Source of the DNA: Polystyrenella longa
GTDB taxonomy: Bacteria; Planctomycetota; Planctomycetia; Planctomycetales; Planctomycetaceae
Assembly: GCF_007750395.1 (NCBI RefSeq)
Contig: NZ_CP036281.1
Coordinates: 2,193,001-2,257,000, forward strand
Direction: 5' to 3'
Length of the DNA stretch: 64,000 bases
Shown: positions 1 through 64,000 of the stretch, one piece after another
Numbering within the stretch: the stretch's first letter is position 1
Layout of the letters: each line of letters starts with the position of its first letter
Notes under the pieces: generated by a model
The model's input: only the letters and a program-made list of their open reading frames with translations
What the model was told of the DNA's origin: nothing
Database searches by the model: none
Program-made: the position numbers and the translations under genes

Positions 1-2
1 TG

Positions 3-536
3 GCAATTCTAGAGTCGACACATCGTTCTGAGGATGAAGATGTTGACGCCGACGTTCCTGTCAGTAGTCTGCTTACTTTGGATACAATTGAAGTCCCATT
101 GCAGGCGAGAACGCGTGTTTCAGTGTTGGAGTCGCTGGTGGAACTGGCGGGCCGGACTTACCAAATCTGGGAGCCGGCGTCGGTTCTCAAAGCGGTCCGC
201 GAACGTGAAGAAACCTTTTCTACTGCGGTTGAAAATGGTGTCGCTTTTCCTCACCCGCGTAATCCTCTTCCTGAGAGTATTGGCGAACCCCTGATTGCCT
301 ACGGTCGCACATTTACTGGCATTCCTTTCGGGGCTCCCAAGCGGCAGATGACGGATCTGTTCTTTCTGATTCTCTGTCGCGATTCACGGACTCACTTGCA
401 GGTTCTGGCTCGTTTGGGGCGTATCCTGCAACTTCCCGGATTGCTTGAAGAACTTCGGCAAGCGGACGACGCCCGTTCTTCCTACGATGTCATTTGTAAA
501 GCAGATAACCAGGTCAGTGAAACTGAAGTGGAATAG
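3..536 (+). CDS. PTS EIIA type-2 (PtsN/fructose-like) domain protein, 5' partial
   Basis: The frame is open from the left edge of the window, so the protein starts outside; 177 residues are visible. The fold is that of a type-2 EIIA domain: the phosphoacceptor histidine sits in the motif VAFPHPR (about residue 84 of the visible part), followed by a hydrophobic strand (DLFFLILC) and the helix HLQVLARLGRIL. In the family this histidine takes phosphate from HPr. No EIIB, EIIC or HPr gene is adjacent, so a regulatory (PtsN-like) role is more likely than sugar transport. A TTG codon at 78 could be read as a start but lies inside the continuous frame, so I treat it as internal. Planctomycete relatives usually carry an N-terminal DNA-binding segment, which here would lie outside the window. 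Confidence 0.8.
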   Translation, partial: AILESTHRSEDEDVDADVPVSSLLTLDTIEVPLQARTRVSVLESLVELAGRTYQIWEPASVLKAVREREETFSTAVENGVAFPHPRNPLPESIGEPLIAYGRTFTGIPFGAPKRQMTDLFFLILCRDSRTHLQVLARLGRILQLPGLLEELRQADDARSSYDVICKADNQVSETEVE

Positions 537-714
537 AGCGAACTGATTTCATAAGTCGCTTCATCGCCAAAGGGAAAATGACTTTTTAACAGTATTTTTC
601 GTTTGGATTTCGCTACACTTATTTCTTACCCGAGATTGCGCCCGGGTTTCGTGTCCTGTGAAATAACATCGAGACGCTTCACTTTTCACATTCTGCAAGG
701 AACGAGGAATTAGT

Positions 715-1446
715 ATGTCCGTCGAACTGCCTGAACCGTTGGATCTGATCGCCGTCGGAGCTCATCCCGATGATGTCGAAATTGCCTGCGGGGGGACTCT
801 TGCCCGATTGATCCAACAAGGATATCGAGTGGGTATTGTTGATCTGACGGATGGTGAACCGACTCCCGGCAGCCCCAGTCCCGACGTTCGCCTGGCGGAA
901 GCACAAGAGGCAGCTCGAATTCTGGGAGTCACTGTCAGGGAAACATTGAATCTCTCCAATCGTAAATTGTTCGACGATTATGAAGGCCGTGTAGAGCTGG
1001 CTAAGATTTTCCGAAGATATCGGCCGAAAGTGGTTCTTGGAATTGCAGGCAAAACTCCTCTGGCCTCTCCTGACCATTTGGAGGCGGCAAACCTGACAGA
1101 CGCGGCCGTGTTCTATTCTCGATTGACGAAATGGGATGATCAGTTTGACCATTTACCTGTGCATACCATTACACGTCAGATCTGGTATCCGCTTAGTCTA
1201 AGAAATTTAACCATTCCGGAGGGAGAAGGTCGATTCGTAGTCGATATCAGTGAGACGTTGGATTTGAAATTAGAATCTGTAAGAGCCTATAAGACTCAAT
1301 TTCCACCTACGAAAGAAAGCGTATTCAAAATGGTGGAAGGGATGGCGATGCATGTGGGCGCTTGTGCAGGTTTTGAGGCAGGTGAGTTATTTGTTTCGAC
1401 CCGAGTGCTGGGGACTTCTGATTTTATGCAGACAGTTCTCTCGTAA
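715..1446 (+). CDS. PIG-L family deacetylase, BshB1-like
   Basis: 243 residues. It belongs to the zinc-dependent LmbE/PIG-L deacetylase family. The signature AHPDDVE lies at residues 16-22 (His17, Asp19 and Asp20 form the zinc/base site) and the third ligand is in SPDHLEA near residue 120. The segment GIVDLTDGE is typical of BshB1, which removes acetyl from GlcNAc-malate in bacillithiol synthesis. The start is ATG with a good ribosome site (AGGAACGAGGAA) just upstream. No bshA or bshC is visible nearby, so the bacillithiol assignment is family-based; another N-acetyl-sugar substrate remains possible. Confidence 0.85.
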
Positions 1447-1656
1447 TGTGAATAGATGTTTCAGGCTGTTTTCCGTATAATAATCGGGCTTATAGCGGGC
1501 ACCATGATCTTTGCCAGACACCACTTACCCTCTTTCGTCTGGTGGTTGATCGTGGGATACTATTAGGCGTCCCCTGTCTATCACAAACCTCCTCTGCAAC
1601 TCTCCATTCGTGGGAGCAAGAGCGGTTCTCTCTCCGATTCAGGTTTCTAATTTATT

Positions 1657-2394
1657 ATGGTCGCTATACGTCACGGCTCTGTCTGTATCACCGGTAACTT
1701 CAGAGAGAATAATGAAGATCGTTGCCTTGCCGATGATCAACAAAGATTCTTCCTGGTTTGCGATGGTATGGGAGGACAGGCGGCGGGTGAAAAGGCGAGC
1801 GAACTGGCGACAGAACTGGTTGCTAAAAAGCTAAACCAATTAGTTCCCTTCGAATCGGCGACTGCCGAGCAGGTTCGGGAAGCGGTCAATAAATCGATCG
1901 AACACGCCAACCTCGAAATCATGGCACTGGGAGAGATAGAACCCGAGTACCATAAGATGGGAACAACGATTGTCTTCCTGCTTAACCTGGGCGACCGGTT
2001 ATACATGGGAGGCGTGGGAGATAGTCGCATTTATCTCTATCGCGGCGGCAAATTGCAGCAGCTGACGAAAGACCATTCGCTGACTCAGGCACTCGTGGAA
2101 GCAGGAACTATTAAACCTGAAGAAGCTGCAACGCACCGATTCCGGAATGTTCTGTTTCGTTATCTCGGTTCTAAAGAAGGTGGCGACGGGGTCGACTTGA
2201 TTGAGAAGTCTCTCGAACCAGGGGACCGCTATCTCCTCTGCTCTGATGGAGTCATGGATGGTGCCAGTGATGATCAGTTGCAGGAACTGATCTCTAGTGG
2301 CGATGATCCACAGAGGGCCGCAGAAAATATCGTCGATGCCGCGCTTGAGGGTGGCAGTCGAGATAATATCACCTGCTTGACGATCTTCGTCTGA
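1657..2394 (+). CDS. PP2C-family protein serine/threonine phosphatase (PrpC/Stp-like)
   Basis: 245 residues, the normal length for a stand-alone bacterial PP2C phosphatase. The metal-binding motifs are in order: ENNED (residues 17-21), CDGMGG (35-40), GVGDSR in the middle, then SDGVMDG and SRDNITCL near the C-terminus. These coordinate the two Mn/Mg ions used to remove phosphate from Ser/Thr. No kinase gene is adjacent in the window. There is no signal peptide or membrane segment, so it is cytoplasmic. The start is the ATG at 1657; it has no obvious ribosome site. Confidence 0.93.
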   Translation: MVAIRHGSVCITGNFRENNEDRCLADDQQRFFLVCDGMGGQAAGEKASELATELVAKKLNQLVPFESATAEQVREAVNKSIEHANLEIMALGEIEPEYHKMGTTIVFLLNLGDRLYMGGVGDSRIYLYRGGKLQQLTKDHSLTQALVEAGTIKPEEAATHRFRNVLFRYLGSKEGGDGVDLIEKSLEPGDRYLLCSDGVMDGASDDQLQELISSGDDPQRAAENIVDAALEGGSRDNITCLTIFV

Positions 2395-3037
2395 GCAGAA
2401 AGCGAACATGATTCCACTTTGTTTTCTCTTAAAGTTTTCTCTGTAGATTTCCTCTACAGGAACGTGCGTGCAAATCACCGTCACGAATCTCGTTGATCAG
2501 AATGGAATCAGCCGTTGTAGGGGAGATGACTGATTGATCTTGGGCCGGGGGCTTCTAAACTTCACTTGCCCTGCTCCGATTCTCCGGTTCCCTTCATATT
2601 GCTCCGCACTGACTGTCACTTCGAATTCGACCCTTAACGCTTACTTTCAGGGCTAATTGACTGTTGCCGAAACGCAACGGATCGTTTAAGGCGGTGCGAC
2701 AGGTCCATTAACGGAGAGAATTTAGGTTGTTTGGACGTCGACATAAGTAATTCGATCTGGGAAAATGTCAGAATAAGGGTGAGTAGGTACTTACCGAAAA
2801 CTGCGAAAATTCCGTCACTCTGAGTATTCTGAGCGTACTTAACTAATAGAGCGGCTCGTTATGTTCTCTGTGAACCCCACCTGAATTCCCGCTGAGGCAC
2901 CTTCCTGAACTCGTAATACTTCTGTTTTGACTGTTCGCCCAACACAACTGGCGAGGTCTTTCCGCAAGGTGGCGGGTGAAACTCTGGTTTCACAGAAGTG
3001 ATCAACTATCGCGAATCCCCCTGCGAGACTTATCGAA
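2395..3037. other. Intergenic region with one leader hairpin
   Basis: No reading frame here looks like a gene. The right end is the leader of the metalloprotease gene and contains a perfect 7-bp stem with a 4-nt loop at 2976-2993. A second small stem (GTTGC/GCAAC) lies near 2663. No promoter could be assigned with confidence. Confidence 0.5.
2976..2993 (+). repeat. Leader hairpin GTGAAAC-tctg-GTTTCAC
   Basis: A perfect 7-bp inverted repeat with a 4-nt loop lies 44 bases upstream of the metalloprotease start. There is no T-run after it, so it is not a terminator. It could be a leader structure or an operator; nothing distinguishes these. Confidence 0.4.
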
Positions 3038-5809
3038 ATGCAAACGAGACAAACTATGATTTCTGCCCGAAGACATATGCTACCGATGCTGATTGCAGCA
3101 ACCTGCTTGCTGGGATCTTACTCGACGGTTCACGCCGAAGAAGCGAAATCAAAATTTGAGACATTAACCACTGCTAAGGGGATGAAACATGTCTCCGGCA
3201 TGTGGGATATTTACTACAGCGAAGAGAAGATGCTGGTGCATCTCAAATCGACCCACCTGAATAAGGACTACCTTTTCCTGACCTCCATCGCCCGGGGGAT
3301 CAGCGAAGGGGCTGTTCTGGGAGGTATGAGTTGGGGCTTTGGAGACGACGTTCTCTGGAGCTTTAAAAAGGTCGGAGAAAAAATCCACGTCCTGCGTCGC
3401 AATGTCCGGTTCAAAGCGGATCCGAAAACACCTGAGGCAGAAGCGGTCAAACTTGCTTACAGCGACAGTGTGCTGTATGCCCTGCCTATTCTGGAGACGG
3501 AAAAGGGGGGCGACCTGGTCGACATGTCCAAGATTTTCATGAGTGATGACCAGGGTATTGGACGTTCGTTAGGGGCCGGATTTCGATTTGCTTCGGATCG
3601 TTCTACCTGGTCTAGTATCAAAGCATTTCCTCACAATGTTGAATTGCAGGTGGCCGCCGTGTATTCGGGAATCGGGCGCGAATTTGATACAGTTCCCGAT
3701 GCTCGGGGTGTTCAGATCAATGTCCATTACAGCATCAGTGAACTGCCGAAATCATCCTACAAACCACGCGTAGCGGACGATCGGGTGGGTTACTTCCTGA
3801 CTGTGCATAAGAACTTTTCCAAGAACCCCGAAGAACGTCATTTCGTGCGTTACATCAATCGCTGGAACTTGGAAAAAGAAGCTCCCGATGCGAAACGATC
3901 TTTACCTAAGAAGCCGATCGTCTTCCATATGGAGAAAACCATTCCCAAACATCTGCGTCCGATTGTGCGAGGTGGGATTCTGGAATGGAACAAAGCATTT
4001 GAAAAGATTGGTTTCGATAGTGCGATTCAAGTCGTTCAGCAAAGTGAAGATGAAACATGGGACCCAGAAGATGTTCGCTATAACACCTTTCGCTGGATCA
4101 CGGCGGAAGCCGGGTTTGCGATGGGCCCCTCCCGTGTGAACCCGCTTACGGGTGAAATTCTTGATGCGGATATTATTTTTGACGCCAGCTTCCTGCGATA
4201 CTGGCAAATGCGTTACGAACTCTTCTCGGCGGAATCGGCCCGGGAACTGATGGGTAGAAACTTACCGCCCAGCGTGGTCAATCGCTGGAATCAGCGGCAG
4301 GAAACCATTCTGCCAAACAATCTGGCTGTCAAACTCGAGCCGCTGCGTCAATACCAGGAATCTCTTTCGAGCCATTCGCACGAAATGGGAAATCATTCCT
4401 GTTACTACTGCAATGGTATGCAGCAACAGATGGGCTTTGCCGCTGCCGTACTAATGGCACAAGAAGATAAAGACAAAGACAAAGAAGGCGAAAAGAAGGA
4501 CGAACTGCCGGAAGAGTTTCTGGAGCAGGCATTGAAAGAAGTGGTTATGCACGAAGTGGGTCACACCCTGGGATTGCGGCATAACTTCAAGGCGAGTAGC
4601 TGGAAGACTTTGGAAGAACTGTCCAATAAAGAGGCGGGTCATGAAAATGGCATTGTTGCATCTGTCATGGACTATGCTCCCGCAAACATTGCCCCGGACA
4701 AAGAGAGTCAAGGTTTATATTACACGACGACCCTCGGCCCTTATGACGAATGGGCGATCGAATATGGATACAAAGTTGATGCGGATGATAAAGAACTTCC
4801 TAAAATTGCAGCTCGCGGTCACGAGGAAGGACTCGAATACGCGACCGACGAAGATACAACTTATTACAACTCTGACCCGTTGACCAACCGGTTTGACCTG
4901 GGTAAAGACCCCTTGCAATACGTGACTCGCCAGATGAAATTGACGAGTGACCTGATCCCCAAGGTGATTGAACGGGCTTCGGAAGATGGTGAGAGCTATC
5001 AGCGTGTGCGGACAGCATTTAATATGCTCTTCAGTGAGTACTGGAGGTCAGCTATTTTCGCCGCTCGTTACGTCGGTGGCATATATGTTCATCGCGATCA
5101 CAAAGGGGATTCGGAACGACCACCATTTAAAGTGGTAGAGGCAGAGAAACAGCGAGAGGCAATGGCACTCCTGATGGAGTCCGTTTTCGATTCGCCTACC
5201 TATGATTCAAAAGTACTCAACTATCTGGGACCAAGTCGCTGGCGACATTGGGGAACGAATGATTTGAATCGTCTCGATTACCCTATTCATGATCAGGTTG
5301 CCGTGATGCAGAAGCAAATTCTGATGCACCTGCTCGGGGGCTTAACCCTTTCTCGACTTTACGAAAATGAGACAAAGGTTGCCCCGGAAGAGGCGATCTA
5401 TTCTGTTTCCGAACATTTACAGCTAATGGTGGATGGAATCTTTTCGGAATGGAAAGCTGCCGAAGCGGAAGGCGAGTTCAACATTCGCGCTCCTTACATC
5501 GATAGCTTCCGTCGGAATATTCAACGACAGACGTTGAAGGAACTGATTTATCTGGTGAACCAGGGACTTGAAACTCCAGATGAGACTCTTTCCGATTTCA
5601 TGGAACGACTTTCGTTCGCTTCTGAAGTTCCAGAAGAGGCGAGGACGTTAGCACGTATTCATCTACAAAAACTGGATGAGCAAATCACGGCAACGCTCGG
5701 CAACGACAAGCTGAAGCTGGATGATTACAGCCGTGCCCATTTACAGGACTCTCAACTGCGAATTCGTCAGGTTCTGAATTCGACGTTTACGATTCCGTCC
5801 GTGAACTGA
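3038..5809 (+). CDS. Secreted zinc-dependent metalloprotease (DUF5117/DUF4953 type)
   Basis: 923 residues with an N-terminal signal peptide (hydrophobic core MLPMLIAATCLLGSYSTVHA). The active site is the metzincin motif HEVGHTLGLRH, His505 onwards, followed by the Met-turn-like SVMDYAP about 40 residues later. The N-terminal half has the DUF5117 layout and the catalytic half the DUF4953 layout; members are large exported or outer-surface proteases of unknown substrate found in Bacteroidetes and Planctomycetes. A charged, low-complexity Lys/Asp/Glu insert (about residues 470-490) precedes the catalytic helix. The start could also be the second ATG at 3056; neither has a strong ribosome site. 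A strong terminator follows at 5841. Confidence 0.88.
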   Translation: MQTRQTMISARRHMLPMLIAATCLLGSYSTVHAEEAKSKFETLTTAKGMKHVSGMWDIYYSEEKMLVHLKSTHLNKDYLFLTSIARGISEGAVLGGMSWGFGDDVLWSFKKVGEKIHVLRRNVRFKADPKTPEAEAVKLAYSDSVLYALPILETEKGGDLVDMSKIFMSDDQGIGRSLGAGFRFASDRSTWSSIKAFPHNVELQVAAVYSGIGREFDTVPDARGVQINVHYSISELPKSSYKPRVADDRVGYFLTVHKNFSKNPEERHFVRYINRWNLEKEAPDAKRSLPKKPIVFHMEKTIPKHLRPIVRGGILEWNKAFEKIGFDSAIQVVQQSEDETWDPEDVRYNTFRWITAEAGFAMGPSRVNPLTGEILDADIIFDASFLRYWQMRYELFSAESARELMGRNLPPSVVNRWNQRQETILPNNLAVKLEPLRQYQESLSSHSHEMGNHSCYYCNGMQQQMGFAAAVLMAQEDKDKDKEGEKKDELPEEFLEQALKEVVMHEVGHTLGLRHNFKASSWKTLEELSNKEAGHENGIVASVMDYAPANIAPDKESQGLYYTTTLGPYDEWAIEYGYKVDADDKELPKIAARGHEEGLEYATDEDTTYYNSDPLTNRFDLGKDPLQYVTRQMKLTSDLIPKVIERASEDGESYQRVRTAFNMLFSEYWRSAIFAARYVGGIYVHRDHKGDSERPPFKVVEAEKQREAMALLMESVFDSPTYDSKVLNYLGPSRWRHWGTNDLNRLDYPIHDQVAVMQKQILMHLLGGLTLSRLYENETKVAPEEAIYSVSEHLQLMVDGIFSEWKAAEAEGEFNIRAPYIDSFRRNIQRQTLKELIYLVNQGLETPDETLSDFMERLSFASEVPEEARTLARIHLQKLDEQITATLGNDKLKLDDYSRAHLQDSQLRIRQVLNSTFTIPSVN

Positions 5810-5840
5810 TTCTCGCTTTAAAAGCGTGATCTTATACCAA

Positions 5841-5871
5841 ACGCCTCCCGAGTATTCGGGAGGCGTTTTTT
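5841..5871 (+). terminator. Rho-independent terminator after the metalloprotease gene
   Basis: A perfect 11-bp GC-rich stem (ACGCCTCCCGA paired with TCGGGAGGCGT, loop GTAT) is followed directly by TTTTTT. It lies 31 bases after the stop codon. Confidence 0.95.
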
Positions 5872-6075
5872 GTTTGTACCGGTTGTCCGTTCTGGCGAAT
5901 CGGGACGGGTTAACAGGGATTTAGCGAGCAGGTTCCAAGAGATGTGGAGCACTTTGCGGGATGGTAACGGTGAGAGTCTTCCGCGACAGGCCATTCACAG
6001 CAGAGAGATTGAGGAAACCTGTTCAAAGTCGTCGATGAATCGGGTAAGTCTCTGTTTTATTGAAGGTCTTTCCCG

Positions 6076-6972
6076 ATGGCGTTACGTTTCTTCCTGATTC
6101 CTGTTAGAGCTACCAGCTTAGTAATGGTGAGTGCGTTTTTGTTGACGCTGCTCGGCGGTTGCCAGGCTCCAGAACAGGAATATATTGAGGTGAAACGTGT
6201 TCATGAACAATTAACGCCGACTGAGATTCGTGATTACTTGAAGATTGTTTATTCGCTCCCGACTCCGAAGGTACCCGAACTGGCTCCCGCCTATGCTCCA
6301 CCGGCGGACTGGGAACGAACCCGCACGTTGAGTGTTCATGACCTGGTTCTGGAAGAAGAGAAATATATTGATCAACTCTGGAATGAAGAAGTTCTTGTTC
6401 GACAACTGATGCGGAACAAACCGTTGATGAAACGGTTGAAACGGGCCCACATGACGCCGCAACAATTCGTCGGCTTTACATACACGATTGGCATGTCTCT
6501 CAGCCGAGCGACGATTCGTGATAATCAGGACTTGCGTCAGATTCTGGAAGAAGGTGGACGAGCGATGCATCGGTTGAAAGAAGATAAACGCTCTTTTTCC
6601 GTTTTGAGTGAAGAGAACGAAGAAGACATGCACATCGTTCTTCGAAATGCGATGTGGATCACCCGCGTGAATCGAGTTGAGAATTTAATGAAAGTGCCGC
6701 CGGAGAACGTCTCTCTTGTCCGCCAATATGCCAAACAACTCACGCCCATCTTCCCAGATGATTTCAAACAAAACCCACTGGATAAAGTGCAAGACTTGCT
6801 GGTGGAATTCGGGTTACCGTTCGAGGAGACCGAATTGGTGGGAACGGATGTTGATATGTCGTGGGAGAAGAGCGAGGCCCGTGTCGGATTTGACGAACCA
6901 GGCGCAGACGGGAATTCACGAGAATTACAAACAGAACTTCTCCGTGTAAAAGACGTGCTACAGAAACATTAA
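6076..6972 (+). CDS. Putative lipoprotein of unknown function
   Basis: 298 residues. The N-terminus has a positively charged start, a hydrophobic core and a lipobox LLGGC at about residues 25-29, so the mature protein should be lipid-anchored at Cys29. The rest is hydrophilic and mostly helical, rich in charged residues, with no motif I recognise. A weak alternative is a start at the ATG at 6124 inside the signal peptide. It stands alone between a terminator and a convergent gene. Function unknown. Confidence 0.75.
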   Translation: MALRFFLIPVRATSLVMVSAFLLTLLGGCQAPEQEYIEVKRVHEQLTPTEIRDYLKIVYSLPTPKVPELAPAYAPPADWERTRTLSVHDLVLEEEKYIDQLWNEEVLVRQLMRNKPLMKRLKRAHMTPQQFVGFTYTIGMSLSRATIRDNQDLRQILEEGGRAMHRLKEDKRSFSVLSEENEEDMHIVLRNAMWITRVNRVENLMKVPPENVSLVRQYAKQLTPIFPDDFKQNPLDKVQDLLVEFGLPFEETELVGTDVDMSWEKSEARVGFDEPGADGNSRELQTELLRVKDVLQKH

Positions 6973-7044
6973 ACCCATCAGAAGATTTCAGGGTTGCTGA
7001 GCATCTGAATCGCACTGAAACTGTATTTTACACTCTACGAGTTT

Positions 7045-8286
7045 TTATTCAGCCAGTTTAAAACAGAGGAACTGTTCATCATCTCGAATGAGGAAGTAAC
7101 CGCGCGAGAGCGCGGGCAAGGCACGGGTGGTGCCGCTAGTGAGTTGAGCTTCGTCTAACTGTTGATACTCCGATACGTTCGCCGCCAGAAGGAGGAGAGT
7201 GCCGCTGGTATTCATGTGCAGCAACTTGTCTCCTGCAAGAATCAAGGTCGCATAACCGAGATCATCTTTCTTCCATCGTATCTCAGGCTTGGTTGGGTCC
7301 AGGCAGCACAGGACCGGGTCTCCGACATCCTGACGACCGTCGATGCCGAACAGATTGCCTTGGTAGGGAATACTGGTCGTGTATTGACTGGCCAGAATCG
7401 ATTCGTCCTGCCATTCCGTCTTCAGCCCCTGTGGGGTGATCTTCCCCCATACCGAGCCCACTCCGTAACTGGCCGAGAGCAGGAAATGGTCCCCTGACAA
7501 AACCGGATTGGCGGCGTTGACAGTGGGACCACGTTTTCCAAAAGGGATGCTATCGACAACTTTGCCACTGTCGGCTTCCAATAGGAACGTCGTCATACGA
7601 GCAGAGAGCAGCACGAACTTCCTCCCCCCTGCTTCGTACAAAACGGGTGACGAATAGCTGGCGTGTTCGGATGTTGTTTTCCAGATGACTTCGCCCGTGG
7701 TTTTGTTGAAGGCGACCACTCCCGCGTCTGTGCGAAATCCACCGGCGTTGATGATGATGAGATCGTCCACGATCAAAGGACACGAACCGGGACCGAAGTA
7801 ACCTTCCTGAGCGCGAAACTCCTGAATCAGGTTCTTCTGCCAGCGGATTTCTCCAGATTGCAGATCGAGTGCGGCGAGGATGCCTGAAGCGCCGTAGACA
7901 TAGACAGAGCCGTTCTGAATCAAGGGAACAGCCAATGGGCCGTCAGTAGATCCAAACTGAGGCCGGAAACGGGTAGGAAAACGAGTGGTCCATTGTGTTT
8001 CGCCCGACTCAAGCGAACAACATTCGACCAGTTCTTCGTCTTGCTGGCGATGAAAAAGGATGACTTGATCGCCGAGAATTGCAGCACCGGCAGACCCGGA
8101 TCCGACAGGGTGCGTCCATACTTCCAGGGGGCCGTTCGGCGGAAAGTGATTTGGTAGCTTTTCATCAACGGCGATCCCATTTCGATCCGGCCCCAGAATC
8201 TGTGGCCAATCCCCTGCTAACGTTGTCTTCGAGAATCCGAAAAGAACGCAGAGAAGAACAGCGAAAAGCTTTACATGGTTGATCAC
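7045..8286 (-). CDS. Secreted PQQ-like beta-propeller repeat protein
   Basis: About 413 residues from the GTG at 8286. The repeats have the PQQ-like quinoprotein pattern: AALDLQSGEIRW, AFNKTTGEVIW and similar W-terminated blades, opening with DWPQILGPDRNGIA, which is the usual start of planctomycete outer-membrane-assembly/BamB-like propellers. These proteins are exported and usually have no demonstrated cofactor. The frame is open further upstream (to an ATG at 8385 or TTG at 8394). I prefer the GTG because it has AGGA eight bases upstream and puts a clean signal peptide (core VKLFAVLLCVLFGF, cleavage after TTLA) at the very N-terminus. Confidence 0.85.
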   Translation of the reverse strand: MINHVKLFAVLLCVLFGFSKTTLAGDWPQILGPDRNGIAVDEKLPNHFPPNGPLEVWTHPVGSGSAGAAILGDQVILFHRQQDEELVECCSLESGETQWTTRFPTRFRPQFGSTDGPLAVPLIQNGSVYVYGASGILAALDLQSGEIRWQKNLIQEFRAQEGYFGPGSCPLIVDDLIIINAGGFRTDAGVVAFNKTTGEVIWKTTSEHASYSSPVLYEAGGRKFVLLSARMTTFLLEADSGKVVDSIPFGKRGPTVNAANPVLSGDHFLLSASYGVGSVWGKITPQGLKTEWQDESILASQYTTSIPYQGNLFGIDGRQDVGDPVLCCLDPTKPEIRWKKDDLGYATLILAGDKLLHMNTSGTLLLLAANVSEYQQLDEAQLTSGTTRALPALSRGYFLIRDDEQFLCFKLAE

Positions 8287-8553
8287 GAGCAGATTCCTGT
8301 TGACGAAAAAAGTATCTTGCGAACGAAGTTTCAAATTTGATCTTCGAGTTTTTATGAACGATTTGCAAGCGAACCCCTCCGACATCGCATTCAACCTCGT
8401 TCACTTCGGCTTCCTGTAATAGCAGGATTTTTCCGGGTACACTTTTGAAGCGGCGGCAATTTATCTAGGGTTGGTAGACTGGCCTTGGTATTGTGGCCAA
8501 TGTAAAATACGGCCTTTATTGAAAATTCCCTCTCTCTCGATCACGGGATTGTG

Positions 8554-9732
8554 ATGAAAATTGAACGGATAGAAACGCTTGTTTGCCATGCCCGCATGCG
8601 GAACTGGATCTTCGTGAAAGTGGTCACGGACCAGCCCGGTCTCGTGGGTTGGGGAGAAGCAACACTCGAATGGCACACTCGCAGCGTGGTGGGTGCGATC
8701 GAGGATATTTCTCAATTACTGGTGGGGCAGGATCCCACCCGAATCGAATACCTATGGCAAATGATGTGGCGGCAGCATTTCTGGCATGGCAACGGTATCG
8801 TTCGGGGAACGGCTATCGCCGGTATCGATTTGGCGTTGTGGGATATTCTCGGCAAGGTCGCGAACCTTCCCTGTCACCGACTGTGGGGTGGTCCCGTGCG
8901 CGACTACATTCGTTTGTACTGCCATCTGGGCGGCGGTAAAATGGAAGACTTCTATAATACACCGATTGACGAGGCGGCTCGCTTCGGAGACTTGGCGCAG
9001 GCGGCGGTGGAGAATGGCTATTCCGCATTCAAGTCGATGGCCGTACCTGCAACTGCACCGATCGAAGGTACGAAACCAATTCGTGCTGCAGAGGCCTGCG
9101 TCGCCGCAATGAAGGATGCTGTCGGAGATGACGTGGACATCATGGTGGATTGCCATGCCCGCCCTTCTCCGGCGATGGGGATGCAGTTTGCGAAAGCTCT
9201 GGAACCTTATGATCTGTATTTCTTCGAAGAACCCTGCTGGCCCGAGCAAGTCGATAGTCTCGCGGCTATTAACGCGGCAGTGCGAACACCGATTGCGACG
9301 GGCGAACGCTTAACGCATCTGGCAGCATTCAAAGAACTATTCGATAAACGCGGATGCGAAATTTGCCAACTCGATATCACACATTGTGGTGGTTTATCAG
9401 AAGCTCGAAGAATCGCGGCCCTCGCGGAGTCACACCGGATCGCACTCGCTCCTCACAATCCACAGGGGCCGATCAGTACTTCCGCTTCGATCGAGTTCGG
9501 TTTTTCTCAGCCAAGCTACATTATCTGCGAGTCTGTAAATAACGATGTTCCGTGGCGATATGATGTTGTGACGGAAGGTTACGTAACTGACGAATCGAAC
9601 CGAACTGTGCGTCCGTCGGACAAACCGGGCTTGGGAGTCGAAGTGAACGAAGAAGAAATCAAAAAACATCCGTTCGAACAGGAGTTGCCTCAACGGCAAT
9701 TCTATGCCGACGGTAGCGTGGGAGACTGGTAG
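8554..9732 (+). CDS. D-galactonate dehydratase family enzyme (enolase superfamily)
   Basis: 392 residues, the usual length for the family. Catalytic residues fall at the same spacing as in DgoD: metal ligands Asp199 (VDCH), Glu225 (FFEEP) and Glu251 (TGERL), 26 apart each, with acid/base candidates His201 and His301 (APHNPQG), 100 apart. The reaction is dehydration of D-galactonate or a close sugar acid to the 2-keto-3-deoxy acid. It is first in a tight operon with a ceramidase-like gene (1-base gap) and a DHDPS-family aldolase, fitting a dehydratase-then-aldolase pathway. GTG at 8551 is an alternative start one codon upstream. Substrate within the mandelate racemase group is inferred. Confidence 0.9.
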
Positions 9733-9733
9733 G

Positions 9734-11149
9734 ATGAAATCATCACCTGAACTGAACTGCGGCGTCGCTGGCTTCCAGGCCCGATTCGGAATCGCCCGTG
9801 TCGAGATCACTCCACCGATTGGAATTTACCTTCGGAACTGGGGTGCTGCCAAATTTGATACGGCCGACTCTATACATCGCCCCCTGTATCTGACCGCGTT
9901 GACGATATCATCGTTGGACGATGAAAGCACAGAGCCACCGTTGATTATGGTGAGTGGTGATCTTGGCTGGTGGAAATCAGCGTCGCTCTTTGGAGAGATG
10001 CAGCACCGCCTACTGGAGCAACTGGGCTGTCCTGAAGAGAACTTCTGGTTTGCGTTAACCCATACGCATGCGGCTGTACCGCTGCAACCAGCGAATGCTT
10101 CGCTTGAGGGTGGCGAAATGATGGGCGATTATCTGGCTCTACTCGAAAGCAAGATTGTCGACGTTGCGAAAATGGCTCTTTCCGATTCCAAGGTGGGGAT
10201 TCTCGACTGGCATTATGGGACCTGTAATCTGGCGAAAGTTCGTGATCTTCCCGATAGGGAAAATCCAAGTGAAAAAGTCAGTTGTGGTTTCAATCCTGAA
10301 TTAGAACCGGACGATACCCTGCTTGTTGGTCGAGTGACATGTGAGGCAGGAAAGCCGTTGGCGACCATCGTGAATTATGCTTGCCATCCAACAACTCTGG
10401 CCTGGCAGAACCGGGCAATCTCTCCTGACTATATTGGAGCGATGCAGGAGGTTGTTGAACGGGAGACCGAGGGAGCGCTTTCGGTATTCCTACAGGGGGC
10501 TTCCGGCGAAGTGGCACCACGTGAACAGTATACGGCGAATTTAGAGATCGTTGATCGGCATGGACGTCAACTGGGTTACTCTGTACTGGCAATCTTGGCC
10601 GATATGCATCCCCCTTCCAGTCGCTACGAGTATCAGCAAGTGGAGCCGTCGGGGGCACCTTTAGCCGTTTGGGAATACAAATCGATTCCGCCTCGCACCG
10701 ACCGGACCTCAATCAAGCAGGAAATTTCTTTACCGCTAAAGTCATGGCCGACTGCGGATGAACTGGCGCAACAGGCAGAGAGTTCGCCTGACCGATTCCA
10801 GCAGGAACGCTTATACCGACAACGTGAGATTCGAATGTATGTTGGTGACCATGATCAGTGGCCACTTCCTGTCTGGTGCTGGCAACTGGGTGAAGCCGTA
10901 TTGATGGGGACAATGGCCGAAGGGTATACCGTTCTGCAACAAGAACTACGCGATCAGTTCAAAGATCGGCATGTTGTCTGTATGAACTTGCTCAACGGTT
11001 CAATCGGTTACCTCGCCCCGGTCGAGTTGTACGATCAGGATATCTATCAGGTATGGCAATCCCCTTTCGAAAGGGGATCGCTGGAGCAGTTGATTGGGGG
11101 GGTGGCAGAGATGATCCAGTCGTTACCCGTTGGCGAAGTTGCGAAATAA
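9734..11149 (+). CDS. Neutral/alkaline ceramidase N-terminal-like hydrolase
   Basis: 471 residues from the ATG at 9734, one base after the dehydratase stop codon. The pattern matches the ceramidase-like N-terminal domain: GIARVEITPPIG at the start, THTHAAVP, NYACHPTTL, SPDYIG and FLQGASGEVAPR, which supply the histidines of the zinc site. It has no signal peptide and is shorter than true neutral ceramidases, lacking their C-terminal domain. In planctomycetes such genes often sit in carbohydrate operons, so a sugar- or acyl-amide substrate is as likely as ceramide. Middle gene of the operon. Confidence 0.82.
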   Translation: MKSSPELNCGVAGFQARFGIARVEITPPIGIYLRNWGAAKFDTADSIHRPLYLTALTISSLDDESTEPPLIMVSGDLGWWKSASLFGEMQHRLLEQLGCPEENFWFALTHTHAAVPLQPANASLEGGEMMGDYLALLESKIVDVAKMALSDSKVGILDWHYGTCNLAKVRDLPDRENPSEKVSCGFNPELEPDDTLLVGRVTCEAGKPLATIVNYACHPTTLAWQNRAISPDYIGAMQEVVERETEGALSVFLQGASGEVAPREQYTANLEIVDRHGRQLGYSVLAILADMHPPSSRYEYQQVEPSGAPLAVWEYKSIPPRTDRTSIKQEISLPLKSWPTADELAQQAESSPDRFQQERLYRQREIRMYVGDHDQWPLPVWCWQLGEAVLMGTMAEGYTVLQQELRDQFKDRHVVCMNLLNGSIGYLAPVELYDQDIYQVWQSPFERGSLEQLIGGVAEMIQSLPVGEVAK

Positions 11150-11185
11150 TATTCTGAGATGGTCAGTGAGAGAAACGGAAAGTAA

Positions 11186-12115
11186 ATGATGACAAGTACC
11201 GAGAGTACAGACGCGCTAATAGATGTCTTACCGATTTTGCATACCCCCTTCACTGCTGAAGATGAGATTGATCGGGAAAGTCTACAGAAGGAGATCGATT
11301 TTTGTTTCGATGTCGGATCGCAAGGAGTCTGTTCGGCAATGGTGTCAGAGATTCTCCGATTAACACCTCGCGAACGGGAAGAGCTGACGGTCATGATGGT
11401 GGTCGCTGCTCGGGGCCGCGGACCAGTGGTTGCCAGCGTTGGGGCAGAGTCGACGAGGGAAGCAGTCTACTATGGGGAAGTCGCTGTGGAGGCGGGCTGC
11501 GCTGCCGTGATGGCGATTCCACCAATCAATTGCGCCCTTCCTGAAGGCGCCTTGTGGGAATACTACACGACTCTGGCGGATCGAATTGAGTTGCCTCTGT
11601 TCGTGCAGGATGCTTCGTCGTATGTAGGACAGGAAATACCCGCGAGCTTTTATCTTCGACTGCTCGAAAGTTATGGTCCCGAAAAGATTCTGTTTAAACC
11701 GGAAGCGGCACCGCTGGGTCCCAAGCTGACTGCGTTTCATAAATTGACGGGAAACAGAGCGAAGGTATTTGATGGTTCCGGTGGTTTGTTAATGATCGAC
11801 TGTTACCGTCGTGGCTTAACGGGCACCATGCCGGGATGCGACATGCTGGCAGGGATCGTCGCCTTATGGAACGCACTCAAAGCAGGTGACGATCGTCGTG
11901 CTTACCAGCTGTATTTCCCAATCTGTGCGTTGGCGACATTGCAGATGCAGGCGGGACTGGATGGTTTTCTGGCGATTGAAAAGTACCTGTTACACAGACA
12001 GGGAATCTTCGAGACAACGTTTCGCCGAAAGCCGTACCGGTGGGAACTTGATGAAGGGACGCGCGAGGAAGTCGACCGCTTGTGGGACTATCTACAGGCC
12101 GCAATTCAAGCGTAA
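11186..12115 (+). CDS. Dihydrodipicolinate synthase/N-acetylneuraminate lyase family aldolase
   Basis: 309 residues, a full-length TIM barrel of the DapA/NanA family. The Schiff-base lysine is Lys171 (FKPEAA). The usual catalytic Tyr (YNVP motif) is replaced: the aligned segment reads VQDASSYVG with Gln141 at the Tyr position, so it is not expected to act as true DHDPS. Because it follows a galactonate dehydratase-like gene (36-base gap after the middle gene), the likely role is cleavage of a 2-keto-3-deoxy sugar acid. Ribosome site GGAAAG precedes ATG-ATG at 11186. The change at the Tyr position is seen directly; the substrate is inferred. Confidence 0.85.
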   Translation: MMTSTESTDALIDVLPILHTPFTAEDEIDRESLQKEIDFCFDVGSQGVCSAMVSEILRLTPREREELTVMMVVAARGRGPVVASVGAESTREAVYYGEVAVEAGCAAVMAIPPINCALPEGALWEYYTTLADRIELPLFVQDASSYVGQEIPASFYLRLLESYGPEKILFKPEAAPLGPKLTAFHKLTGNRAKVFDGSGGLLMIDCYRRGLTGTMPGCDMLAGIVALWNALKAGDDRRAYQLYFPICALATLQMQAGLDGFLAIEKYLLHRQGIFETTFRRKPYRWELDEGTREEVDRLWDYLQAAIQA

Positions 12116-12144
12116 TCAGAAATCGGGAGTGGTTCCGGCGGAGC

Positions 12145-12639
12145 TTATTCTTTTTCCCAGTCACTTGAATCAAAGTCGGGAAGATCGAGGCCGAAATCGT
12201 CATCGAGTTCGGGTGGGTCGAAGCTCGCTTCTTCATTAGCCTCGCCAGGGACGATGTCTTGAATGAGCCCGCGCTGTTTCAGAATATCCGTAATGTTCTG
12301 GACGTCACCTTCATCGAGCTGACTTTCGGTCAATTGGATGAACTCGCTTAACAACAACGGAGCAGGAACCGAAGGACGCTCTGGTTCCGCGAATTGCAGG
12401 GATCGAATCTGAAAATTGTCCCAGATGATGTTGTAGATGAAACAGGGTTCTCCCGAGAGGCGATAAGCTCCGGGTTGACTGTCCCAATACCGCGTGCTCG
12501 GAGTTCCCAACTGGCCGGTGTACAGCTTTCGCTTACAGTTCGGACAGACTTTACCGAATGGACTTGCCTGAGTTTCGGGTTGCTGATGAATCAGGCACCA
12601 GGATGTCGTTTGGGTACTTGCATTGCTCATGACATCCAT
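12145..12639 (-). CDS. Conserved hypothetical protein with a Cys-pair motif
   Basis: 164 residues, cytoplasmic. The N-terminal third has WCLIH and CPNCKRKLY, which suggests a small zinc-binding knuckle. The C-terminal third is strongly acidic (ELDDDFGLDLPDFD). No family recognised. It faces the aldolase operon convergently with a 29-base gap. A second in-frame ATG four codons in is an equally good start. Confidence 0.6.
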   Translation of the reverse strand: MDVMSNASTQTTSWCLIHQQPETQASPFGKVCPNCKRKLYTGQLGTPSTRYWDSQPGAYRLSGEPCFIYNIIWDNFQIRSLQFAEPERPSVPAPLLLSEFIQLTESQLDEGDVQNITDILKQRGLIQDIVPGEANEEASFDPPELDDDFGLDLPDFDSSDWEKE

Positions 12640-13212
12640 GCTAACTCAGCGCGCGAACCATTTTCCAGTCCCCATTTCCAATCTCAGCCCGATTTTAAAC
12701 AGTCGTTGTGAAAACCCGTATTACCTTGACTAACTTCACATAATGAACGTGTCTACGGCGTGTTTAGTATGAGTAAGAGCCGAGAGGTATCATCCTTACC
12801 AGATATCAAGACTATGTACTCTAATTGGTAAATCTTTTGTAATCCAAATCGGCGTCATTATAATGAGTTCTGATTTTGATCGATTCAGCAACCTGATGAT
12901 TTCCATCAAGAGGGGCATGACCACTCCTGAAGCAGGCGAAGATCGGCAGTGAGTCGCGACCGGCAGGAGACGATTTAAGATTTGACAGACTCGCGGTACT
13001 GGATCTACAATGGCTGCGTCTGCTTAGAGGGATAGTGACAGCCGCTCGTAGGCTGAAGAGGTACTGGTTGGTCTCAAATTGACATAAGAACTCGCGAGTC
13101 CGGTCGGCGATGCGTAGCTGCAAGGAGCGAGTTGTCTTTCTGAAAATAGATAAAAAATCGAACAGAGAATGGCGGCAGTGAATAGGGCCATGTTAAGAAT
13201 TCATTCGTCGGA
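12640..13212. other. Intergenic region, nothing recognised
   Basis: About 570 bases between divergent genes. Both promoters must lie here but no clear -35/-10, sigma-54 site, riboswitch or RNA gene was seen. Confidence 0.4.
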
Positions 13213-14067
13213 ATGAGGATTTTCCTGATGTTTATCTTTGAGGATTCTGTTTATGACAGGGTTGGCAATCGTACATTATCGAATGTTTGTGTGGTCGTAG
13301 GATTAATATTGGGAGTATGTACGATGGCTGATGCTCAGACAGCGAAGTCAGAACATCAGGAACTAAAAGAGGTTCTGGATCGAACTGTGGAGTTAGCCAA
13401 TTCAGTCGATTCCTTTGAGGCGAGCACCTATCTTGAGACGACTGGAGAACCGCTGGTTGTTGCCTATCGATACTCTGAACTGCTCCACCGGTTGTACTTT
13501 AAGGAAAAAAACATTCCTTTGATGGTCTCATTAGGAGAGGCGGGCATCCGTTTCTCTCTTCGGGAAGCGGGGCGTTGTTCTAAAAGCGATGCTGCGCAGT
13601 TCAGGCATTTGAAGGGACTCGCAAAAACGATCGCATACAACTTGGGGGCCAATACATGGCCGGGGTGGGATGAACCTGGAATTGAGATCGACGCCTTTGT
13701 CTTGCAGGCAGGATATCATGCAGCCAGTTTGAATCGTCGATTGGCGAAGGAGTTGAACCGTGGTGAAGAGGTTTTGGCGAATGCCGAATGGTTGGTCGGA
13801 GCGCATCAATTGGCTTCTAAGGCTTATGCATCGGCTGAGGTCAGCTTTCAAAACACGGCTAATCTGTTCCGTCAAGTCAATAAGCTAGACGCGGCCCTGA
13901 TGGCGGAAGGGTATGTTGCGATCACCCACATTCTGGGTCCGAATGAAAACTCGACCGGTATTCAGGATTGGGCTGAAGTGAAGAAGAAGTTGTCGGAAGT
14001 CGATTCCGATGATGCCCGGTTCTATATTGAACAGATCGAGATAGCTCTACAGGTTTTCGGGGAGTAA
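13213..14067 (+). CDS. Exported helical-repeat protein of unknown function
   Basis: 284 residues. A hydrophobic stretch (VCVVVGLILGVCTM) ending ADAQ at about residues 25-42 looks like a signal peptide with a long N-region, so the start could also be the ATG at 13228. The mature part is almost entirely helical with alternating Ala/Leu helices reminiscent of TPR repeats, but no repeat could be fixed with certainty. Unknown function. Confidence 0.65.
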   Translation: MRIFLMFIFEDSVYDRVGNRTLSNVCVVVGLILGVCTMADAQTAKSEHQELKEVLDRTVELANSVDSFEASTYLETTGEPLVVAYRYSELLHRLYFKEKNIPLMVSLGEAGIRFSLREAGRCSKSDAAQFRHLKGLAKTIAYNLGANTWPGWDEPGIEIDAFVLQAGYHAASLNRRLAKELNRGEEVLANAEWLVGAHQLASKAYASAEVSFQNTANLFRQVNKLDAALMAEGYVAITHILGPNENSTGIQDWAEVKKKLSEVDSDDARFYIEQIEIALQVFGE

Positions 14068-14299
14068 GTAACAGTTGCTCAGGCGATGCTTTGATGGACT
14101 GGCATGATGGCCGTCACAACCGGTACGACCTGAACCTTTTGCCGGTCTTAACTGACTTTCGCTGTTTTCCCGAACTGTTTATCCGTCGCGCGCGGAGTTT
14201 CTGGGGCATATTCTCTCTGTAAGCAACGAGTCCTCAGGCACGAAATTGTGTCAGGAAAATCCCCCTTTCCGCGTCCCCCAGCATTCAGAGGAAACTATC

Positions 14300-14638
14300 A
14301 TGCCTGCCGCAAAAAAGAAGGAAGCGACCCTCAATATCAGTCGTCGAGTTGAGAACCGAAGAGCTAAACCAGAACAGCGGGATTCAGACGAGTCATTTGA
14401 AGGTGATGAAGTTCGCTCGACGGAACGACGTAAGGGAGAACGTCGCCGACAGATCGATCCAACGACTTGTGAACGCGACTATACGAATCACGAAGTCGAC
14501 TTCATGAAAGCGATGGACGATTACAAACGAAAAAGTGGTCGTCAGTTTCCAACCTGGAGTGAAGTCCTGGAAGTGCTGTATGCCATGGGGTATCGCCGGG
14601 TTGAAGAACCAACGGAAATTGAGATTATCTCTCGCTAA
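14300..14638 (+). CDS. Small conserved basic protein of planctomycetes
   Basis: 112 residues from the ATG at 14300, chosen because AGAGGAA lies just upstream; the frame is open to 14246. The N-terminal half is very basic and probably disordered (RRKGERRRQ). The C-terminal half, [20 protein letters not shown] and on through [10 protein letters not shown], forms a short conserved helical domain that I associate with planctomycete hypothetical proteins. A role in nucleic-acid binding would fit the charge but is inference. A bidirectional terminator follows. Confidence 0.75.
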
Positions 14639-14687
14639 TTCAGCAGAGAAATTAACAAGGAAACCATTTGGAGTTTCCATGCAAATA

Positions 14688-14717
14688 AAAAAGGGAGCCT
14701 GATCCGGCTCCCTTTTT
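14688..14717 (+). terminator. Bidirectional Rho-independent terminator
   Basis: Stem GGGAGCC/GGCTCCC (14693-14699 with 14706-14712) is flanked by A5 on the left and T5 on the right, so it can end transcription from both convergent genes (14300-14638 plus strand and 14790-16481 minus strand). Confidence 0.92.
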
Positions 14718-14789
14718 GTATGCGCTCATCTGAATTGTTTTGACGATCTTTATTGAGTGTAAAGCAAAATGAAGGTGTAGAGCTATTTA

Positions 14790-16481
14790 TCAGTTTTGTA
14801 CACGACCGAAAGTCATCAAAGTAATATCGTCATTTTGTGGTCGTCCGTTGGCGTGGGTCCGGACGTCTTTCAGGATTGTTTGGGCAAGGCTTACTGGCTC
14901 TGCTGAAGATGTCAGAATGGTTTCCTTGAGCCGTTCAATGCCGTAGAGTTCGTTATTAGCGTTCATCGCCTCGCTGACACCGTCTGTATAAATAACGAAG
15001 ACTTCACCTGGTTCCAGTTTGCGGGTGACGACTTCGTATTCAAAGTCTTCCAGTACGCCGATGGGAATTCCGACTTCACTTTCGCCCAGCTCTTCGAGAA
15101 CACCGTCAGGTTTCTTGATCAGAGGTGGCATATGGCCCGCGTTGGCGAGCGACAGGGTGTTTTTCTTAGTATCGATCACCAGGAGGACAAAGGTGACAAA
15201 ACGCCCTTCTACAGCGTTGCTGCACATCAGGTTATTGATCCGCTTGATCGCTTTGCGTACATCTTCAACGAATCCCATCGTAGATTCGACGACACTCGAA
15301 ATTCGGGACATCACCAACGATGCAGGAACACCCTTACCGGCAACGTCGCCGAAGGCTAAGCAAATCTTCGTGGGCGAGAGCCGGATGGCATCATAGTAAT
15401 CGCCACCGACTGCCTGGGCTGAATCGTACGACGCGTAAAATTCATAACCGTTGATTTCGGGGAAGGACTTTGGCAGAAGGGCATGCTGGACATTACGGGC
15501 AATATCCATTTCCCGGTCCTGACGCTTCTTCTCCATATAACTGACCATTAAGGTCGCGTTTTCATAAGAGAGCGCTGCCTGAGCGGCGACGACGTTCAGG
15601 AGATCGAGGTCTTCTCCTTTGAAACGATGGAGCGGATTCTGAGTATCGATGCTGATCACGCCTTGGGGGTTCCCTTGCAGATCGAGCATGGGGACACACA
15701 TCATCGACCTGATCGTCAGATCGGAAATCGAGGCGGACGATTCGAAGCGAGAATCACTGGAGGCGTCTGCGGAGAGAATTCCCGCTTTTTCTTCCAGAAC
15801 TTTGTTTAAGATTGTTTTACTGAGTCGGACGGCTTCGTCATCTTTTCCACGTCGAGTTTTATACGCGCGAGGAAACATTTGAGCGGTTTGTTTGTCTTTA
15901 AGAAGAATGCAACCGCGGTCGGCATTGGGAAAGACTTCAAACAAAACATCCAGAATCTTCGGTAGAAGAACTTCGAGATCGACGGTTCCGGCCAGAGCGC
16001 GACTAATCTCGATGATGCCTCGCAGTTTTTCTTCTGGCTGGGAATCAAAATCGATATAGGTGCCGGAGTTTTCGACCGTATCCATGATGGTCGGTTGCTC
16101 GGCATCGTCAGGAGTGAAATCGAAATCGATTGACAGCAAAGTGCCGTCCGGAACTGACGAGAGTAACGGAATCGGAGCTGTTTTGTTCATGGCCTGAGTG
16201 GAGTCGAAACGAAACAGAATTGGTCCGATTTTGACTCGGTCTTCATTCTTGATCGCGGTCGGTTGATTGACCCGCTGCCCATTGATGAAGGTACCGTTCC
16301 CACTACCCAGATCCTCGATGAACACCTGACCGCCATTTGTGTAAACGCGAGCATGCCGACGGGAAACCATGTCGGAATTGAGAAAGATATCGCATTCCGG
16401 ATGACGTCCGATGGTCAATTCGTCCCGAGAGAGCTCGTATGGAACGGCCTTACCGCCTTCCAGGAGCGTCAGCTTGTTCAT
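14790..16481 (-). CDS. FHA-GAF-SpoIIE-type protein phosphatase
   Basis: 563 residues with three domains. FHA at about 20-95 ([25 protein letters not shown]) binds phosphothreonine. GAF at about 165-310 (hydrophobic strands ending GVISIDTQN) senses a small molecule or makes dimers. A SpoIIE/RsbU-like PP2C phosphatase fills about 345-560 ([31 protein letters not shown]). Such proteins dephosphorylate anti-anti-sigma (STAS) factors or other phosphoproteins. No membrane segment. No STAS partner is adjacent; the nearest SpoIIAA-like protein is at 31970. The start is ATG at 16481. Confidence 0.93.
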
Positions 16482-16567
16482 TCTCTCTCATCCTTCGAAG
16501 GAACGAAATGATTCATCATTCGTACAGAAATGGGGCGTAGTTCTAAAGAGTGGAACCAGGCGGAACG

Positions 16568-16612
16568 GATTCGCATTCGATGTGGTAATTCAGAAAAAAC
16601 TGAATGCGAATC
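16568..16612. repeat. Inverted repeat upstream of the FHA-phosphatase gene
   Basis: Arms GATTCGCATTC (16568-16578) and GAATGCGAATC (16602-16612) are perfect 11-bp complements; an inner TTCAG-A6-CTGAA also pairs. It lies between the uronate isomerase stop and the phosphatase start. It could be a weak terminator or an operator. Confidence 0.5.
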
Positions 16613-16716
16613 TCATACTCGATTCTAAATGGGTTTTTAAGCGTATTCAACCAGCGAGCGGCTGACTGGCCATGGAATTCAGAGATGTCTGGTTCCAATA
16701 CGCTGATTTTACGAAT

Positions 16717-18000
16717 TTATAGCCCGCCGAAGATGCGTTCTACGTTCCCACGAAGAACCGTTTTTCCAAGATTGATGGCTCGCTCTTCGCTCCAACCTCG
16801 GTCGATGACGAAGTCGTTCGCCAGGACTTTTGACAACACACGTCGGTACATTGCGAACTTTGGGAGTGCGAATTCGAGTTTGTACATGTCGCTGTAATAC
16901 CCGATTTGCTTCGATTGCGGTACCGCTTGAAGCCGTGCCCGGGTGTCCTGCTCGATGTGGGCGGGAATATTGGAATACCACCAGTGACCATTGGTCACCA
17001 CGTTGGGGAAAATCCAACTGTAACTGACGAGTTCCTGGTTACTCGTTTGCGCCAGCACAGAAACGGGAAAGGTGACTGTTGGGAAGGCGTTGAACAATTC
17101 TTTGTATTGGAACAGTGAGGTTCGCGAATCGTACAGGTCTTGCCCTTGGAAGACGCCGTCTTCATATACGCGGCGGTTAACGCCAATCATCAGGTCAAAC
17201 GGAAGTTTAAACTCGGCACAGAATTCGGCCAGACTCCAGAAAATGAAGCAACTCAGCTGATTCGCTTCATCACAGCTCAGTTCGCTTCCGCTGATGACTT
17301 TCTTCAAGATCGGATCAACGGCAGCGGCACTCACCTGCTGTGGAGAGAACATGGGCGGTAATGAAATCGCGCAAGCACGGGCGTTATTTTTGGTGAAGTG
17401 GGAAAAGAGCTTACCGATCGCGTCTTTCAGGCTGCCAGCGTCGCCGGCATCGACACCGGTTGCTTTTGCGAGGCGGTCGCGTGTTGCGGATTTGGTGTAA
17501 TGGAAGACGAGATCGTCGGTGCGGAGACAAGGAACGTACAGGTTCGTGTCGAACCCAGCGAGTGGATCGTCAAAATCGTTTGTCAGATAGACCTGTTCCA
17601 GTTTGCTTTGTTTGAGAACTTGCTGTTCCCAATTGTCCTCGTTCATTTTCGAGAGAGCGGTGTCGTACAGACTTTCCCAGTTGGCGAGAGTGATTTTATC
17701 GTCCTGGAATCCAAAGAACTCCTGCGCGATCTCAATGAGCCAGCTTAATTGAACGGTGTTGTCCAGATCGTCCAGTTTTTCGACGAGACGCCCCACTTTC
17801 TCCTTGGGAGCGAGACCTTCCTCTTCAATTTGTGACTTGGGAAGTCCGGCGGAATGCGCCAGTTCAGTGTAGTAGTGATACCCCATGATATCGGCCAGCG
17901 TTGTGGAGGCGGCAGAGTGGGGGTTGATGTGCGTGTGTGGGTCGATCAGCGGAAGTTGTTCGAGTTCGGCGAGGATATTCTGTTTGACTTGTTGTGACAT
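16717..18000 (-). CDS. Uronate (glucuronate) isomerase-like amidohydrolase
   Basis: 427 residues. It has the amidohydrolase metal motif DPHTHINPH (residues about 20-28) and the uronate isomerase-type strand GHWWYSNIP and helix with the YYSDMYK stretch. Family members interconvert D-glucuronate and D-fructuronate (UxaC), and planctomycetes have a distinct clade annotated glucuronate isomerase. It is somewhat shorter than E. coli UxaC. No other hexuronate gene is adjacent, although the galactonate dehydratase operon lies 5 kb away on the other strand. Family is fairly sure; substrate is inferred. Confidence 0.8.
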   Translation of the reverse strand: MSQQVKQNILAELEQLPLIDPHTHINPHSAASTTLADIMGYHYYTELAHSAGLPKSQIEEEGLAPKEKVGRLVEKLDDLDNTVQLSWLIEIAQEFFGFQDDKITLANWESLYDTALSKMNEDNWEQQVLKQSKLEQVYLTNDFDDPLAGFDTNLYVPCLRTDDLVFHYTKSATRDRLAKATGVDAGDAGSLKDAIGKLFSHFTKNNARACAISLPPMFSPQQVSAAAVDPILKKVISGSELSCDEANQLSCFIFWSLAEFCAEFKLPFDLMIGVNRRVYEDGVFQGQDLYDSRTSLFQYKELFNAFPTVTFPVSVLAQTSNQELVSYSWIFPNVVTNGHWWYSNIPAHIEQDTRARLQAVPQSKQIGYYSDMYKLEFALPKFAMYRRVLSKVLANDFVIDRGWSEERAINLGKTVLRGNVERIFGGL

Positions 18001-18161
18001 ATTTCCGGCGGACTTTCCTGTGATGTACCTGAAGAATGGACAAATTGTTGTATTCAGCGATATTCAGCAGTGTCGCCGGAAGTCGAGATGAGTTCAAGTC
18101 AGCCGAACCGGTCAGAACCAAGATATCAGAGCTAAGTCTGGTTGAATCTGCTTTCAACACG

Positions 18162-18198
18162 AAAAAAGCCGCATTCGTCGCTCGTGACGAATGCAGCT
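18162..18198 (-). terminator. Rho-independent terminator of the PSCyt/WD40 gene
   Basis: Read on the minus strand, the 9-bp stem GCATTCGTC/GACGAATGC plus flanking pairs is followed by a T6 run (the A-run at 18162-18167 on the plus strand). It lies about 30 bases after the stop codon. Confidence 0.88.
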
Positions 18199-18226
18199 CT
18201 TAGTTTATATGAATTTGAGTGACCGT

Positions 18227-21109
18227 TTATTTCTCTCGTGGAGCGACAGTCATCACGCTTTTTGCGTCTTCGCCGTTCCAGACACGGAGAGTACCGTCCT
18301 GACCGCCAGAGACGACTAGTTTGCCGTCCCGGGTGGTATCTACGGTGTACATGAAGTCGGTTCCACCAGCATAAGTCTTGAGACCTTTGCCATCGGCGGT
18401 GTTGTGCAGACGAACGGTTTTGTCTCCTGCGGAGTCAACAATATTGCCTGTCGTTCCGATGAATTCCAGCCCCGTTACCTGTTTGCCAAAGCCGCTGATA
18501 GTACGAATCTGTTCGCCTGTTTCGACGTTCCAGACTTTAACGGAATTATCCGCACTGGAACTGGCGATGATAGAGCCATCGGCTTTCCAGTCGACACCCA
18601 GGACGTGGTGGGTATGGCCTTCAAATGATCGCACAAAGGAACCGTCAGCGACTTTGTGTATTTTGACAAACTTATCCGCTGCTCCAGACAGGATGTATTG
18701 TCCATCCCGGGAAAATTTGACCGTCAACACGGTGTCGCTATGTGCGTTTTCGATGTTCTGCAGAATTTCGCCGGTCTCCAGATTGTAGATGATCAATTCG
18801 CCAGTACGAGAAGGATCCCCTCCCCCAGCGACGAGCAGTTTTCCGTCGGGACTGATATCAATTGACAGAACCCGTGAGGAAAAAGGAGATCCCGAAATGT
18901 TAAGAGGTTCATCTGCTGGTGGACCAAGGGTTGTAGTGAGCTTCCAATCGGGAGTCAGACTCCAGACAGCCAACGATTTTCCAGCACCGGTAACGAACTG
19001 TTGACCACTGAGAGAGCTGGCGTCCACTACAGGCTGAGGCAGGAGGTTAAAGGCATCCAGTGGCTGCATGGTAACCGGGCTCCATAACTGGACAGTCTGA
19101 TCCGCAGATACAGACAGGCAATAGGCTCCATTGCTCATGGGGGACAGATCTTTAATGGCAGCGACAGCTCCTGCGGCAGCATCGGTTGCTGTTTTCAAGG
19201 TGGCGTCGGCTGCCGCTTTTTCAGTCTCACGAGTCGCTTTGTGGGCAGTCGCAGCCTGTTGACGTTCAATAGCTTTGGTAACCGCTTCTTCAGCCAGTTT
19301 TGCTGAACGCTCCTGAGAGACGAGCGATTTCATTGCCTGTTCGACGGCGGTGACCGCTTCTTTGGCTTTCTTATCTGCCTCTTCGACTTTCTTTTTCAAA
19401 TCGGCGTTCTCTTTGTCTTTTTCCAGTTCCGCCTGTGCTGCAGCGAGAGCTTCGTCGGCAGCGGTTTTGTTTTTCTCCGCTTCTGGAACAGCAGCTTTTG
19501 CTTTTTCGAGCTCTTCTTTTGTTTTTGTCAGAGACTCATCACGTTCGGTTTTGTTTTTGTCTGCTGCAGTCACTGAGGTTTCTGCAATCACGAAGAGTTG
19601 CTGGGCAATTTCCTGCTTTTGCTGAGCTTCAATTTTAGCCCGTTCTTCAAGCAGATTGTCTTTGGCTTCGCCGAGCATTTTCCCGTCGGAGAGTTGCCAG
19701 AACTTAATCACTCCGTTTTCCGAGCCAGCCAACAGGACTTGTTGATCAGGTCGAAGGTAAATTGAGGTTACTGGTGCTCCCTGATCCAGCTTCGCGGTTT
19801 CAGCTCCATCGGCCAGTTGACGAATATGGATAGTTCCATCGGCTCCGGCGGACGCGATCGACTTCCCTTCTGCTACCAGCGCGAGATCATGGATAACTCC
19901 CTGATGGGTTGGCCATTCCTGTTTAAGTTGATAACCACTTTCGCCTTCCGTCCATACCTGTACTTTGCCTTCGGCATCTCCTGTGTAAAGAGATCCGTCA
20001 GCTCCCGCGATGAGATTGGTCAGAGCGGCAGTCGCTTCTGTTTGGCCCAGAAGAGTTCCTTCCGCTGTATTCCAGAGTCGCAGAGTACGGTCTGCAGAGA
20101 CTGTCGCGAGCTGATTCTCAGGCAGGAATACAAGTTCATTTACGCGGTCGGTATGACCGGAAAGTGTTTTGAGGACTTGACCATCCGATAATTGAACGAG
20201 GGCAATCGAGTGATCAGCGAGCGCGACCGCTGCCAGGCGTGTAGCCGGGTCGGCGGTGATGGAAACAATGTCTTGAGGCAGTTCAAACTGACTGACTAAG
20301 GGTTGATCGACTCTTTTCCACAGTTTGATGACGCGATAACCTGCCGAGGCGAGTGTGTTGCCATCGGGGCTATAGGCGAGAGACTGCACGAAGTCGCGAT
20401 GGGCCACATTTCCCTGATAGAATGGGTTTCCTTCGAGCTGAAGCTCAGCCAGGTTTGGATCGGTAAGCTGAGCAACTTCGGACTGGGTTCCGATGTCGAA
20501 AATACTAATGCGGTTGGAGCGACCCGCGGCGACATAACGTCCCCAAGGGGACATGGAGACGGCGTAGATCGCCTGGAGATGAGCCGGCAGTGGTTGCCAG
20601 GCAAGCTGTGACATTTGACCTTCGCCATCAACTTTGGCTCCTTCCAGTATCCATTGGCGCAGAATCCCGAGTTCCAACGGGGTTAGCTCTTTCGCTTCAA
20701 TTTCGTTCGGTAGTGGTGGCATGAATGGTTCTTCGTGCCGAGCGGCGACTTGAAAGATCAGACTTTCGTCTGGTTTACCGGGGACGAGTCCTGGCCCACG
20801 GAAGCCACCTTTGAGCATTAGCTCAAGCTCTTCGAGATTCAGATCACTTTCGGCATTGCTCATGTTATGGCACGCAATGCAGTTGTTCTCGAGGATCGGC
20901 AAAATCTCGTCTTCGAAATTGACCGGGTGGTCGAGTTTGGGATCTTCAAACTGAATCGGTTTGAGTTCGGCTTCTTCGTCCGCCTTGAGAATATTCGAGT
21001 CGGAAAAAAAGAAGCCGACGCACAACATGCCGGTGAAGATCAGAGATGTATGAATTGAGTTCAAAGAGTTTTTCATTGGTATCGTTTTCATCAAACTGGG
21101 TGAGCACAT
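18227..21109 (-). CDS. Secreted PSCyt cytochrome-like/WD40 protein with internal coiled coil
   Basis: 960 residues. After a signal peptide (core IHTSLIFTGMLCVGFFF) comes a planctomycete cytochrome-c-like domain with haem motif CIACH near residue 80 and a distal PFMPPLP segment. Then WD40 blades run to about residue 480, followed by a long Lys/Glu/Ala-rich coiled coil (about 485-640), and a second set of WD40 blades (to about 950), e.g. VKVWNVETGEQIRTI and LRVWNGEDAKSV. The coiled coil splits the propeller. In planctomycetes such genes sit with PPC and DUF1549/DUF1553 genes, as here. Haem binding is predicted, not shown. The start may be the ATG at 21091. Confidence 0.88.
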   Translation of the reverse strand: MCSPSLMKTIPMKNSLNSIHTSLIFTGMLCVGFFFSDSNILKADEEAELKPIQFEDPKLDHPVNFEDEILPILENNCIACHNMSNAESDLNLEELELMLKGGFRGPGLVPGKPDESLIFQVAARHEEPFMPPLPNEIEAKELTPLELGILRQWILEGAKVDGEGQMSQLAWQPLPAHLQAIYAVSMSPWGRYVAAGRSNRISIFDIGTQSEVAQLTDPNLAELQLEGNPFYQGNVAHRDFVQSLAYSPDGNTLASAGYRVIKLWKRVDQPLVSQFELPQDIVSITADPATRLAAVALADHSIALVQLSDGQVLKTLSGHTDRVNELVFLPENQLATVSADRTLRLWNTAEGTLLGQTEATAALTNLIAGADGSLYTGDAEGKVQVWTEGESGYQLKQEWPTHQGVIHDLALVAEGKSIASAGADGTIHIRQLADGAETAKLDQGAPVTSIYLRPDQQVLLAGSENGVIKFWQLSDGKMLGEAKDNLLEERAKIEAQQKQEIAQQLFVIAETSVTAADKNKTERDESLTKTKEELEKAKAAVPEAEKNKTAADEALAAAQAELEKDKENADLKKKVEEADKKAKEAVTAVEQAMKSLVSQERSAKLAEEAVTKAIERQQAATAHKATRETEKAAADATLKTATDAAAGAVAAIKDLSPMSNGAYCLSVSADQTVQLWSPVTMQPLDAFNLLPQPVVDASSLSGQQFVTGAGKSLAVWSLTPDWKLTTTLGPPADEPLNISGSPFSSRVLSIDISPDGKLLVAGGGDPSRTGELIIYNLETGEILQNIENAHSDTVLTVKFSRDGQYILSGAADKFVKIHKVADGSFVRSFEGHTHHVLGVDWKADGSIIASSSADNSVKVWNVETGEQIRTISGFGKQVTGLEFIGTTGNIVDSAGDKTVRLHNTADGKGLKTYAGGTDFMYTVDTTRDGKLVVSGGQDGTLRVWNGEDAKSVMTVAPREK

Positions 21110-21146
21110 TCAAGAGCGACAGTTGGATATTGAATTGAATCTTAAG

Positions 21147-24100
21147 TTACTTGATTACTTTGAGGTTGAAGACGGCGTCGAAGTGAGCAGGCCCATCGGC
21201 ATCGGCCGTTCCCCGGATAGCCACGTTAGCAATGTCTCCTTCGGCAAGATCGGCTGTTCCTTTAAGGATGAGTGCCGCTTCCGTCTGTTCCGGAGTCAGT
21301 TCGATTGGATCGCTGGTGATGCCCGTCTTACCTGGAGGCAATACGAGTTCAAGTTTGACGGGTCCTTTAAAGCTTTCTGTACGTACGACGTTTACCTTCA
21401 CCGAGACTTCACCCCCCTGCTTCAATTGGCCGGAATCGGCTGGAGTGGCGGTGAGTTGGGCGGGAGCCGGTTTGACTGTCACTTTGAAGTAATTTGACGG
21501 AGGATAGATTTCGATATTGGCTGGTTTGGCGACAGCGTCGGCTGCTTTGACTTGTTCGTCGAGAGCGACTTTGGCGGCTTGGACCGCCTTGAGATCAGCG
21601 TCCGCTTTTTGTTGGGCTGCGACTGCCGCTTGTTTATTCGCTTCCGCTGTTTCTAAATTCTTCTGACTGGTTTGGACGGCTGTTTCAGCCGTTTTAATGG
21701 CGGCGACCTGAGCTTCTACACCCTTGGCTGCATTGGCGGAATTCGCTTGTGCGACTTTCAGAGTGTTTTGTGCCGATTCGACTGCTAGTTGAATTTGTTT
21801 CAGAGAGAGATCTGTTTGCTGTGACGTGGCATTCAGGCTGTTCGCCAGTTCTTCGTTGTTTGCGTTCTTGGAGAGTAACGCGATTCGGTCCAAGCTGGCT
21901 TTCGCCTGTTGGCCTACGCCGGCCAGATCGGTGGAGAGCTGGGCAAATTCTTTTTCACGTTCTTGAGCTGCTGTTTGTGCGGCCTGTAATTCTTTAAGTT
22001 GAGTTTGGCTGGCAACCAACTGTTGGTCTGTCGTCGCTTTACCTGTGGTTGCGTCGGCGACCGCTTTGGTTGTTTCTTCAACCTTCGCGAGGGACGCCTT
22101 CAAGGCGGCATCGGACTGCTGGATCGTGGTGGCCTGTTCTGCCTGTTGTTTTTGCAGGCTTTCCATACGGGCGAGATGTTTTCGGTAACCGAAAGTTGAT
22201 TTACTCTTCAGGTAGTAAGTGTATTCAGCGGCGGGTGCATCGTGCGCGGCGTAAAAGCGAAAATGGCCTGCTGACTGGTCTTTGGTAAGGGTGACAACGT
22301 CGGCTGTCAGCTTCTGGTTTTTATCTAATCCTGCCAAAGTCAGTTCGACATTGCCGGCTAACGGTGATCCAACAGCCAGTGGCAGAAAGAATTGTTGCCC
22401 CTGATGGAGGACGATTTCGGTTTGCTCCGCTTTGATTTGGTAAGGAGCAGATTCATCAATGACAGACAGGTAAAGAGTGCGTGCCAGACGAGGAATGACG
22501 GGGACGTTCGCCAAAGTGTTCCAGGCGATCGTTCCGGTACGAGCTGTGCGAACGACATCGCGGGAGACTTCCTGTTTATGGGTTTCTGCCTGTTTGACTT
22601 TTTCTTGAGCCTGTGCAACCGCTTGTTCGACAGAAGTTACTGCAGCCTGCGCCTTAGCAACTTCTTGCTCGGCTGTGGCGGCACCTTGTACTGTGGCAAT
22701 TAATTGTTTTTGAACTTCGGCATCTTCAGGTTTAGCTTTCACTGCGGTGACAGCGGCGGCGATTTTCTGATTAGCTGCCGTGGCCGCTTCCTGTTTGGCA
22801 GTCAGTTCGGTCTGTTGTTTTTGAAGTGCTTCCTGTTGCTGCTTGACTGCTGACTGGGTCGCCGCCAGTTGACGGATGGCGTCCGGGTTTTCGATATGTG
22901 CAGAGCCAGTGATTTTCAGTTGTGCCGTTCCAATCGCAGCATCAGTTGCGGAGGAAAGAATCATACGGAATTGATTCGCATTGCCGGGAACGGGTTTAAT
23001 TTCATAAGTAACACCAGCGGGTAACCCTTCGACTTGGATGTCGATCGGTCCTGCATATCCGTCACGACGACCTGCGAGCACCATCAGTTCCAGATTTTCC
23101 CCTTTACGTAAGGAGAGTGTCCCTGTTTCCGTGGTGGCATCAGCCAGCAGTTTGGTTTTCATTGGAACGGCGACCAGCTTGAAATCAGGAGATTCAGGGC
23201 GGATTGCGAGCCGATAAACGAACTCGGACTGCCCTCGGCTGTCAAAGAACCGATCCCGGACAAGTAAACGGTATTTGCCCGTTGCAGGAACTTCGAACCG
23301 AAAAACGGGGTCTTGAGTTTTGGTAGTGAATCCGGGACTAAGCAATTCAGTGGCGTTGTCGTCCTGCAAGGTAATTCGCTTGACGGACTCTTTGCCTTCG
23401 GCATCGTAAGAGAGTTGTTCGATGACAAATGTGGGGTCTGCGTCGCTGCCATTTCTTTGGCCGTAGACCTCGACGTAGTAGACAGCTCCCTGTGTGGCAT
23501 CGAAGGTGAAATAGTCACTGTCTCCGGGATTCTGGAACTGGCCTGTGTATTCACCGGGAATGGTAATCGCCTGAGCTTTTTCCAGAGTGTCGTTAGGTTC
23601 CAATTCAAAGCCAACGGGCGCGTCGGCGTAGTACATGGTGACTGGATTAGAAGTCAGGTTGTCTTTTTGAAATCGGTAGGTGAAGCCGTCGACATCGTAC
23701 TGAGACGAATAGAAGAGTTCGTTTTCAGGAAGACTGTCTGTCTTTTCCGGGGCCGTGATCTGGACTTTGAGTATTTCAAGGGGTTGGCCATCGACCATCT
23801 GGTCGGAAGCGGTTCCGCCGGGAAGATTGCGACCGTACAGCGTGACTTCGCTAACCTGGTTCGGGGGGATGGAGGCGGGAATGACAAAATCAATGTACGG
23901 TGCAGTACTCACCGTGACCCGGTAGCCATGGTCAATGGAGCCTAAGAACTGCAGGTCGAATAGTTTGAGGAAATAGGTTCCATCTGCTGGAAGTACCACG
24001 TCGACGAGGGCATCGTATTTTTTGTTGTTGCGAGCAAAGCCAATTCGTTTGTGGTTTGCATCGTACAATTCAGTTACAGCGTTCAGGCGTGAATCGAGTT

Positions 24101-24683
24101 GCGCGGCTCGTGCGAAGGCGAGGATTCGTTGTCCCTGTTTACCTTCAAATTTAAAACAGTCGATTTCGCCAGCAGCGTGAATCGCTCCATTTGCGACTCC
24201 TTCGAGTTCGATAGCGGTTGCCACATCGAAGGAATTATTCGGTTCTGCTTCTGGAAATTCTTTCAGGTTGGATACCGCGAACCGGCGGGGATTACTAATA
24301 CCGAAGAACCCTTCTGCGCGAACTTCATAGGTTCCGGCAGGAACATCTGCGGCAATGTTTACGAGGAATTTCAGAGGAACGGGCTTGGCTGCTTCCCCTT
24401 CTCCCTGCATTTTCGGTTGAGCGGTGATACCGGGATGATTGAATATCAGGCTGGTGACATCGGCAACTTCGTCTCCGCTGGCGAGGGTGACCTCGACCGT
24501 CGTGCCTGCCTGATCGCCGAGAGGAGCGATCGAATGCAAAGTCGTCACAGGAAGCTGTGCGGTTGATACTGAAGGATAGCACGCCAGCAGCAATGCACCA
24601 ACGGTCAAAGCGAAGCAACAGTAACGAATCCGAACGTTTCGAAACGGGTTCGAGAGCGATCCCATAATGAATTCCGATATCAT
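21147..24683 (-). CDS. Secreted PPC-domain protein with two coiled-coil segments
   Basis: 1178 residues with a signal peptide (core CCFALTVGALLLACYP, cleavage after STAQ). Two bacterial pre-peptidase C-terminal (PPC) domains are visible, at about 150-260 (AEPNNSFDVATAIE) and 370-490 (LEPNDTLEKAQAIT), each opening with the ELEPNDT-type motif. Two Gln/Ala-rich coiled coils follow (about 610-715 and 860-1070) with Ig-like stretches between and after. The gene ends 37 bases before the start of the PSCyt/WD40 gene, so the two are probably co-transcribed. Role unknown, probably a surface or periplasmic scaffold. The start may be the ATG at 24665. Confidence 0.85.
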   Translation of the reverse strand: MISEFIMGSLSNPFRNVRIRYCCFALTVGALLLACYPSVSTAQLPVTTLHSIAPLGDQAGTTVEVTLASGDEVADVTSLIFNHPGITAQPKMQGEGEAAKPVPLKFLVNIAADVPAGTYEVRAEGFFGISNPRRFAVSNLKEFPEAEPNNSFDVATAIELEGVANGAIHAAGEIDCFKFEGKQGQRILAFARAAQLDSRLNAVTELYDANHKRIGFARNNKKYDALVDVVLPADGTYFLKLFDLQFLGSIDHGYRVTVSTAPYIDFVIPASIPPNQVSEVTLYGRNLPGGTASDQMVDGQPLEILKVQITAPEKTDSLPENELFYSSQYDVDGFTYRFQKDNLTSNPVTMYYADAPVGFELEPNDTLEKAQAITIPGEYTGQFQNPGDSDYFTFDATQGAVYYVEVYGQRNGSDADPTFVIEQLSYDAEGKESVKRITLQDDNATELLSPGFTTKTQDPVFRFEVPATGKYRLLVRDRFFDSRGQSEFVYRLAIRPESPDFKLVAVPMKTKLLADATTETGTLSLRKGENLELMVLAGRRDGYAGPIDIQVEGLPAGVTYEIKPVPGNANQFRMILSSATDAAIGTAQLKITGSAHIENPDAIRQLAATQSAVKQQQEALQKQQTELTAKQEAATAANQKIAAAVTAVKAKPEDAEVQKQLIATVQGAATAEQEVAKAQAAVTSVEQAVAQAQEKVKQAETHKQEVSRDVVRTARTGTIAWNTLANVPVIPRLARTLYLSVIDESAPYQIKAEQTEIVLHQGQQFFLPLAVGSPLAGNVELTLAGLDKNQKLTADVVTLTKDQSAGHFRFYAAHDAPAAEYTYYLKSKSTFGYRKHLARMESLQKQQAEQATTIQQSDAALKASLAKVEETTKAVADATTGKATTDQQLVASQTQLKELQAAQTAAQEREKEFAQLSTDLAGVGQQAKASLDRIALLSKNANNEELANSLNATSQQTDLSLKQIQLAVESAQNTLKVAQANSANAAKGVEAQVAAIKTAETAVQTSQKNLETAEANKQAAVAAQQKADADLKAVQAAKVALDEQVKAADAVAKPANIEIYPPSNYFKVTVKPAPAQLTATPADSGQLKQGGEVSVKVNVVRTESFKGPVKLELVLPPGKTGITSDPIELTPEQTEAALILKGTADLAEGDIANVAIRGTADADGPAHFDAVFNLKVIK

Positions 24684-24956
24684 GCGTTAGAGAGCCGGGC
24701 GAAAACTCAATCTGTGAAGGAGGTTCACGCCAGCGAGAGGCAGGTTAATGGAGGTAGGTATCAGCAACGTACAGGTGGGGAAGATGGACCCAGTCAGAGA
24801 ATCCTGATTTGGTCCCGTTTACTGATAATAATGGGGACAGCCTTGTCCGGTATGTGAACCAGTCTACCTTGAAAAATGGGGGGAGAAAACGATCAAATTC
24901 GTTTTTTCTCGCCCCACCCGTGGTCACATGTATATTGTCTGTCGTCGAGTGCCTGT

Positions 24957-27503
24957 TTAGTGGTTAAACAGGAACTCTTTCGTGTTAATTAAAGCCCAGA
25001 CGATGTCTTCGTAGGCGGTACGGGAATTTTCTTTGTTCTTCTCGATGTGCGCCAGAGCGACCGAAAGTTCATCCGGGTTAGGCTCGCGAGCGTACATCCA
25101 GCGATAAAGTTCCCGAATTTTCTCTTCGGACGTACTATCTTCCGCTTTGGCCAAATTGGCTGCGCGACCAGTATCATTCGAAACCTTGTTCTGGACTTCG
25201 GTGCTGTTCAGCAGGTGCAGACTCTGAGCCAGGTTTGCATCCTGAGACCGTTCACATTCACAGGCGGTATCGCCCTGTGGCTGTCCGAAGACTTTCAGGA
25301 AGTAAGGTCCTGAATCAGGATTACGAAGTTCCACGGCACGGCTACCCTGGGGTAAACCGGCGTAGGCCTGAGTGGTGTCAGTCACTTGATGGAACGCGTC
25401 GTACAGGACTTCCGCCGTCAGCCGTTTAGGGTAATAGCGAGAGAAGTTCTGTTTGTCTTTCAAGTTGTATTCGTTCGGGAAGGCACTCAGCTGATATGTT
25501 TTGGAATTACAGATCGTGCGGACGAGGTCTTTCAGATCGAACTGATTGTCGACGAAATGCTGAGACAGGTTGTCCAGCAGTTCCGGGTTCGTAGGAGGAT
25601 TCGTTTCTCGCATATCATCTTCAGGTTCGACGACTCCGCGGCTGAAGAAGTGCTTCCAGTAGCGGTTCACAACTGATTTGGCAAAGAACGGATTCTCTGG
25701 ATTGGACATCCATTCGGCCAGATAGACTCGGGGGTCGCGGTCGTTAGCGATGGTGAATGGTTCGGAACCAAGTCCTGCGGGAGCGAGCTTCTGTCCGTCT
25801 CTGGGATTATTTGCTTGTGCAGTTCCTTCTGTGTGGACAAGGATTTTCTCACTTCCGTGAGCGTAACGGACGTCGTCCATCTCTTTGTAACCAATGCGGG
25901 AGAAGAAGGCAGAAAGGCTGTAATAGTCGTTCTGGCTCCATTTCTCGAACGGATGGTGGTGACAGCGGGCACATTGGATACGAACACCTAGGAAGAGCTG
26001 AGCGGTGTCTTCCACCTGTTCGTTATTTTCGTTGACGCTGCGATACCAGATCACGGCCGGGTTCCGTGTGGGGTCCCCTGCTGCCGTAATGATTTCAGAG
26101 ACAAATTTGTCGTACGGTTTGTTCTCGTACATGCTGTTCCAGATCCATTGGTAGAAACCATAGGTTCCGGCAGCATCGGTGGCCGCATTCGGTTTGTTGC
26201 GGAGAATCATGTTCCATTTTTTAGCGAAGTAATCGGCATATTCCGGACTCTCAAGCAACTGGTCAATCCAGAGAGCTCGTTTGTTTGGAGTTTCGTCAGC
26301 GACGAATGCACGGACTTCATCTTCGGTTGGTAATCGACCGGCGATGTCGATCGAGACGCGACGAATGAATGTATTGTCGTCACAGAGATCTGAGGGAGGA
26401 ATACCGAGCAATTTCAGTTTACCGAAGACGGCCAGATCGATCAGATTATCCGACTCGGGAAGTTCTTTAATTTCCGCACCAAGTGGGACGGTCGCCCGAA
26501 AAGTCGAAACTTGGCTGAGATAGCGTGCCATGATGGCGACTTCACCGGAAAGGTCGAGCGTCGAGACGAGGCCAGTTTTACTGACATCAGCCATTTCGGT
26601 ATCGTTCGGTTCGAACAGCGCCATGCGAGTGACATCTTTGGTGGAGCCATCGCTGAAGGTTGCCAGAACCGTAATCTGTTGTTCGGAGTTGTGAGACATC
26701 ACGCGGGATTTCGGAAAGCATTCGATTCCTGTGATGACAGGATCATTATCTGTACCGAAAGGCATTCCCTGTTCAATCCAACTGAAGAGCATGCGGTACT
26801 CGTAGCTATCTTCTTCCATCCGCTTTCCACCACCATGAGGTGACTGGCCAGTGGCTTTGGTTAAGAGCAGGCTTTCAGCCGGTGCGGGTGGGAAGATACG
26901 TCGTCCCCGGTTTTCTTTCACGAGAAACTCGTAGTCGTCGTCTGGATAGAAACCGAGCAACGACAGACTGAAACCGTTCTGGCCGCCTGATTTTCCGTGG
27001 CATCCACCACCGTTACAGCTCAGCTTGGTGAAGATGGGGGCGATCTGGTTTTTGAAGTTGATAGGTAAGGGGTTATCGATGCCCGAGATTTCGAGAGGGA
27101 ATTCCGACTGAAATTCTCCGGAGGTTGCCGTCAGTTTGGCAGTCCCTTCGGACAGCGGTGTGATCAAGCCATCGGCATCGATCGTGGCCACTTCAGCAGG
27201 TTGAATTTTGTATTCGGTTTCGCGAGTCAAGTCGCGGAGACGGCCGTCCGTCTGGTCGCCAGTGACAAGCACCTGTTGGCGGGAATCTTTACCACTGATC
27301 GCGATTTTTTCAGGAGTGGCTGCTTCTATCCGAATTGCCGTGACCGGAACTGGTTTTGATTCCGGTTCAGTTGTGGCAGCCTCTGTCGCGGGGGAAGTCG
27401 TTTCCGCCTGGACTGATTGAGAGACTGGCATTACGGAGCTGAAGAGCAACAGACCGCAGGAAGCGAGTATCAGGTTTCGCCAGATCATTTGTGTTCGACT
27501 CAT
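24957..27503 (-). CDS. DUF1549/DUF1553 protein with bacterial Ig-like domains
   Basis: 848 residues from the ATG at 27503, chosen because CAGGAAG sits seven bases upstream; the frame is open to 27539. It has a signal peptide (ILASCGLLLFSSVMPVSQSVQA), a Big2-type Ig-like domain (about 50-150), a Cys motif CNGGGCHGK (haem-like C-x4-CH), a second Ig-like domain, then DUF1549 (IDQLLESPEYADYFAKKW) and DUF1553 with CARCHHHPFEKW and NRYWKHFFSRG. This is a typical planctomycete surface/periplasmic protein of unknown function. The usual DUF1501 partner is not present next to it; the PPC and PSCyt/WD40 genes lie downstream. Confidence 0.9.
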   Translation of the reverse strand: MSRTQMIWRNLILASCGLLLFSSVMPVSQSVQAETTSPATEAATTEPESKPVPVTAIRIEAATPEKIAISGKDSRQQVLVTGDQTDGRLRDLTRETEYKIQPAEVATIDADGLITPLSEGTAKLTATSGEFQSEFPLEISGIDNPLPINFKNQIAPIFTKLSCNGGGCHGKSGGQNGFSLSLLGFYPDDDYEFLVKENRGRRIFPPAPAESLLLTKATGQSPHGGGKRMEEDSYEYRMLFSWIEQGMPFGTDNDPVITGIECFPKSRVMSHNSEQQITVLATFSDGSTKDVTRMALFEPNDTEMADVSKTGLVSTLDLSGEVAIMARYLSQVSTFRATVPLGAEIKELPESDNLIDLAVFGKLKLLGIPPSDLCDDNTFIRRVSIDIAGRLPTEDEVRAFVADETPNKRALWIDQLLESPEYADYFAKKWNMILRNKPNAATDAAGTYGFYQWIWNSMYENKPYDKFVSEIITAAGDPTRNPAVIWYRSVNENNEQVEDTAQLFLGVRIQCARCHHHPFEKWSQNDYYSLSAFFSRIGYKEMDDVRYAHGSEKILVHTEGTAQANNPRDGQKLAPAGLGSEPFTIANDRDPRVYLAEWMSNPENPFFAKSVVNRYWKHFFSRGVVEPEDDMRETNPPTNPELLDNLSQHFVDNQFDLKDLVRTICNSKTYQLSAFPNEYNLKDKQNFSRYYPKRLTAEVLYDAFHQVTDTTQAYAGLPQGSRAVELRNPDSGPYFLKVFGQPQGDTACECERSQDANLAQSLHLLNSTEVQNKVSNDTGRAANLAKAEDSTSEEKIRELYRWMYAREPNPDELSVALAHIEKNKENSRTAYEDIVWALINTKEFLFNH

Positions 27504-28258
27504 AACAACTTCCTGAGAGATATTTCGTTGGACAGACATCCTGCCTGGGAACGCGATAAGGAGGAGTAGAGATCAGAGTTTCGCAATTGGCTACGGTTAA
27601 CGTAGACAGGCTTGCGTCTTGAACTTGGGTAGGATTATCAGTGGGTCAAGATACTGGAGGTCAGAATTCTGTGGTGGGAAAAAGTAGAGGTCGAAAGCCA
27701 GAGTAAAATCAGGATTGATTTAATTGTCGGGAGGAGTGTCATAATCAGGTGGGTCAATAGAACATACCCATTACGTCTGGAGACGCACATAGACGTATAT
27801 TCTTACATTCCAACATATCAATAATTACTGTTTTGTCAATAAGTTACAGTCCCTGGAACCAGATTTGTAAAATATGGGTCAAGGGGAGCTTGACACCCAT
27901 ATTGTTGGTAAACGTAGGTCGAAATTCTCTTTTAAGTGAGAATGAATCGGCCGAATTGCCCTGAGTTTGGGAAAACCACTCTCATACTAGAGGCTGGAAA
28001 TTGCTTAGTAGCGAGCCCCCCATAGAATAAAGGAGGAAACCAGTTATTATTAAACGGAATCTACCTTGTCCAAAAGTGTCGATATCGTCTGTTCACCTGA
28101 TGCGCGAACAGAGTGTCTTATTCGATTATCTCCTCATTTAGTGACTTTCGTCTCTATTTGGATCTCTTCCTGCGAGAATGAGGAAGGGCTTACGGGCAGA
28201 TTTTGAAACAAGGTGTTTTACTTCAGTCGAATTACACGGACTACAAAGCGATCCACGC
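27504..28258. other. Intergenic region upstream of ribBA with one strong hairpin
   Basis: Contains the divergent start regions of the DUF1549 gene and ribBA. A 13-bp inverted repeat lies at 27871-27903. I looked for the conserved FMN riboswitch blocks upstream of ribBA and did not find them. No other RNA or gene was recognised. Confidence 0.5.
27871..27903. repeat. Long inverted repeat upstream of ribBA
   Basis: Arms AATATGGGTCAAG (27871-27883) and CTTGAC-ac-CCATATT (27889-27903) pair over 13 bp with a two-base bulge and a five-base loop GGGAG. There is no T-run. It could be a regulatory structure or the remains of a small repeat element. Confidence 0.6.
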
Positions 28259-29494
<1,236 letters not shown>

Positions 29495-29527
29495 CGGATG
29501 GGTTGAATTAATTTTGTGAGACGTAAA

Positions 29528-29600
29528 AAGCGTTTCAGAACCGGCATGTGCAACGATGATTTAATCTCGTTGCGGACCGATTTTGAAACGCTTCTTTTTT
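29528..29600 (+). terminator. Extended terminator hairpin after ribBA
   Basis: Outer stem AAGCGTTTCA (29528-29537) with TGAAACGCTT (29584-29593), inner stem GCAACGA (29550-29556) with TCGTTGC (29567-29573), then C-T6. The A-run on the other side lets it serve the convergent minus-strand gene too. The 46-base insert with its own stem is longer than usual for a terminator. Confidence 0.8.
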
Positions 29601-29626
29601 ATGTTGGTCTAGGAAGTAGATCAGAT

Positions 29627-30808
29627 CTATTTCTTCTCTTGCCCGCCGCTTCCTTCGCTCACCACCTGCCTCATGATCACTTTGCTGGAGACGTCTTTCT
29701 TAGCGAGGATATCGGCTTCGGTGAAACTGGTTCGCAGGATGTGTCTAGCGCCTGTCCGGTCGAAGTCATAAATGATGTGGATGACACCATCTTCGGTTTG
29801 CTGACCATCCGGGTAGGAGACGCTACTTCGCTCGTCGATAAGTAGACCGCCCTGCCAGGACTTTCCATCATCTGTAGAAAGATAGGCGGTGAGATGTGAG
29901 CGACCAATCTGTTTGTCGAGGGGGCCATGTTTGACAAGGAGTAGATTTCCCGAGTTCAACCGGCGAATGAAGAATCGGGCGGAAGGATGGGGAATGTTAG
30001 ACGGAGCGAGGTCCGGCCAGGTAACGCCTCCATCGGTAGAGACACTTTCCCCGATGCCATAGCGGGTTCGAGCCAGGAGCCAGAGTGTTCCGTTTTCTTT
30101 TTCTATCAGCATATGTTCGTCGAATGCACGAACTTTCTTGGGGAGATGGCAACCACCACGTACTGTCCATGTTTTTCCCATGTCTGAAGAGACGACGACC
30201 TTCGCACTGTTATCCGTCTCGCGCCAGGTCGATGCGGGAAGCAACCATTCGCCAGTGGAGAGAACGAGTGGCTTGCACATCATGACTCCGTCGGTGATTC
30301 GTCTTGGCTGTTCGTATTCTGGTTGTGCCTCATCCGGATTGGTGATTTTCAGAAACCAGACCCCGGCGACGGTGCCGGTGTGCCCAACTGTCTGCGCCCA
30401 GATGAGACGCAGGTTGCCATCGGGAGCCAGCCAGAGTTCCGGGTCGTAAGTGCGGACGGGACCTGCTCCATCGGGATCGACAACGAGGACTTCCTCCCAG
30501 GTTTTTCCGTTGTCGCCACTGGTACTGAGGATGACGTAATTGTTGGAGTCTTCCGAGGGAGTCACACCCGCGTACCAAGTGGCCCACAATCGACCAGACT
30601 TGGCGACAGCCAGGCTGGGAATTCCCTGAAAGGCCCGATTTGTGACGGCATGTTCGGGTTTTAGAGGACCGACGTATTTCGCTGGTTGTTTAATGTCGGA
30701 GGCATCTTCAGCCATCAACGGTGAGGTCGCCATGCTGGTGATCAGGCAGAGCAAAACCAGAGCTAATTGACGACAGGCAAAGTATTTAGAAGAAGAGTGT
30801 AGGAACAT
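29627..30808 (-). CDS. Exported sialidase-like (BNR/Asp-box) protein
   Basis: 393 residues from the ATG at 30808; the frame extends upstream to 30877 but a signal peptide (LALVLLCLITSMATSPLMA) is at the proper place only with this start. At least four Asp boxes of the S-x-D-x-G-x-T-W type are visible (SGDNGKTW, SSDMGKTW, STDGGVTW, STDDGKSW), giving a six-bladed sialidase fold. Candidate catalytic elements include RTYDPELW and YPDGQQ. Planctomycete members are often annotated exo-alpha-sialidase, but the true glycoside substrate is unknown. Confidence 0.82.
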   Translation of the reverse strand: MFLHSSSKYFACRQLALVLLCLITSMATSPLMAEDASDIKQPAKYVGPLKPEHAVTNRAFQGIPSLAVAKSGRLWATWYAGVTPSEDSNNYVILSTSGDNGKTWEEVLVVDPDGAGPVRTYDPELWLAPDGNLRLIWAQTVGHTGTVAGVWFLKITNPDEAQPEYEQPRRITDGVMMCKPLVLSTGEWLLPASTWRETDNSAKVVVSSDMGKTWTVRGGCHLPKKVRAFDEHMLIEKENGTLWLLARTRYGIGESVSTDGGVTWPDLAPSNIPHPSARFFIRRLNSGNLLLVKHGPLDKQIGRSHLTAYLSTDDGKSWQGGLLIDERSSVSYPDGQQTEDGVIHIIYDFDRTGARHILRTSFTEADILAKKDVSSKVIMRQVVSEGSGGQEKK

Positions 30809-31160
30809 GTTGATACTTAAATTTCTATCTATGTGTATGACAAATGGGAGAGCGATCATCGTGATGGATGTTTGCATGAGTTGTAGACACTGTAAATTAC
30901 TGTAATTGCTTGGACAACTGATTGGTATCCCCCTTTATCTCGGCATGAATCTATGGATGAGTGATGATCACACCTGGTGGACGCTCATCCCTCAACGGTG
31001 ATGTCCTGACATCCTGTAATGCCTCCATTGGTATAGCCTTTTTTTGATTTGAGTTTTGGGAATGGCGTTTGCAACAGAAATGAGTGCCTTATATCTATAG
31101 CCGCTATCTTAAGAAAAATCAGATGGGCTCTGTCTACGACGGTCGCCTTGGAGGTGTGCA
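30809..31160. other. Intergenic region between divergent genes
   Basis: Short palindromes only (AATTAC-T-GTAATT near 30897; GATGT-CCT-GACATC near 31001). No promoter or RNA gene recognised. Confidence 0.35.
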
Positions 31161-31619
31161 ATGTCTAAACGAATACGAATGAATGATGCACTCACGGTTG
31201 GCTCTCAACCGGAGCGTGAAGAGTTTTCGGAACTGCATGATCGTGGATTTCAGACGATCGTCAATTTCAGAACAACGGTAGAGGAAGATGCTCCCTTATC
31301 TCCGGAAGATGAACGACAGTTGGTGGAAGAGGCAGGAATGCACTACCTGCATTTTCCAGTCTCTCTGGACAAGATTAACAGCGAACTTGTTGATCAATTT
31401 CGTGACAAGCTGGAATCCGTTCCAGAGCCAATTTATGCCCACTGTAAAAGTGGGAAACGGGCGGGAGCAATGTTCATGATGCATATTGCGACTGAGAAAG
31501 GGATGACGGGTCAAAGAACTTTGGAGCAGGCAGAGCAGATGGGATTTGGATGCGATAAACCAGCGTTACGTGAATTTGTAAGGTCGTACATTGATGAGCA
31601 TTCCAGTGCGCATCGATGA
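31161..31619 (+). CDS. DUF442/BLH-type tyrosine-phosphatase-like protein
   Basis: 152 residues. The fold follows the beta-lactamase-hydrolase-like phosphatase family (DUF442): GSQPEREEF near the N-terminus, NFRTTVEED, then the P-loop HCKSGKR (His94-Arg100). The loop is C-x4-R rather than the C-x5-R of true tyrosine phosphatases, which is the form usual for this family. Members are linked to sulfide handling in some bacteria; here there is no such neighbour. Ribosome site GGAGG lies upstream of the ATG. Confidence 0.85.
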   Translation: MSKRIRMNDALTVGSQPEREEFSELHDRGFQTIVNFRTTVEEDAPLSPEDERQLVEEAGMHYLHFPVSLDKINSELVDQFRDKLESVPEPIYAHCKSGKRAGAMFMMHIATEKGMTGQRTLEQAEQMGFGCDKPALREFVRSYIDEHSSAHR

Positions 31620-31969
31620 CTCAACTGCTGAGATGAGCCAGACACAATAGACAATATTGAACGAAGTCAGGATATACGTCAGTGAAGTAGATCTTCATTG
31701 GCGTTTTTTTTGTGAGTCTAAAAGGAGATGTAAGACTGGTTCCCTAATTATTAAAAAGTGAGAACCATTGGCAGAATTCGATGATTTGATTATCGCGATT
31801 GGGTAAGATCAGGGCTTAATCTGTTTGTCATGGTGTGGTACTCACGATGGCAACCGGACGGACGTCTTCTTGCTGCGTCCCGTACGCAGTTCGAGAAGTG
31901 ATGTTATTCAAACCTGAGTTGACTTCGAACTTTCGTTTTTCGGGTCAATTATTCTGCAAAGGAAAAACC
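31620..31969. other. Intergenic region, nothing recognised
   Basis: Contains a T8 run near 31705 without a convincing stem. The frame of the next gene is open from 31835 but without a ribosome site. Confidence 0.35.
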
Positions 31970-32329
31970 ATGAGCTGCATCGTCACTGAAACTTCTGATG
32001 GACGTATTATCGAAATTGAATTGAGCGGGAAATTGACAGCGGAAGCTTATGAGCAATTCATGCCTGTCATCGAAGCGAAGATTAAAGAGTTCGGTAAGGT
32101 TCGTATGCTGGTGATCCTCACGGACTTCCACGGTTGGGACGTGGCTGCTCTGTGGGAAGATATGAAATTTGATATGAAACATCATAAAGATATTGATCGC
32201 CTCGCTCTGGTCGGAGAATCGAAGTGGGAAAAAGGCATGTCATCCTTTTGTCGTCCCTTCATCAAAGCAGAGATCAAATACTTTGAAAAAGAAGAGCTTG
32301 AAGCTGCCCGCGTCTGGATTCAGGAGTAA
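31970..32329 (+). CDS. SpoIIAA-like STAS-fold protein
   Basis: 119 residues from the ATG at 31970, chosen for the ribosome site AAAGGAA just upstream (longer frame to 31835 rejected). It matches the SpoIIAA-like family: IEIELSGKLTAEAYEQF, then ILTDFHGWD, DIDRLALVGESKWEKG and a C-terminal AEIKYFEKEELEAARVWI. The usual serine of true anti-anti-sigma factors is not evident. Members are small cytoplasmic proteins with a STAS-like fold, possibly lipid-binding; function uncertain. Confidence 0.88.
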   Translation: MSCIVTETSDGRIIEIELSGKLTAEAYEQFMPVIEAKIKEFGKVRMLVILTDFHGWDVAALWEDMKFDMKHHKDIDRLALVGESKWEKGMSSFCRPFIKAEIKYFEKEELEAARVWIQE

Positions 32330-32388
32330 TGGTGGAACCGAGATAATGAAGAGTCGAGTTCAAACATTCAAATCGTTTGCCAACCTTG

Positions 32389-33192
32389 TCAATTATTACT
32401 TTCTTGTGTTTGGCTCGAGTGCTCCCGCTTTTCGAATATTCGGCGGCGGGTTTCTATCTCTGATGGGGGATCCTGGGTTTCACCTGACAGGGCGACAGTG
32501 AACAAGGCGGGGATTTGGTTTAGAGAGACGATGTTGATCGTATCGATCATCTTTTCGGGATGGGGATTCGACCATTCCAAATGATAAAGACGCAGAGGAA
32601 ACCGAACGTTGACGATTTGAGGATCTTGTCTTCGCCTTAAATGGGGGTTCGAACCTCGCCAGACGACTTCCCCCCGGAGGACTGGCTTACGTTCGTCCCA
32701 GACGGACCACCAGTCACGCACATCGACTCCGTAAACTACGGGGATGACTTCTGAAGTGTTATCGCTGTAGACGACTTCATAATAGGCTATGGGTAAACCA
32801 TCGGGGGCCCAATGGTTGAGTTGGTCATTCCGTTTGCCATAGGCACCCCAGCGGGCGGCATGCAGTATGTGAAGTCTTTCCAAGTGAGCGCCGACGAAAA
32901 TGTTTTCGATTTTCTCGGGGGCGTTGAACTCTTTTTGATTTTCGAGATGTTTCCCCGTCATCTGAATGACGGACTTGGGGAGGTCATACTCAACGGTCCC
33001 CAGTTTCTGCTTTCCTGATGGGAGTTCGCTTAAGTCATCTCCCGGATAGTCCGATGGAGCAAACGTTTCTTCCGTCGGTTGATTTGCGTGATCTTCAAGA
33101 GGGATGGTGTAGAAGTGAGATTCTTCCGCCATCGTATCAACGGGAAATGTTCCCATGCTTGCGAGAATCAACGTTGAGAGGAGGAAACGCAT
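32389..33192 (-). CDS. Exported hypothetical protein, beta-rich
   Basis: 267 residues with a signal peptide (MRFLLSTLILASMGTFPVDTMA). The middle part is beta-rich with Trp/Tyr-rich strands (YYEVVYSDNTSEVIPVVYG, DWWSVWDE) and resembles carbohydrate-binding or galactose-binding-like domains seen in planctomycete secreted proteins. No enzyme motif. The resemblance is by eye only. Confidence 0.65.
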   Translation of the reverse strand: MRFLLSTLILASMGTFPVDTMAEESHFYTIPLEDHANQPTEETFAPSDYPGDDLSELPSGKQKLGTVEYDLPKSVIQMTGKHLENQKEFNAPEKIENIFVGAHLERLHILHAARWGAYGKRNDQLNHWAPDGLPIAYYEVVYSDNTSEVIPVVYGVDVRDWWSVWDERKPVLRGEVVWRGSNPHLRRRQDPQIVNVRFPLRLYHLEWSNPHPEKMIDTINIVSLNQIPALFTVALSGETQDPPSEIETRRRIFEKREHSSQTQESNN

Positions 33193-33284
33193 ATGAAAAC
33201 TCCTGGCCTTGAGAGAGCCGTTCGTGAAAATCTATAGTCCGTCATGTGGATGCTACTTGAGAAGCAGTGTGGTCGCAAGTTGAA

Positions 33285-33833
33285 TCACGAATTGAAGAGT
33301 CTCTCTGCTCCTCTGATCTCCTGCAGGAAATCAGGCTCCAATTTCGCTTCTGGATCGTTGCTGTGCAGTACGGAGACATCCCCAGTTGTTTCAAATACAA
33401 CGGCAAGGACATGATCGTAATTGAGTGCATTTGCTTCGCGAAGTTTGGCGAACAGATCGTTACGCGTGACGTTGGCGAGTTTTAGATTGTCTTCCAGTAT
33501 GGTTTTACCATGCATCAACAAAATGGGTTGATTGTCGATGGCCTGATTGACGACTGACGATCGACGACGCAACAAGGCCAGAAGCCATTGACCGGCAAAG
33601 AGAGAAGCAAGTGCGATCGCTCCCATTACTACGGAAGGGTTTGGCCCAGAGATAGTTGATCCAAACAACGACCCGACGGCGACGGTCATCGCAAAGTCGG
33701 CGGAGGACATCTTGGAAAAGCTTCGAAGTCCGGCCAAGCGAGTGTACAGCAAAATCAAGCTGTAGATGAGGAGACAGCTTAAGAGCACCATGGGGAATTC
33801 GGTCCAACCCGACGTAATCCATTTCGATATCAT
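33285..33833 (-). CDS. DUF421 (YetF-like) membrane protein
   Basis: 182 residues. Three hydrophobic segments fill the N-terminal half (about 14-30, 45-60, 68-86). The conserved GLRSFSKMSSADFAMTVAVG lies between segments one and two, and the cytoplasmic C-terminal half contains NQPILLMHGK and LREANALNYDHVLAVVFETTG, as in YetF/YcaP. Function in the family is not well established. It starts 49 bases downstream of the alpha/beta hydrolase gene and is likely co-transcribed. Confidence 0.9.
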   Translation of the reverse strand: MISKWITSGWTEFPMVLLSCLLIYSLILLYTRLAGLRSFSKMSSADFAMTVAVGSLFGSTISGPNPSVVMGAIALASLFAGQWLLALLRRRSSVVNQAIDNQPILLMHGKTILEDNLKLANVTRNDLFAKLREANALNYDHVLAVVFETTGDVSVLHSNDPEAKLEPDFLQEIRGAERLFNS

Positions 33834-33881
33834 GGGAGAAAATCCTGTTAGCAGGTGAATCAGAAAATGAGAGAGTGGGGT

Positions 33882-34754
33882 TCACTTCTCCATCTTCGTC
33901 CTTATGAACCGATTCATCAACTCACCCACTTGTTTGGGTTCCTCTAGATGCACTTTATGGGCCGCACCTTCTATCCAGACGAGTTCAATAATATCTCGTT
34001 CTGGAATATGCAACTGTTGGCGAGTTGCTGGTGGTCTGTTACGGGTTCCGTAGATTTCAAGGACAGAAACCTTGGTCGACTTTAAAATAAGTGAACCATC
34101 CCATCGTCGCCAAAGTTGAGCGAAGGCCTTCTCTTCTTCTTTCGTCCAATCTGCCAAAGTATCTTCCCGGTAAAGACGGGACTCTTCTAGTTCTGATGGG
34201 CTAAGTGTCGACTTCATGTCAAAGTCAAAGGCGTCGCGTGCCGCCTGCCAATTGGTCCAGCCTTCGAGGGAGAGGACACCCAGAAGTCGTTCTGGTGCGG
34301 CGCCAGCGACTTCGATTGATATCATTCCGCCAAGACTGTGTCCGCTAACAAAAAACTTGTCGATTTTCAGATGGTCTGCAACTTTTAAAGCATCTTGCCC
34401 CAGGGTTTCGATGGTGACGTCTGGTGTGGGTTTGGGATGACTTTTCCCGAGTCCCCGATTCTCCAGCAGCAATAGGTTCAGATGCGGATCGAGATGTGGA
34501 ATTAGCTTGCGAAAAACGCGGCTGTCCGAGAATGTTCCGGGAATCAACATCAAGGTTGGTCCCCTGCCCCGCCGCTGTACGCAGCAGAGTTCGCCCCCCT
34601 CAATGGGAATCAGGTGTTCGACATAACCTTCGGACAGTCGCGGGCCATACAGCGGAGTCTCTTCTGCGACGGCATTTGCAATCATTGATAGTAGAATAAT
34701 GAAGGCCATGAGTAGATAATCTGCGGAAGACTGGAGCCGCTGCTGGCAGGCCAT
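33882..34754 (-). CDS. Exported alpha/beta hydrolase
   Basis: 290 residues with an N-terminal hydrophobic segment (YLLMAFIILLSMIANAVA) that acts as signal or anchor. The alpha/beta fold signatures are LIPGTFSDSRVF (oxyanion region), the nucleophile elbow GHSLGG, and a C-terminal His in GAAHKVHLEEP. Substrate unknown. It begins four bases downstream of the DUF1593 gene stop, so it is in the same operon. Confidence 0.87.
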   Translation of the reverse strand: MACQQRLQSSADYLLMAFIILLSMIANAVAEETPLYGPRLSEGYVEHLIPIEGGELCCVQRRGRGPTLMLIPGTFSDSRVFRKLIPHLDPHLNLLLLENRGLGKSHPKPTPDVTIETLGQDALKVADHLKIDKFFVSGHSLGGMISIEVAGAAPERLLGVLSLEGWTNWQAARDAFDFDMKSTLSPSELEESRLYREDTLADWTKEEEKAFAQLWRRWDGSLILKSTKVSVLEIYGTRNRPPATRQQLHIPERDIIELVWIEGAAHKVHLEEPKQVGELMNRFIRTKMEK

Positions 34755-34758
34755 GATT

Positions 34759-35790
34759 CTATTTCTCTCCTGTTGTCCAACTCATTCGTTTTGCAAATTC
34801 GGCTTGGAATTCGGGGCGCCAGCGGGCGACTGATTCCCGGATATCGATGTCGGGTTGATCATCGCGGTACCAGCCTGATTCTGTTTTGCGGAACTGGCCT
34901 CCCCAGCCTGGTTGGCTGGGGTCATTCGGGTTGTTTCCACCCATAGGAAGAAAGAAGAACCAGGAAGGGGTATCCCCTTCTTTCATACAGCCATATTTAT
35001 TGGGTAATGTTGAAGTTCGCGTTGGGTAGAGTTCACCGAGCGTGCGGTGATTGCGGATGTTTTCGTTGATCCACTCTTTAGAAGTCAGCGATTCATCGCC
35101 CGTGATGTACATGCCTCGAAAGGCAGCGGTACGCGAGTCTTTTCCTGGTCGGTTTTTACTGAGAATGTAGAAGAGTCCCGGGAACTGTTGCTGCATCCAA
35201 TCGGCGATACGATCCTGATCGGCGATATCGTAAACGCGGAACTTTTTTGTGAACTGAGCGAACCCTTCTTCTCCGCGATCTTGTTTCACTCGCCAGAGTG
35301 CCTGCGCCAGATCGGACTGCCCACCCCAGATGCAGATATTAAGTGGATCTTCGGCAGTCCCTGCATCAACTCGTTGGATGATATACTGGGATCCTTCGGT
35401 ATCGTGCCCTGCTCCAATGTTCTTCAGGCCACGCTGTGGGTTGCCTGATTTAATGACGGCAATCAGGTCGGTTGTTTCCGGCCAGCCTTCAGCATGTTTC
35501 TGCAGGTTCGGGCGTACTTGCCCGTAGGCTTCGACGATTTCACGAATCAGGTGCGGTTGTGTGATTGCCTTTTTCAGTTCACCGGGCGTACCCGATGCTG
35601 TGGCGATGAATCCTTCGATACGAAATTCATTAGAGAAGACCATTAACCGAATCATCGATTGTCGGTCATCCGGATCTCCACCAATGTCGGTAAGAATCAT
35701 TAACCGGGGACGGTCATCAGCAAAAAGCGAAGTCCCTGATAACAGCAACAGACAGAGCATCGTTTGAAAGAATAAGCGCATGGAGTTCAT
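34759..35790 (-). CDS. Exported DUF1593 protein (nucleoside-hydrolase-like)
   Basis: 343 residues from the ATG at 35790; the frame is open to 35865 but this start places the signal peptide (LFFQTMLCLLLLSGTSLFA) at the N-terminus. The DUF1593 motif RLMILTDIGGDPDDRQS near the start resembles the Ca-binding aspartate cluster of nucleoside hydrolases. Further conserved parts are GGQSDLAQAL and the C-terminal GQFRKTESGWYRD. In some bacteria members are linked to plant cell-wall sugars. It is first gene of a probable operon with an alpha/beta hydrolase and DUF421. Confidence 0.86.
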   Translation of the reverse strand: MNSMRLFFQTMLCLLLLSGTSLFADDRPRLMILTDIGGDPDDRQSMIRLMVFSNEFRIEGFIATASGTPGELKKAITQPHLIREIVEAYGQVRPNLQKHAEGWPETTDLIAVIKSGNPQRGLKNIGAGHDTEGSQYIIQRVDAGTAEDPLNICIWGGQSDLAQALWRVKQDRGEEGFAQFTKKFRVYDIADQDRIADWMQQQFPGLFYILSKNRPGKDSRTAAFRGMYITGDESLTSKEWINENIRNHRTLGELYPTRTSTLPNKYGCMKEGDTPSWFFFLPMGGNNPNDPSQPGWGGQFRKTESGWYRDDQPDIDIRESVARWRPEFQAEFAKRMSWTTGEK

Positions 35791-35927
35791 CCAGTAGAGA
35801 GAAAGAAGTCCGCACCCAGCCGGCGGAATCATTTCCAGCATACGACAGGATCGCACAGATAACAACGACTCGCGAGCTTTATTACTGCCGAGTGAACTCC
35901 AATCACTGCCTCGCGTTACAGGACGAA

Positions 35928-36392
35928 TCAGCCTTGAGGGCCAGCCGCTTTTTCAACTTCGGCGAGGTAAGCCAGGAGTCGGTCGCGTTCGTTGGTGAGA
36001 TGGCGGACACGGAGCATCGAGCGGACACGAGTTTTCAATTCGATGCTATTGATCGGTTTCGACAGAAAGTCGTCGCAGCCCGATTTTACGGCTTTTTCGA
36101 TATCCCCTTTTTCATGAAGGGCAGTTACGACCAGAATCGGAATTCCGGCGGTCTCTGGGTTCTCTTTCAATTTCTGGCAGACTTCGTAACCACTCAGTTT
36201 TGGCATCATGATATCGAGCAGAACCAGGTCGGGTTTGTGTTCCGCTACTTTCTCAAGAGTTTCCTTGCCGTCGTGGGCCATGAAAATCTCGTAGTTTTCC
36301 GCTTCCAGATGGGCATCCAGTAACTCGCAATTCGGAATGTTGTCATCGGCGATCAGAATTTTGGAGGTAGGAAGAGATTCTGCAGAAGTCAT
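35928..36392 (-). CDS. Single-domain response regulator
   Basis: 154 residues. A CheY-like receiver covers about 10-130: acidic pair in IADDN, phosphoacceptor Asp in LVLLDIMMP, Thr in VVTAL, Lys in LSKPIN. A short helical tail (RHLTNERDRLLAYLAEVEKA) may be a coiled-coil dimer element. No output domain and no adjacent kinase. Confidence 0.94.
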   Translation of the reverse strand: MTSAESLPTSKILIADDNIPNCELLDAHLEAENYEIFMAHDGKETLEKVAEHKPDLVLLDIMMPKLSGYEVCQKLKENPETAGIPILVVTALHEKGDIEKAVKSGCDDFLSKPINSIELKTRVRSMLRVRHLTNERDRLLAYLAEVEKAAGPQG

Positions 36393-36608
36393 GAGTTTCT
36401 CGCCTGTATAGGATCAATTAAGAGTCGATTGTTTGGTGTGTGGTAGAGGAAAGCTTGTCGTGGGAAACCTACCTCGCGAGGTGGTTTTATCCCGATCTGT
36501 TTTCGCCCTCAGGGTGAAATATGGCCTGAAATCATCGAAGGCTCAGTTTAATAGTATAAAAAAATGAACGTACGAGGGGTATGCCAGCCTCGGTTTGGAT
36601 GATGGTTT

Positions 36609-37214
36609 TCAGGAACCTCTGGAACTGGAAGGAAGCTGAAGTGGAACGACTTGGCCTGAAGCGGGTTGGCTGTTGCGGGCGGAAGCTTCTATCAGTCGAC
36701 GAAACAAAACTTCGTTGACGTTGCCTCGAAACCGAATTTTGCCGTCAATTTCGACGACTGGAACACACGTGTTGAACCGCTCGACGAGTTCCGCGTCTCG
36801 GTCGACATCATAGACTTCGATTTCAGGCAGGACATTTTCGTATCGTTTTACGATTTCGAGAGCTTCATCGCACAGAGGACAACCATTTCGCGTGTAGAAC
36901 CGAAATGTTCGGAAATTGGGTAAGGCGACTTCGGGAGCTTCGCTGGTGTCGTAGGCGCCTGGGGGTTTCCGCATGAGGAGATAGCTGGTGGGCAAAGCGA
37001 ACAGAGCCATAAAGAAGAAAATCATTTTCGACTTGTACCAACTGGATGGCATGTTAAACGGCAGTCCCGTGTTGCGATCCATCCACAACAGCCCGAACGT
37101 GATGCCTGCGAAGATAATTAACGCGACACCGCACATTTCCTTGCCTGACCAGGATTGGAAATGGCGGGAGGAATGGGGATCGTTCATGTTCTGCGAGTTC
37201 TCGATATTGGCCAT
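36609..37214 (-). CDS. Membrane-anchored glutaredoxin-like protein
   Basis: 201 residues. Two membrane segments (about 27-45 and 63-80) precede a thioredoxin-fold domain (about 100-180) of the DUF836/glutaredoxin type with the redox motif CPLCDEA and a cis-proline strand NTCVPVVEIDG. It probably acts as a thiol-disulfide protein at the membrane. Stand-alone. Confidence 0.82.
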   Translation of the reverse strand: MANIENSQNMNDPHSSRHFQSWSGKEMCGVALIIFAGITFGLLWMDRNTGLPFNMPSSWYKSKMIFFFMALFALPTSYLLMRKPPGAYDTSEAPEVALPNFRTFRFYTRNGCPLCDEALEIVKRYENVLPEIEVYDVDRDAELVERFNTCVPVVEIDGKIRFRGNVNEVLFRRLIEASARNSQPASGQVVPLQLPSSSRGS

Positions 37215-37698
37215 TAATTTACTCCATGGAGGGGTATTTTAGCGGGCCGATTTATCGGCGTGTAAATATACATTTGTTTAATTTTCGGCTCAGGCAAAAC
37301 AGGTGAGTGAGTAAGGCTTGGAAGCTTATGAAGTGCTATTTTGGATGTTATCTCAGAGAGGATTAATACATAACGATTCTGTAAGTTGTTTTACTAAAGC
37401 AGGTTGTGTCAAAAATGGAGGGCGGATTAGTCAGGCAAGGCGGACTTGGGGAGGGTCGCGGGTAAGTCAAATAAACCGGCGTTGATTTGATTCCCTTTGG
37501 GAAAGTATGCCACTTTTGAATTTGTCCATCTTGAATCTGATTTCCTCATCTGCCTAGCATAGGATGTCGGATTCGGCCCGTCTAACGGTTCGGACCGGAG
37601 GTAAACTTGAGTGTCCAATAGGCAAGATGGCAAACTGGACTACCTGCATGGAGGAGACTTCCAGGACGGAATGAGCTCGTTACGTGGAAGGTCTTCAA
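37215..37698. other. Intergenic region between divergent genes
   Basis: About 480 bases. No RNA gene, repeat or clear promoter recognised; the overlapping minus-strand frames lack any protein-like composition. Confidence 0.35.
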
Positions 37699-38358
37699 AT
37701 GAAAAAGTTCCCACAGCAGAAAACGCAGCGCTCTCAGAAACAGAAGTCTCGGCGGTCGCAGACGAGGAAACAAACTCGATCTCGTCGACCTGGTCTCTAC
37801 TTTAAGCAGGGACGGGGCGAGCGCAGCCAGTCGCAGGCGTTCAATGCACCCGAAATCTGGCATGCTCCGACAGAAGCGGATCACTTCACTTTTGTAGAGT
37901 ACTCCGCGGGTGAAAATTATATTCATCCCGTTACTCGCAATGAAGTTCTCGAACGAATTCGAGAGTTACCTGCTGAATTTCAGGCGGACCTCGATGTAAT
38001 TCAATTCAGCGCCATGACGCGTAAGCGAGCTCTATTCCCCTGTTATGGGATGCAATGGGGAAACACGGTTTACCTTTATCCTATCGAAGCGAACCTGGAA
38101 GAAGTCTACACCCGAGCCCCAATGCCGCAGCAGCGAATCGAAACAGAGATGTATGGGGGCCAGTGGGAACAACACGGATCGGAATGGATCCTGAGTTGGA
38201 CCGAAGAGACGATTCGAGATTTCTATCTGAATAACATTCTTATTCACGAAATTGGCCATATCAACGACCACCGGAACACACGCCAAGAAGACCGCGAACG
38301 TTACGCAAACTGGTTTGCGATTGAATATGGCTTCCGCGCCTCTCGCGGTCGAATTTAA
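37699..38358 (+). CDS. Putative gluzincin-type metallopeptidase, HEIGH with ExxANxFA
   Basis: 219 residues from the ATG at 37699 (GTG at 37684 is an alternative). The first 45 residues are very basic and probably disordered. The C-terminal part has HEIGH at 183-187 followed by E-R-Y-A-N-W-F-A at 200-207. The spacing and the ExxANxFA pattern are those of ImmA/IrrE-like metallopeptidases, where the Glu is the third zinc ligand. There is no signal peptide. The rest of the protein matches nothing I recognise. Peptidase activity is a prediction from these motifs. Confidence 0.7.
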   Translation: MKKFPQQKTQRSQKQKSRRSQTRKQTRSRRPGLYFKQGRGERSQSQAFNAPEIWHAPTEADHFTFVEYSAGENYIHPVTRNEVLERIRELPAEFQADLDVIQFSAMTRKRALFPCYGMQWGNTVYLYPIEANLEEVYTRAPMPQQRIETEMYGGQWEQHGSEWILSWTEETIRDFYLNNILIHEIGHINDHRNTRQEDRERYANWFAIEYGFRASRGRI

Positions 38359-38412
38359 AGAAGTCGCTCGCAGCGAAAGACCTCTTCTCTATTAACTCGG
38401 GCCTTTTACTTT

Positions 38413-39693
38413 TTAACCCACATATGCGGGCGTGTCACTGGGTACTCGTTTTCGGACATTCGAGAGCAGCATCCTATCAGCAGGTTCTGCTGGGATGCGC
38501 GTCATTGAGATCGAAAGGTTCTGAGCGGGTACCTCAAAGTCGACTTGATCCGCCATATAACGGACAGCGTCTCGCAGAAGTCGCCGTGTAATGAATTCTC
38601 CCGCACATCGGTGATTCTGATGATAATCCCCTCCCCCTTGTGGGATCATTGTGAACTTACGGTCAATATCACTTAAAAATCGGTCGGGGATAAAGTCATC
38701 TGGATTACTCCAGTAATGAGGATGGTGGGTCGTTCCGTATAGGTCGAGGAATACCCTTGTTTTAGCTGGGAACTCGTAACCATTCCACTCGAACGCAGAT
38801 CGGGTGCGGGCGGCAACCATGGGGAAAAAGGGATAGTATCGCCTCACTTCTTCACCAAACCGATCGGCTGCGTCGATATCAGAGTTTGCTTTTAGTTCTT
38901 GAAAAGCTTGTGGTTGAGTATGCATAGCGTGGACGGCGAACATAATCCAGCGCGCAATGGCGATGGTTGGTCGAATGATGTTTTGTAGATCGACACCAGC
39001 AACTTGCGCTGGCAACAGGTTGCCCTTCCTGTCCTGATGTTTTGCGAATACCCATAGTGCCGAATCTTCAGGGGGATTTAGTTTGCCCGCCCTGGTCTGT
39101 TCAATGAGTTGACCGGCCCAACGATCTCCTCTTTTACGAGCGCGCCGCGCTTTCCAGTGTCGTGGTCCGACTCCACCGGAGCCGTCGACCATCATCGCCA
39201 TATCCTGAGTGACCTTTTCCATATCCTGCTGAGTGGGGTCGATACCACACCATTCACAGATGGCATGACTGAGAACGTGATGCATCGCATCCAGTATCTC
39301 CACGCGATTCTGTGTTTCCCATTGCGCCGATTGTTGATCGAGATGTTTATGCATGTGCTGAGAGAGTTCGTCAATCCGTTCTTCCGACATTAACGACATC
39401 ATCATCTCTTTGCGTTGCCGATGGTCTGTGTCATCAAGCCCCTGTACTCCCCCTTTGCCGAAAAGAGTTTTCACTAAACGAACGGGACAGACACCTTTTC
39501 GTTCGAATCGAGTTTCGTCATAAAAGAGTTCCGCCGCTTTCGGACCTCTCAGGCAGATCGTTTTCTTACCGAAGAAACGAGTCTCAAAAATATTTGTTTC
39601 GAGCCGGTCACATTCATTGGGAATAAACTGGTACCCCGTTTGAATAAACTGGAAGGCAGAGTCAATACGATGGTTTGATGGAATCGCAGTCAT
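38413..39693 (-). CDS. Cytochrome P450, CYP152 peroxygenase-like
   Basis: 426 residues, soluble. The haem-ligand loop PQGGGDYHQNHRCAGE (Cys363) has the long GGGD..HRC form typical of the CYP152 fatty-acid peroxygenase family, and the I helix has IIRPTIAIA, where the Arg-Pro pair binds the fatty acid carboxylate in place of the usual acid-alcohol pair. Such enzymes use H2O2 to hydroxylate fatty acids at alpha or beta carbons. No redox partner gene is adjacent, which fits a peroxygenase. The ExxR motif is EEVRRY. Confidence 0.88.
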   Translation of the reverse strand: MTAIPSNHRIDSAFQFIQTGYQFIPNECDRLETNIFETRFFGKKTICLRGPKAAELFYDETRFERKGVCPVRLVKTLFGKGGVQGLDDTDHRQRKEMMMSLMSEERIDELSQHMHKHLDQQSAQWETQNRVEILDAMHHVLSHAICEWCGIDPTQQDMEKVTQDMAMMVDGSGGVGPRHWKARRARKRGDRWAGQLIEQTRAGKLNPPEDSALWVFAKHQDRKGNLLPAQVAGVDLQNIIRPTIAIARWIMFAVHAMHTQPQAFQELKANSDIDAADRFGEEVRRYYPFFPMVAARTRSAFEWNGYEFPAKTRVFLDLYGTTHHPHYWSNPDDFIPDRFLSDIDRKFTMIPQGGGDYHQNHRCAGEFITRRLLRDAVRYMADQVDFEVPAQNLSISMTRIPAEPADRMLLSNVRKRVPSDTPAYVG

Positions 39694-39921
39694 GAGAGAA
39701 CCCTCAGTGGTGGATTAAGAGTTGTCGAGTTCGCACCACGTAGAATTGTGTACGAATCTGGTTATCAGGATGTCAGAAAAGCATGGTTCGAGAAGAGAAC
39801 TTGATGAGCTACTTACCTGTGACTATTTCGCGAACCTTCCAGTGCCGAAGCAAAGAGTTTCGCTATAGGAAACGAATCCTCTACTCCAGCAACTGAAAGG
39901 GCTGAGGAGACCAAGGCAGGT

Positions 39922-40887
39922 CTATCTTTGTTCTGGTACAATACTCTGCATGACCTGCTCAGCAGATTCGCGATGTTGATTTATGATCTTGCTGGCATCA
40001 GCAATTGCTTTCTGCAAATCGCCAGTGGCGTGTTTCTCCAGAACGGACAAGGTGGCTGCCTGTTCCAGATGGTCCCCAACAAGCATGCCCACTAATGCAG
40101 CGTCAAATTCATAACCCTGACGAGCTCCCAAATCCTTTTTCGCATTGGCGATCAGTTGGTTGTTGATCTCCTGATGTACGCCGATCCATCGAGAAGAAGC
40201 CATATCAGAATCTGGTCCTTCAGGACGATTGACGACGACACGTTCCTGATCAGTAACATCATCTTCTCGAATAGGTCGATCTTCATTGATTCGATCGTTC
40301 CGTTCACGTTGGTTGGGTTGGTCGTTGGTCGCGATTCGTTCGGCACCCTTAAGGATGGTGGCGACACCTTCCTCAATCGTTTCAGCGGTCTTTTCTACAG
40401 GGCCATCGTTCCGATCTTCACGAAGTTCTCGCTTAGCCTGGTGACGCTCGATGCGTTTTTCTGCACGAGTAAGTCCAGTGTCTCGCACTCCCTCTTGATT
40501 GCGTTCTGAGGGCGTAGTAAATGTCATTTGTGATAAGGATTCCGACAGAGCCTGATGGTCTTGCAACAGAGTTTTTAATAATTCCTGAACTTCTGGGGTT
40601 TTCGTACGTTGCATTCCAAATTCGGCGATTTGCAGGGTGAACTGCTGATCTACCATCAACCAGTCTGCGATTTCACCGTTCATCGTTTGATCGGCGTTCG
40701 ACCTGCGATCAACAGGACGATTTTGTTCTCGATCAGTGACATTGACTTCAACGCCATTCGAGTCGACTTCGACTTCTGTGTTTGTGGGTGTTTCGGCGGC
40801 ATCTCGTTCTTGTGCAGATAGTGCGGGAAGCGTCAGAAAGGTGCCCATTGCGGCACAACCGAAAAGGGTAAGAGTGGTTTTGAACAT
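39922..40887 (-). CDS. Exported DUF4142-domain protein
   Basis: 321 residues from the ATG at 40887, chosen because AGGAGAACAGG lies directly upstream and a signal peptide (TLTLFGCAAMGTFLTLPALSA) follows; the frame is open to 41121. A DUF4142-like four-helix (ferritin-like) bundle is split: IADWLMVDQQFTLQIAEFG near the start and a second half near the C-terminus (VGDHLEQAATLSVLEKHA), separated by a charged Arg/Asp/Glu-rich linker of about 100 residues. DUF4142 proteins are secreted and stress-associated in other bacteria. A sigma-54-like sequence lies about 100 bases upstream. Confidence 0.8.
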   Translation of the reverse strand: MFKTTLTLFGCAAMGTFLTLPALSAQERDAAETPTNTEVEVDSNGVEVNVTDREQNRPVDRRSNADQTMNGEIADWLMVDQQFTLQIAEFGMQRTKTPEVQELLKTLLQDHQALSESLSQMTFTTPSERNQEGVRDTGLTRAEKRIERHQAKRELREDRNDGPVEKTAETIEEGVATILKGAERIATNDQPNQRERNDRINEDRPIREDDVTDQERVVVNRPEGPDSDMASSRWIGVHQEINNQLIANAKKDLGARQGYEFDAALVGMLVGDHLEQAATLSVLEKHATGDLQKAIADASKIINQHRESAEQVMQSIVPEQR

Positions 40888-41360
40888 ATCCTGTTCTCCT
40901 GGAAAAATAGTAATGCCTGGAAGTGTGTGGCAGCATCCGTTCTGTGACTCTCCTGAGTCGCATGGCTGACTTCCCTCATCACTCTTTACGCAATCGCCAT
41001 ACCATTTCTCGAGGGTCCAAAATGAAAAAACAGAGTCTCTTCGCGAAGAATTGAGAGTTGAAGTGCAATGGTCGAGTAGGTGAATCGCGAGAGTGAGGTG
41101 TACGAAAAACAGGGGTGACATCCGTGAAGTTGGACTGTGGTTCTAGGTGAAACACCCCAAGACCTGGCCGTTATAATCGTTACAGGCAATTCCTTTTTGC
41201 TTTCAAGTCAAACGAACGCTTGTCCAAATTGTTGATTATGAGCGTGTTGCCAAAATGCAACCTAGTCTTGAGCAGAAGTTGGGAAGTCGATGAATGCCTT
41301 GATGTTGAGACATTCAGAAAAAACCGAACAACGCACTACGTTTTTAGCGGAATTAATATA
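40888..41360. other. Intergenic region between divergent genes
   Basis: Contains a sigma-54-like element (40990-41004, minus strand). Upstream of the solute-binding protein no promoter was recognised. Confidence 0.4.
40990..41004 (-). promoter_or_regulatory. Weak sigma-54-like promoter upstream of the DUF4142 gene
   Basis: On the minus strand the sequence reads TGGTATGGCGATTGC. The GG and GC are ten bases apart and TTGC is perfect, but the -24 half has two changes from TGGCACG. It lies about 100 bases before the start codon. Confidence 0.4.
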
Positions 41361-42665
41361 ATGAAGACTAGAACAACTGAAACCAAAGTTGAGACGACAG
41401 GAAACAATAGTGTTACTCGTCGAACTTTTCTTAAGGCAGGCTGCGCGGGTACCGCTGGTTGGCTTATTTCTCCTCCGGTTGTCCATGCTTCTCGAAAAGA
41501 TTTTACGTTGCGGGTGTTGGGCACCAACATGACGTTGCAAGAGAAGATTCGACGTCAGGCTGAGAAAGACCTTGGTTTCAAGATTGCCTTTGAAGCTAAA
41601 GGAAGCTCCGGTGTTCTTCAAAAAGCATCAACTCGACCGGAGAGTTTTGACGTTTGTGAACAAGCAGCAAATAGCATCAATGTGTTGTGGCAGGCGAACG
41701 CTATTCAACCTCTCGACAAGCATCGTATTCGTCGATGGAAAGAAATCAGCCCTTTATGCAAGACGGGGCGATTAACACCGGAAATGAATATTGGGGCGGG
41801 TGACGCACCCCATAAATCGCTTTATGTACAAAATGATGGTCTCCTTGGAACTCAAGAGACAGATCAGGTCAGTGCTCTACCGCATGTCCATAACGTTGAT
41901 TCATTTGGCTATAACACCAATATCATCACGAATGATGAGTCCTCTGGAAATGAGAGTTGGGGCTGGCTGTTCGATGAAAGGTATCGTGGACGGGTTGGCC
42001 TGGTGAATAATCCGGCCATCGGTCTGCTGGATGCTGCACTGGCGGCCCAAGCTCAAGGTTTACTGCAATTTAAAGATATCGGAAATCTGACGCGGAACGA
42101 AATCGATAACCTTATTGAGCTGATGGTTGATTACAAACGTCGAGGCCAATTTAACGGGATCTGGAATTCGATATCACAGTCAGTCAGTTTTATGAAAACG
42201 GGCCGAGTAGTGATTGAAAGTATGTTTTCGCCCGCCGTATCGACCTTGAATGGCATGGGCATTCCCGTGCGATATGCTGCCCCCCGAGAAGGTTATAGGG
42301 GATGGCATGGGGTTTTATGCCTCTCTTCCAAAACAAATGAATATGTCCGTGATGCCGCTTACGACTATATGAACTGGTGGCTGGAAGGTTGGGCCGGAGC
42401 ACACATGGCTCGACAAGGATATTACATGTCTATTCCGGAACTAATTCGCGAGCATGTGAGACCGGTCGAATGGAACTATTGGTATGAGGGTCAAGTGGCA
42501 ACTCAGGATTTGCCCGGAGCCGATGGTCGCACTGCAGTACTCAAAGGGGACAGGCGATCTGGAGGATCCTACTACGACAGACTGAGCAATGTGGCAGTCT
42601 GGAATACAGTCATGGACAGTTATGAATATAGTCTTATCCGTTGGTACGAGTTTCTAACTGCATAA
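41361..42665 (+). CDS. Tat-exported extracellular solute-binding protein (PotD-like)
   Basis: 434 residues from the ATG at 41361. A twin-arginine signal is clear: TRRTFLKAG at about residues 19-27 then a weak hydrophobic core. The mature protein has the layout of spermidine/putrescine-type (class II) binding proteins: RVLGTNMTLQEKI at the start, FDVCEQAANSINVLW, and the hinge WGWLFDERYRGRVGLV. No ABC permease or ATPase gene is next to it. The next gene is a hybrid kinase with a large periplasmic domain, so the protein may act as a sensor subunit and not as a transporter part; that is inference. Confidence 0.85.
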   Translation: MKTRTTETKVETTGNNSVTRRTFLKAGCAGTAGWLISPPVVHASRKDFTLRVLGTNMTLQEKIRRQAEKDLGFKIAFEAKGSSGVLQKASTRPESFDVCEQAANSINVLWQANAIQPLDKHRIRRWKEISPLCKTGRLTPEMNIGAGDAPHKSLYVQNDGLLGTQETDQVSALPHVHNVDSFGYNTNIITNDESSGNESWGWLFDERYRGRVGLVNNPAIGLLDAALAAQAQGLLQFKDIGNLTRNEIDNLIELMVDYKRRGQFNGIWNSISQSVSFMKTGRVVIESMFSPAVSTLNGMGIPVRYAAPREGYRGWHGVLCLSSKTNEYVRDAAYDYMNWWLEGWAGAHMARQGYYMSIPELIREHVRPVEWNYWYEGQVATQDLPGADGRTAVLKGDRRSGGSYYDRLSNVAVWNTVMDSYEYSLIRWYEFLTA

Positions 42666-42879
42666 CTAAGAATGTTCGAAACTAAACTGAAAAATGTTAA
42701 GGCATTTGACAATCTCATCAATGGGATCAGTGTCTTTGAGTCGACGAATTGAAATGATCTGGGACATCGCCAGGTATTTCTTAAAAGGGCCAAATAATTA
42801 AACGCGTGTCTGAGTTAGTTCAATGCAGATAATGCGTATGACCATTTGGGGAAATCGTTCCGAGTAGAAATCAAAAGAT

Positions 42880-45330
42880 ATGCAATCTGAAAAAAAAGAA
42901 TTACTACAGAAACAACCACGAGTCTATTCCGTCGGTGCCAAAATTACACTGGGCTTTACCCTGGTCATGGTGTTGCATATCTCCATTGTCGTGATGAGCC
43001 ATTACGGTTTAAGTAATGCGCAGGGGAATCTGGAAAAATATAATGCCCTTCATGAAAAGGTGGAGATCTACAGCGAGATTGATCGTGTCGTCGGGGCGTT
43101 GCAGAAGAATGTGATGCTGTTTACCTTCACCGGCCACCGCGGTTCGGAGCGACGCGCAGCAGATTTGCAGGATGATCTTCAGTGGTTGCTTACCCAGGCG
43201 AAAATAACTCCGCTGAGTCATTCGGATCAGGACGCCATTGAAGCAATGCAGACACATTTGACCACCCATCGTGAAATCATGGAAGCGGTCGTTCTCGACC
43301 GGGGCCGCCGTCGTAGTATCTTGCAAGATAGTCTTGGCCAGCACAATCAAGAATTCGAAGCGGGAATGGAGTCCATATCTGAGCAACTGATGAATGTTGA
43401 ATCACTCTCTCCGATTAAAATCGCGTTCGATTCTGCACAACTGAATACGCTGAGGTATGTAAACGACCCTGACTCCATCCATGTTCGCACAGCCAAAATG
43501 CGTCTGGCTGAAACGCGCCAACTCTTGAAAAAGGTTCAGCGAGAGCATCGGACAGATTTAAACTTAAAAGCGGCACTTCAGAATACTCTAAAGGCGACAG
43601 AGGGTTATGAAGAAGCATTGATCCAGATGGTTCAGGCTACGCGAGGATATCTCCACCTAGTGAATGTGGTGTTAGCGGGTGAGTCGGAAGAATTTCGTTA
43701 CATCGCAAGTGAACTTCGTACCAAGAGTAGTCAGTATGTTGATGAGTTGGCGATTGTCATGAAGAGCGACAGTCAACACTTTCAGAAAATGAGTAACGTA
43801 TTTTCAATCATCACGATTCTATTGGGCATTCTTGCCGCCTGGATGATTAAACGGAATGTTGTGCCTCCGCTGAATGCGATTGCGAGTACATTCCGCGATC
43901 TAACGGAAGGTTACAAATGCGAAACAATACCGGCACTGGGACGGAAAGACGAACTGGGCAGCCTGGCGAAGGCGGCGCAAGTCTTTAAAGAACAAGCGAC
44001 TGAGACCGAACAATTATTGATTCAAGCTGAGAGAGCGCAAGAGGAACTGAATAACCTCAATCGGCAATTAGCCGATCAGAGTGCGCAAGAAAAACTGATG
44101 TCTGAGCAGGCTCAGGCGGCCACCGTCGCTAAAAGTGAATTCCTGGCAAACATGTCGCATGAGATTCGCACTCCGATGACGGCCATTCTCGGTTTCAATG
44201 AGATTCTTCTAGGCAGTTTAGAAATAAATGAAAACATTGAAGCCGCCAAAATTATTCAACGGAACGGGGATTTCCTGCTTTCGTTGATCAACGATATTCT
44301 CGACCTGTCCAAAATCGAAGCGGGTAAGTTGGAAGTGGAAAATATCCGCTGTGAACCCGTCGAATTGGTTGAAGATGTTATATCGCTGATGAAGATTCGA
44401 GATGAATCCAAAAACCTGGAGTTGGACTTGCAATTCGACGGGGCTGTTCCTCGGTTTATCCAGAGTGACCCTACGCGAATTCGTCAGATTCTGATCAACA
44501 TCGTGGGGAACGCACTTAAGTTCACAGAAACCGGTACTGTTACCATTCATCTTCGACAGTCAGAAAATGCTGCTGGCGATGCCCAATTGGAATTCAGCAT
44601 CGTGGATACCGGCATTGGTATAGCCGCTGAGAATTTAGGAAATGTCTTCATCCCATTTACACAGGCTGATGGTTCAACTACTCGCAAATTCGGTGGAACT
44701 GGATTGGGGCTGGCAATTTGTAAGCGATTAGTGGAACATCTCGGCGGTGAACTCGACGTGACGAGTGAGGTGGGCGAAGGAAGTATATTTACCTTCTCTG
44801 TGGCGACCGGTTCGCTTGCTGGTGTTCCAATGGTTCATCAACGAGAAGCAGTCCAATCAAATCAGCGAAGCCAGTCGAAAATGAAATGGAGTTCTGACGC
44901 CTTACAGGGGATGAAAATTCTTTTGGCAGAAGATGGTCCGGACAATCAGCGTTTGATTTCTTTCATTCTGCGGAAAGCGGGCGCCGAAGTTATCCTGGCA
45001 CCCAATGGTGAAATCGCCAGAGAACTTGCTCTGCAATCGACACGAGATGATGAAGATGAAATCGACGTCGTGCTGATGGATATGCAAATGCCTGTTCTCG
45101 ACGGGTATTCAGCGGCACGATTGCTGAGGGAGGCTGGCTATACTCGTCCGATTATTGCGTTAACTGCACATGCTATGAGCCATGATCGACAAAAATGTCT
45201 CGACGCTGGATGCGACGACTACACCATAAAACCGATCAACCGCGAAGAACTTATAGAACTTCTTGCTGGGTATTCATTGCAAACTAAACAGGTTGTCATT
45301 TCAACTGAAGCGGGCTCAAAGTCGTTGTAG
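42880..45330 (+). CDS. Hybrid sensor histidine kinase, TorS-like
   Basis: 816 residues. Transmembrane segments at about 22-42 and 308-326 enclose a roughly 260-residue helical periplasmic domain. HAMP follows (about 328-385), then a coiled coil, a HisKA domain with SHEIRTP (His427), an HATPase domain (about 530-650; [15 protein letters not shown]) and a C-terminal receiver (about 685-800) with Asp in VLMDMQMP. The layout recalls TorS, which reads a periplasmic binding protein. It lies 214 bases after the solute-binding protein gene. No Hpt or response regulator gene is adjacent. Confidence 0.93.
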
Positions 45331-45354
45331 TGTAAAGTGACCCATCTGAAATTT

Positions 45355-45391
45355 AAAAGGCCTGCTCTGCTGTCAGTAGAGCAGGCCTTTT
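45355..45391 (+). terminator. Strong terminator after the hybrid kinase gene
   Basis: A perfect 14-bp stem (AAAAGGCCTGCTCT with AGAGCAGGCCTTTT) and a nine-base loop, ending in TTTT-C-T, 24 bases after the stop. Confidence 0.93.
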
Positions 45392-45403
45392 CTGTTGGAT
45401 GGC

Positions 45404-45418
45404 CGGTACGTTAATTGC
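45404..45418 (+). promoter_or_regulatory. Weak sigma-54-like promoter upstream of the lipid kinase gene
   Basis: Reads CGGTACGTTAATTGC: GG and GC ten bases apart, ACG and TTGC intact, two changes in the -24 half. Predicted start of transcription would be near 45430, about 85 bases before the kinase ATG. Confidence 0.4.
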
Positions 45419-45515
45419 ATCCTGCTTACTGTGTTGGCAATATGACCTGTCTTGCTTAATCAAATGAGTTATCTGCTGCCAGAAGGGATTCTGGAAGCTT
45501 TTCGGATGAATTGAA

Positions 45516-46445
45516 ATGGACGATCAGCGATCAAAAAAAATCAAACGAATCTTCTTTGTGGTGAATAACAAGGCCGGGAATGCGGATGAGCAGGAATTGC
45601 GCGATCTCGTTGAAGACAAAATGACTAGCCAGGGAATTCAGTGTGAGTACTTTGTTCGAGAAGCCAAAGGGCAGAGTCGTCGCAAAGCGACACGAAAGGC
45701 GTTGGACGATGGATTTCAAGTGGTTATCGCTGTTGGGGGCGACGGGACCGTTTCGAAGGTAGCTGATGAACTGCAAGGTTCAGATGCGGAACTGGGGGTT
45801 GTACCCAATGGATCGGCGAATCTAATCGCGCGGGGATTACAGCTTCCCTTGGATATCGGGGAATCTCTCGACGTGATCAATGAGAGAGTAAATAAGAGAT
45901 GGTTAGATGGAATGCGGGTTGGTAAGAAAACTTATTTCTCCCATATCAGTCTTGGTGTTTATTCCCAGATAACTAAACGGGAAAACAAAGCTCACAAGAA
46001 AGTGATCGGCAAACTCGCTTATTTGTGGCCGTTGCTGAAAGAAATACGCCAACACCGCGCGTGGAAGTTCAAGATCGAAGCCCCCGAAATCAAAGAGACT
46101 CTCTCCGCCTCGTTGGTGATGGTGGCTAACGTGGGGAATTCTGGTTTTGGCGAAATGAAATGGGGAGAAGGGATCGAACCGGATGATGAGCATCTTGATC
46201 TGTGTCTGATTCGTGGTCGTGGTATCGGAGCGTATACAGAACTTGTTTGGAAAGCGATGCGAAAACATCCCGAAGAAACGAGCCATATCGATTTTTATAA
46301 AATCGGATCGAGTATCCGAATTAGTGCCGATTCCAATTTACCCGTTCGAGCGGACGGAGGCCTCATTGGGGAACATGATGTGGAAATAAAAGTAGTGAAA
46401 CGCGCAGTTCCGGTTATCGTTCCAGCAGTGGAAAAGGCCCAATAA
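45516..46445 (+). CDS. Diacylglycerol-kinase-family lipid kinase (YegS/DgkB-like)
   Basis: 309 residues. The N-terminal domain has the nucleotide motif VGGDGTVSKVA (about residues 70-80) after NNKAGN, and VPNGSANLIARGL follows; these define the DAGK catalytic fold. The C-terminal beta domain contains ANVGNSGFGEM. Such proteins phosphorylate diacylglycerol or a related lipid at the inner membrane face. Single gene after a terminator. Confidence 0.93.
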   Translation: MDDQRSKKIKRIFFVVNNKAGNADEQELRDLVEDKMTSQGIQCEYFVREAKGQSRRKATRKALDDGFQVVIAVGGDGTVSKVADELQGSDAELGVVPNGSANLIARGLQLPLDIGESLDVINERVNKRWLDGMRVGKKTYFSHISLGVYSQITKRENKAHKKVIGKLAYLWPLLKEIRQHRAWKFKIEAPEIKETLSASLVMVANVGNSGFGEMKWGEGIEPDDEHLDLCLIRGRGIGAYTELVWKAMRKHPEETSHIDFYKIGSSIRISADSNLPVRADGGLIGEHDVEIKVVKRAVPVIVPAVEKAQ

Positions 46446-46486
46446 AGAGACGTTCCCATCAGGTAATATGGAGGTTAACGATTCAG

Positions 46487-47371
46487 TTACCGCGACGATA
46501 TCTCTGTCGAATTCCAGTCTGAAATCTCTGGCTGGCAGTCGAGTGTTCTCAACGCTGGTTTGGGAAAGCGATACTGACTGACCTGGCAGAAACGGGCTGA
46601 TTTATCGAAGTAGAGCCAGTGGGTGATCTGAACTGTATGCTCATTAAGATCAATCACGTTAAACGAATTCTTTTCCCGCTCTCGTGCCCTGCCCCGACGG
46701 GAGGTGGATGTTCCACATTGCACGATAATCATCCCCCGTTCCAGGATTTCATTTCCGGCATAGACATCAAGCGAGTTCCCAATATAGGCCCGATGTAAAT
46801 GGCCTCCCAGAATGAGATCGACCTGAAGGCGGTTGAACCTGTCGAGGGCTCGTTTCGCTTTCGGCATGACGTCGCTCCCTTCGTAATCGGGAGCGGGGGC
46901 GAAGTGGTGATGGGCGACGACGATTCTCCAATCCGATTCTTCAGCGTCGTCCAACTCTTTCGCAGCGAAATCGAGCTGTTCACGCGAGATGCGACCATTT
47001 TTAATGGTTCGCAACGGCTTCGTTGAGTTCAGTCCGACGATGCGTACGCCGGGAAGTTGGAAAGAAACATCAAGGTCTTCGTTGATGTACTTCCGGTAGA
47101 AATCGTAAGGATTATTCAACCGTCCCAGAATATCGTAATACTTGGGGACATCGTGGTTCCCCGGAATTGTCAGTGTTGGAACATCTGGAAGTTGTTTAAG
47201 GAAATCATGAGCTGCTTGAAATTCTTCTTCACGGCAATTCTGCGTAAAGTCTCCACTAATGATGATGGCATCTGAATCCAGTTCGTGAGCCAGATCCGGG
47301 AGCAGGTTTCCTACCTTTTCCACGTAGGGTGGGCCAAAATGAAGATCAGAGAACTGGATCAAGCGAGTCAT
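46487..47371 (-). CDS. Calcineurin-like metallophosphoesterase
   Basis: 294 residues with all motifs of the dinuclear metal centre in order: SDLHFG (residues 8-13), GDFTQN, GNHD, HHH and GGHLH. The family includes cAMP phosphodiesterases (CpdA/Icc) and other phosphodiesterases; the GDFTQN form is close to the Icc type. Its ATG overlaps the stop of the small Rho-N-like gene by four bases (ATGA), so the two are translationally coupled. Confidence 0.93.
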   Translation of the reverse strand: MTRLIQFSDLHFGPPYVEKVGNLLPDLAHELDSDAIIISGDFTQNCREEEFQAAHDFLKQLPDVPTLTIPGNHDVPKYYDILGRLNNPYDFYRKYINEDLDVSFQLPGVRIVGLNSTKPLRTIKNGRISREQLDFAAKELDDAEESDWRIVVAHHHFAPAPDYEGSDVMPKAKRALDRFNRLQVDLILGGHLHRAYIGNSLDVYAGNEILERGMIIVQCGTSTSRRGRAREREKNSFNVIDLNEHTVQITHWLYFDKSARFCQVSQYRFPKPALRTLDCQPEISDWNSTEISSR

Positions 47372-47670
47372 GAGGATCGTTTTTCCCGTATAGCGTCGAT
47401 GAGTTCTAACTTTTTCATCTTACTGCGACCATCAATGTTTAATTCAGACGCAAGATTTCGCAGTTCTTCGACTGTTCGATCTTCTAATCGGGTATTGGGA
47501 TTTCCCGTGCCCTGAGTTTGAGAATTGGGTGTTCGTCCTTCTTCACGGCGAGTTTTGTTCACCGTCCTAGCGGCAACTTCTTTTGAACGTTCGAGGCTAC
47601 TTCCCCGATCCATTTTTGATTCTTTAATGTGCTCGTATTGTCGTTCATCTTTTTTAGACCAACTGGGCAT
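47368..47670 (-). CDS. Small Rho-N-terminal-like protein
   Basis: 100 residues, very hydrophilic and basic. The N-terminus WSKKDERQYEHIKES and the C-terminal RTVEELRNLASELNIDGR-type SAP/Rho-N motif (about residues 65-98) match small proteins often annotated plasmid stabilization or Rho termination factor N-terminal. Probably nucleic-acid binding. It overlaps the upstream YheT gene by 17 bases and the downstream phosphoesterase gene by four. Confidence 0.85.
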   Translation of the reverse strand: MPSWSKKDERQYEHIKESKMDRGSSLERSKEVAARTVNKTRREEGRTPNSQTQGTGNPNTRLEDRTVEELRNLASELNIDGRSKMKKLELIDAIREKRSS

Positions 47671-48865
47671 ATTGTTTCTCCTGGTAATTGGAACAATCAG
47701 AAGGAATTTGATGATCTGTGCTCTGGAGCGAATTCACGAATTGATGAATACAGGCCTCGTGCCAGCGTGTAGCATTGTCTGGTAAAGAGTTGGGAGATGC
47801 ATGAAAACCGACATGACCTCCATCGGGCACCATTGCTGGAATCAAACACGGGTTATCATCCCAATTACGATTCAAATACCCCTGTCCATCGATAAGAGGA
47901 TCGTCCTTAGCGAAGAGTAATAAGGTCGGGATATTGATCTGCGAAAGTCGTGTCCCTGCCGAGTTGTCGGCGTAATAGCTCTCTACATCTGAATACCCAG
48001 CACGGGGGGCAGTGAAAGTTTTATCAAACTCCCAGACTGAACGGGCATTCTTAATCGCTTTTTCTTCAGCAGGAGTGATATCAACGTTCGAACGATTAAT
48101 CTCATGTCTCATCTTATGCAGCAGATAACGTTGAAACGGCCAGCGAGTGGGTTTGTCGAGACAACGCGAGGTTGATTTTAAGTCGAGTGGTGCAGAGATC
48201 GTGATGGCGCCACGAATACGATCATCAAGGTCTTCTCGGGCGAGATAGTTCAAAAGGACTGAACCGCCCAGGGAAAATCCTGCCAGGACAACACCCGCTT
48301 CGAGTTCGGATTGAAACTGAGGATTATTACTAACAGAAGAAAATAAGGCTGCCAGGTCGCGGTAACGGCCGGGATGATGAATTTCATCGCAACAGCCTGC
48401 CGCATCACCTGCTCCCCGGAAGTTAAGACGCACCACCCTGTTTCCCTGTGAACAGAGATAGTGAGCCGCGCTGCGAATGTAAACGCTTTGAGACGTTCCA
48501 CCTAGTCCATGTAATAGCACGATCAACGGTCTGTTGGCACCGACATCGGAATGAGGTTGAAGCAACTCGGCAGTGAGGCAGTCTCCTGTCCCGTCATCAA
48601 TGGGAAGGTTGAGAGGACGCCGATTGAATTCATTGAGCGCTGATTCTTTGATGCGTTTGGTCCATGTCAGTACCGTTTGCATCATCCCGTTATAAAAGGG
48701 AGCTTGTGCTATGAAATCAGGAAGTCCTAAAGGGAGAGTTCCCTCTGAAATTCTTTGCTCGTTCTTTTCGATTGTAACGACCTGTTCCTGTGCGTCGTGT
48801 TCACTGGGAGAAGTGGACTCAAAGGAACTATTACAGACAGGAAGAGCCAGAGGTGAGGGAGACAT
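47654..48865 (-). CDS. YheT-family alpha/beta hydrolase
   Basis: 403 residues. Motifs are LIVLLHGLGGTSQSVYI (oxyanion region), VRLNFRGAGDA, nucleophile elbow GFSLGGSVLLNYL and a late His in PDGGHVGFH, all typical of the YheT/ABHD esterase group. The first 60 residues are low-conservation, so the start could be internal. First gene of the three-gene operon. Confidence 0.9.
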   Translation of the reverse strand: MSPSPLALPVCNSSFESTSPSEHDAQEQVVTIEKNEQRISEGTLPLGLPDFIAQAPFYNGMMQTVLTWTKRIKESALNEFNRRPLNLPIDDGTGDCLTAELLQPHSDVGANRPLIVLLHGLGGTSQSVYIRSAAHYLCSQGNRVVRLNFRGAGDAAGCCDEIHHPGRYRDLAALFSSVSNNPQFQSELEAGVVLAGFSLGGSVLLNYLAREDLDDRIRGAITISAPLDLKSTSRCLDKPTRWPFQRYLLHKMRHEINRSNVDITPAEEKAIKNARSVWEFDKTFTAPRAGYSDVESYYADNSAGTRLSQINIPTLLLFAKDDPLIDGQGYLNRNWDDNPCLIPAMVPDGGHVGFHASPNSLPDNATRWHEACIHQFVNSLQSTDHQIPSDCSNYQEKQYAQLV

Positions 48866-49021
48866 AAAAAGTCCGATCTGTGAAACTCAGTTTCGTTAGG
48901 AGAAATTGTGGCAATCTAATAACGATGCTGAGAAAAATGTCCGTATTTTTAAAAGGGGCGTTTCAAGAAAAAAATGAGATCTCGAAAAGCGACGCCCTCT
49001 GCCTTATCAAGTAAGCGGAAT

Positions 49022-49237
49022 CTATAAAACCGTTCTGCCGAAGCTGGGCTGCGTTGTGGCTCCTGGAATGTATCGCCCGCGGCGACGAAGCTTCCAAAGC
49101 AAAGGGAGCGACATCCCAATAATCAGACTCAGGCCAATGAATTGTGTGAAACTGATGACGGGAGCCATTTCTCCCATGCAAAACATCGCCAATGTCAAAA
49201 GTACGATTACCCATCCGAACATTGCTCGATCCTTCAT
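49022..49237 (-). CDS. Small two-helix membrane protein
   Basis: 71 residues. Two membrane helices (about 5-22 and 28-46) end at the positive stop KLRRRGR. No family recognised. By itself the frame would be weak evidence, but a near-perfect sigma-54 promoter sits 48 bases upstream of the ATG at 49237 and points at it, which argues that it is real. A second ATG five codons in is an alternative start. Confidence 0.7.
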   Translation of the reverse strand: MKDRAMFGWVIVLLTLAMFCMGEMAPVISFTQFIGLSLIIGMSLPLLWKLRRRGRYIPGATTQPSFGRTVL

Positions 49238-49284
49238 TTAATGGCCCGGTTAACAGGAAAGCCCGCATTCGGAAAAAGATGAGT

Positions 49285-49300
49285 TGCGATTTCCGTGCCA
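49285..49300 (-). promoter_or_regulatory. Sigma-54 promoter of the small membrane protein gene
   Basis: On the minus strand: TGGCACGGAAATCGCA. The whole -24 element TGGCACG is perfect, GG and GC are ten bases apart, and only one base differs at -12 (TCGC for TTGC). Expected transcription start near 49274, about 37 bases before the ATG. Confidence 0.8.
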
Positions 49301-49320
49301 AAGCGAACGTCGTGCTCTAA

Positions 49321-49339
49321 GTCGTTTATTCACAACGAC
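49321..49339. promoter_or_regulatory. Inverted repeat upstream of a sigma-54 promoter
   Basis: GTCGTT-TATTCAC-AACGAC, a perfect 6-bp dyad with a 7-base gap, about 20 bases upstream of the -24 element. The place is close for an enhancer site of an NtrC-type activator, so this is only a candidate. Confidence 0.35.
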
Positions 49340-49616
49340 CTGCTTGTAAAGATGGTCGCTGGCGAGTCAGCCTGAACGTCAAAGTGACAAATTGGTAACG
49401 GACGACAGTCACATGAAGAGGACTGTACATTTCACTCTAACTACACGGCTAAGCGGATCGAATAGCACAGCGGAAGGCTTGAGGGATGTCTCTGGATTAA
49501 TCGATACTAGAATCCATCCTGAAACCCAGTTGTAGTTCTCTTAGAGCCTTTAAAATAAGGTCGGCCTTGACCCATCAGAGGGTTTCAGGGCCGCTTGTAG
49601 TGATCCCGGGAATTTT

Positions 49617-50882
49617 TTACCCAGCTAGAATATGCGCGATCGGCTTCAACTCTTTGAAATGGCTGAATGAGATTTTGGTGATACCGATAATCGGAACGGC
49701 AAGAAGTACACCTGCGATTCCCCAAACCCATCCCCAGAATATGATACAGAGAAAGACGATCGCCGGATTAAGTTTCATCGAGCGTCCTAGAATGACGGGT
49801 GTGACGAGGTTGCCTTCAAGCGAATTGATCGTGAAGTATAATATTGGTCCGATGGCAATTTCTAATGGGGCATCCAGGGAAACGACGCCAATCATAAACA
49901 CGATCGCCGCTCCGATCGCGGCCCCCGCGAAAGGGATAAAGTTCAGCAGCGCCGCCATGATTCCCAGTAACCAGGGGTCAGGAAGGCCCAGCAGGCCCAG
50001 CACAGTACCAATGACGATCCCCAGGCAAATATTGATGAGCGTTATCGTGAGGAGATAGCTTGAAATACCCTGTTCGATATCGCGCAGCAGGCTGACCAGG
50101 CCTTTTTTGTCTTCGACGGAGGGCATTAATTCTACAATTGAATTGATGCTGCGATGTCCTCCTGCCAGGAGGAGGTAGACAAGCACCAAGCAGATGATTG
50201 CCCCAGTGGCCGCGTTGACAGTGGAGTTTAGAATATAGCTCGTAACAGGAGGCTGCTGTACGGCAACCTTCACGACCTGTTCGGATTCTTCGCCTTGCGT
50301 CATTTTACTGACTTTTTCGGTCGCCTCGTTTAATTGTCCTACTGGTTCGTAGAAGACCTTTAGCTTTTCTTCCGCTTGGCGGAATGTTGAAGGAGCTGCT
50401 TTGACCCATTCGGTAATGGGGGCCGTCAGGTAGTAACTGCCGATCACAGTAGTGACGGCAAAGGCGATTACAATCAATCCTGCAGCCGCAGATTCATTGA
50501 CATAACGTAACCGGGTCATAAAGCGAACGAGTGGGGAGAGCAGGAAAAAAATTATGACGGAAAGGGCAACAGGGATTAAAATAGCCCGAGCGAAGTGAAG
50601 AGCGTAAACAATCGCCATTAAACCGAGTAGGATCAAAGAAAAGTGAGCGTATTTGCGAATGACTTTCGCCCGCTCATCGGGGGGGCCCAGACGGGGTTTT
50701 GCTTCCTCAATGTCTTTCGCTTCGGACGGAATGTCTTTCGATGCTTCTCCGTCCGTCGAAGAAGGATTATCCCCCTGTTCCGCTAGACTCGAGGGAGTTT
50801 CGCTGTCGAGTGGCACAACGTTGAGATCGACTTCGTCTTCAACAGATGCTTTTGGGTCTAATTCTGACGCCGATGGTGACAA
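49617..50882 (-). CDS. AI-2E-family permease
   Basis: 421 residues. The first 75 residues are acidic and disordered (Asp/Glu/Ser rich), then the AI-2E/PerM fold: two N-terminal helices, a long cytoplasmic/periplasmic helical part, and a C-terminal block (LLGLPDPWLLGIMAALLNFIPFAG, then a helix pair ending in GVLLAVP). The family exports small molecules; in other bacteria members act as Na+/H+ antiporters. The start is a TTG at 50882 with GGGGG about nine bases upstream. Last gene of a row of membrane-stress genes on this strand. Confidence 0.92.
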   Translation of the reverse strand: MSPSASELDPKASVEDEVDLNVVPLDSETPSSLAEQGDNPSSTDGEASKDIPSEAKDIEEAKPRLGPPDERAKVIRKYAHFSLILLGLMAIVYALHFARAILIPVALSVIIFFLLSPLVRFMTRLRYVNESAAAGLIVIAFAVTTVIGSYYLTAPITEWVKAAPSTFRQAEEKLKVFYEPVGQLNEATEKVSKMTQGEESEQVVKVAVQQPPVTSYILNSTVNAATGAIICLVLVYLLLAGGHRSINSIVELMPSVEDKKGLVSLLRDIEQGISSYLLTITLINICLGIVIGTVLGLLGLPDPWLLGIMAALLNFIPFAGAAIGAAIVFMIGVVSLDAPLEIAIGPILYFTINSLEGNLVTPVILGRSMKLNPAIVFLCIIFWGWVWGIAGVLLAVPIIGITKISFSHFKELKPIAHILAG

Positions 50883-51049
50883 CGAACTACCCCCTGATCA
50901 ATAGAGACAATCGCAAATGAGTACACAAAGTTTAACATGAGAGGAGATAGAATGTGAGGAAGCTAACGTTTTACGATTGCCAGGTCTCCCAATTATCTCC
51001 CCCGTGTCATTTCAGGAATCGCTTAAAACCTGATTTACTCGCGATGGGC

Positions 51050-51250
51050 CTACCAAGGTTTAAGTTTCCATCCCACGATGAAACCAATTCCAAAACACCA
51101 AGCCGCTGTGGTTCCGGGGTTATGAATTGCATACGTTTTCACGTATTCAAGAACATCGTCAACCGGCTGCAACTCGCCTGTTGTGGTTCTGGTTGTTTGA
51201 GGGTTATTACTGGAACTTTGTCGTTCGTAAGTCGTGCTTGAAGTAGTCAT
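51050..51250 (-). CDS. Small tail-anchored YqjD/DUF883-like protein
   Basis: 66 residues. A hydrophilic Ser/Thr-rich N-terminus, then DDVLEYVKTYAIHNPGTTAAW and a single Gly-rich membrane helix (CFGIGFIVGW) ending in KLKPW. This NP-helix-GW tail recurs in the neighbouring proteins. In E. coli the related ElaB/YqjD proteins anchor ribosomes to the membrane in stationary phase; whether this applies here is unknown. Confidence 0.78.
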   Translation of the reverse strand: MTTSSTTYERQSSSNNPQTTRTTTGELQPVDDVLEYVKTYAIHNPGTTAAWCFGIGFIVGWKLKPW

Positions 51251-51369
51251 ATTAAGACCTTTTCTATTTCCTTACAGAGACGGTATTCGTCGAGTTGGTG
51301 AAACTGAATCAACAAGTAAGTCGTCGATCCAGACTATTTTTATCTGAATAACTTTGGTTCACATCTGGT

Positions 51370-51825
51370 TCAAACGTAATCACTACAGTCGCGTCGCTCC
51401 GTTTTTGAGCTTAAAACTCGTTTGATCCATTGAATATTGTTTTTTAATTCATATCGTGATCGATCCAGCAGTTTCGTACTGTTTTGGAGGCCCTTCTTAG
51501 CGACCAAAAGAAGAATAACTGCCAGTACCGCTGCTACCCCGGCGACGATTCCTCCCGCTGCTGCCTGCGTCAGAGAGGTTGCCATAGCCAGCCACCAGGT
51601 CAACGCGATGAGTGCGAGCGGAAATGCTCCGACGAGGAGACCAGTTGACAGTAGCATCAGGCCAATAGGAAGAATTGCTTTTTGAAGCGCGGCACGGGAA
51701 TCAAGACTGATTAATTGCAGCTGCAATTCGCTTAGTGCGATCAGGTCGGAACCGAGATCTCCAATGTTTTTACGCATGGAAATGGGTTCTTCATGTGTTG
51801 TACGTTTGCCGTTGGATACACTCAT
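51370..51825 (-). CDS. Phage-holin-like DUF1469 membrane protein
   Basis: 151 residues from the ATG at 51825, which overlaps the stop of the gene before it (ATGA). Two long hydrophobic helices (about 52-80 and 87-110) are followed by a charged amphipathic tail (RSRYELKNNIQWIKRVL). The pattern matches the phage holin/DUF1469 (YqjE) family, which in E. coli is encoded beside yqjD, as it is here beside a YqjD-like gene. Function unknown. Confidence 0.85.
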   Translation of the reverse strand: MSVSNGKRTTHEEPISMRKNIGDLGSDLIALSELQLQLISLDSRAALQKAILPIGLMLLSTGLLVGAFPLALIALTWWLAMATSLTQAAAGGIVAGVAAVLAVILLLVAKKGLQNSTKLLDRSRYELKNNIQWIKRVLSSKTERRDCSDYV

Positions 51826-52037
51826 CGTTTCAATAACCATCCTATCGCCAGACCAGCAAGAAGACCTATCCCGAGGGCGAATCCGGGATTTTCTTTGATT
51901 TTGTTTTGGAGGAATGCTTCCCCTTCCTGGGCAGATTCAAGGACATCCTGTTTAATATCCTCGACATATTCTTTTACTTCTGCCTCGTTGGGAAGATGAC
52001 CAGCTTTGATATACTCTTGCATGCGATTGGGTTGCAT
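51822..52037 (-). CDS. YqjD/ElaB-like (DUF883) tail-anchored protein
   Basis: 71 residues. The N-terminal part is an acidic amphipathic helix (NEAEVKEYVEDIKQDVLES), then NPGFALGIGLLAGLAIGWLL, a single Gly-rich membrane helix ending in KR. It is the clearest YqjD-like member here. Coupled by a four-base overlap to the DUF1469 gene downstream and 18 bases after the previous gene. Confidence 0.88.
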   Translation of the reverse strand: MQPNRMQEYIKAGHLPNEAEVKEYVEDIKQDVLESAQEGEAFLQNKIKENPGFALGIGLLAGLAIGWLLKR

Positions 52038-52055
52038 CGAACTGCACCTTTCTGA

Positions 52056-52592
52056 TTAAACCGCGTGATCATCGACGTAACTCGCGTCCGCAGTCGTAGA
52101 TGCCCCGGGTGAGTGTCCGCCTGAGGAGCCTTTTCCAGTATTCCAGATTGAACTATTGGACTGTCCGAGATATTTGTTCACAACGTGGTTGGCGGCGGCA
52201 CGCATGACCATTCCAAAGACGACAGTTCCCATTCCTTTCAGGTAGCCCGAGTTCTCGGCATTGTCGACCTCTTCTTCATGTTCGTCCCGGGGCGATGATG
52301 AGCGCTGTGGACGCGAACTGATAGAAGAGATGATTCGTTGTAACGAATCGGAATCGAGATGAGCCGCATACTCTTTTCGCCGCGGCACTACCAAACACCC
52401 GATTAAAGACGCGGCCCCAATGGTGACCCAAGGGTACCGTTTGACGTAGTGCTGCCAGTCGGTAAGACGCGAGGCACTGGCGCGAACTTGTTTGAAATCG
52501 TCGTCCAGATCGCAACGGATTCGTTGCATCGCGCTTTGAATCTGTTCAACTTCTTCCGATAATGTTCGTTCTGGGACGGGTGGATTAGACAC
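52056..52592 (-). CDS. Membrane protein with DUF883-like core, unknown function
   Basis: 178 residues. An N-terminal helical part (EEVEQIQSAMQRIRCDLDDD) leads to RYPWVTIGAASLIGCLVVP, a short membrane segment of the YqjD type. A charged Ser/Arg/Glu linker follows, then a second weak hydrophobic region (GMGTVVFGMVMRAAANHVV). The C-terminal 30 residues are Gly/Ser rich. Part of the membrane-stress operon. Confidence 0.75.
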   Translation of the reverse strand: MSNPPVPERTLSEEVEQIQSAMQRIRCDLDDDFKQVRASASRLTDWQHYVKRYPWVTIGAASLIGCLVVPRRKEYAAHLDSDSLQRIISSISSRPQRSSSPRDEHEEEVDNAENSGYLKGMGTVVFGMVMRAAANHVVNKYLGQSNSSIWNTGKGSSGGHSPGASTTADASYVDDHAV

Positions 52593-52637
52593 ATTTAACT
52601 CCTGGAGGGTTACTTGATATCGGGTTGCTCAAATTTC

Positions 52638-53102
52638 TCAGGATCGTAAACCCTGAGGAAAATGCTTCTTCATAAAATCAGGGAGTGTTTCTGCGAGCGT
52701 TGACTTGATGTTGGCTGAAATCTTCTCACTAAAGCCACGGTCATGTGAGGGCATTAGGGACGATGATCGCTGTAATGCAGCACCTAAGAGTAAACCCGCT
52801 CCAATTCCGACGCCGAGTCCAATAAGAATAGATTGAGATGGGTTTTCATCAATATACTGTTTGACCTTGGCTGTCGTTCCGCAGAGCTCAGCTTTTTCTG
52901 CTTCGATCTGTTGTTGCAGAACTGACTTGTCCGGAGTTTCCGGAAATACATTTTCGACAGCGGATTCCGTTTTCTGAATCATGACTCTTCCTTTGTCTGG
53001 CAACATACAAAAAGTATGAGTGCTCTTCTGATGTAACATGAATTGGCAACCTGTTAAACTGCATATGCCCAGCATTAGGGCCAGTATCTTCCATGACACC
53101 AC
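52638..53102 (-). CDS. DUF883/YqjD-like protein with possible lipoprotein form
   Basis: 154 residues from a GTG at 53102 with AGGAG eight bases upstream; that form begins with a lipobox-like LTGC at residues 16-19. A second start, the ATG at 52982, also has a strong ribosome site (AGGAAGAG) and gives a 114-residue protein with the usual YqjD layout: acidic helix, then NPSQSILIGLGVGIGAGLLLG as tail anchor and a basic C-terminal helix. I keep the long form but cannot decide between them. Member of the stress operon. Confidence 0.72.
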   Translation of the reverse strand: MVSWKILALMLGICSLTGCQFMLHQKSTHTFCMLPDKGRVMIQKTESAVENVFPETPDKSVLQQQIEAEKAELCGTTAKVKQYIDENPSQSILIGLGVGIGAGLLLGAALQRSSSLMPSHDRGFSEKISANIKSTLAETLPDFMKKHFPQGLRS

Positions 53103-53288
53103 TTGACCGTCTCCTTACAAGCTGGATGGAATAGTCTTCTAAGGAAGATTCCATCCGATAGTCGGACTCAAATCAAACCGATGTTTCGGCTTTAGTAGCT
53201 TAAGAATTAATTTAGAGCTAATCCTATTGCGATCTGGGTTGAGGTGGCCTGATGCAATTTCACAGGGAGAGAAATTGTTAGGTGTGGA

Positions 53289-53732
53289 TTAGCGACGAAG
53301 TGCAAGGCTGACGATTACGCCAGCGATAAGGCCAGTACCAAACGCGACTGCTACAGATTCCGTAGGATGTTTGCGAACAGTTTCTTCAGCCTGTTGGTAG
53401 CCTTGTTGAATGGAATCGTTCATGCGATCCATTTGCTGACGTGCAGCTTGCGATGCCTGGTTCAGGTGCTCTTGTGCATTCTGAACAGTTTGTCCCAGCT
53501 TCTCGGTAGTGCTGGCTGCTGAATTGCAAACCGTTTCCAAGAGGTGATTCAGCTCTGCTTCGATCTTCTGGCTGGTTTCACCTGTCTTTTGTTGAATCTT
53601 TCCGACAATCTGGTCTTTACGACCTTCAAGATTGTCGAGATCACTTGAAGTTAACTGGCTCCAATGTTCCTCGATACGACCTCGAAGTTCGTTCCAGTTA
53701 CCCTTCATTTTGAGTTCTTGTGAAGTAGTCAT
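53289..53732 (-). CDS. CsbD-DUF883 fusion protein
   Basis: 147 residues. The N-terminal 55 residues are a CsbD domain (MKGNWNELRGRIEEHWSQLT, GRKDQIVGKIQQ). The C-terminal half is a long amphipathic helix (ETVCNSAASTTEKLGQTVQ) ending in HPTESVAVAFGTGLIAGVIV, a YqjD-type anchor. CsbD is a small stress protein of unknown function controlled by sigma-B in Bacillus. The gene is first after a good sigma-54 promoter. Confidence 0.88.
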   Translation of the reverse strand: MTTSQELKMKGNWNELRGRIEEHWSQLTSSDLDNLEGRKDQIVGKIQQKTGETSQKIEAELNHLLETVCNSAASTTEKLGQTVQNAQEHLNQASQAARQQMDRMNDSIQQGYQQAEETVRKHPTESVAVAFGTGLIAGVIVSLALRR

Positions 53733-54106
53733 TTAGTGCTCCCTTGGTTTTCCTGTAGGGGGTTATGTTCGGTTACTCTTACAACGAGTGGTAGAAGCAA
53801 TTGCAAGTGGTATGCCAGAATGGGTAAAGCAATTATTTAGTTTGCTATCAGAAAGGGGTTCGCTGACTTAAGGTGATGTGAAATAACAAGATATGTGTAT
53901 TGGATAGCTAGGCGTCCACTGAGGGAGGTCGGGATAATCACTCGAGAAAGCATGATCGCGCACACGTCACCTTGGCTTCAGTTCAACCGAATATTGCGTT
54001 GATTGAAAATATAACGGCGACCGTATAGAACCGTTCTTTGGTGGGAGCGGCGCGCAATTTGAGCGTAGATATGTGTCGCCTGACGATGTCCGTGATGTAG
54101 TACGGA
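53733..54106. other. Intergenic region with a sigma-54 promoter
   Basis: Contains the minus-strand sigma-54 promoter at 53802-53817. A small stem (TCCGT/ACGGA) follows the stop of the phosphodiesterase gene but has no T-run. No gene seen. Confidence 0.55.
53802..53817 (-). promoter_or_regulatory. Sigma-54 promoter of the CsbD-DUF883 operon
   Basis: On the minus strand: TGGCATACCACTTGCA. GG and GC are ten bases apart, TTGCA is a perfect -12 element, and TGGCA is intact at -24 (T and A for C and G in the last two places). Expected start of transcription near 53791, about 60 bases before the CsbD-DUF883 ATG. Confidence 0.78.
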
Positions 54107-55648
54107 TCAGTTAGCGCGGGCGCTATCGAAAGATTCGCAGCGGGGCTGGATACCGAGAATCTGGAGTGCGAGGGGGGAGACATCGACAATCCGAGGAAAG
54201 TCCGGAAGTTTGAAATCCTTCGGAAGCCCTGCTGCGAATAAGGGAGACGTGGAGTCGATTTTATGGAGGGAACCGTGCGAACCGGCGGCGTTAGTGTGGA
54301 GACCGGGAATGGCGAATTCCTTCCCGAGGCGGGCTGTCACCCACAAGTTGCCCGTTTGATCGCAGATCCCATTTGCAATTCGCTCCAGTGCGTTGGGGTA
54401 ATCGCCGAATCGCAGAACATTATCCTCATCCAGCGTCCCGTCAATCGTGGCCAAATCTCCCTGGAAAGCCCAACGGTTGCCTAACTCGTCGACCCCATCT
54501 GTATCGCCATTCCAAGCTTGCTTGAAGACGAGCGTGCCCCTGTCTCTGGTGTAGATATGAAACGTGGCCTCGTCGCAATCGCTGAGCCCGTTTTCAAAAT
54601 CACTCCAGATCACTTGATCAACTCCAGGGCATTCGAGTAGAGCTTCGATGACTTCTGAGCGATTCTCCCAGCGTTCTGGACGCATGTAGATTTGGGCGGC
54701 CCGCATATTGGGGCAGATCATCAGGTCTTCCCCGTTCTGCCATTCGGCTCCAGCATCGACGACTTGGAACTGTTCCAACGTTGCGTTCAGGTCAACCCGA
54801 GCGTCCTCGTCCAGATTGCTCTGCGAGTGATCACCAGTGACCATGATGACGTGGTCTTCAAGAAACTTATCGATTCCCCCCTGCTCCTCAAATAGAGTTC
54901 CTAACGTGATCGCGACCTTCTGGAGCGTATGAACCGCATTTTCGGGACCGACCTCGTGGCTATCGAAATCGTTATTGGGAAAATAAGCGAGTGTGAAATC
55001 GGGCATTGATCCCGAGCGGGAAAGTGAGAGCAGGTAGTCACTCGTCGCGTCGTCATGGAATCCAAACCGACGGGATACCCCACCGCGAGCAGTCGGAGTT
55101 TGGTTATCCTCAAGCGGGCTGGAGACAAAGTCGCCCAGGAACATCTTGTGTGGTCCCATCATTTCTGAAGCGAAATTAGAACCCGGAATGAATTTCATCA
55201 GGAAAGGTGTCGACGCAGAGTGAGGCACAGTTCCCTTGTACCACATGAAATTCACAACGGCGTCCTGCAGTTTTCCATTCTTTTCGATCTGTTCGAAGAT
55301 TGTAGGATACTGCAGACGTTCGCCATTTAAGCGAAGTTGGAAATCACGGATGTAATGGTCAATGCCTTCTTTAAAGATCGCTGGGAGATCGGCCCCAAAG
55401 TAGGCAATTTCATCCTGTTTGGGATCGTACCAGTAGGCGCCTGCTATCCCGTGGTCAACTGGGTAGGCGCCCGTGACCAGCGAGCAAGTGGCAGCTGGAG
55501 TGATCGAAGGGAAAATTGAAATACAGCTCGGCGAGTAAGCCCCTTTATCGCGTAGTTGTTGAAAGACCGGGAGTTTGCCAGCCTTCATCGCTGGCTCGAC
55601 GACGTGTGTCGAAAGAGCATCGATGATAATTAAAACAACCTTTTTCAT
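54107..55648 (-). CDS. Alkaline-phosphatase-superfamily phosphodiesterase
   Basis: 513 residues, cytoplasmic by the lack of a signal peptide. Motifs of the nucleotide pyrophosphatase/phosphodiesterase group: VLIIIDAL at the start (metal Asp), the nucleophile Thr in SITPAATCSLVTG, NNDFDSHEVG and VTGDHSQ for the second metal site. Substrate unknown. A 55-residue loop between the last motif and the C-terminus contains the charged FENGLSDCDEATFHIYTRD. Stand-alone. Confidence 0.9.
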   Translation of the reverse strand: MKKVVLIIIDALSTHVVEPAMKAGKLPVFQQLRDKGAYSPSCISIFPSITPAATCSLVTGAYPVDHGIAGAYWYDPKQDEIAYFGADLPAIFKEGIDHYIRDFQLRLNGERLQYPTIFEQIEKNGKLQDAVVNFMWYKGTVPHSASTPFLMKFIPGSNFASEMMGPHKMFLGDFVSSPLEDNQTPTARGGVSRRFGFHDDATSDYLLSLSRSGSMPDFTLAYFPNNDFDSHEVGPENAVHTLQKVAITLGTLFEEQGGIDKFLEDHVIMVTGDHSQSNLDEDARVDLNATLEQFQVVDAGAEWQNGEDLMICPNMRAAQIYMRPERWENRSEVIEALLECPGVDQVIWSDFENGLSDCDEATFHIYTRDRGTLVFKQAWNGDTDGVDELGNRWAFQGDLATIDGTLDEDNVLRFGDYPNALERIANGICDQTGNLWVTARLGKEFAIPGLHTNAAGSHGSLHKIDSTSPLFAAGLPKDFKLPDFPRIVDVSPLALQILGIQPRCESFDSARAN

Positions 55649-55841
55649 TGTGCTGATCTTTTCCGGGAAATCGACTCGTTAATCCACTGGTCAAGAAAAT
55701 GGAAACGATAGGTTCCGTATCTGCAGAGCGAGATTCGTTATTCTGAAAATGGGATCCCCGCAAGCCGGGAGGAAGTCCTTTTTCGAACGGAGTCTATCTA
55801 AATTTCTATTCTACCGACCTCCTTGTAATCCATCATAGTAA

Positions 55842-55878
55842 AACGCTGCAAAATGTCTAATCAACATCTTGCAGCGTT
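55842..55878 (-). terminator. Terminator of the PRC/CsbD operon
   Basis: Stem AACGCTGCAA(A)ATGT with ACAT(C)TTGCAGCGTT, 15 bp with one mismatch and a 7-base loop. On the minus strand it ends in TTTT. It lies 60 bases after the PRC-barrel stop. Confidence 0.8.
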
Positions 55879-55937
55879 CGAATTAAAATCAAGTTGTCAG
55901 CTCAGCAGAAACGGATCGTCTTTAAGGGAGTCTTGGA

Positions 55938-56489
55938 TTAGTCTCGATCTCGCTTAACTCGGACTTTGCCATCTTTGACTTTGACGCCATCTTTAACTTT
56001 GACGTCGACATTGTAACGTTTGTTCAAGTCGCGTTGGAAGTCTTCATCTTCGAATGAAGGCCAATGGTCTTCGTCAAATCCTTCGGCACCTTCAAGTTGC
56101 TTCTGAGTGACGTTCAGAACAAGAATACATTCTTCTGGATCGTCTTCCTCGTGGGTAATTTCAAAGGCCTGGTAAGGGACGGCAAAGAGTTTATCGCCGA
56201 CACCTAAAAACCCACCATAAGTTACGGCAGCATAGCGAATCTCGCCGGTGTTTGTATCCATGACAATGTCGTGAATCTCGCCCACGCTCTCGTTTTCTTT
56301 GTTGACGATGTTCTTACCCATCAGTTGGCTCACTCGGAATGTGGGATGCTTGGCATCTTTCACTGCTGGCTTGTTGACGGTGACAGCGGTTTCACCTTCG
56401 TTTTGGTCTTTAGCCTGTCCGTCGGTAGCGAATGAAAGTCCGGCGACCAAGGCGAGGCAGAGGCTTAGCTTCGTGATGTTGGATAGCAT
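55938..56489 (-). CDS. Exported PRC-barrel protein
   Basis: 183 residues from the ATG at 56489, chosen for AAGGACT upstream; the frame is open to 56513. A signal peptide (LCLALVAGLSFATDGQA) leads to a PRC-barrel domain (about 48-120: RVSQLMGKNIVNKENESVGEIHDIV, then GDKLFAVPYQAFEI). The end is highly basic/acidic with a repeated VKVKDG. PRC-barrel proteins in other stress clusters are small surface or periplasmic proteins of unclear role. Last gene of the operon. Confidence 0.88.
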   Translation of the reverse strand: MLSNITKLSLCLALVAGLSFATDGQAKDQNEGETAVTVNKPAVKDAKHPTFRVSQLMGKNIVNKENESVGEIHDIVMDTNTGEIRYAAVTYGGFLGVGDKLFAVPYQAFEITHEEDDPEECILVLNVTQKQLEGAEGFDEDHWPSFEDEDFQRDLNKRYNVDVKVKDGVKVKDGKVRVKRDRD

Positions 56490-56621
56490 AATTGAGTCCT
56501 TTTGGTTTAACAATTTTTTAGCTGAGAAAGCGAATCTTGAATTACGTGTGATCCTATTAAAGATTCACTCTTCGTATTTATGAGGCTCGAACTGAGACCA
56601 GATATTGTGGATCATTTCGCA

Positions 56622-56825
56622 CTAGCATTTACAGGAGCTTTCGAATTCGTCGATCTGACGTTCGGCTTCATCTTTGGCGATACCATATCGCTCCTGGATC
56701 TTGCCGGCCAGTTGTTCTCTTTTGCCGTCGATCTGGTCGAGTTCGTCATCGGTGAGTTTGCCCCACTTCTCACGAGCTTGGCCTTTCAACTGCATCCATT
56801 TTCCTTTAATTTGGTCTTCATTCAT
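56622..56825 (-). CDS. CsbD family stress protein
   Basis: 67 residues, the usual size for CsbD: MNEDQIKGKWMQLKGQAREKWG and then a D-E-L-D-Q-I-DGKREQL segment. The C-terminal SSCKC has two cysteines, unusual for the family. Cytoplasmic. Part of the PRC operon. Confidence 0.93.
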   Translation of the reverse strand: MNEDQIKGKWMQLKGQAREKWGKLTDDELDQIDGKREQLAGKIQERYGIAKDEAERQIDEFESSCKC

Positions 56826-56917
56826 CGTTTTTCTCCGTAAAGAAAAGTACTCAGATCTGTTTGGAAAAGGTCGGTTCTGGAGATGCTGAGAAAGCCGGAA
56901 CGCGACCTGAAATTTAC

Positions 56918-57103
56918 TTAATTATCAGTTTCAATATCGATCTCACCCGTATCTGGGTCTTGCTCGATTGTGGTTTCGCTGTCCGGCGTTTCGATCTCCA
57001 TGATCTCTTTGTCGTCGTCGCAACCGGTCAGGATATCGGGAGCCGCAAACATCATGGGTACGGCGAGACTCATCGCAGTGATTCGTTTGTAGATAGATTT
57101 CAT
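56918..57103 (-). CDS. Small lipoprotein
   Basis: 61 residues. A basic start (MKSIYKRI), a hydrophobic core and a lipobox ILTGC at about residues 24-28, then a strongly acidic tail rich in Asp/Glu/Thr. No family recognised; entericidin-like small lipoproteins are common beside CsbD genes. It lies between the two-PRC gene and CsbD in one operon. Confidence 0.7.
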   Translation of the reverse strand: MKSIYKRITAMSLAVPMMFAAPDILTGCDDDKEIMEIETPDSETTIEQDPDTGEIDIETDN

Positions 57104-57195
57104 CGTGTTCTTCTTTCCCCTAAGTTGTTGTCAGGAATGCCCGGCTATCTTGTTCCTGGTGGAATTGTGTTGATGTGCCGAGCACTGTCGTCAAG

Positions 57196-57948
57196 TTATT
57201 CATACAGGCTATAGGTGCCTGCTTTTGACCAATAAGTAGGTCGACCGTAATAGTCGTAGACTTTTGTTTCATACTCGCGATTAATTGGACTGCGAGGATT
57301 GTAAATCGGAGCGTCTTTGACTTGTTCACGTGACAGATCAATGGAAGCGGATTGCTCTTCCCAGCAAATGTCTGATAGCCAATCAATTCCAATGATGACT
57401 TTCTTTCCTGGTAGCCATACGCCAGTGTCGATCGTCAGATAACGCAAGGTCCACGTATCTGTGTCAACGATGAGTTCTTCTACATGGCCCAAGTCACCCT
57501 CATTGCATTTGATTGTGTAACCACGGATCTCTTTGAGACTTCTTAAATGCATGTCGTGTGATTCCCCCGCTTCAACTTCGGATTCATCGAATGATAAACG
57601 GTGTGAGAGTTGTTCAGGGATATGGCTCCAGAACATGGGCCAGTCGAAATAATCTGCAAGATCCGACTGGGATTGCTTGGATACAGGTGGATTCGATTCT
57701 ATTGCAGGGGCATCCTCAATGGCGTGCTTCGAGAGAATAGTAGAAATAGTGAAGGCCTCATGATCCGGTTCTTCGAATGCAACTGGTGATAGAAGTACCT
57801 CTTCTCGATTAAGCCAACCTCCACAGTTTACGACGAAGTAACGAATCATTTTGTTCTCGTCGTCAAACAGCAGGTCTGTAATGGTGCCGAAGTCTCCGTC
57901 GATCGCTTTTAATTTATATCCGGGCAGTATGTTGCAACTGATAAGCAT
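57196..57948 (-). CDS. Cytoplasmic double PRC-barrel protein
   Basis: 250 residues with two PRC-barrel domains: about 9-85 (GYKLKAIDGDFGTITDLLFD) and about 138-215 (GYTIKCNEGDLGHVEELIVD), joined by a charged linker. There is no signal peptide, so it differs from the exported PRC protein at the other end of the operon. First gene of the operon, with a sigma-54 promoter about 40 bases upstream. The ribosome site is AAAGGAAAAGAA. Confidence 0.88.
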   Translation of the reverse strand: MLISCNILPGYKLKAIDGDFGTITDLLFDDENKMIRYFVVNCGGWLNREEVLLSPVAFEEPDHEAFTISTILSKHAIEDAPAIESNPPVSKQSQSDLADYFDWPMFWSHIPEQLSHRLSFDESEVEAGESHDMHLRSLKEIRGYTIKCNEGDLGHVEELIVDTDTWTLRYLTIDTGVWLPGKKVIIGIDWLSDICWEEQSASIDLSREQVKDAPIYNPRSPINREYETKVYDYYGRPTYWSKAGTYSLYE

Positions 57949-58634
57949 GTTTCTTTTCCTTTCCCTTGGTGGAACATGATAAAGTAAAGCAGTTCGTGTG
58001 CCAAAAACTGAAGACCGTGTGAGGATCCCGGGGTTTGCCTACCATCCCGGAAAGTAAACGGCACTGCTATTTAAGATTGATATCACGATTTCTGTGGTCT
58101 GGTTTTGGTTCGCTAAACGTGATCAATGAATCTTGGGAGAGGTAATTCGGTGAGTGAGAAAACAGCGAGCTACGGGTGCTAAAGCTCCAAGGTGAATGAT
58201 CGTCAACCAGAGAATGTTCAGCAATATTGGGTTTGATGGCTGTATTCAGAGGTTCGTAGCGAATAAATAGATGAGCTGTAGTTCACGATCTAGAGATTAC
58301 AAGGAGCTAAACTCGATCATATTGACGAGATTTTATATTAGCCGTCCAATCTTGAGACGCTTTTCCGGACAACCAGTTCTAATCTGTTTATTATTGTTAC
58401 AACTGGGGTTACAATGATTATTGCGGCACGAAAAAAATAGGAATTCTAGCCGCACCAAACCTTGGGACCCACGAAGGCTCCCTGCGAAGTTTGTCCCCAC
58501 GGCTACTCAACTATTCAGGGGCTTCCCCAGTTGAGTATTTTGTAGCCCTAACTTTAGCTCCTTACGCGCATTCAGATATAGAAGACAGTCCGTCCAAACT
58601 TCTCTGGCGACTTATCCGCAGGAATTTAAAGAGT
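57949..58634. other. Intergenic region between the PRC operon and the sigma-54 activator gene
   Basis: Contains the minus-strand sigma-54 promoter at 57988-58003. Two direct repeats GTTACAA (58396-58402 and 58408-58414) lie upstream of the activator gene. The activator frame is open from 58491 but without a ribosome site. Confidence 0.5.
57988..58003 (-). promoter_or_regulatory. Sigma-54 promoter of the PRC/CsbD operon
   Basis: On the minus strand: TGGCACACGAACTGCT. TGGCAC is perfect, GG and GC are ten bases apart, and the -12 element is CTGCT (consensus TTGC). Expected start near 57977, about 30 bases before the ATG. Confidence 0.8.
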
Positions 58635-60119
58635 ATGCCCAAGTTAATTGTGGTTGATGACGATCGCACGATCCGGGAAATGGTTAGCCGTTCTCTTGAA
58701 AAGATCGACGTGGAAGTAAAGACGGCAGAGTCGTCGGAAGAGTTGTTGTCCATCATTGGGGACTACAAGCCTGACGTGGTCTTGCTGGACATAATGCTCC
58801 CTGGCAGCTCTGGACTGGAAGTCTTCAAACAGATCCGGCAGGTTGATCGCCGGTTACCAGTCGTTTTCATCACATCGTCAAGCGATAGCGAAATGGCGAT
58901 TGAAGCCATGCAACTGGGTGCGTTCGACTATCTGGCTAAACCGCTTGATCTGCCTAAGCTGAATGTGCTGGTAGAAAAAGCGATCGAGACGCAGCGGTTA
59001 ATGAATACTCCCATTGCCCTGCCCCTCGGAGATAATAAACCGAAGTCGGGAGACCAATTCGTCGGTCGCAGCCCTCGAATGCTGGATGTATTCAAATCGA
59101 TTGGACGGGTTGCTTCCGAGAACGTGAACGTCCTGATCCGCGGTGAAAGTGGTACGGGTAAGGAATTGGTGGCTCGCGCAATCTATCAGCATAGCCCACG
59201 TAGCAACGAGTGTTTTATGGCGGTCAATTGCGCCGCCCTTTCAGACACCTTGCTGGAGAGCGAACTTTTCGGGCACGAGAAAGGCTCGTTCACAGGGGCG
59301 GAACGCCAGCGTATTGGTCGATTTGAACAATGTAACGGTGGGACCATTTTCCTCGATGAAGTCGGAGACATGTCACAACTGACACAGGGAAAAGTGCTTC
59401 GTCTCTTGCAGGAACAGAAGTTCGAACGCGTTGGTGGTAATAAAACAATCAATACCGACGTCCGCATTATTGCCGCGACCAACCGAAACCTTGAGAGTAT
59501 GGTAAAAGAAGGGTCGTTTCGTCAGGATTTGTTCTACCGTTTGAATGGAATGACGATCAATCTGCCACCACTCCGTGCACGCGACGGAGATATTTCCATG
59601 CTCGTTGAGCATTATCTCCTCAAAGCTTGCCATGAGATGGGACGCACTGACCTGGAGGGGGTTTCTTCCGAGGCGCTGAAGTTATTTAATAATTATAAAT
59701 GGCCAGGTAACGTTCGTGAATTACAGAGCGTGATTCGACATTCTCTGCTGAATTGCACCAGTCCAGTCATTGTTCCATCCTGTTTGCCGCCGGAATTGTT
59801 CCACGAATCAGTTGATGAAGAGACTGGCTCCCCCACTGAAAACGGTTACTCAGCTAGTAGCGAATCTTCGGACACCTCAGCACCCATTGAAGCAAACCTG
59901 AACAACTTCATAAACACTCGCTTGGGTGCAGGATCGACTGACCTCTACAGTGAAACAGTCGAGATGATGGAGAAATACCTGTTCACACGAGTCCTAAAAG
60001 AAACTGGCGGAAATCAAACCCGTGCGGCCGAAATTCTGGGGATTACTCGCGGTAAAATCCGCGACCGCATCGCCCAGTTCAATATTTCCGTTGATAAGAC
60101 CATCAATATTGAGGACTGA
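58635..60119 (+). CDS. Sigma-54-dependent response regulator (NtrC family)
   Basis: 494 residues from the ATG at 58635 (AGGAA upstream; longer frame to 58491 rejected because the receiver starts at this Met). Receiver domain at 1-120 (VVDDD, phosphoacceptor Asp in VVLLDIMLP, Lys in LAKPLD). AAA+ sigma-54 activator domain at about 145-375: Walker A GESGTGKE (170-177), the sigma-54 contact loop GSFTGA (217-222), Walker B FLDEVGD (about 238-245). The C-terminus (about 450-490) is a Fis-type helix-turn-helix (NQTRAAEILGITRGKI). Phosphorylation should trigger opening of sigma-54 promoters. It is surrounded by four matching promoters; the partner kinase is not certain. Confidence 0.96.
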   Translation: MPKLIVVDDDRTIREMVSRSLEKIDVEVKTAESSEELLSIIGDYKPDVVLLDIMLPGSSGLEVFKQIRQVDRRLPVVFITSSSDSEMAIEAMQLGAFDYLAKPLDLPKLNVLVEKAIETQRLMNTPIALPLGDNKPKSGDQFVGRSPRMLDVFKSIGRVASENVNVLIRGESGTGKELVARAIYQHSPRSNECFMAVNCAALSDTLLESELFGHEKGSFTGAERQRIGRFEQCNGGTIFLDEVGDMSQLTQGKVLRLLQEQKFERVGGNKTINTDVRIIAATNRNLESMVKEGSFRQDLFYRLNGMTINLPPLRARDGDISMLVEHYLLKACHEMGRTDLEGVSSEALKLFNNYKWPGNVRELQSVIRHSLLNCTSPVIVPSCLPPELFHESVDEETGSPTENGYSASSESSDTSAPIEANLNNFINTRLGAGSTDLYSETVEMMEKYLFTRVLKETGGNQTRAAEILGITRGKIRDRIAQFNISVDKTINIED

Positions 60120-60767
60120 GTCGCTCGCTAGATCCTGGCCAGGACAAGTGTGGCGGCTATCGGTCTCGAAAAGACCTTAAAAACAGCAGGCTACGCCGCC
60201 AGAACACGCGACGGTTATCTGGAAAACGCTATAGATTGCGTTGCTTTCAATAATGGTGGATTCTGGCTATGTCTACTTGGTCAATGGATGAAATCCGTTA
60301 ACAGGAACTGTTGGCGTCGAGAATGCATTCTGAGGTCAACGAGGCTCCCTTTCAGGCTGCTGGGAAGGGGATTAATCCCAAATACTCCCCCGTCAGATAC
60401 GTACTATGTCGACGTGAGGCTTTGCTTCTGTCGCTTTGTGCCCCAGAGTTAAAAAGCTCTCTTTTGAAAGTCGTGCAATGACTCGACTTAGAACGATCTG
60501 TGAGCGACCACTTTGAACGGGAGGCTGGTCGGCGACCGATCACTTTTACATCGCCTGTAGGTGACTTCCGAATTGGTTTTCAAATCTGATTTACGCAACA
60601 CGCTTTCCGTTAATGAGTTAGGGGAAATCTCAAGAAATGAATATGGGTTGGCACGCCTATTGCTTTTGATTTGTTCCAGTCAGTAAGTGTTCAACAGAAA
60701 GGTTGGACACACATCTGAAAGATGCTGTCCTCGGCGTCACAACCACAAAACACGGAAGGTTCAAATT
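60120..60767. other. Intergenic region with a sigma-54 promoter
   Basis: Contains the best sigma-54 promoter in the window (60649-60664). A dyad GGTCG-G-CGACC lies near 60528, about 115 bases upstream, at a normal enhancer distance. No gene seen; the GTG-started frame 60150-60452 has no protein-like features. Confidence 0.55.
60649..60664 (+). promoter_or_regulatory. Sigma-54 promoter of the DUF1328 gene
   Basis: Reads TGGCACGCCTATTGCT, a full match to the consensus TGGCACG-N4-TTGC with a W after it. Expected transcription start near 60675, giving a leader of about 93 bases before the ATG at 60768. Confidence 0.92.
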
Positions 60768-60932
60768 ATGTTCAATTTAGCTGTTGCGTTTTTGTTGATC
60801 GCATTAATTGCTGGGTTGTTCGGATTCGGATTAGTAGGCGGGACAGCTTATGCGGCTGCCAAGATCTGCTTCTTTGTATTCCTGGTCCTGGCAGTGATCA
60901 GCCTGACCATGGGAAGACGAACCTTACCTTAA
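60768..60932 (+). CDS. DUF1328 (YtjA-like) small membrane protein
   Basis: 54 residues from the ATG at 60768 (GGAAGG upstream); the frame is open to 60687. Two membrane helices: FNLAVAFLLIALIAGLFGFG and AAKICFFVFLVLAVISLTMG with the Gly-rich turn LVGGTAYA, as in the DUF1328/YtjA family. Such peptides are common in stress clusters with CsbD and YqjD proteins. Function unknown. Confidence 0.93.
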   Translation: MFNLAVAFLLIALIAGLFGFGLVGGTAYAAAKICFFVFLVLAVISLTMGRRTLP

Positions 60933-61046
60933 AATATACAGGTATAAAACAACGACGGGGATTCTCGTCCAGTCTGATCGTCAAACCTTAAACATCTAAG
61001 TCTGAAGATTAAAGAGGAACGTCAAACGATCAGTTTAATTCTTGAT

Positions 61047-61088
61047 AAGAGGGCCGGTGGATTCTGGAGGGGTGTTCACCGGCCTTCT
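61047..61088 (+). terminator. Terminator-like hairpin after the DUF1328 gene
   Basis: A 12-bp stem with a core GGCCGGTG (61052-61059) / CACCGGCC (61077-61084) and a 17-base loop. It is followed only by TTCTG, so it may be a weak or factor-dependent terminator or a regulatory stem between the two genes. Confidence 0.5.
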
Positions 61089-61142
61089 GTCAAGAATGTT
61101 TTTGTTTAGACCTGATTCTGACAGAATCATAAGGGGCAAAGA

Positions 61143-61397
61143 ATGAAACGCTTATTAATACTGGTAATCGTATTACTGCTGGCAGTTATGGTATTTTCAT
61201 ACGCTGATTGGCTTAGCTTTGACAGTGATAGTAAGAGCGCCTCTGTGACGCTCAATACCGAAGAGGTCAAAGAAGATACAAAAGCAGCCTTTGAAAAAGG
61301 AAGTGCGGCAGTTGACAAGGCAGTTGATGAAATCGAAAATGCTCCCGAAGTCGATGTGGATGTTGAAGTCAAAGAGGAGCCTGCGGTAGAGGAATAA
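61143..61397 (+). CDS. Small exported acidic protein
   Basis: 84 residues. An N-terminal membrane helix (RLLILVIVLLLAVMVFSYA) is followed by a very acidic, Val/Glu/Asp-rich tail (about residues 35-84). It may be a single-pass anchor or a signal peptide. No family recognised. Ribosome site AAGGGG. Probably the second gene under the sigma-54 promoter at 60649, though a hairpin lies between. Confidence 0.72.
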   Translation: MKRLLILVIVLLLAVMVFSYADWLSFDSDSKSASVTLNTEEVKEDTKAAFEKGSAAVDKAVDEIENAPEVDVDVEVKEEPAVEE

Positions 61398-61984
61398 CAG
61401 TAAGAAAGATGCCTGAGTAAATCAGGCATAAGGTAGTGTGTTACATATCTGAGGTAGAAGACGAATGTACTACCGAAGATTGGAAGTAGATTGATTTTCA
61501 AAGTGCAGTTTTCATTTCGATCTCTGGTGGGAAGGTTCCATGGCGGCGCTTTCTGAAAATAGCCCTGCGGGGTACCAGTGGAGGTTTACGATGAAAACTG
61601 CACTTTATTTTTTAGAGTGACGGAACGAACGATTTTAGAGTTAAGATTAACATGATAAATCCGTGACCTCCTCCCTTTGGTAAACGGCAATCGATGTTCT
61701 CTTAAGAAAAGGCTTATTCCTCTGGGGTAAAGAATCAGCTCTGGTCGAATCTAGTTTCCAATTTGCCGCCATAACTCCGTTAACTAAATATTTTATGGCG
61801 TGCCCGGGTAAGTTTTCCCTCAATGCAAAGTTGTTCCAGAAATACCGCCTGAAATGCAACTTGATGCGATTGTTATTCCTCCCGGTTAGTGAGTCTGATG
61901 CAGTTAGAGACTCCAGATTCTCCCCAGTATCAGCGAAGTGCGATTACCGAAGGGAAAGCTTTCTGGGGCAGCAAGGTAAACTGA
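61398..61984. other. Intergenic region with hairpins
   Basis: A small stem ATGCCTGA/TCAGGCAT (61409-61429) follows the stop codon, and a long inverted repeat lies at 61500-61606. The rest carries no gene or recognised promoter for the kinase. Confidence 0.5.
61500..61606. repeat. Long-range 16-bp inverted repeat with a 75-base insert
   Basis: AAAGTGCAGTTTTCAT (61500-61515) is the perfect complement of ATGAAAACTGCACTTT (61591-61606). The inner part pairs further, with CTCTGGT against ACCAGTGG. T-rich sequence (TTATTTTTTAG) follows. This could be a structured RNA, an elaborate terminator or a MITE-like relic. Confidence 0.7.
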
Positions 61985-64000
61985 ATGGATAACCTAACTA
62001 GCAACCTAAATTCCCAGCCATCTGGAGATCGATCGTTTTGGGCTGCTGATAGCCGTTTAGAGCGCATTGCTGATTCGGCTATGGATGCAGTTCTAACGGT
62101 GACATTACAGGGCGAGATTATTGATTGGAATCGACAGGCTCAAATCATTTTCGGATGGAGTCGAGAAGAGGCCGTAGGCAGAAATATTGCCGACTTGATC
62201 ATCCCCTCTCATTATCGCGAACACCATGAAGAACGCCTGGCTCGTTTTACGGCTGAACGCCCTGAGAGGGACTGTTCCAAAAGTTATCGCATGCTGGCTG
62301 TTCGGAGGAACGGTCAGGAATTCCCAATTGAATTCACCTTCACGGACTTGGAGTGGTCTGGCCAAACGATTCTCAATATCTTCATCTATGATGTGACAAC
62401 CCATCGCGAGGTAGAACGCCAGGGTGTTCGTGAAAAGCTGGAGACCGCTTTATTACATCATTTGAATCAGACTTCACTTACAAGCGACACTCTCGAAGAG
62501 TCGTTATTGATTGCGATTCCAAATTTGACTGAGAACCTGTCATGGTCGATTGGGCATGCCTGGATTTTCAATGCGGATCGTTCCCGCCTGGTCTCGTCAG
62601 GAATTTGGCATTTTGAAAACTCGACGCAGCATGAAGAATTTAAAGTTTGCACATTAGAAAATACGTTCGAAAAAGGGGAAGGTCTTCCAGGACTTGTTTG
62701 GGAAAAAGAGAAGCCAGTCTGGATTCAGCATTTCGACAAAAACGAACATGTACTCAGAAAATTGCCGCCCGAAGAATCAGATATTAAGACCGCTATTGCC
62801 TTTCCTGTTGTACGTGGGAAAGAAATCGTGGCGGTCGTAGAACTGTTTCGCTCTGGTGAGTTGGCTCCCGATTTAAGTCTCTTGCGGCTTCTCCGTAATA
62901 TCGGAGATCTGATTGGTCACTCAATTGAGCGTATGGACTTACTTGCCGAGAGGATGAGGTTTGCCGCGATCGTCGAATCCTCTGGTGATGCGATCATTGG
63001 CAAAGCTCTGGACGGTACGATTAATTCCTGGAACCAGGGAGCGCAGAAGACTTACGGATGGGAATCAGAAGAAGTCATCGGAAGAACGGTCTCAGTCTTA
63101 TTGCTTCCCGGAATGGCCCATGAAGAATCGGAAATTCTGGAGGCAATGAAAACGGGGCGATTACTCGACCAGTTTCAGACGCGAAGAATGAGAAAGGATG
63201 GCACGATGATTGATGTTTCGATCACTGTGTCTCCAATTAGGGGTGTCGATGGTACCATTTTTGGTACTTCAACAATTGAACGTGACATAACTGCACAGAG
63301 AAACCGTGAGCTGGAACTATTAAAAGCGCGCGACGCGGCAGAACAGGCGAATCGTGTTCGAGGCGAATTTCTTGCGAGCGTAAGTCATGAACTCCGTACT
63401 CCTATGAATGCTATTCTAGGGATGTTGGAACTCTCGCTTCAGGAAGATCTGCCTGAATTCATTCAGGACTATCTGGCAACAGCGAAGGATTCAGCCGACT
63501 CTTTGTTGCTGCTCGTAAATGACATTCTGGATCTTTCTCGTCTGGAGTCTGGTCGGTTTGAATTGGAATCATTGGTTTTTAACGTGCGTGGGTGCCTGGA
63601 CGATGCGATGAAAACATTGTCCCTCAGAGCTCATGAAAAAGGCGTTGAGCTGGTTTGTCACATTCATTCAAACGTTCCGGAATATATGATCGGAGACCCG
63701 ATTCGAATTCGACAGATTATGTTGAACCTGGTTGGGAATGCACTCAAATTTACTCAACAAGGTGAAGTGATGGTTGAGCTCCAATTTGCGGGCGAAGTGA
63801 AAGACGCCGAGTTGGAAAAAATTCGACAGCGGATGGATGAATCAGCTGAAGATGAGTTTGCTAACCCCCCTGCTTCGTTGGTCGATTCCCGATATTATCA
63901 ACTGGAGATGTCCGTAAGTGATACGGGAATCGGAATTGCAGACGAGGACCAGAAACGCATTTTTCAGCCATTCACGCAGGTGGATTCTTCGACGACAAGA
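61985..64000 (+). CDS. PAS-GAF-PAS histidine kinase, 3' partial
   Basis: 672 residues are visible before the window ends. No transmembrane segment is seen, so it looks soluble. Domains: PAS at about 25-145 (DAVLTVTLQGEIIDWN, YDVTTHREVE), GAF at about 155-320 (AIAFPVVRGKEIVAVVEL), a second PAS at about 325-445 (DGTINSWNQGAQKTYGW, ERDITAQRNREL), HisKA with SVSHELRTP (His468) and the start of the HATPase ([20 protein letters not shown]). Receiver domains may follow outside the window. It is a candidate kinase for the sigma-54 activator, by position only. Confidence 0.95.
   Translation, partial: MDNLTSNLNSQPSGDRSFWAADSRLERIADSAMDAVLTVTLQGEIIDWNRQAQIIFGWSREEAVGRNIADLIIPSHYREHHEERLARFTAERPERDCSKSYRMLAVRRNGQEFPIEFTFTDLEWSGQTILNIFIYDVTTHREVERQGVREKLETALLHHLNQTSLTSDTLEESLLIAIPNLTENLSWSIGHAWIFNADRSRLVSSGIWHFENSTQHEEFKVCTLENTFEKGEGLPGLVWEKEKPVWIQHFDKNEHVLRKLPPEESDIKTAIAFPVVRGKEIVAVVELFRSGELAPDLSLLRLLRNIGDLIGHSIERMDLLAERMRFAAIVESSGDAIIGKALDGTINSWNQGAQKTYGWESEEVIGRTVSVLLLPGMAHEESEILEAMKTGRLLDQFQTRRMRKDGTMIDVSITVSPIRGVDGTIFGTSTIERDITAQRNRELELLKARDAAEQANRVRGEFLASVSHELRTPMNAILGMLELSLQEDLPEFIQDYLATAKDSADSLLLLVNDILDLSRLESGRFELESLVFNVRGCLDDAMKTLSLRAHEKGVELVCHIHSNVPEYMIGDPIRIRQIMLNLVGNALKFTQQGEVMVELQFAGEVKDAELEKIRQRMDESAEDEFANPPASLVDSRYYQLEMSVSDTGIGIADEDQKRIFQPFTQVDSSTTR

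Follow-up and report, generated by a model that had tools for sequence, protein, structure and literature searches.

The locus analysed here raises the question of which promoter and which regulator control a small gene for a DUF1328 membrane peptide in Polystyrenella longa. The window, that is, the whole stretch of 64,000 nucleotides under analysis (NZ_CP036281.1, positions 2,193,001 to 2,257,000), carries this gene downstream of a sigma-54 activator gene, and an earlier note had claimed a full-consensus sigma-54 promoter in front of it. The following features bear directly on that claim:

60649-60664 (+): predicted sigma-54 (-24/-12) promoter TGGCACGCCTATTGCT, from its consensus match, rarity and conservation before DUF1328 genes
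60768-60932 (+): DUF1328 (PF07043) membrane peptide of 54 aa, 43.6 bits against a Pfam gathering score of 27
61041-61098 (+): long hairpin with T-rich sequence behind it, from folding; DUF1328 transcription likely ends here

Scored against the sigma-54 consensus TGGCACG-N4-TTGCW, the site agreed at 12 of 12 specified bases with the GG-N10-GC spacing kept, which bears out the full-consensus match on the forward strand. The arrangement described in the earlier note held as well, since 529 bases separate the end of the activator gene (60119) from the site and the 54-residue DUF1328 peptide follows it. The site was the sole exact consensus match in the window, where at most one mismatch was found 3 times vs 0.50 expected from shuffles; the bare core GG-N10-GC was uninformative (426 matches in the window vs 411 expected). 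In the 6,125,480-bp genome, exact sites of the form TGGCACGNNNNTTGC (TGGCACG-N4-TTGC) numbered 4 vs 1 for a reversed-pattern control, and they lie before groEL, before each of two DUF1328 genes and inside a phage-like gene, the labels groEL and phage-like being taken from translations. RpoN is encoded once in the genome (PF04552, 202.9 bits, E 8.8e-60, G000:C1:705054-705527), and we would expect the DUF1328 transcript to start near 60675. A sigma-70 promoter for DUF1328 was considered and rejected, as a simple scan of 60100-61450 gave no sigma-70-type match between 60100 and the gene and a single promoter-like match, at 61312. At the other end of the transcript, the hairpin fold of 61030-61110 reached -40 kcal/mol (z -7.9); the lowest-energy 80-base stretches of the same gap in three relatives, folded without a shuffle control, also form hairpins, and no RNA family reached its gathering score in 55000-64000.

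The promoter recurs before DUF1328 genes across the family Planctomycetaceae. Of 120 family genomes, 54 contained PF07043, in 76 genes, and 74 of these genes from 52 genomes were counted (two, in G061 and G007, were left out). With a site called as a GG/GC core plus at least 10 of 12 consensus matches, 44 of the 74 genes had one within 300 bp upstream in the sense direction vs 1 of 74 antisense; at this distance the downstream control gave 2/72, the far-upstream one 1/72, and shuffles averaged 0.9 of 74. Within 450 bp the count was 56/74 vs 4/74 on the opposite strand, leaving 18 genes that lack a site of at least 10 within that distance. Counted by genus, a site preceded DUF1328 in 20 of 32 vs 1 antisense. 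Twelve genes had the site only at -304 to -436, and because an ORF intervenes before DUF1328 in 11 of the 12, the distant site may head an operon; nine of these 11 ORFs have a lipobox-like stretch, one is of another membrane type and one is a tandem DUF1328. The nine with the lipobox-like stretch are small acidic ORFs, as in G030, G067 and G037.

A weight matrix derived from 22 groEL sites only, applied at a score of 11, recovered 52 of 74 DUF1328 upstream regions vs 5 of 74 antisense (Wilcoxon p 5e-12, the related sequences not being independent). The ribosomal protein S12 gene served as a control, with 30 loci sampled for it as for groEL: none of the 30 had a site of at least 10, and at a threshold of at least 9 there were two sense and four antisense sites. 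Elsewhere in the phylum, among 28 loci outside the family of which one was too short, 6 of 27 DUF1328 upstream regions had a site vs 0 of 27 antisense, and a phylum-wide rule linking sigma-54 to DUF1328 was set aside as weak on these counts. In a further set of 35 loci, a site of at least 10 within 400 bp was found at 7 of 9 planctomycete loci (five of the nine lie on contigs already counted for the family) vs 2 of 26 other loci. In this set the link is thus missing outside planctomycetes.

The genome has only two DUF1328 genes, the second being the match at G000:C1:2269580. That second gene (L042 12565-12729, G000:C1:2269565) has an exact sigma-54 core site at L042 12427-12441 (G000:C1:2269427). 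Its upstream dyad is different, CAACCA-N4-TGGTTG, and is also found before the second copy in G065. The second DUF1328 gene is thus probably served by another activator.

Upstream of the promoter under study, two dyads were found that may be activator sites:

60526-60542 (no strand): proposed activator site 1, TGGTCG-N5-CGATCA, 12/12, from motif enrichment
60494-60510 (no strand): proposed activator site 2, weaker, 10/12, from the motif and relative G065

The earlier note had pointed to a dyad GGTCG-G-CGACC as a possible activator site. That dyad, GGTCGGCGACC, is present at 60527-60537, 111 bases before the start of the promoter, and falls within a 17-bp dyad motif, TGRTCG-N5-CGAYCA, on a slightly different axis; this motif, the better-conserved unit, was seen in front of the promoter both here and in three relatives. 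Site 1 is TGGTCGGCGACCGATCA (TGGTCG-GCGAC-CGATCA) with its centre at 60534, and site 2 is centred at 60502, so that 32 bp, about three helical turns, lie between the dyad centres; the -24 element is 115 bp past the nearer centre and 147 bp past the farther one. The 18-mer from 60493 has a single difference, at the first base, in the same-genus relative G065. The motif was enriched before DUF1328 genes: at 11 or more of 12 it occurred in 19 of 73 DUF1328 upstream regions of 500 bp (one of the 74 had too little upstream DNA), four of the 19 having been used to draw up the motif, vs 1/71 downstream, 0/72 far upstream, 0/30 for S12 and a shuffle mean of 0.3. It was absent at 10 or more of 12 from 37 of the 73 regions.

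Exact copies of the motif numbered 7 in the genome vs 1 for the control, and site 1 was the only one with a sigma-54 site of at least 10/12 within the next 400 bp; lowering the threshold to at least 9 gave 2 of 7. Most of the other exact copies were rejected as enhancers, four of the seven lying inside long coding frames and one overlapping the end of a frame. At L239 (G000:C1:2311074), an exact dyad is followed, 186 bp on, by a sigma-54-like site (9/12) and a frame of about 419 codons, a possible further target. The simple scan of 60100-61450 also flagged 60526-60542 as a terminator-like stem whose T tail is poor (one of 4 such matches in the region vs 1.1 expected), so that the dyad could alternatively terminate transcription, 400 bases beyond the activator gene. 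The proposal of an activator site at this dyad thus gains from the enriched motif around it and is qualified by the terminator-like listing.

We next consider the proteins that may act on these sites, which are encoded on both sides of the DUF1328 gene:

58635-60119 (+): sigma-54 activator of 494 aa, receiver, AAA (GSFTGA) and Fis-type HTH, from Pfam and homologue linkage
61143-61397 (+): small acidic protein of 84 aa, hydrophobic stretch at the N-terminus; 5 of 40 DUF1328 loci have a relative
61985-64000 (+), past the window end (G000:C1:2254985-2258428): hybrid histidine kinase of 1147 aa, PAS-GAF-PAS-HisKA-HATPase-REC-REC-Hpt, from domain search

The activator matched Response_reg, Sigma54_activat (PF00158, 239.6 bits) and HTH_8 (PF02954, 38.6 bits). 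Its loop reads GSFTGA and not GAFTGA, the form found in G065; GxFTGA was absent in 2 of 30 activator homologues viewed, and the HTH stretch TRGK was kept in 29 of the 30. None of 25 listed NCBIfam models (of 117 matched) reached its cut-off for this protein, and assignments to NtrC proper (TIGR01818, 472.5 bits vs a curated cut-off of 558.6) and to ZraR (NF007689, 340 bits vs 760) were rejected.

Gene linkage ties this activator to DUF1328. Taking the closest homologue per genome among the matches listed, at no less than 54% identity, gave a set of 51 genomes; in 21 of these 51, among the matches listed, it lay within 3 kb of DUF1328, and in 30 of 51, with the same scope, within 3 kb of DUF1328, CsbD or DUF2383. 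None of 99 other listed activators (86 + 13 entries), which were lower-ranked or were best in their genome at below 54% identity, lay within 3 kb of DUF1328, and two of 86 lay near CsbD or DUF2383, both of them 58-61% homologues. These counts drew on 137 of 150 listed activator entries and on CsbD entries above the Pfam cut-off, with the remaining 13 activators added for DUF1328 alone. In 30 of the 51 genomes the closest listed activator was not within 3 kb of DUF1328; four of these genomes lack DUF1328, and some are assemblies in several contigs. The two genes stand in varying orientation (tandem, divergent or convergent), and, among the activator matches listed, DUF1328 was present in 47 of 51 genomes with the activator vs 7 of 69 others. 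In a tree of 50 activators, the 35 best homologues formed a clade of their own, with 15 paralogues outside it (100/99); as the 35 were picked by identity, the clade lends weak support. One paralogous activator gene of this genome (G000:C1:5717020-5718435, L318) was marked with one in-frame TAG stop. Autoregulation of the activator by sigma-54 was not favoured, a sense site of at least 10 being found in 1 of 26 activator upstream regions; an opposite-strand site in 8 of the 26 is consistent with divergent target genes (26 of 27 loci were long enough, and three further activator loci were left out).

The hybrid kinase carries HisKA, HATPase_c and Hpt domains. Among 40 loci fetched, a kinase homologue of 38-75% identity, not necessarily the closest, accompanied the activator in 9 of the 12 that hold it, and this kinase is likely, judging from gene neighbourhood, to be the sensor partner of the activator. 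The small acidic protein between DUF1328 and the kinase had no Pfam or NCBIfam match. Between its ORF and the kinase gene, a long imperfect hairpin (61500-61606, z -4.9) with a T run and no Rfam match is likely a terminator.

Upstream of the activator gene, a divergent cluster of stress-type genes was found, and another sigma-54-like site lies beyond it:

57988-58003 (-): sigma-54-like site TGGCACACGAACTGCT, 10/12, 55 bp before the PRC-barrel gene, from consensus scan
57196-57948 (-): first gene of the cluster, for a PRC-barrel protein that Pfam matches in two stretches
56918-57103 (-): small lipoprotein-like ORF of 61 aa, from the ORF list, order kept in relatives
56622-56825 (-): CsbD-family protein of 67 aa, from Pfam
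55938-56489 (-): PRC-barrel protein with an N-terminal signal-like stretch, from Pfam
53802-53817 (-): sigma-54-like site TGGCATACCACTTGCA, 85 bp before a CsbD/DUF883-like gene (53289-53732), from consensus scan

The order PRC-barrel, lipoprotein-like ORF, CsbD, PRC-barrel is kept in G065, G076 and G118, and in these three as well as in this genome a sigma-54-like site (10-11/12) stands 52-57 bp before the first PRC-barrel gene. The ORF at 56918-57103 resembles the small ORFs between promoter and DUF1328 in several relatives.

Similar sites precede further genes in the family. For DUF2383, 15 of 26 genes had a sigma-54 site vs 0 of 26 antisense (of 36 matches, 30 came with loci, and L200 and L203-L205 were dropped as weak or partial, leaving 26 counted), and the 17-bp motif occurred at 10 or more of 12 in 10 of 23 upstream regions (at least 11: 3/23) vs 3 of 30 for S12, 23 of the 26 loci being long enough. 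In this genome, a DUF2383 gene (L042 16476-16949, a PA2169-type four-helix bundle) has a sigma-54-like site 68 bp upstream, at 16408-16423. For CsbD, 5 of 29 genes had a site vs 1 of 29 antisense (30 matches had loci and 29 were counted); CsbD was accordingly rejected as a strong target, and in many cases its gene may sit inside an operon. For groEL, a site of at least 10 was present at 22 of 30 family loci vs 0 of 30 antisense, with none at the six second-type copies (AVAVT) among the 30. The exact site before groEL in this genome is at L043 2881-2895 (-).

Genome-wide, the pattern TGGCAYR-N4-WTGCW gave 16 sites vs 6 for its reversed control, nine of them before frames, including groEL, CsbD/DUF883-like, DUF1328 and DUF2383, and seven inside or antisense to long frames. 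Of the nine, two more presumably encode a protein of RNA-binding type and an SDR with resemblance to a general stress protein. The SDR frame, which we take to resemble general stress protein 39, has its sigma-54-like site 91 bp upstream, at L255 (G000:C1:5329524). Within the window, another sigma-54-like site (45404-45419, +, 10/12) stands 112 bp before a gene (45516-46445) that we assume to be of diacylglycerol-kinase type. Neither groEL nor the SDR gene has the 17-bp motif at 9 or more of 12 within 300 bp upstream, and a single activator for all sigma-54 genes was rejected on this ground. Other activators must therefore serve part of the regulon, because the second DUF1328 dyad differs and groEL and the SDR gene lack the motif.

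Taken together, the promoter reading of 60649-60664 is supported by the presence of RpoN, the family-wide recurrence of the site before DUF1328 and the linked activator. This site forms part of an activator/sigma-54/DUF1328 module that is conserved and that probably includes an enhancer and a sensor kinase of its own. Sequence statistics show the promoter, the enrichment of the motif, the linkage of the genes and the conservation. We consider it quite probable that a kinase/activator/sigma-54 module drives the DUF1328 peptide within a wider stress-type sigma-54 regulon. On this model, 60649-60664 would be the working sigma-54 promoter of the 54-aa membrane peptide. The PAS and GAF domains of the hybrid kinase (61985 onward) would detect a signal, and its receiver/Hpt relay would hand phosphate on to the receiver domain of the neighbouring activator (58635-60119). 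Once phosphorylated, dimers of the activator would occupy the dyads centred at 60502 and 60534 and form an AAA+ ring, which would loop onto sigma-54 polymerase at 60649, where ATP hydrolysis would open the DNA; the short, probably single-gene transcript would end at the hairpin 61041-61098. Across the family, DUF1328, DUF2383, PRC-barrel and some CsbD genes may all depend on this activator clade and on such sigma-54 sites. The steps past the conserved promoter and linked activator are modelled on known NtrC-type systems, and we infer which way the phosphorelay runs, that the activator binds and loops, that the signal is one of stress and that the peptide acts in the membrane.

In the NtrC/glnA layout, a sigma-54 promoter is accompanied by paired upstream activator sites. 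The locus is like it in its -24/-12 promoter, two upstream dyads and receiver-AAA-Fis activator, but differs in that the activator falls under the ntrC cut-off, the dyad reads TGRTCG-N5-CGAYCA and the neighbours are DUF1328, CsbD and PRC-barrel genes.

That sigma-54 controls planctomycete chaperones has been predicted before: the sections drawn on here from Carrera-Reyna et al. (2025; PMC12316311) predict as sigma-54 targets in Planctomycetia the chaperone cluster (DnaK, GroEL-GroES), proteases, MscS channels and UspA, and the groEL site in this genome agrees with them. DUF1328, COG5487, YtjA, CsbD, COG3237 and PRC-barrel are absent from the main text of that paper, and a search by title and start of abstract, covering mostly journals outside subscription, found no link of sigma-54 to DUF1328/UPF0391/ytjA, DUF2383 or CsbD. 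For Rhodopirellula baltica, a common stress response was described (Wecker et al., 2009; PMC2754498); as far as the portions of that study used here go, rpoN mRNA was not regulated by heat and was lowered under high salt (which counts against the proposed module), ECF factors and two-component systems were favoured, and a proposed sigma-54 promoter of a thioredoxin gene was mentioned after Studholme and Dixon (2004). In Salmonella, YtjA is, according to the excerpt cited (PMC5437024), a DUF1328 protein of 53 aa with two predicted membrane segments and is among small genes under tight sigma-S control; the peptide studied here is of the same family, but is predicted to be under sigma-54.

Three other explanations have to be weighed against the proposed module. 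The -24/-12 element might be a chance or relic match that lies idle while DUF1328 is transcribed from a sigma-70 or ECF promoter, and the exact site inside a phage-like gene, one of four in the genome, fits such a view; yet the strand-specific conservation over 20 of 32 genera, the lack of a sigma-70-type match between 60100 and the gene and the operon-head-like position of the far sites (-304 to -436, with an ORF before DUF1328 in 11 of 12) make this highly improbable. It is quite unlikely, too, that the promoter is real while one or more different activators drive DUF1328, the neighbouring activator acting on the divergent PRC-barrel/CsbD genes or elsewhere and the dyad perhaps being its terminator. 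The genome does hold 13 activator-type matches at E 1e-60, of 66 candidates, the second DUF1328 copy has a different dyad, the PRC-barrel promoter has no good copy of the motif (best 9/12) and 60526-60542 is listed as terminator-like. Set against these points are the proximity of DUF1328 to the neighbour group (21/51 within 3 kb vs 0/99 for other listed activators), the motif enrichment upstream and not downstream of DUF1328 genes, and the placement of one of only 7 exact motif copies before this promoter, the sole copy then followed by a site of at least 10/12 within 400 bp.

The last alternative accepts sigma-54 control of DUF1328: sigma-54 would be linked generally to planctomycete membrane and chaperone genes with no stress programme, and DUF1328 would be a housekeeping membrane peptide. 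We regard this as unlikely. The frequency of sigma-54 sites before groEL (22/30) speaks for it, whereas the linked genes are stress-type by family (DUF2383, 15/26 vs 0/26; CsbD, 5/29 vs 1/29; PRC-barrel; groEL), S12 gave 0/30, and the SDR with a sigma-54-like site presumably resembles a general stress protein. The tight sigma-S control of YtjA in Salmonella, as reported in the cited excerpt (PMC5437024), also argues against a housekeeping role.

The promoter recurs alongside DUF1328 in many relatives, together with its probable binding sites and its activator, which suggests that a planctomycete group puts under sigma-54 those stress genes that other bacteria place under other regulators. More tentatively, it is possible that sigma-54 fills much of the sigma-S/sigma-B role in this lineage, with the kinase/activator pair and the 17-bp enhancer switching on DUF1328, DUF2383, PRC-barrel, CsbD and small lipoproteins, and with other activators adding groEL and the SDR. 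A master regulator of general stress in planctomycetes is not established in the parts of the literature consulted on R. baltica (PMC2754498) and on sigma-54 in Planctomycetia (PMC12316311). Now that a complete genome offers one named kinase/activator pair, along with the DNA site it probably uses and the genes it probably targets, the idea becomes testable, and DUF1328, a widespread family of unknown function, gains a regulatory context and partner genes.
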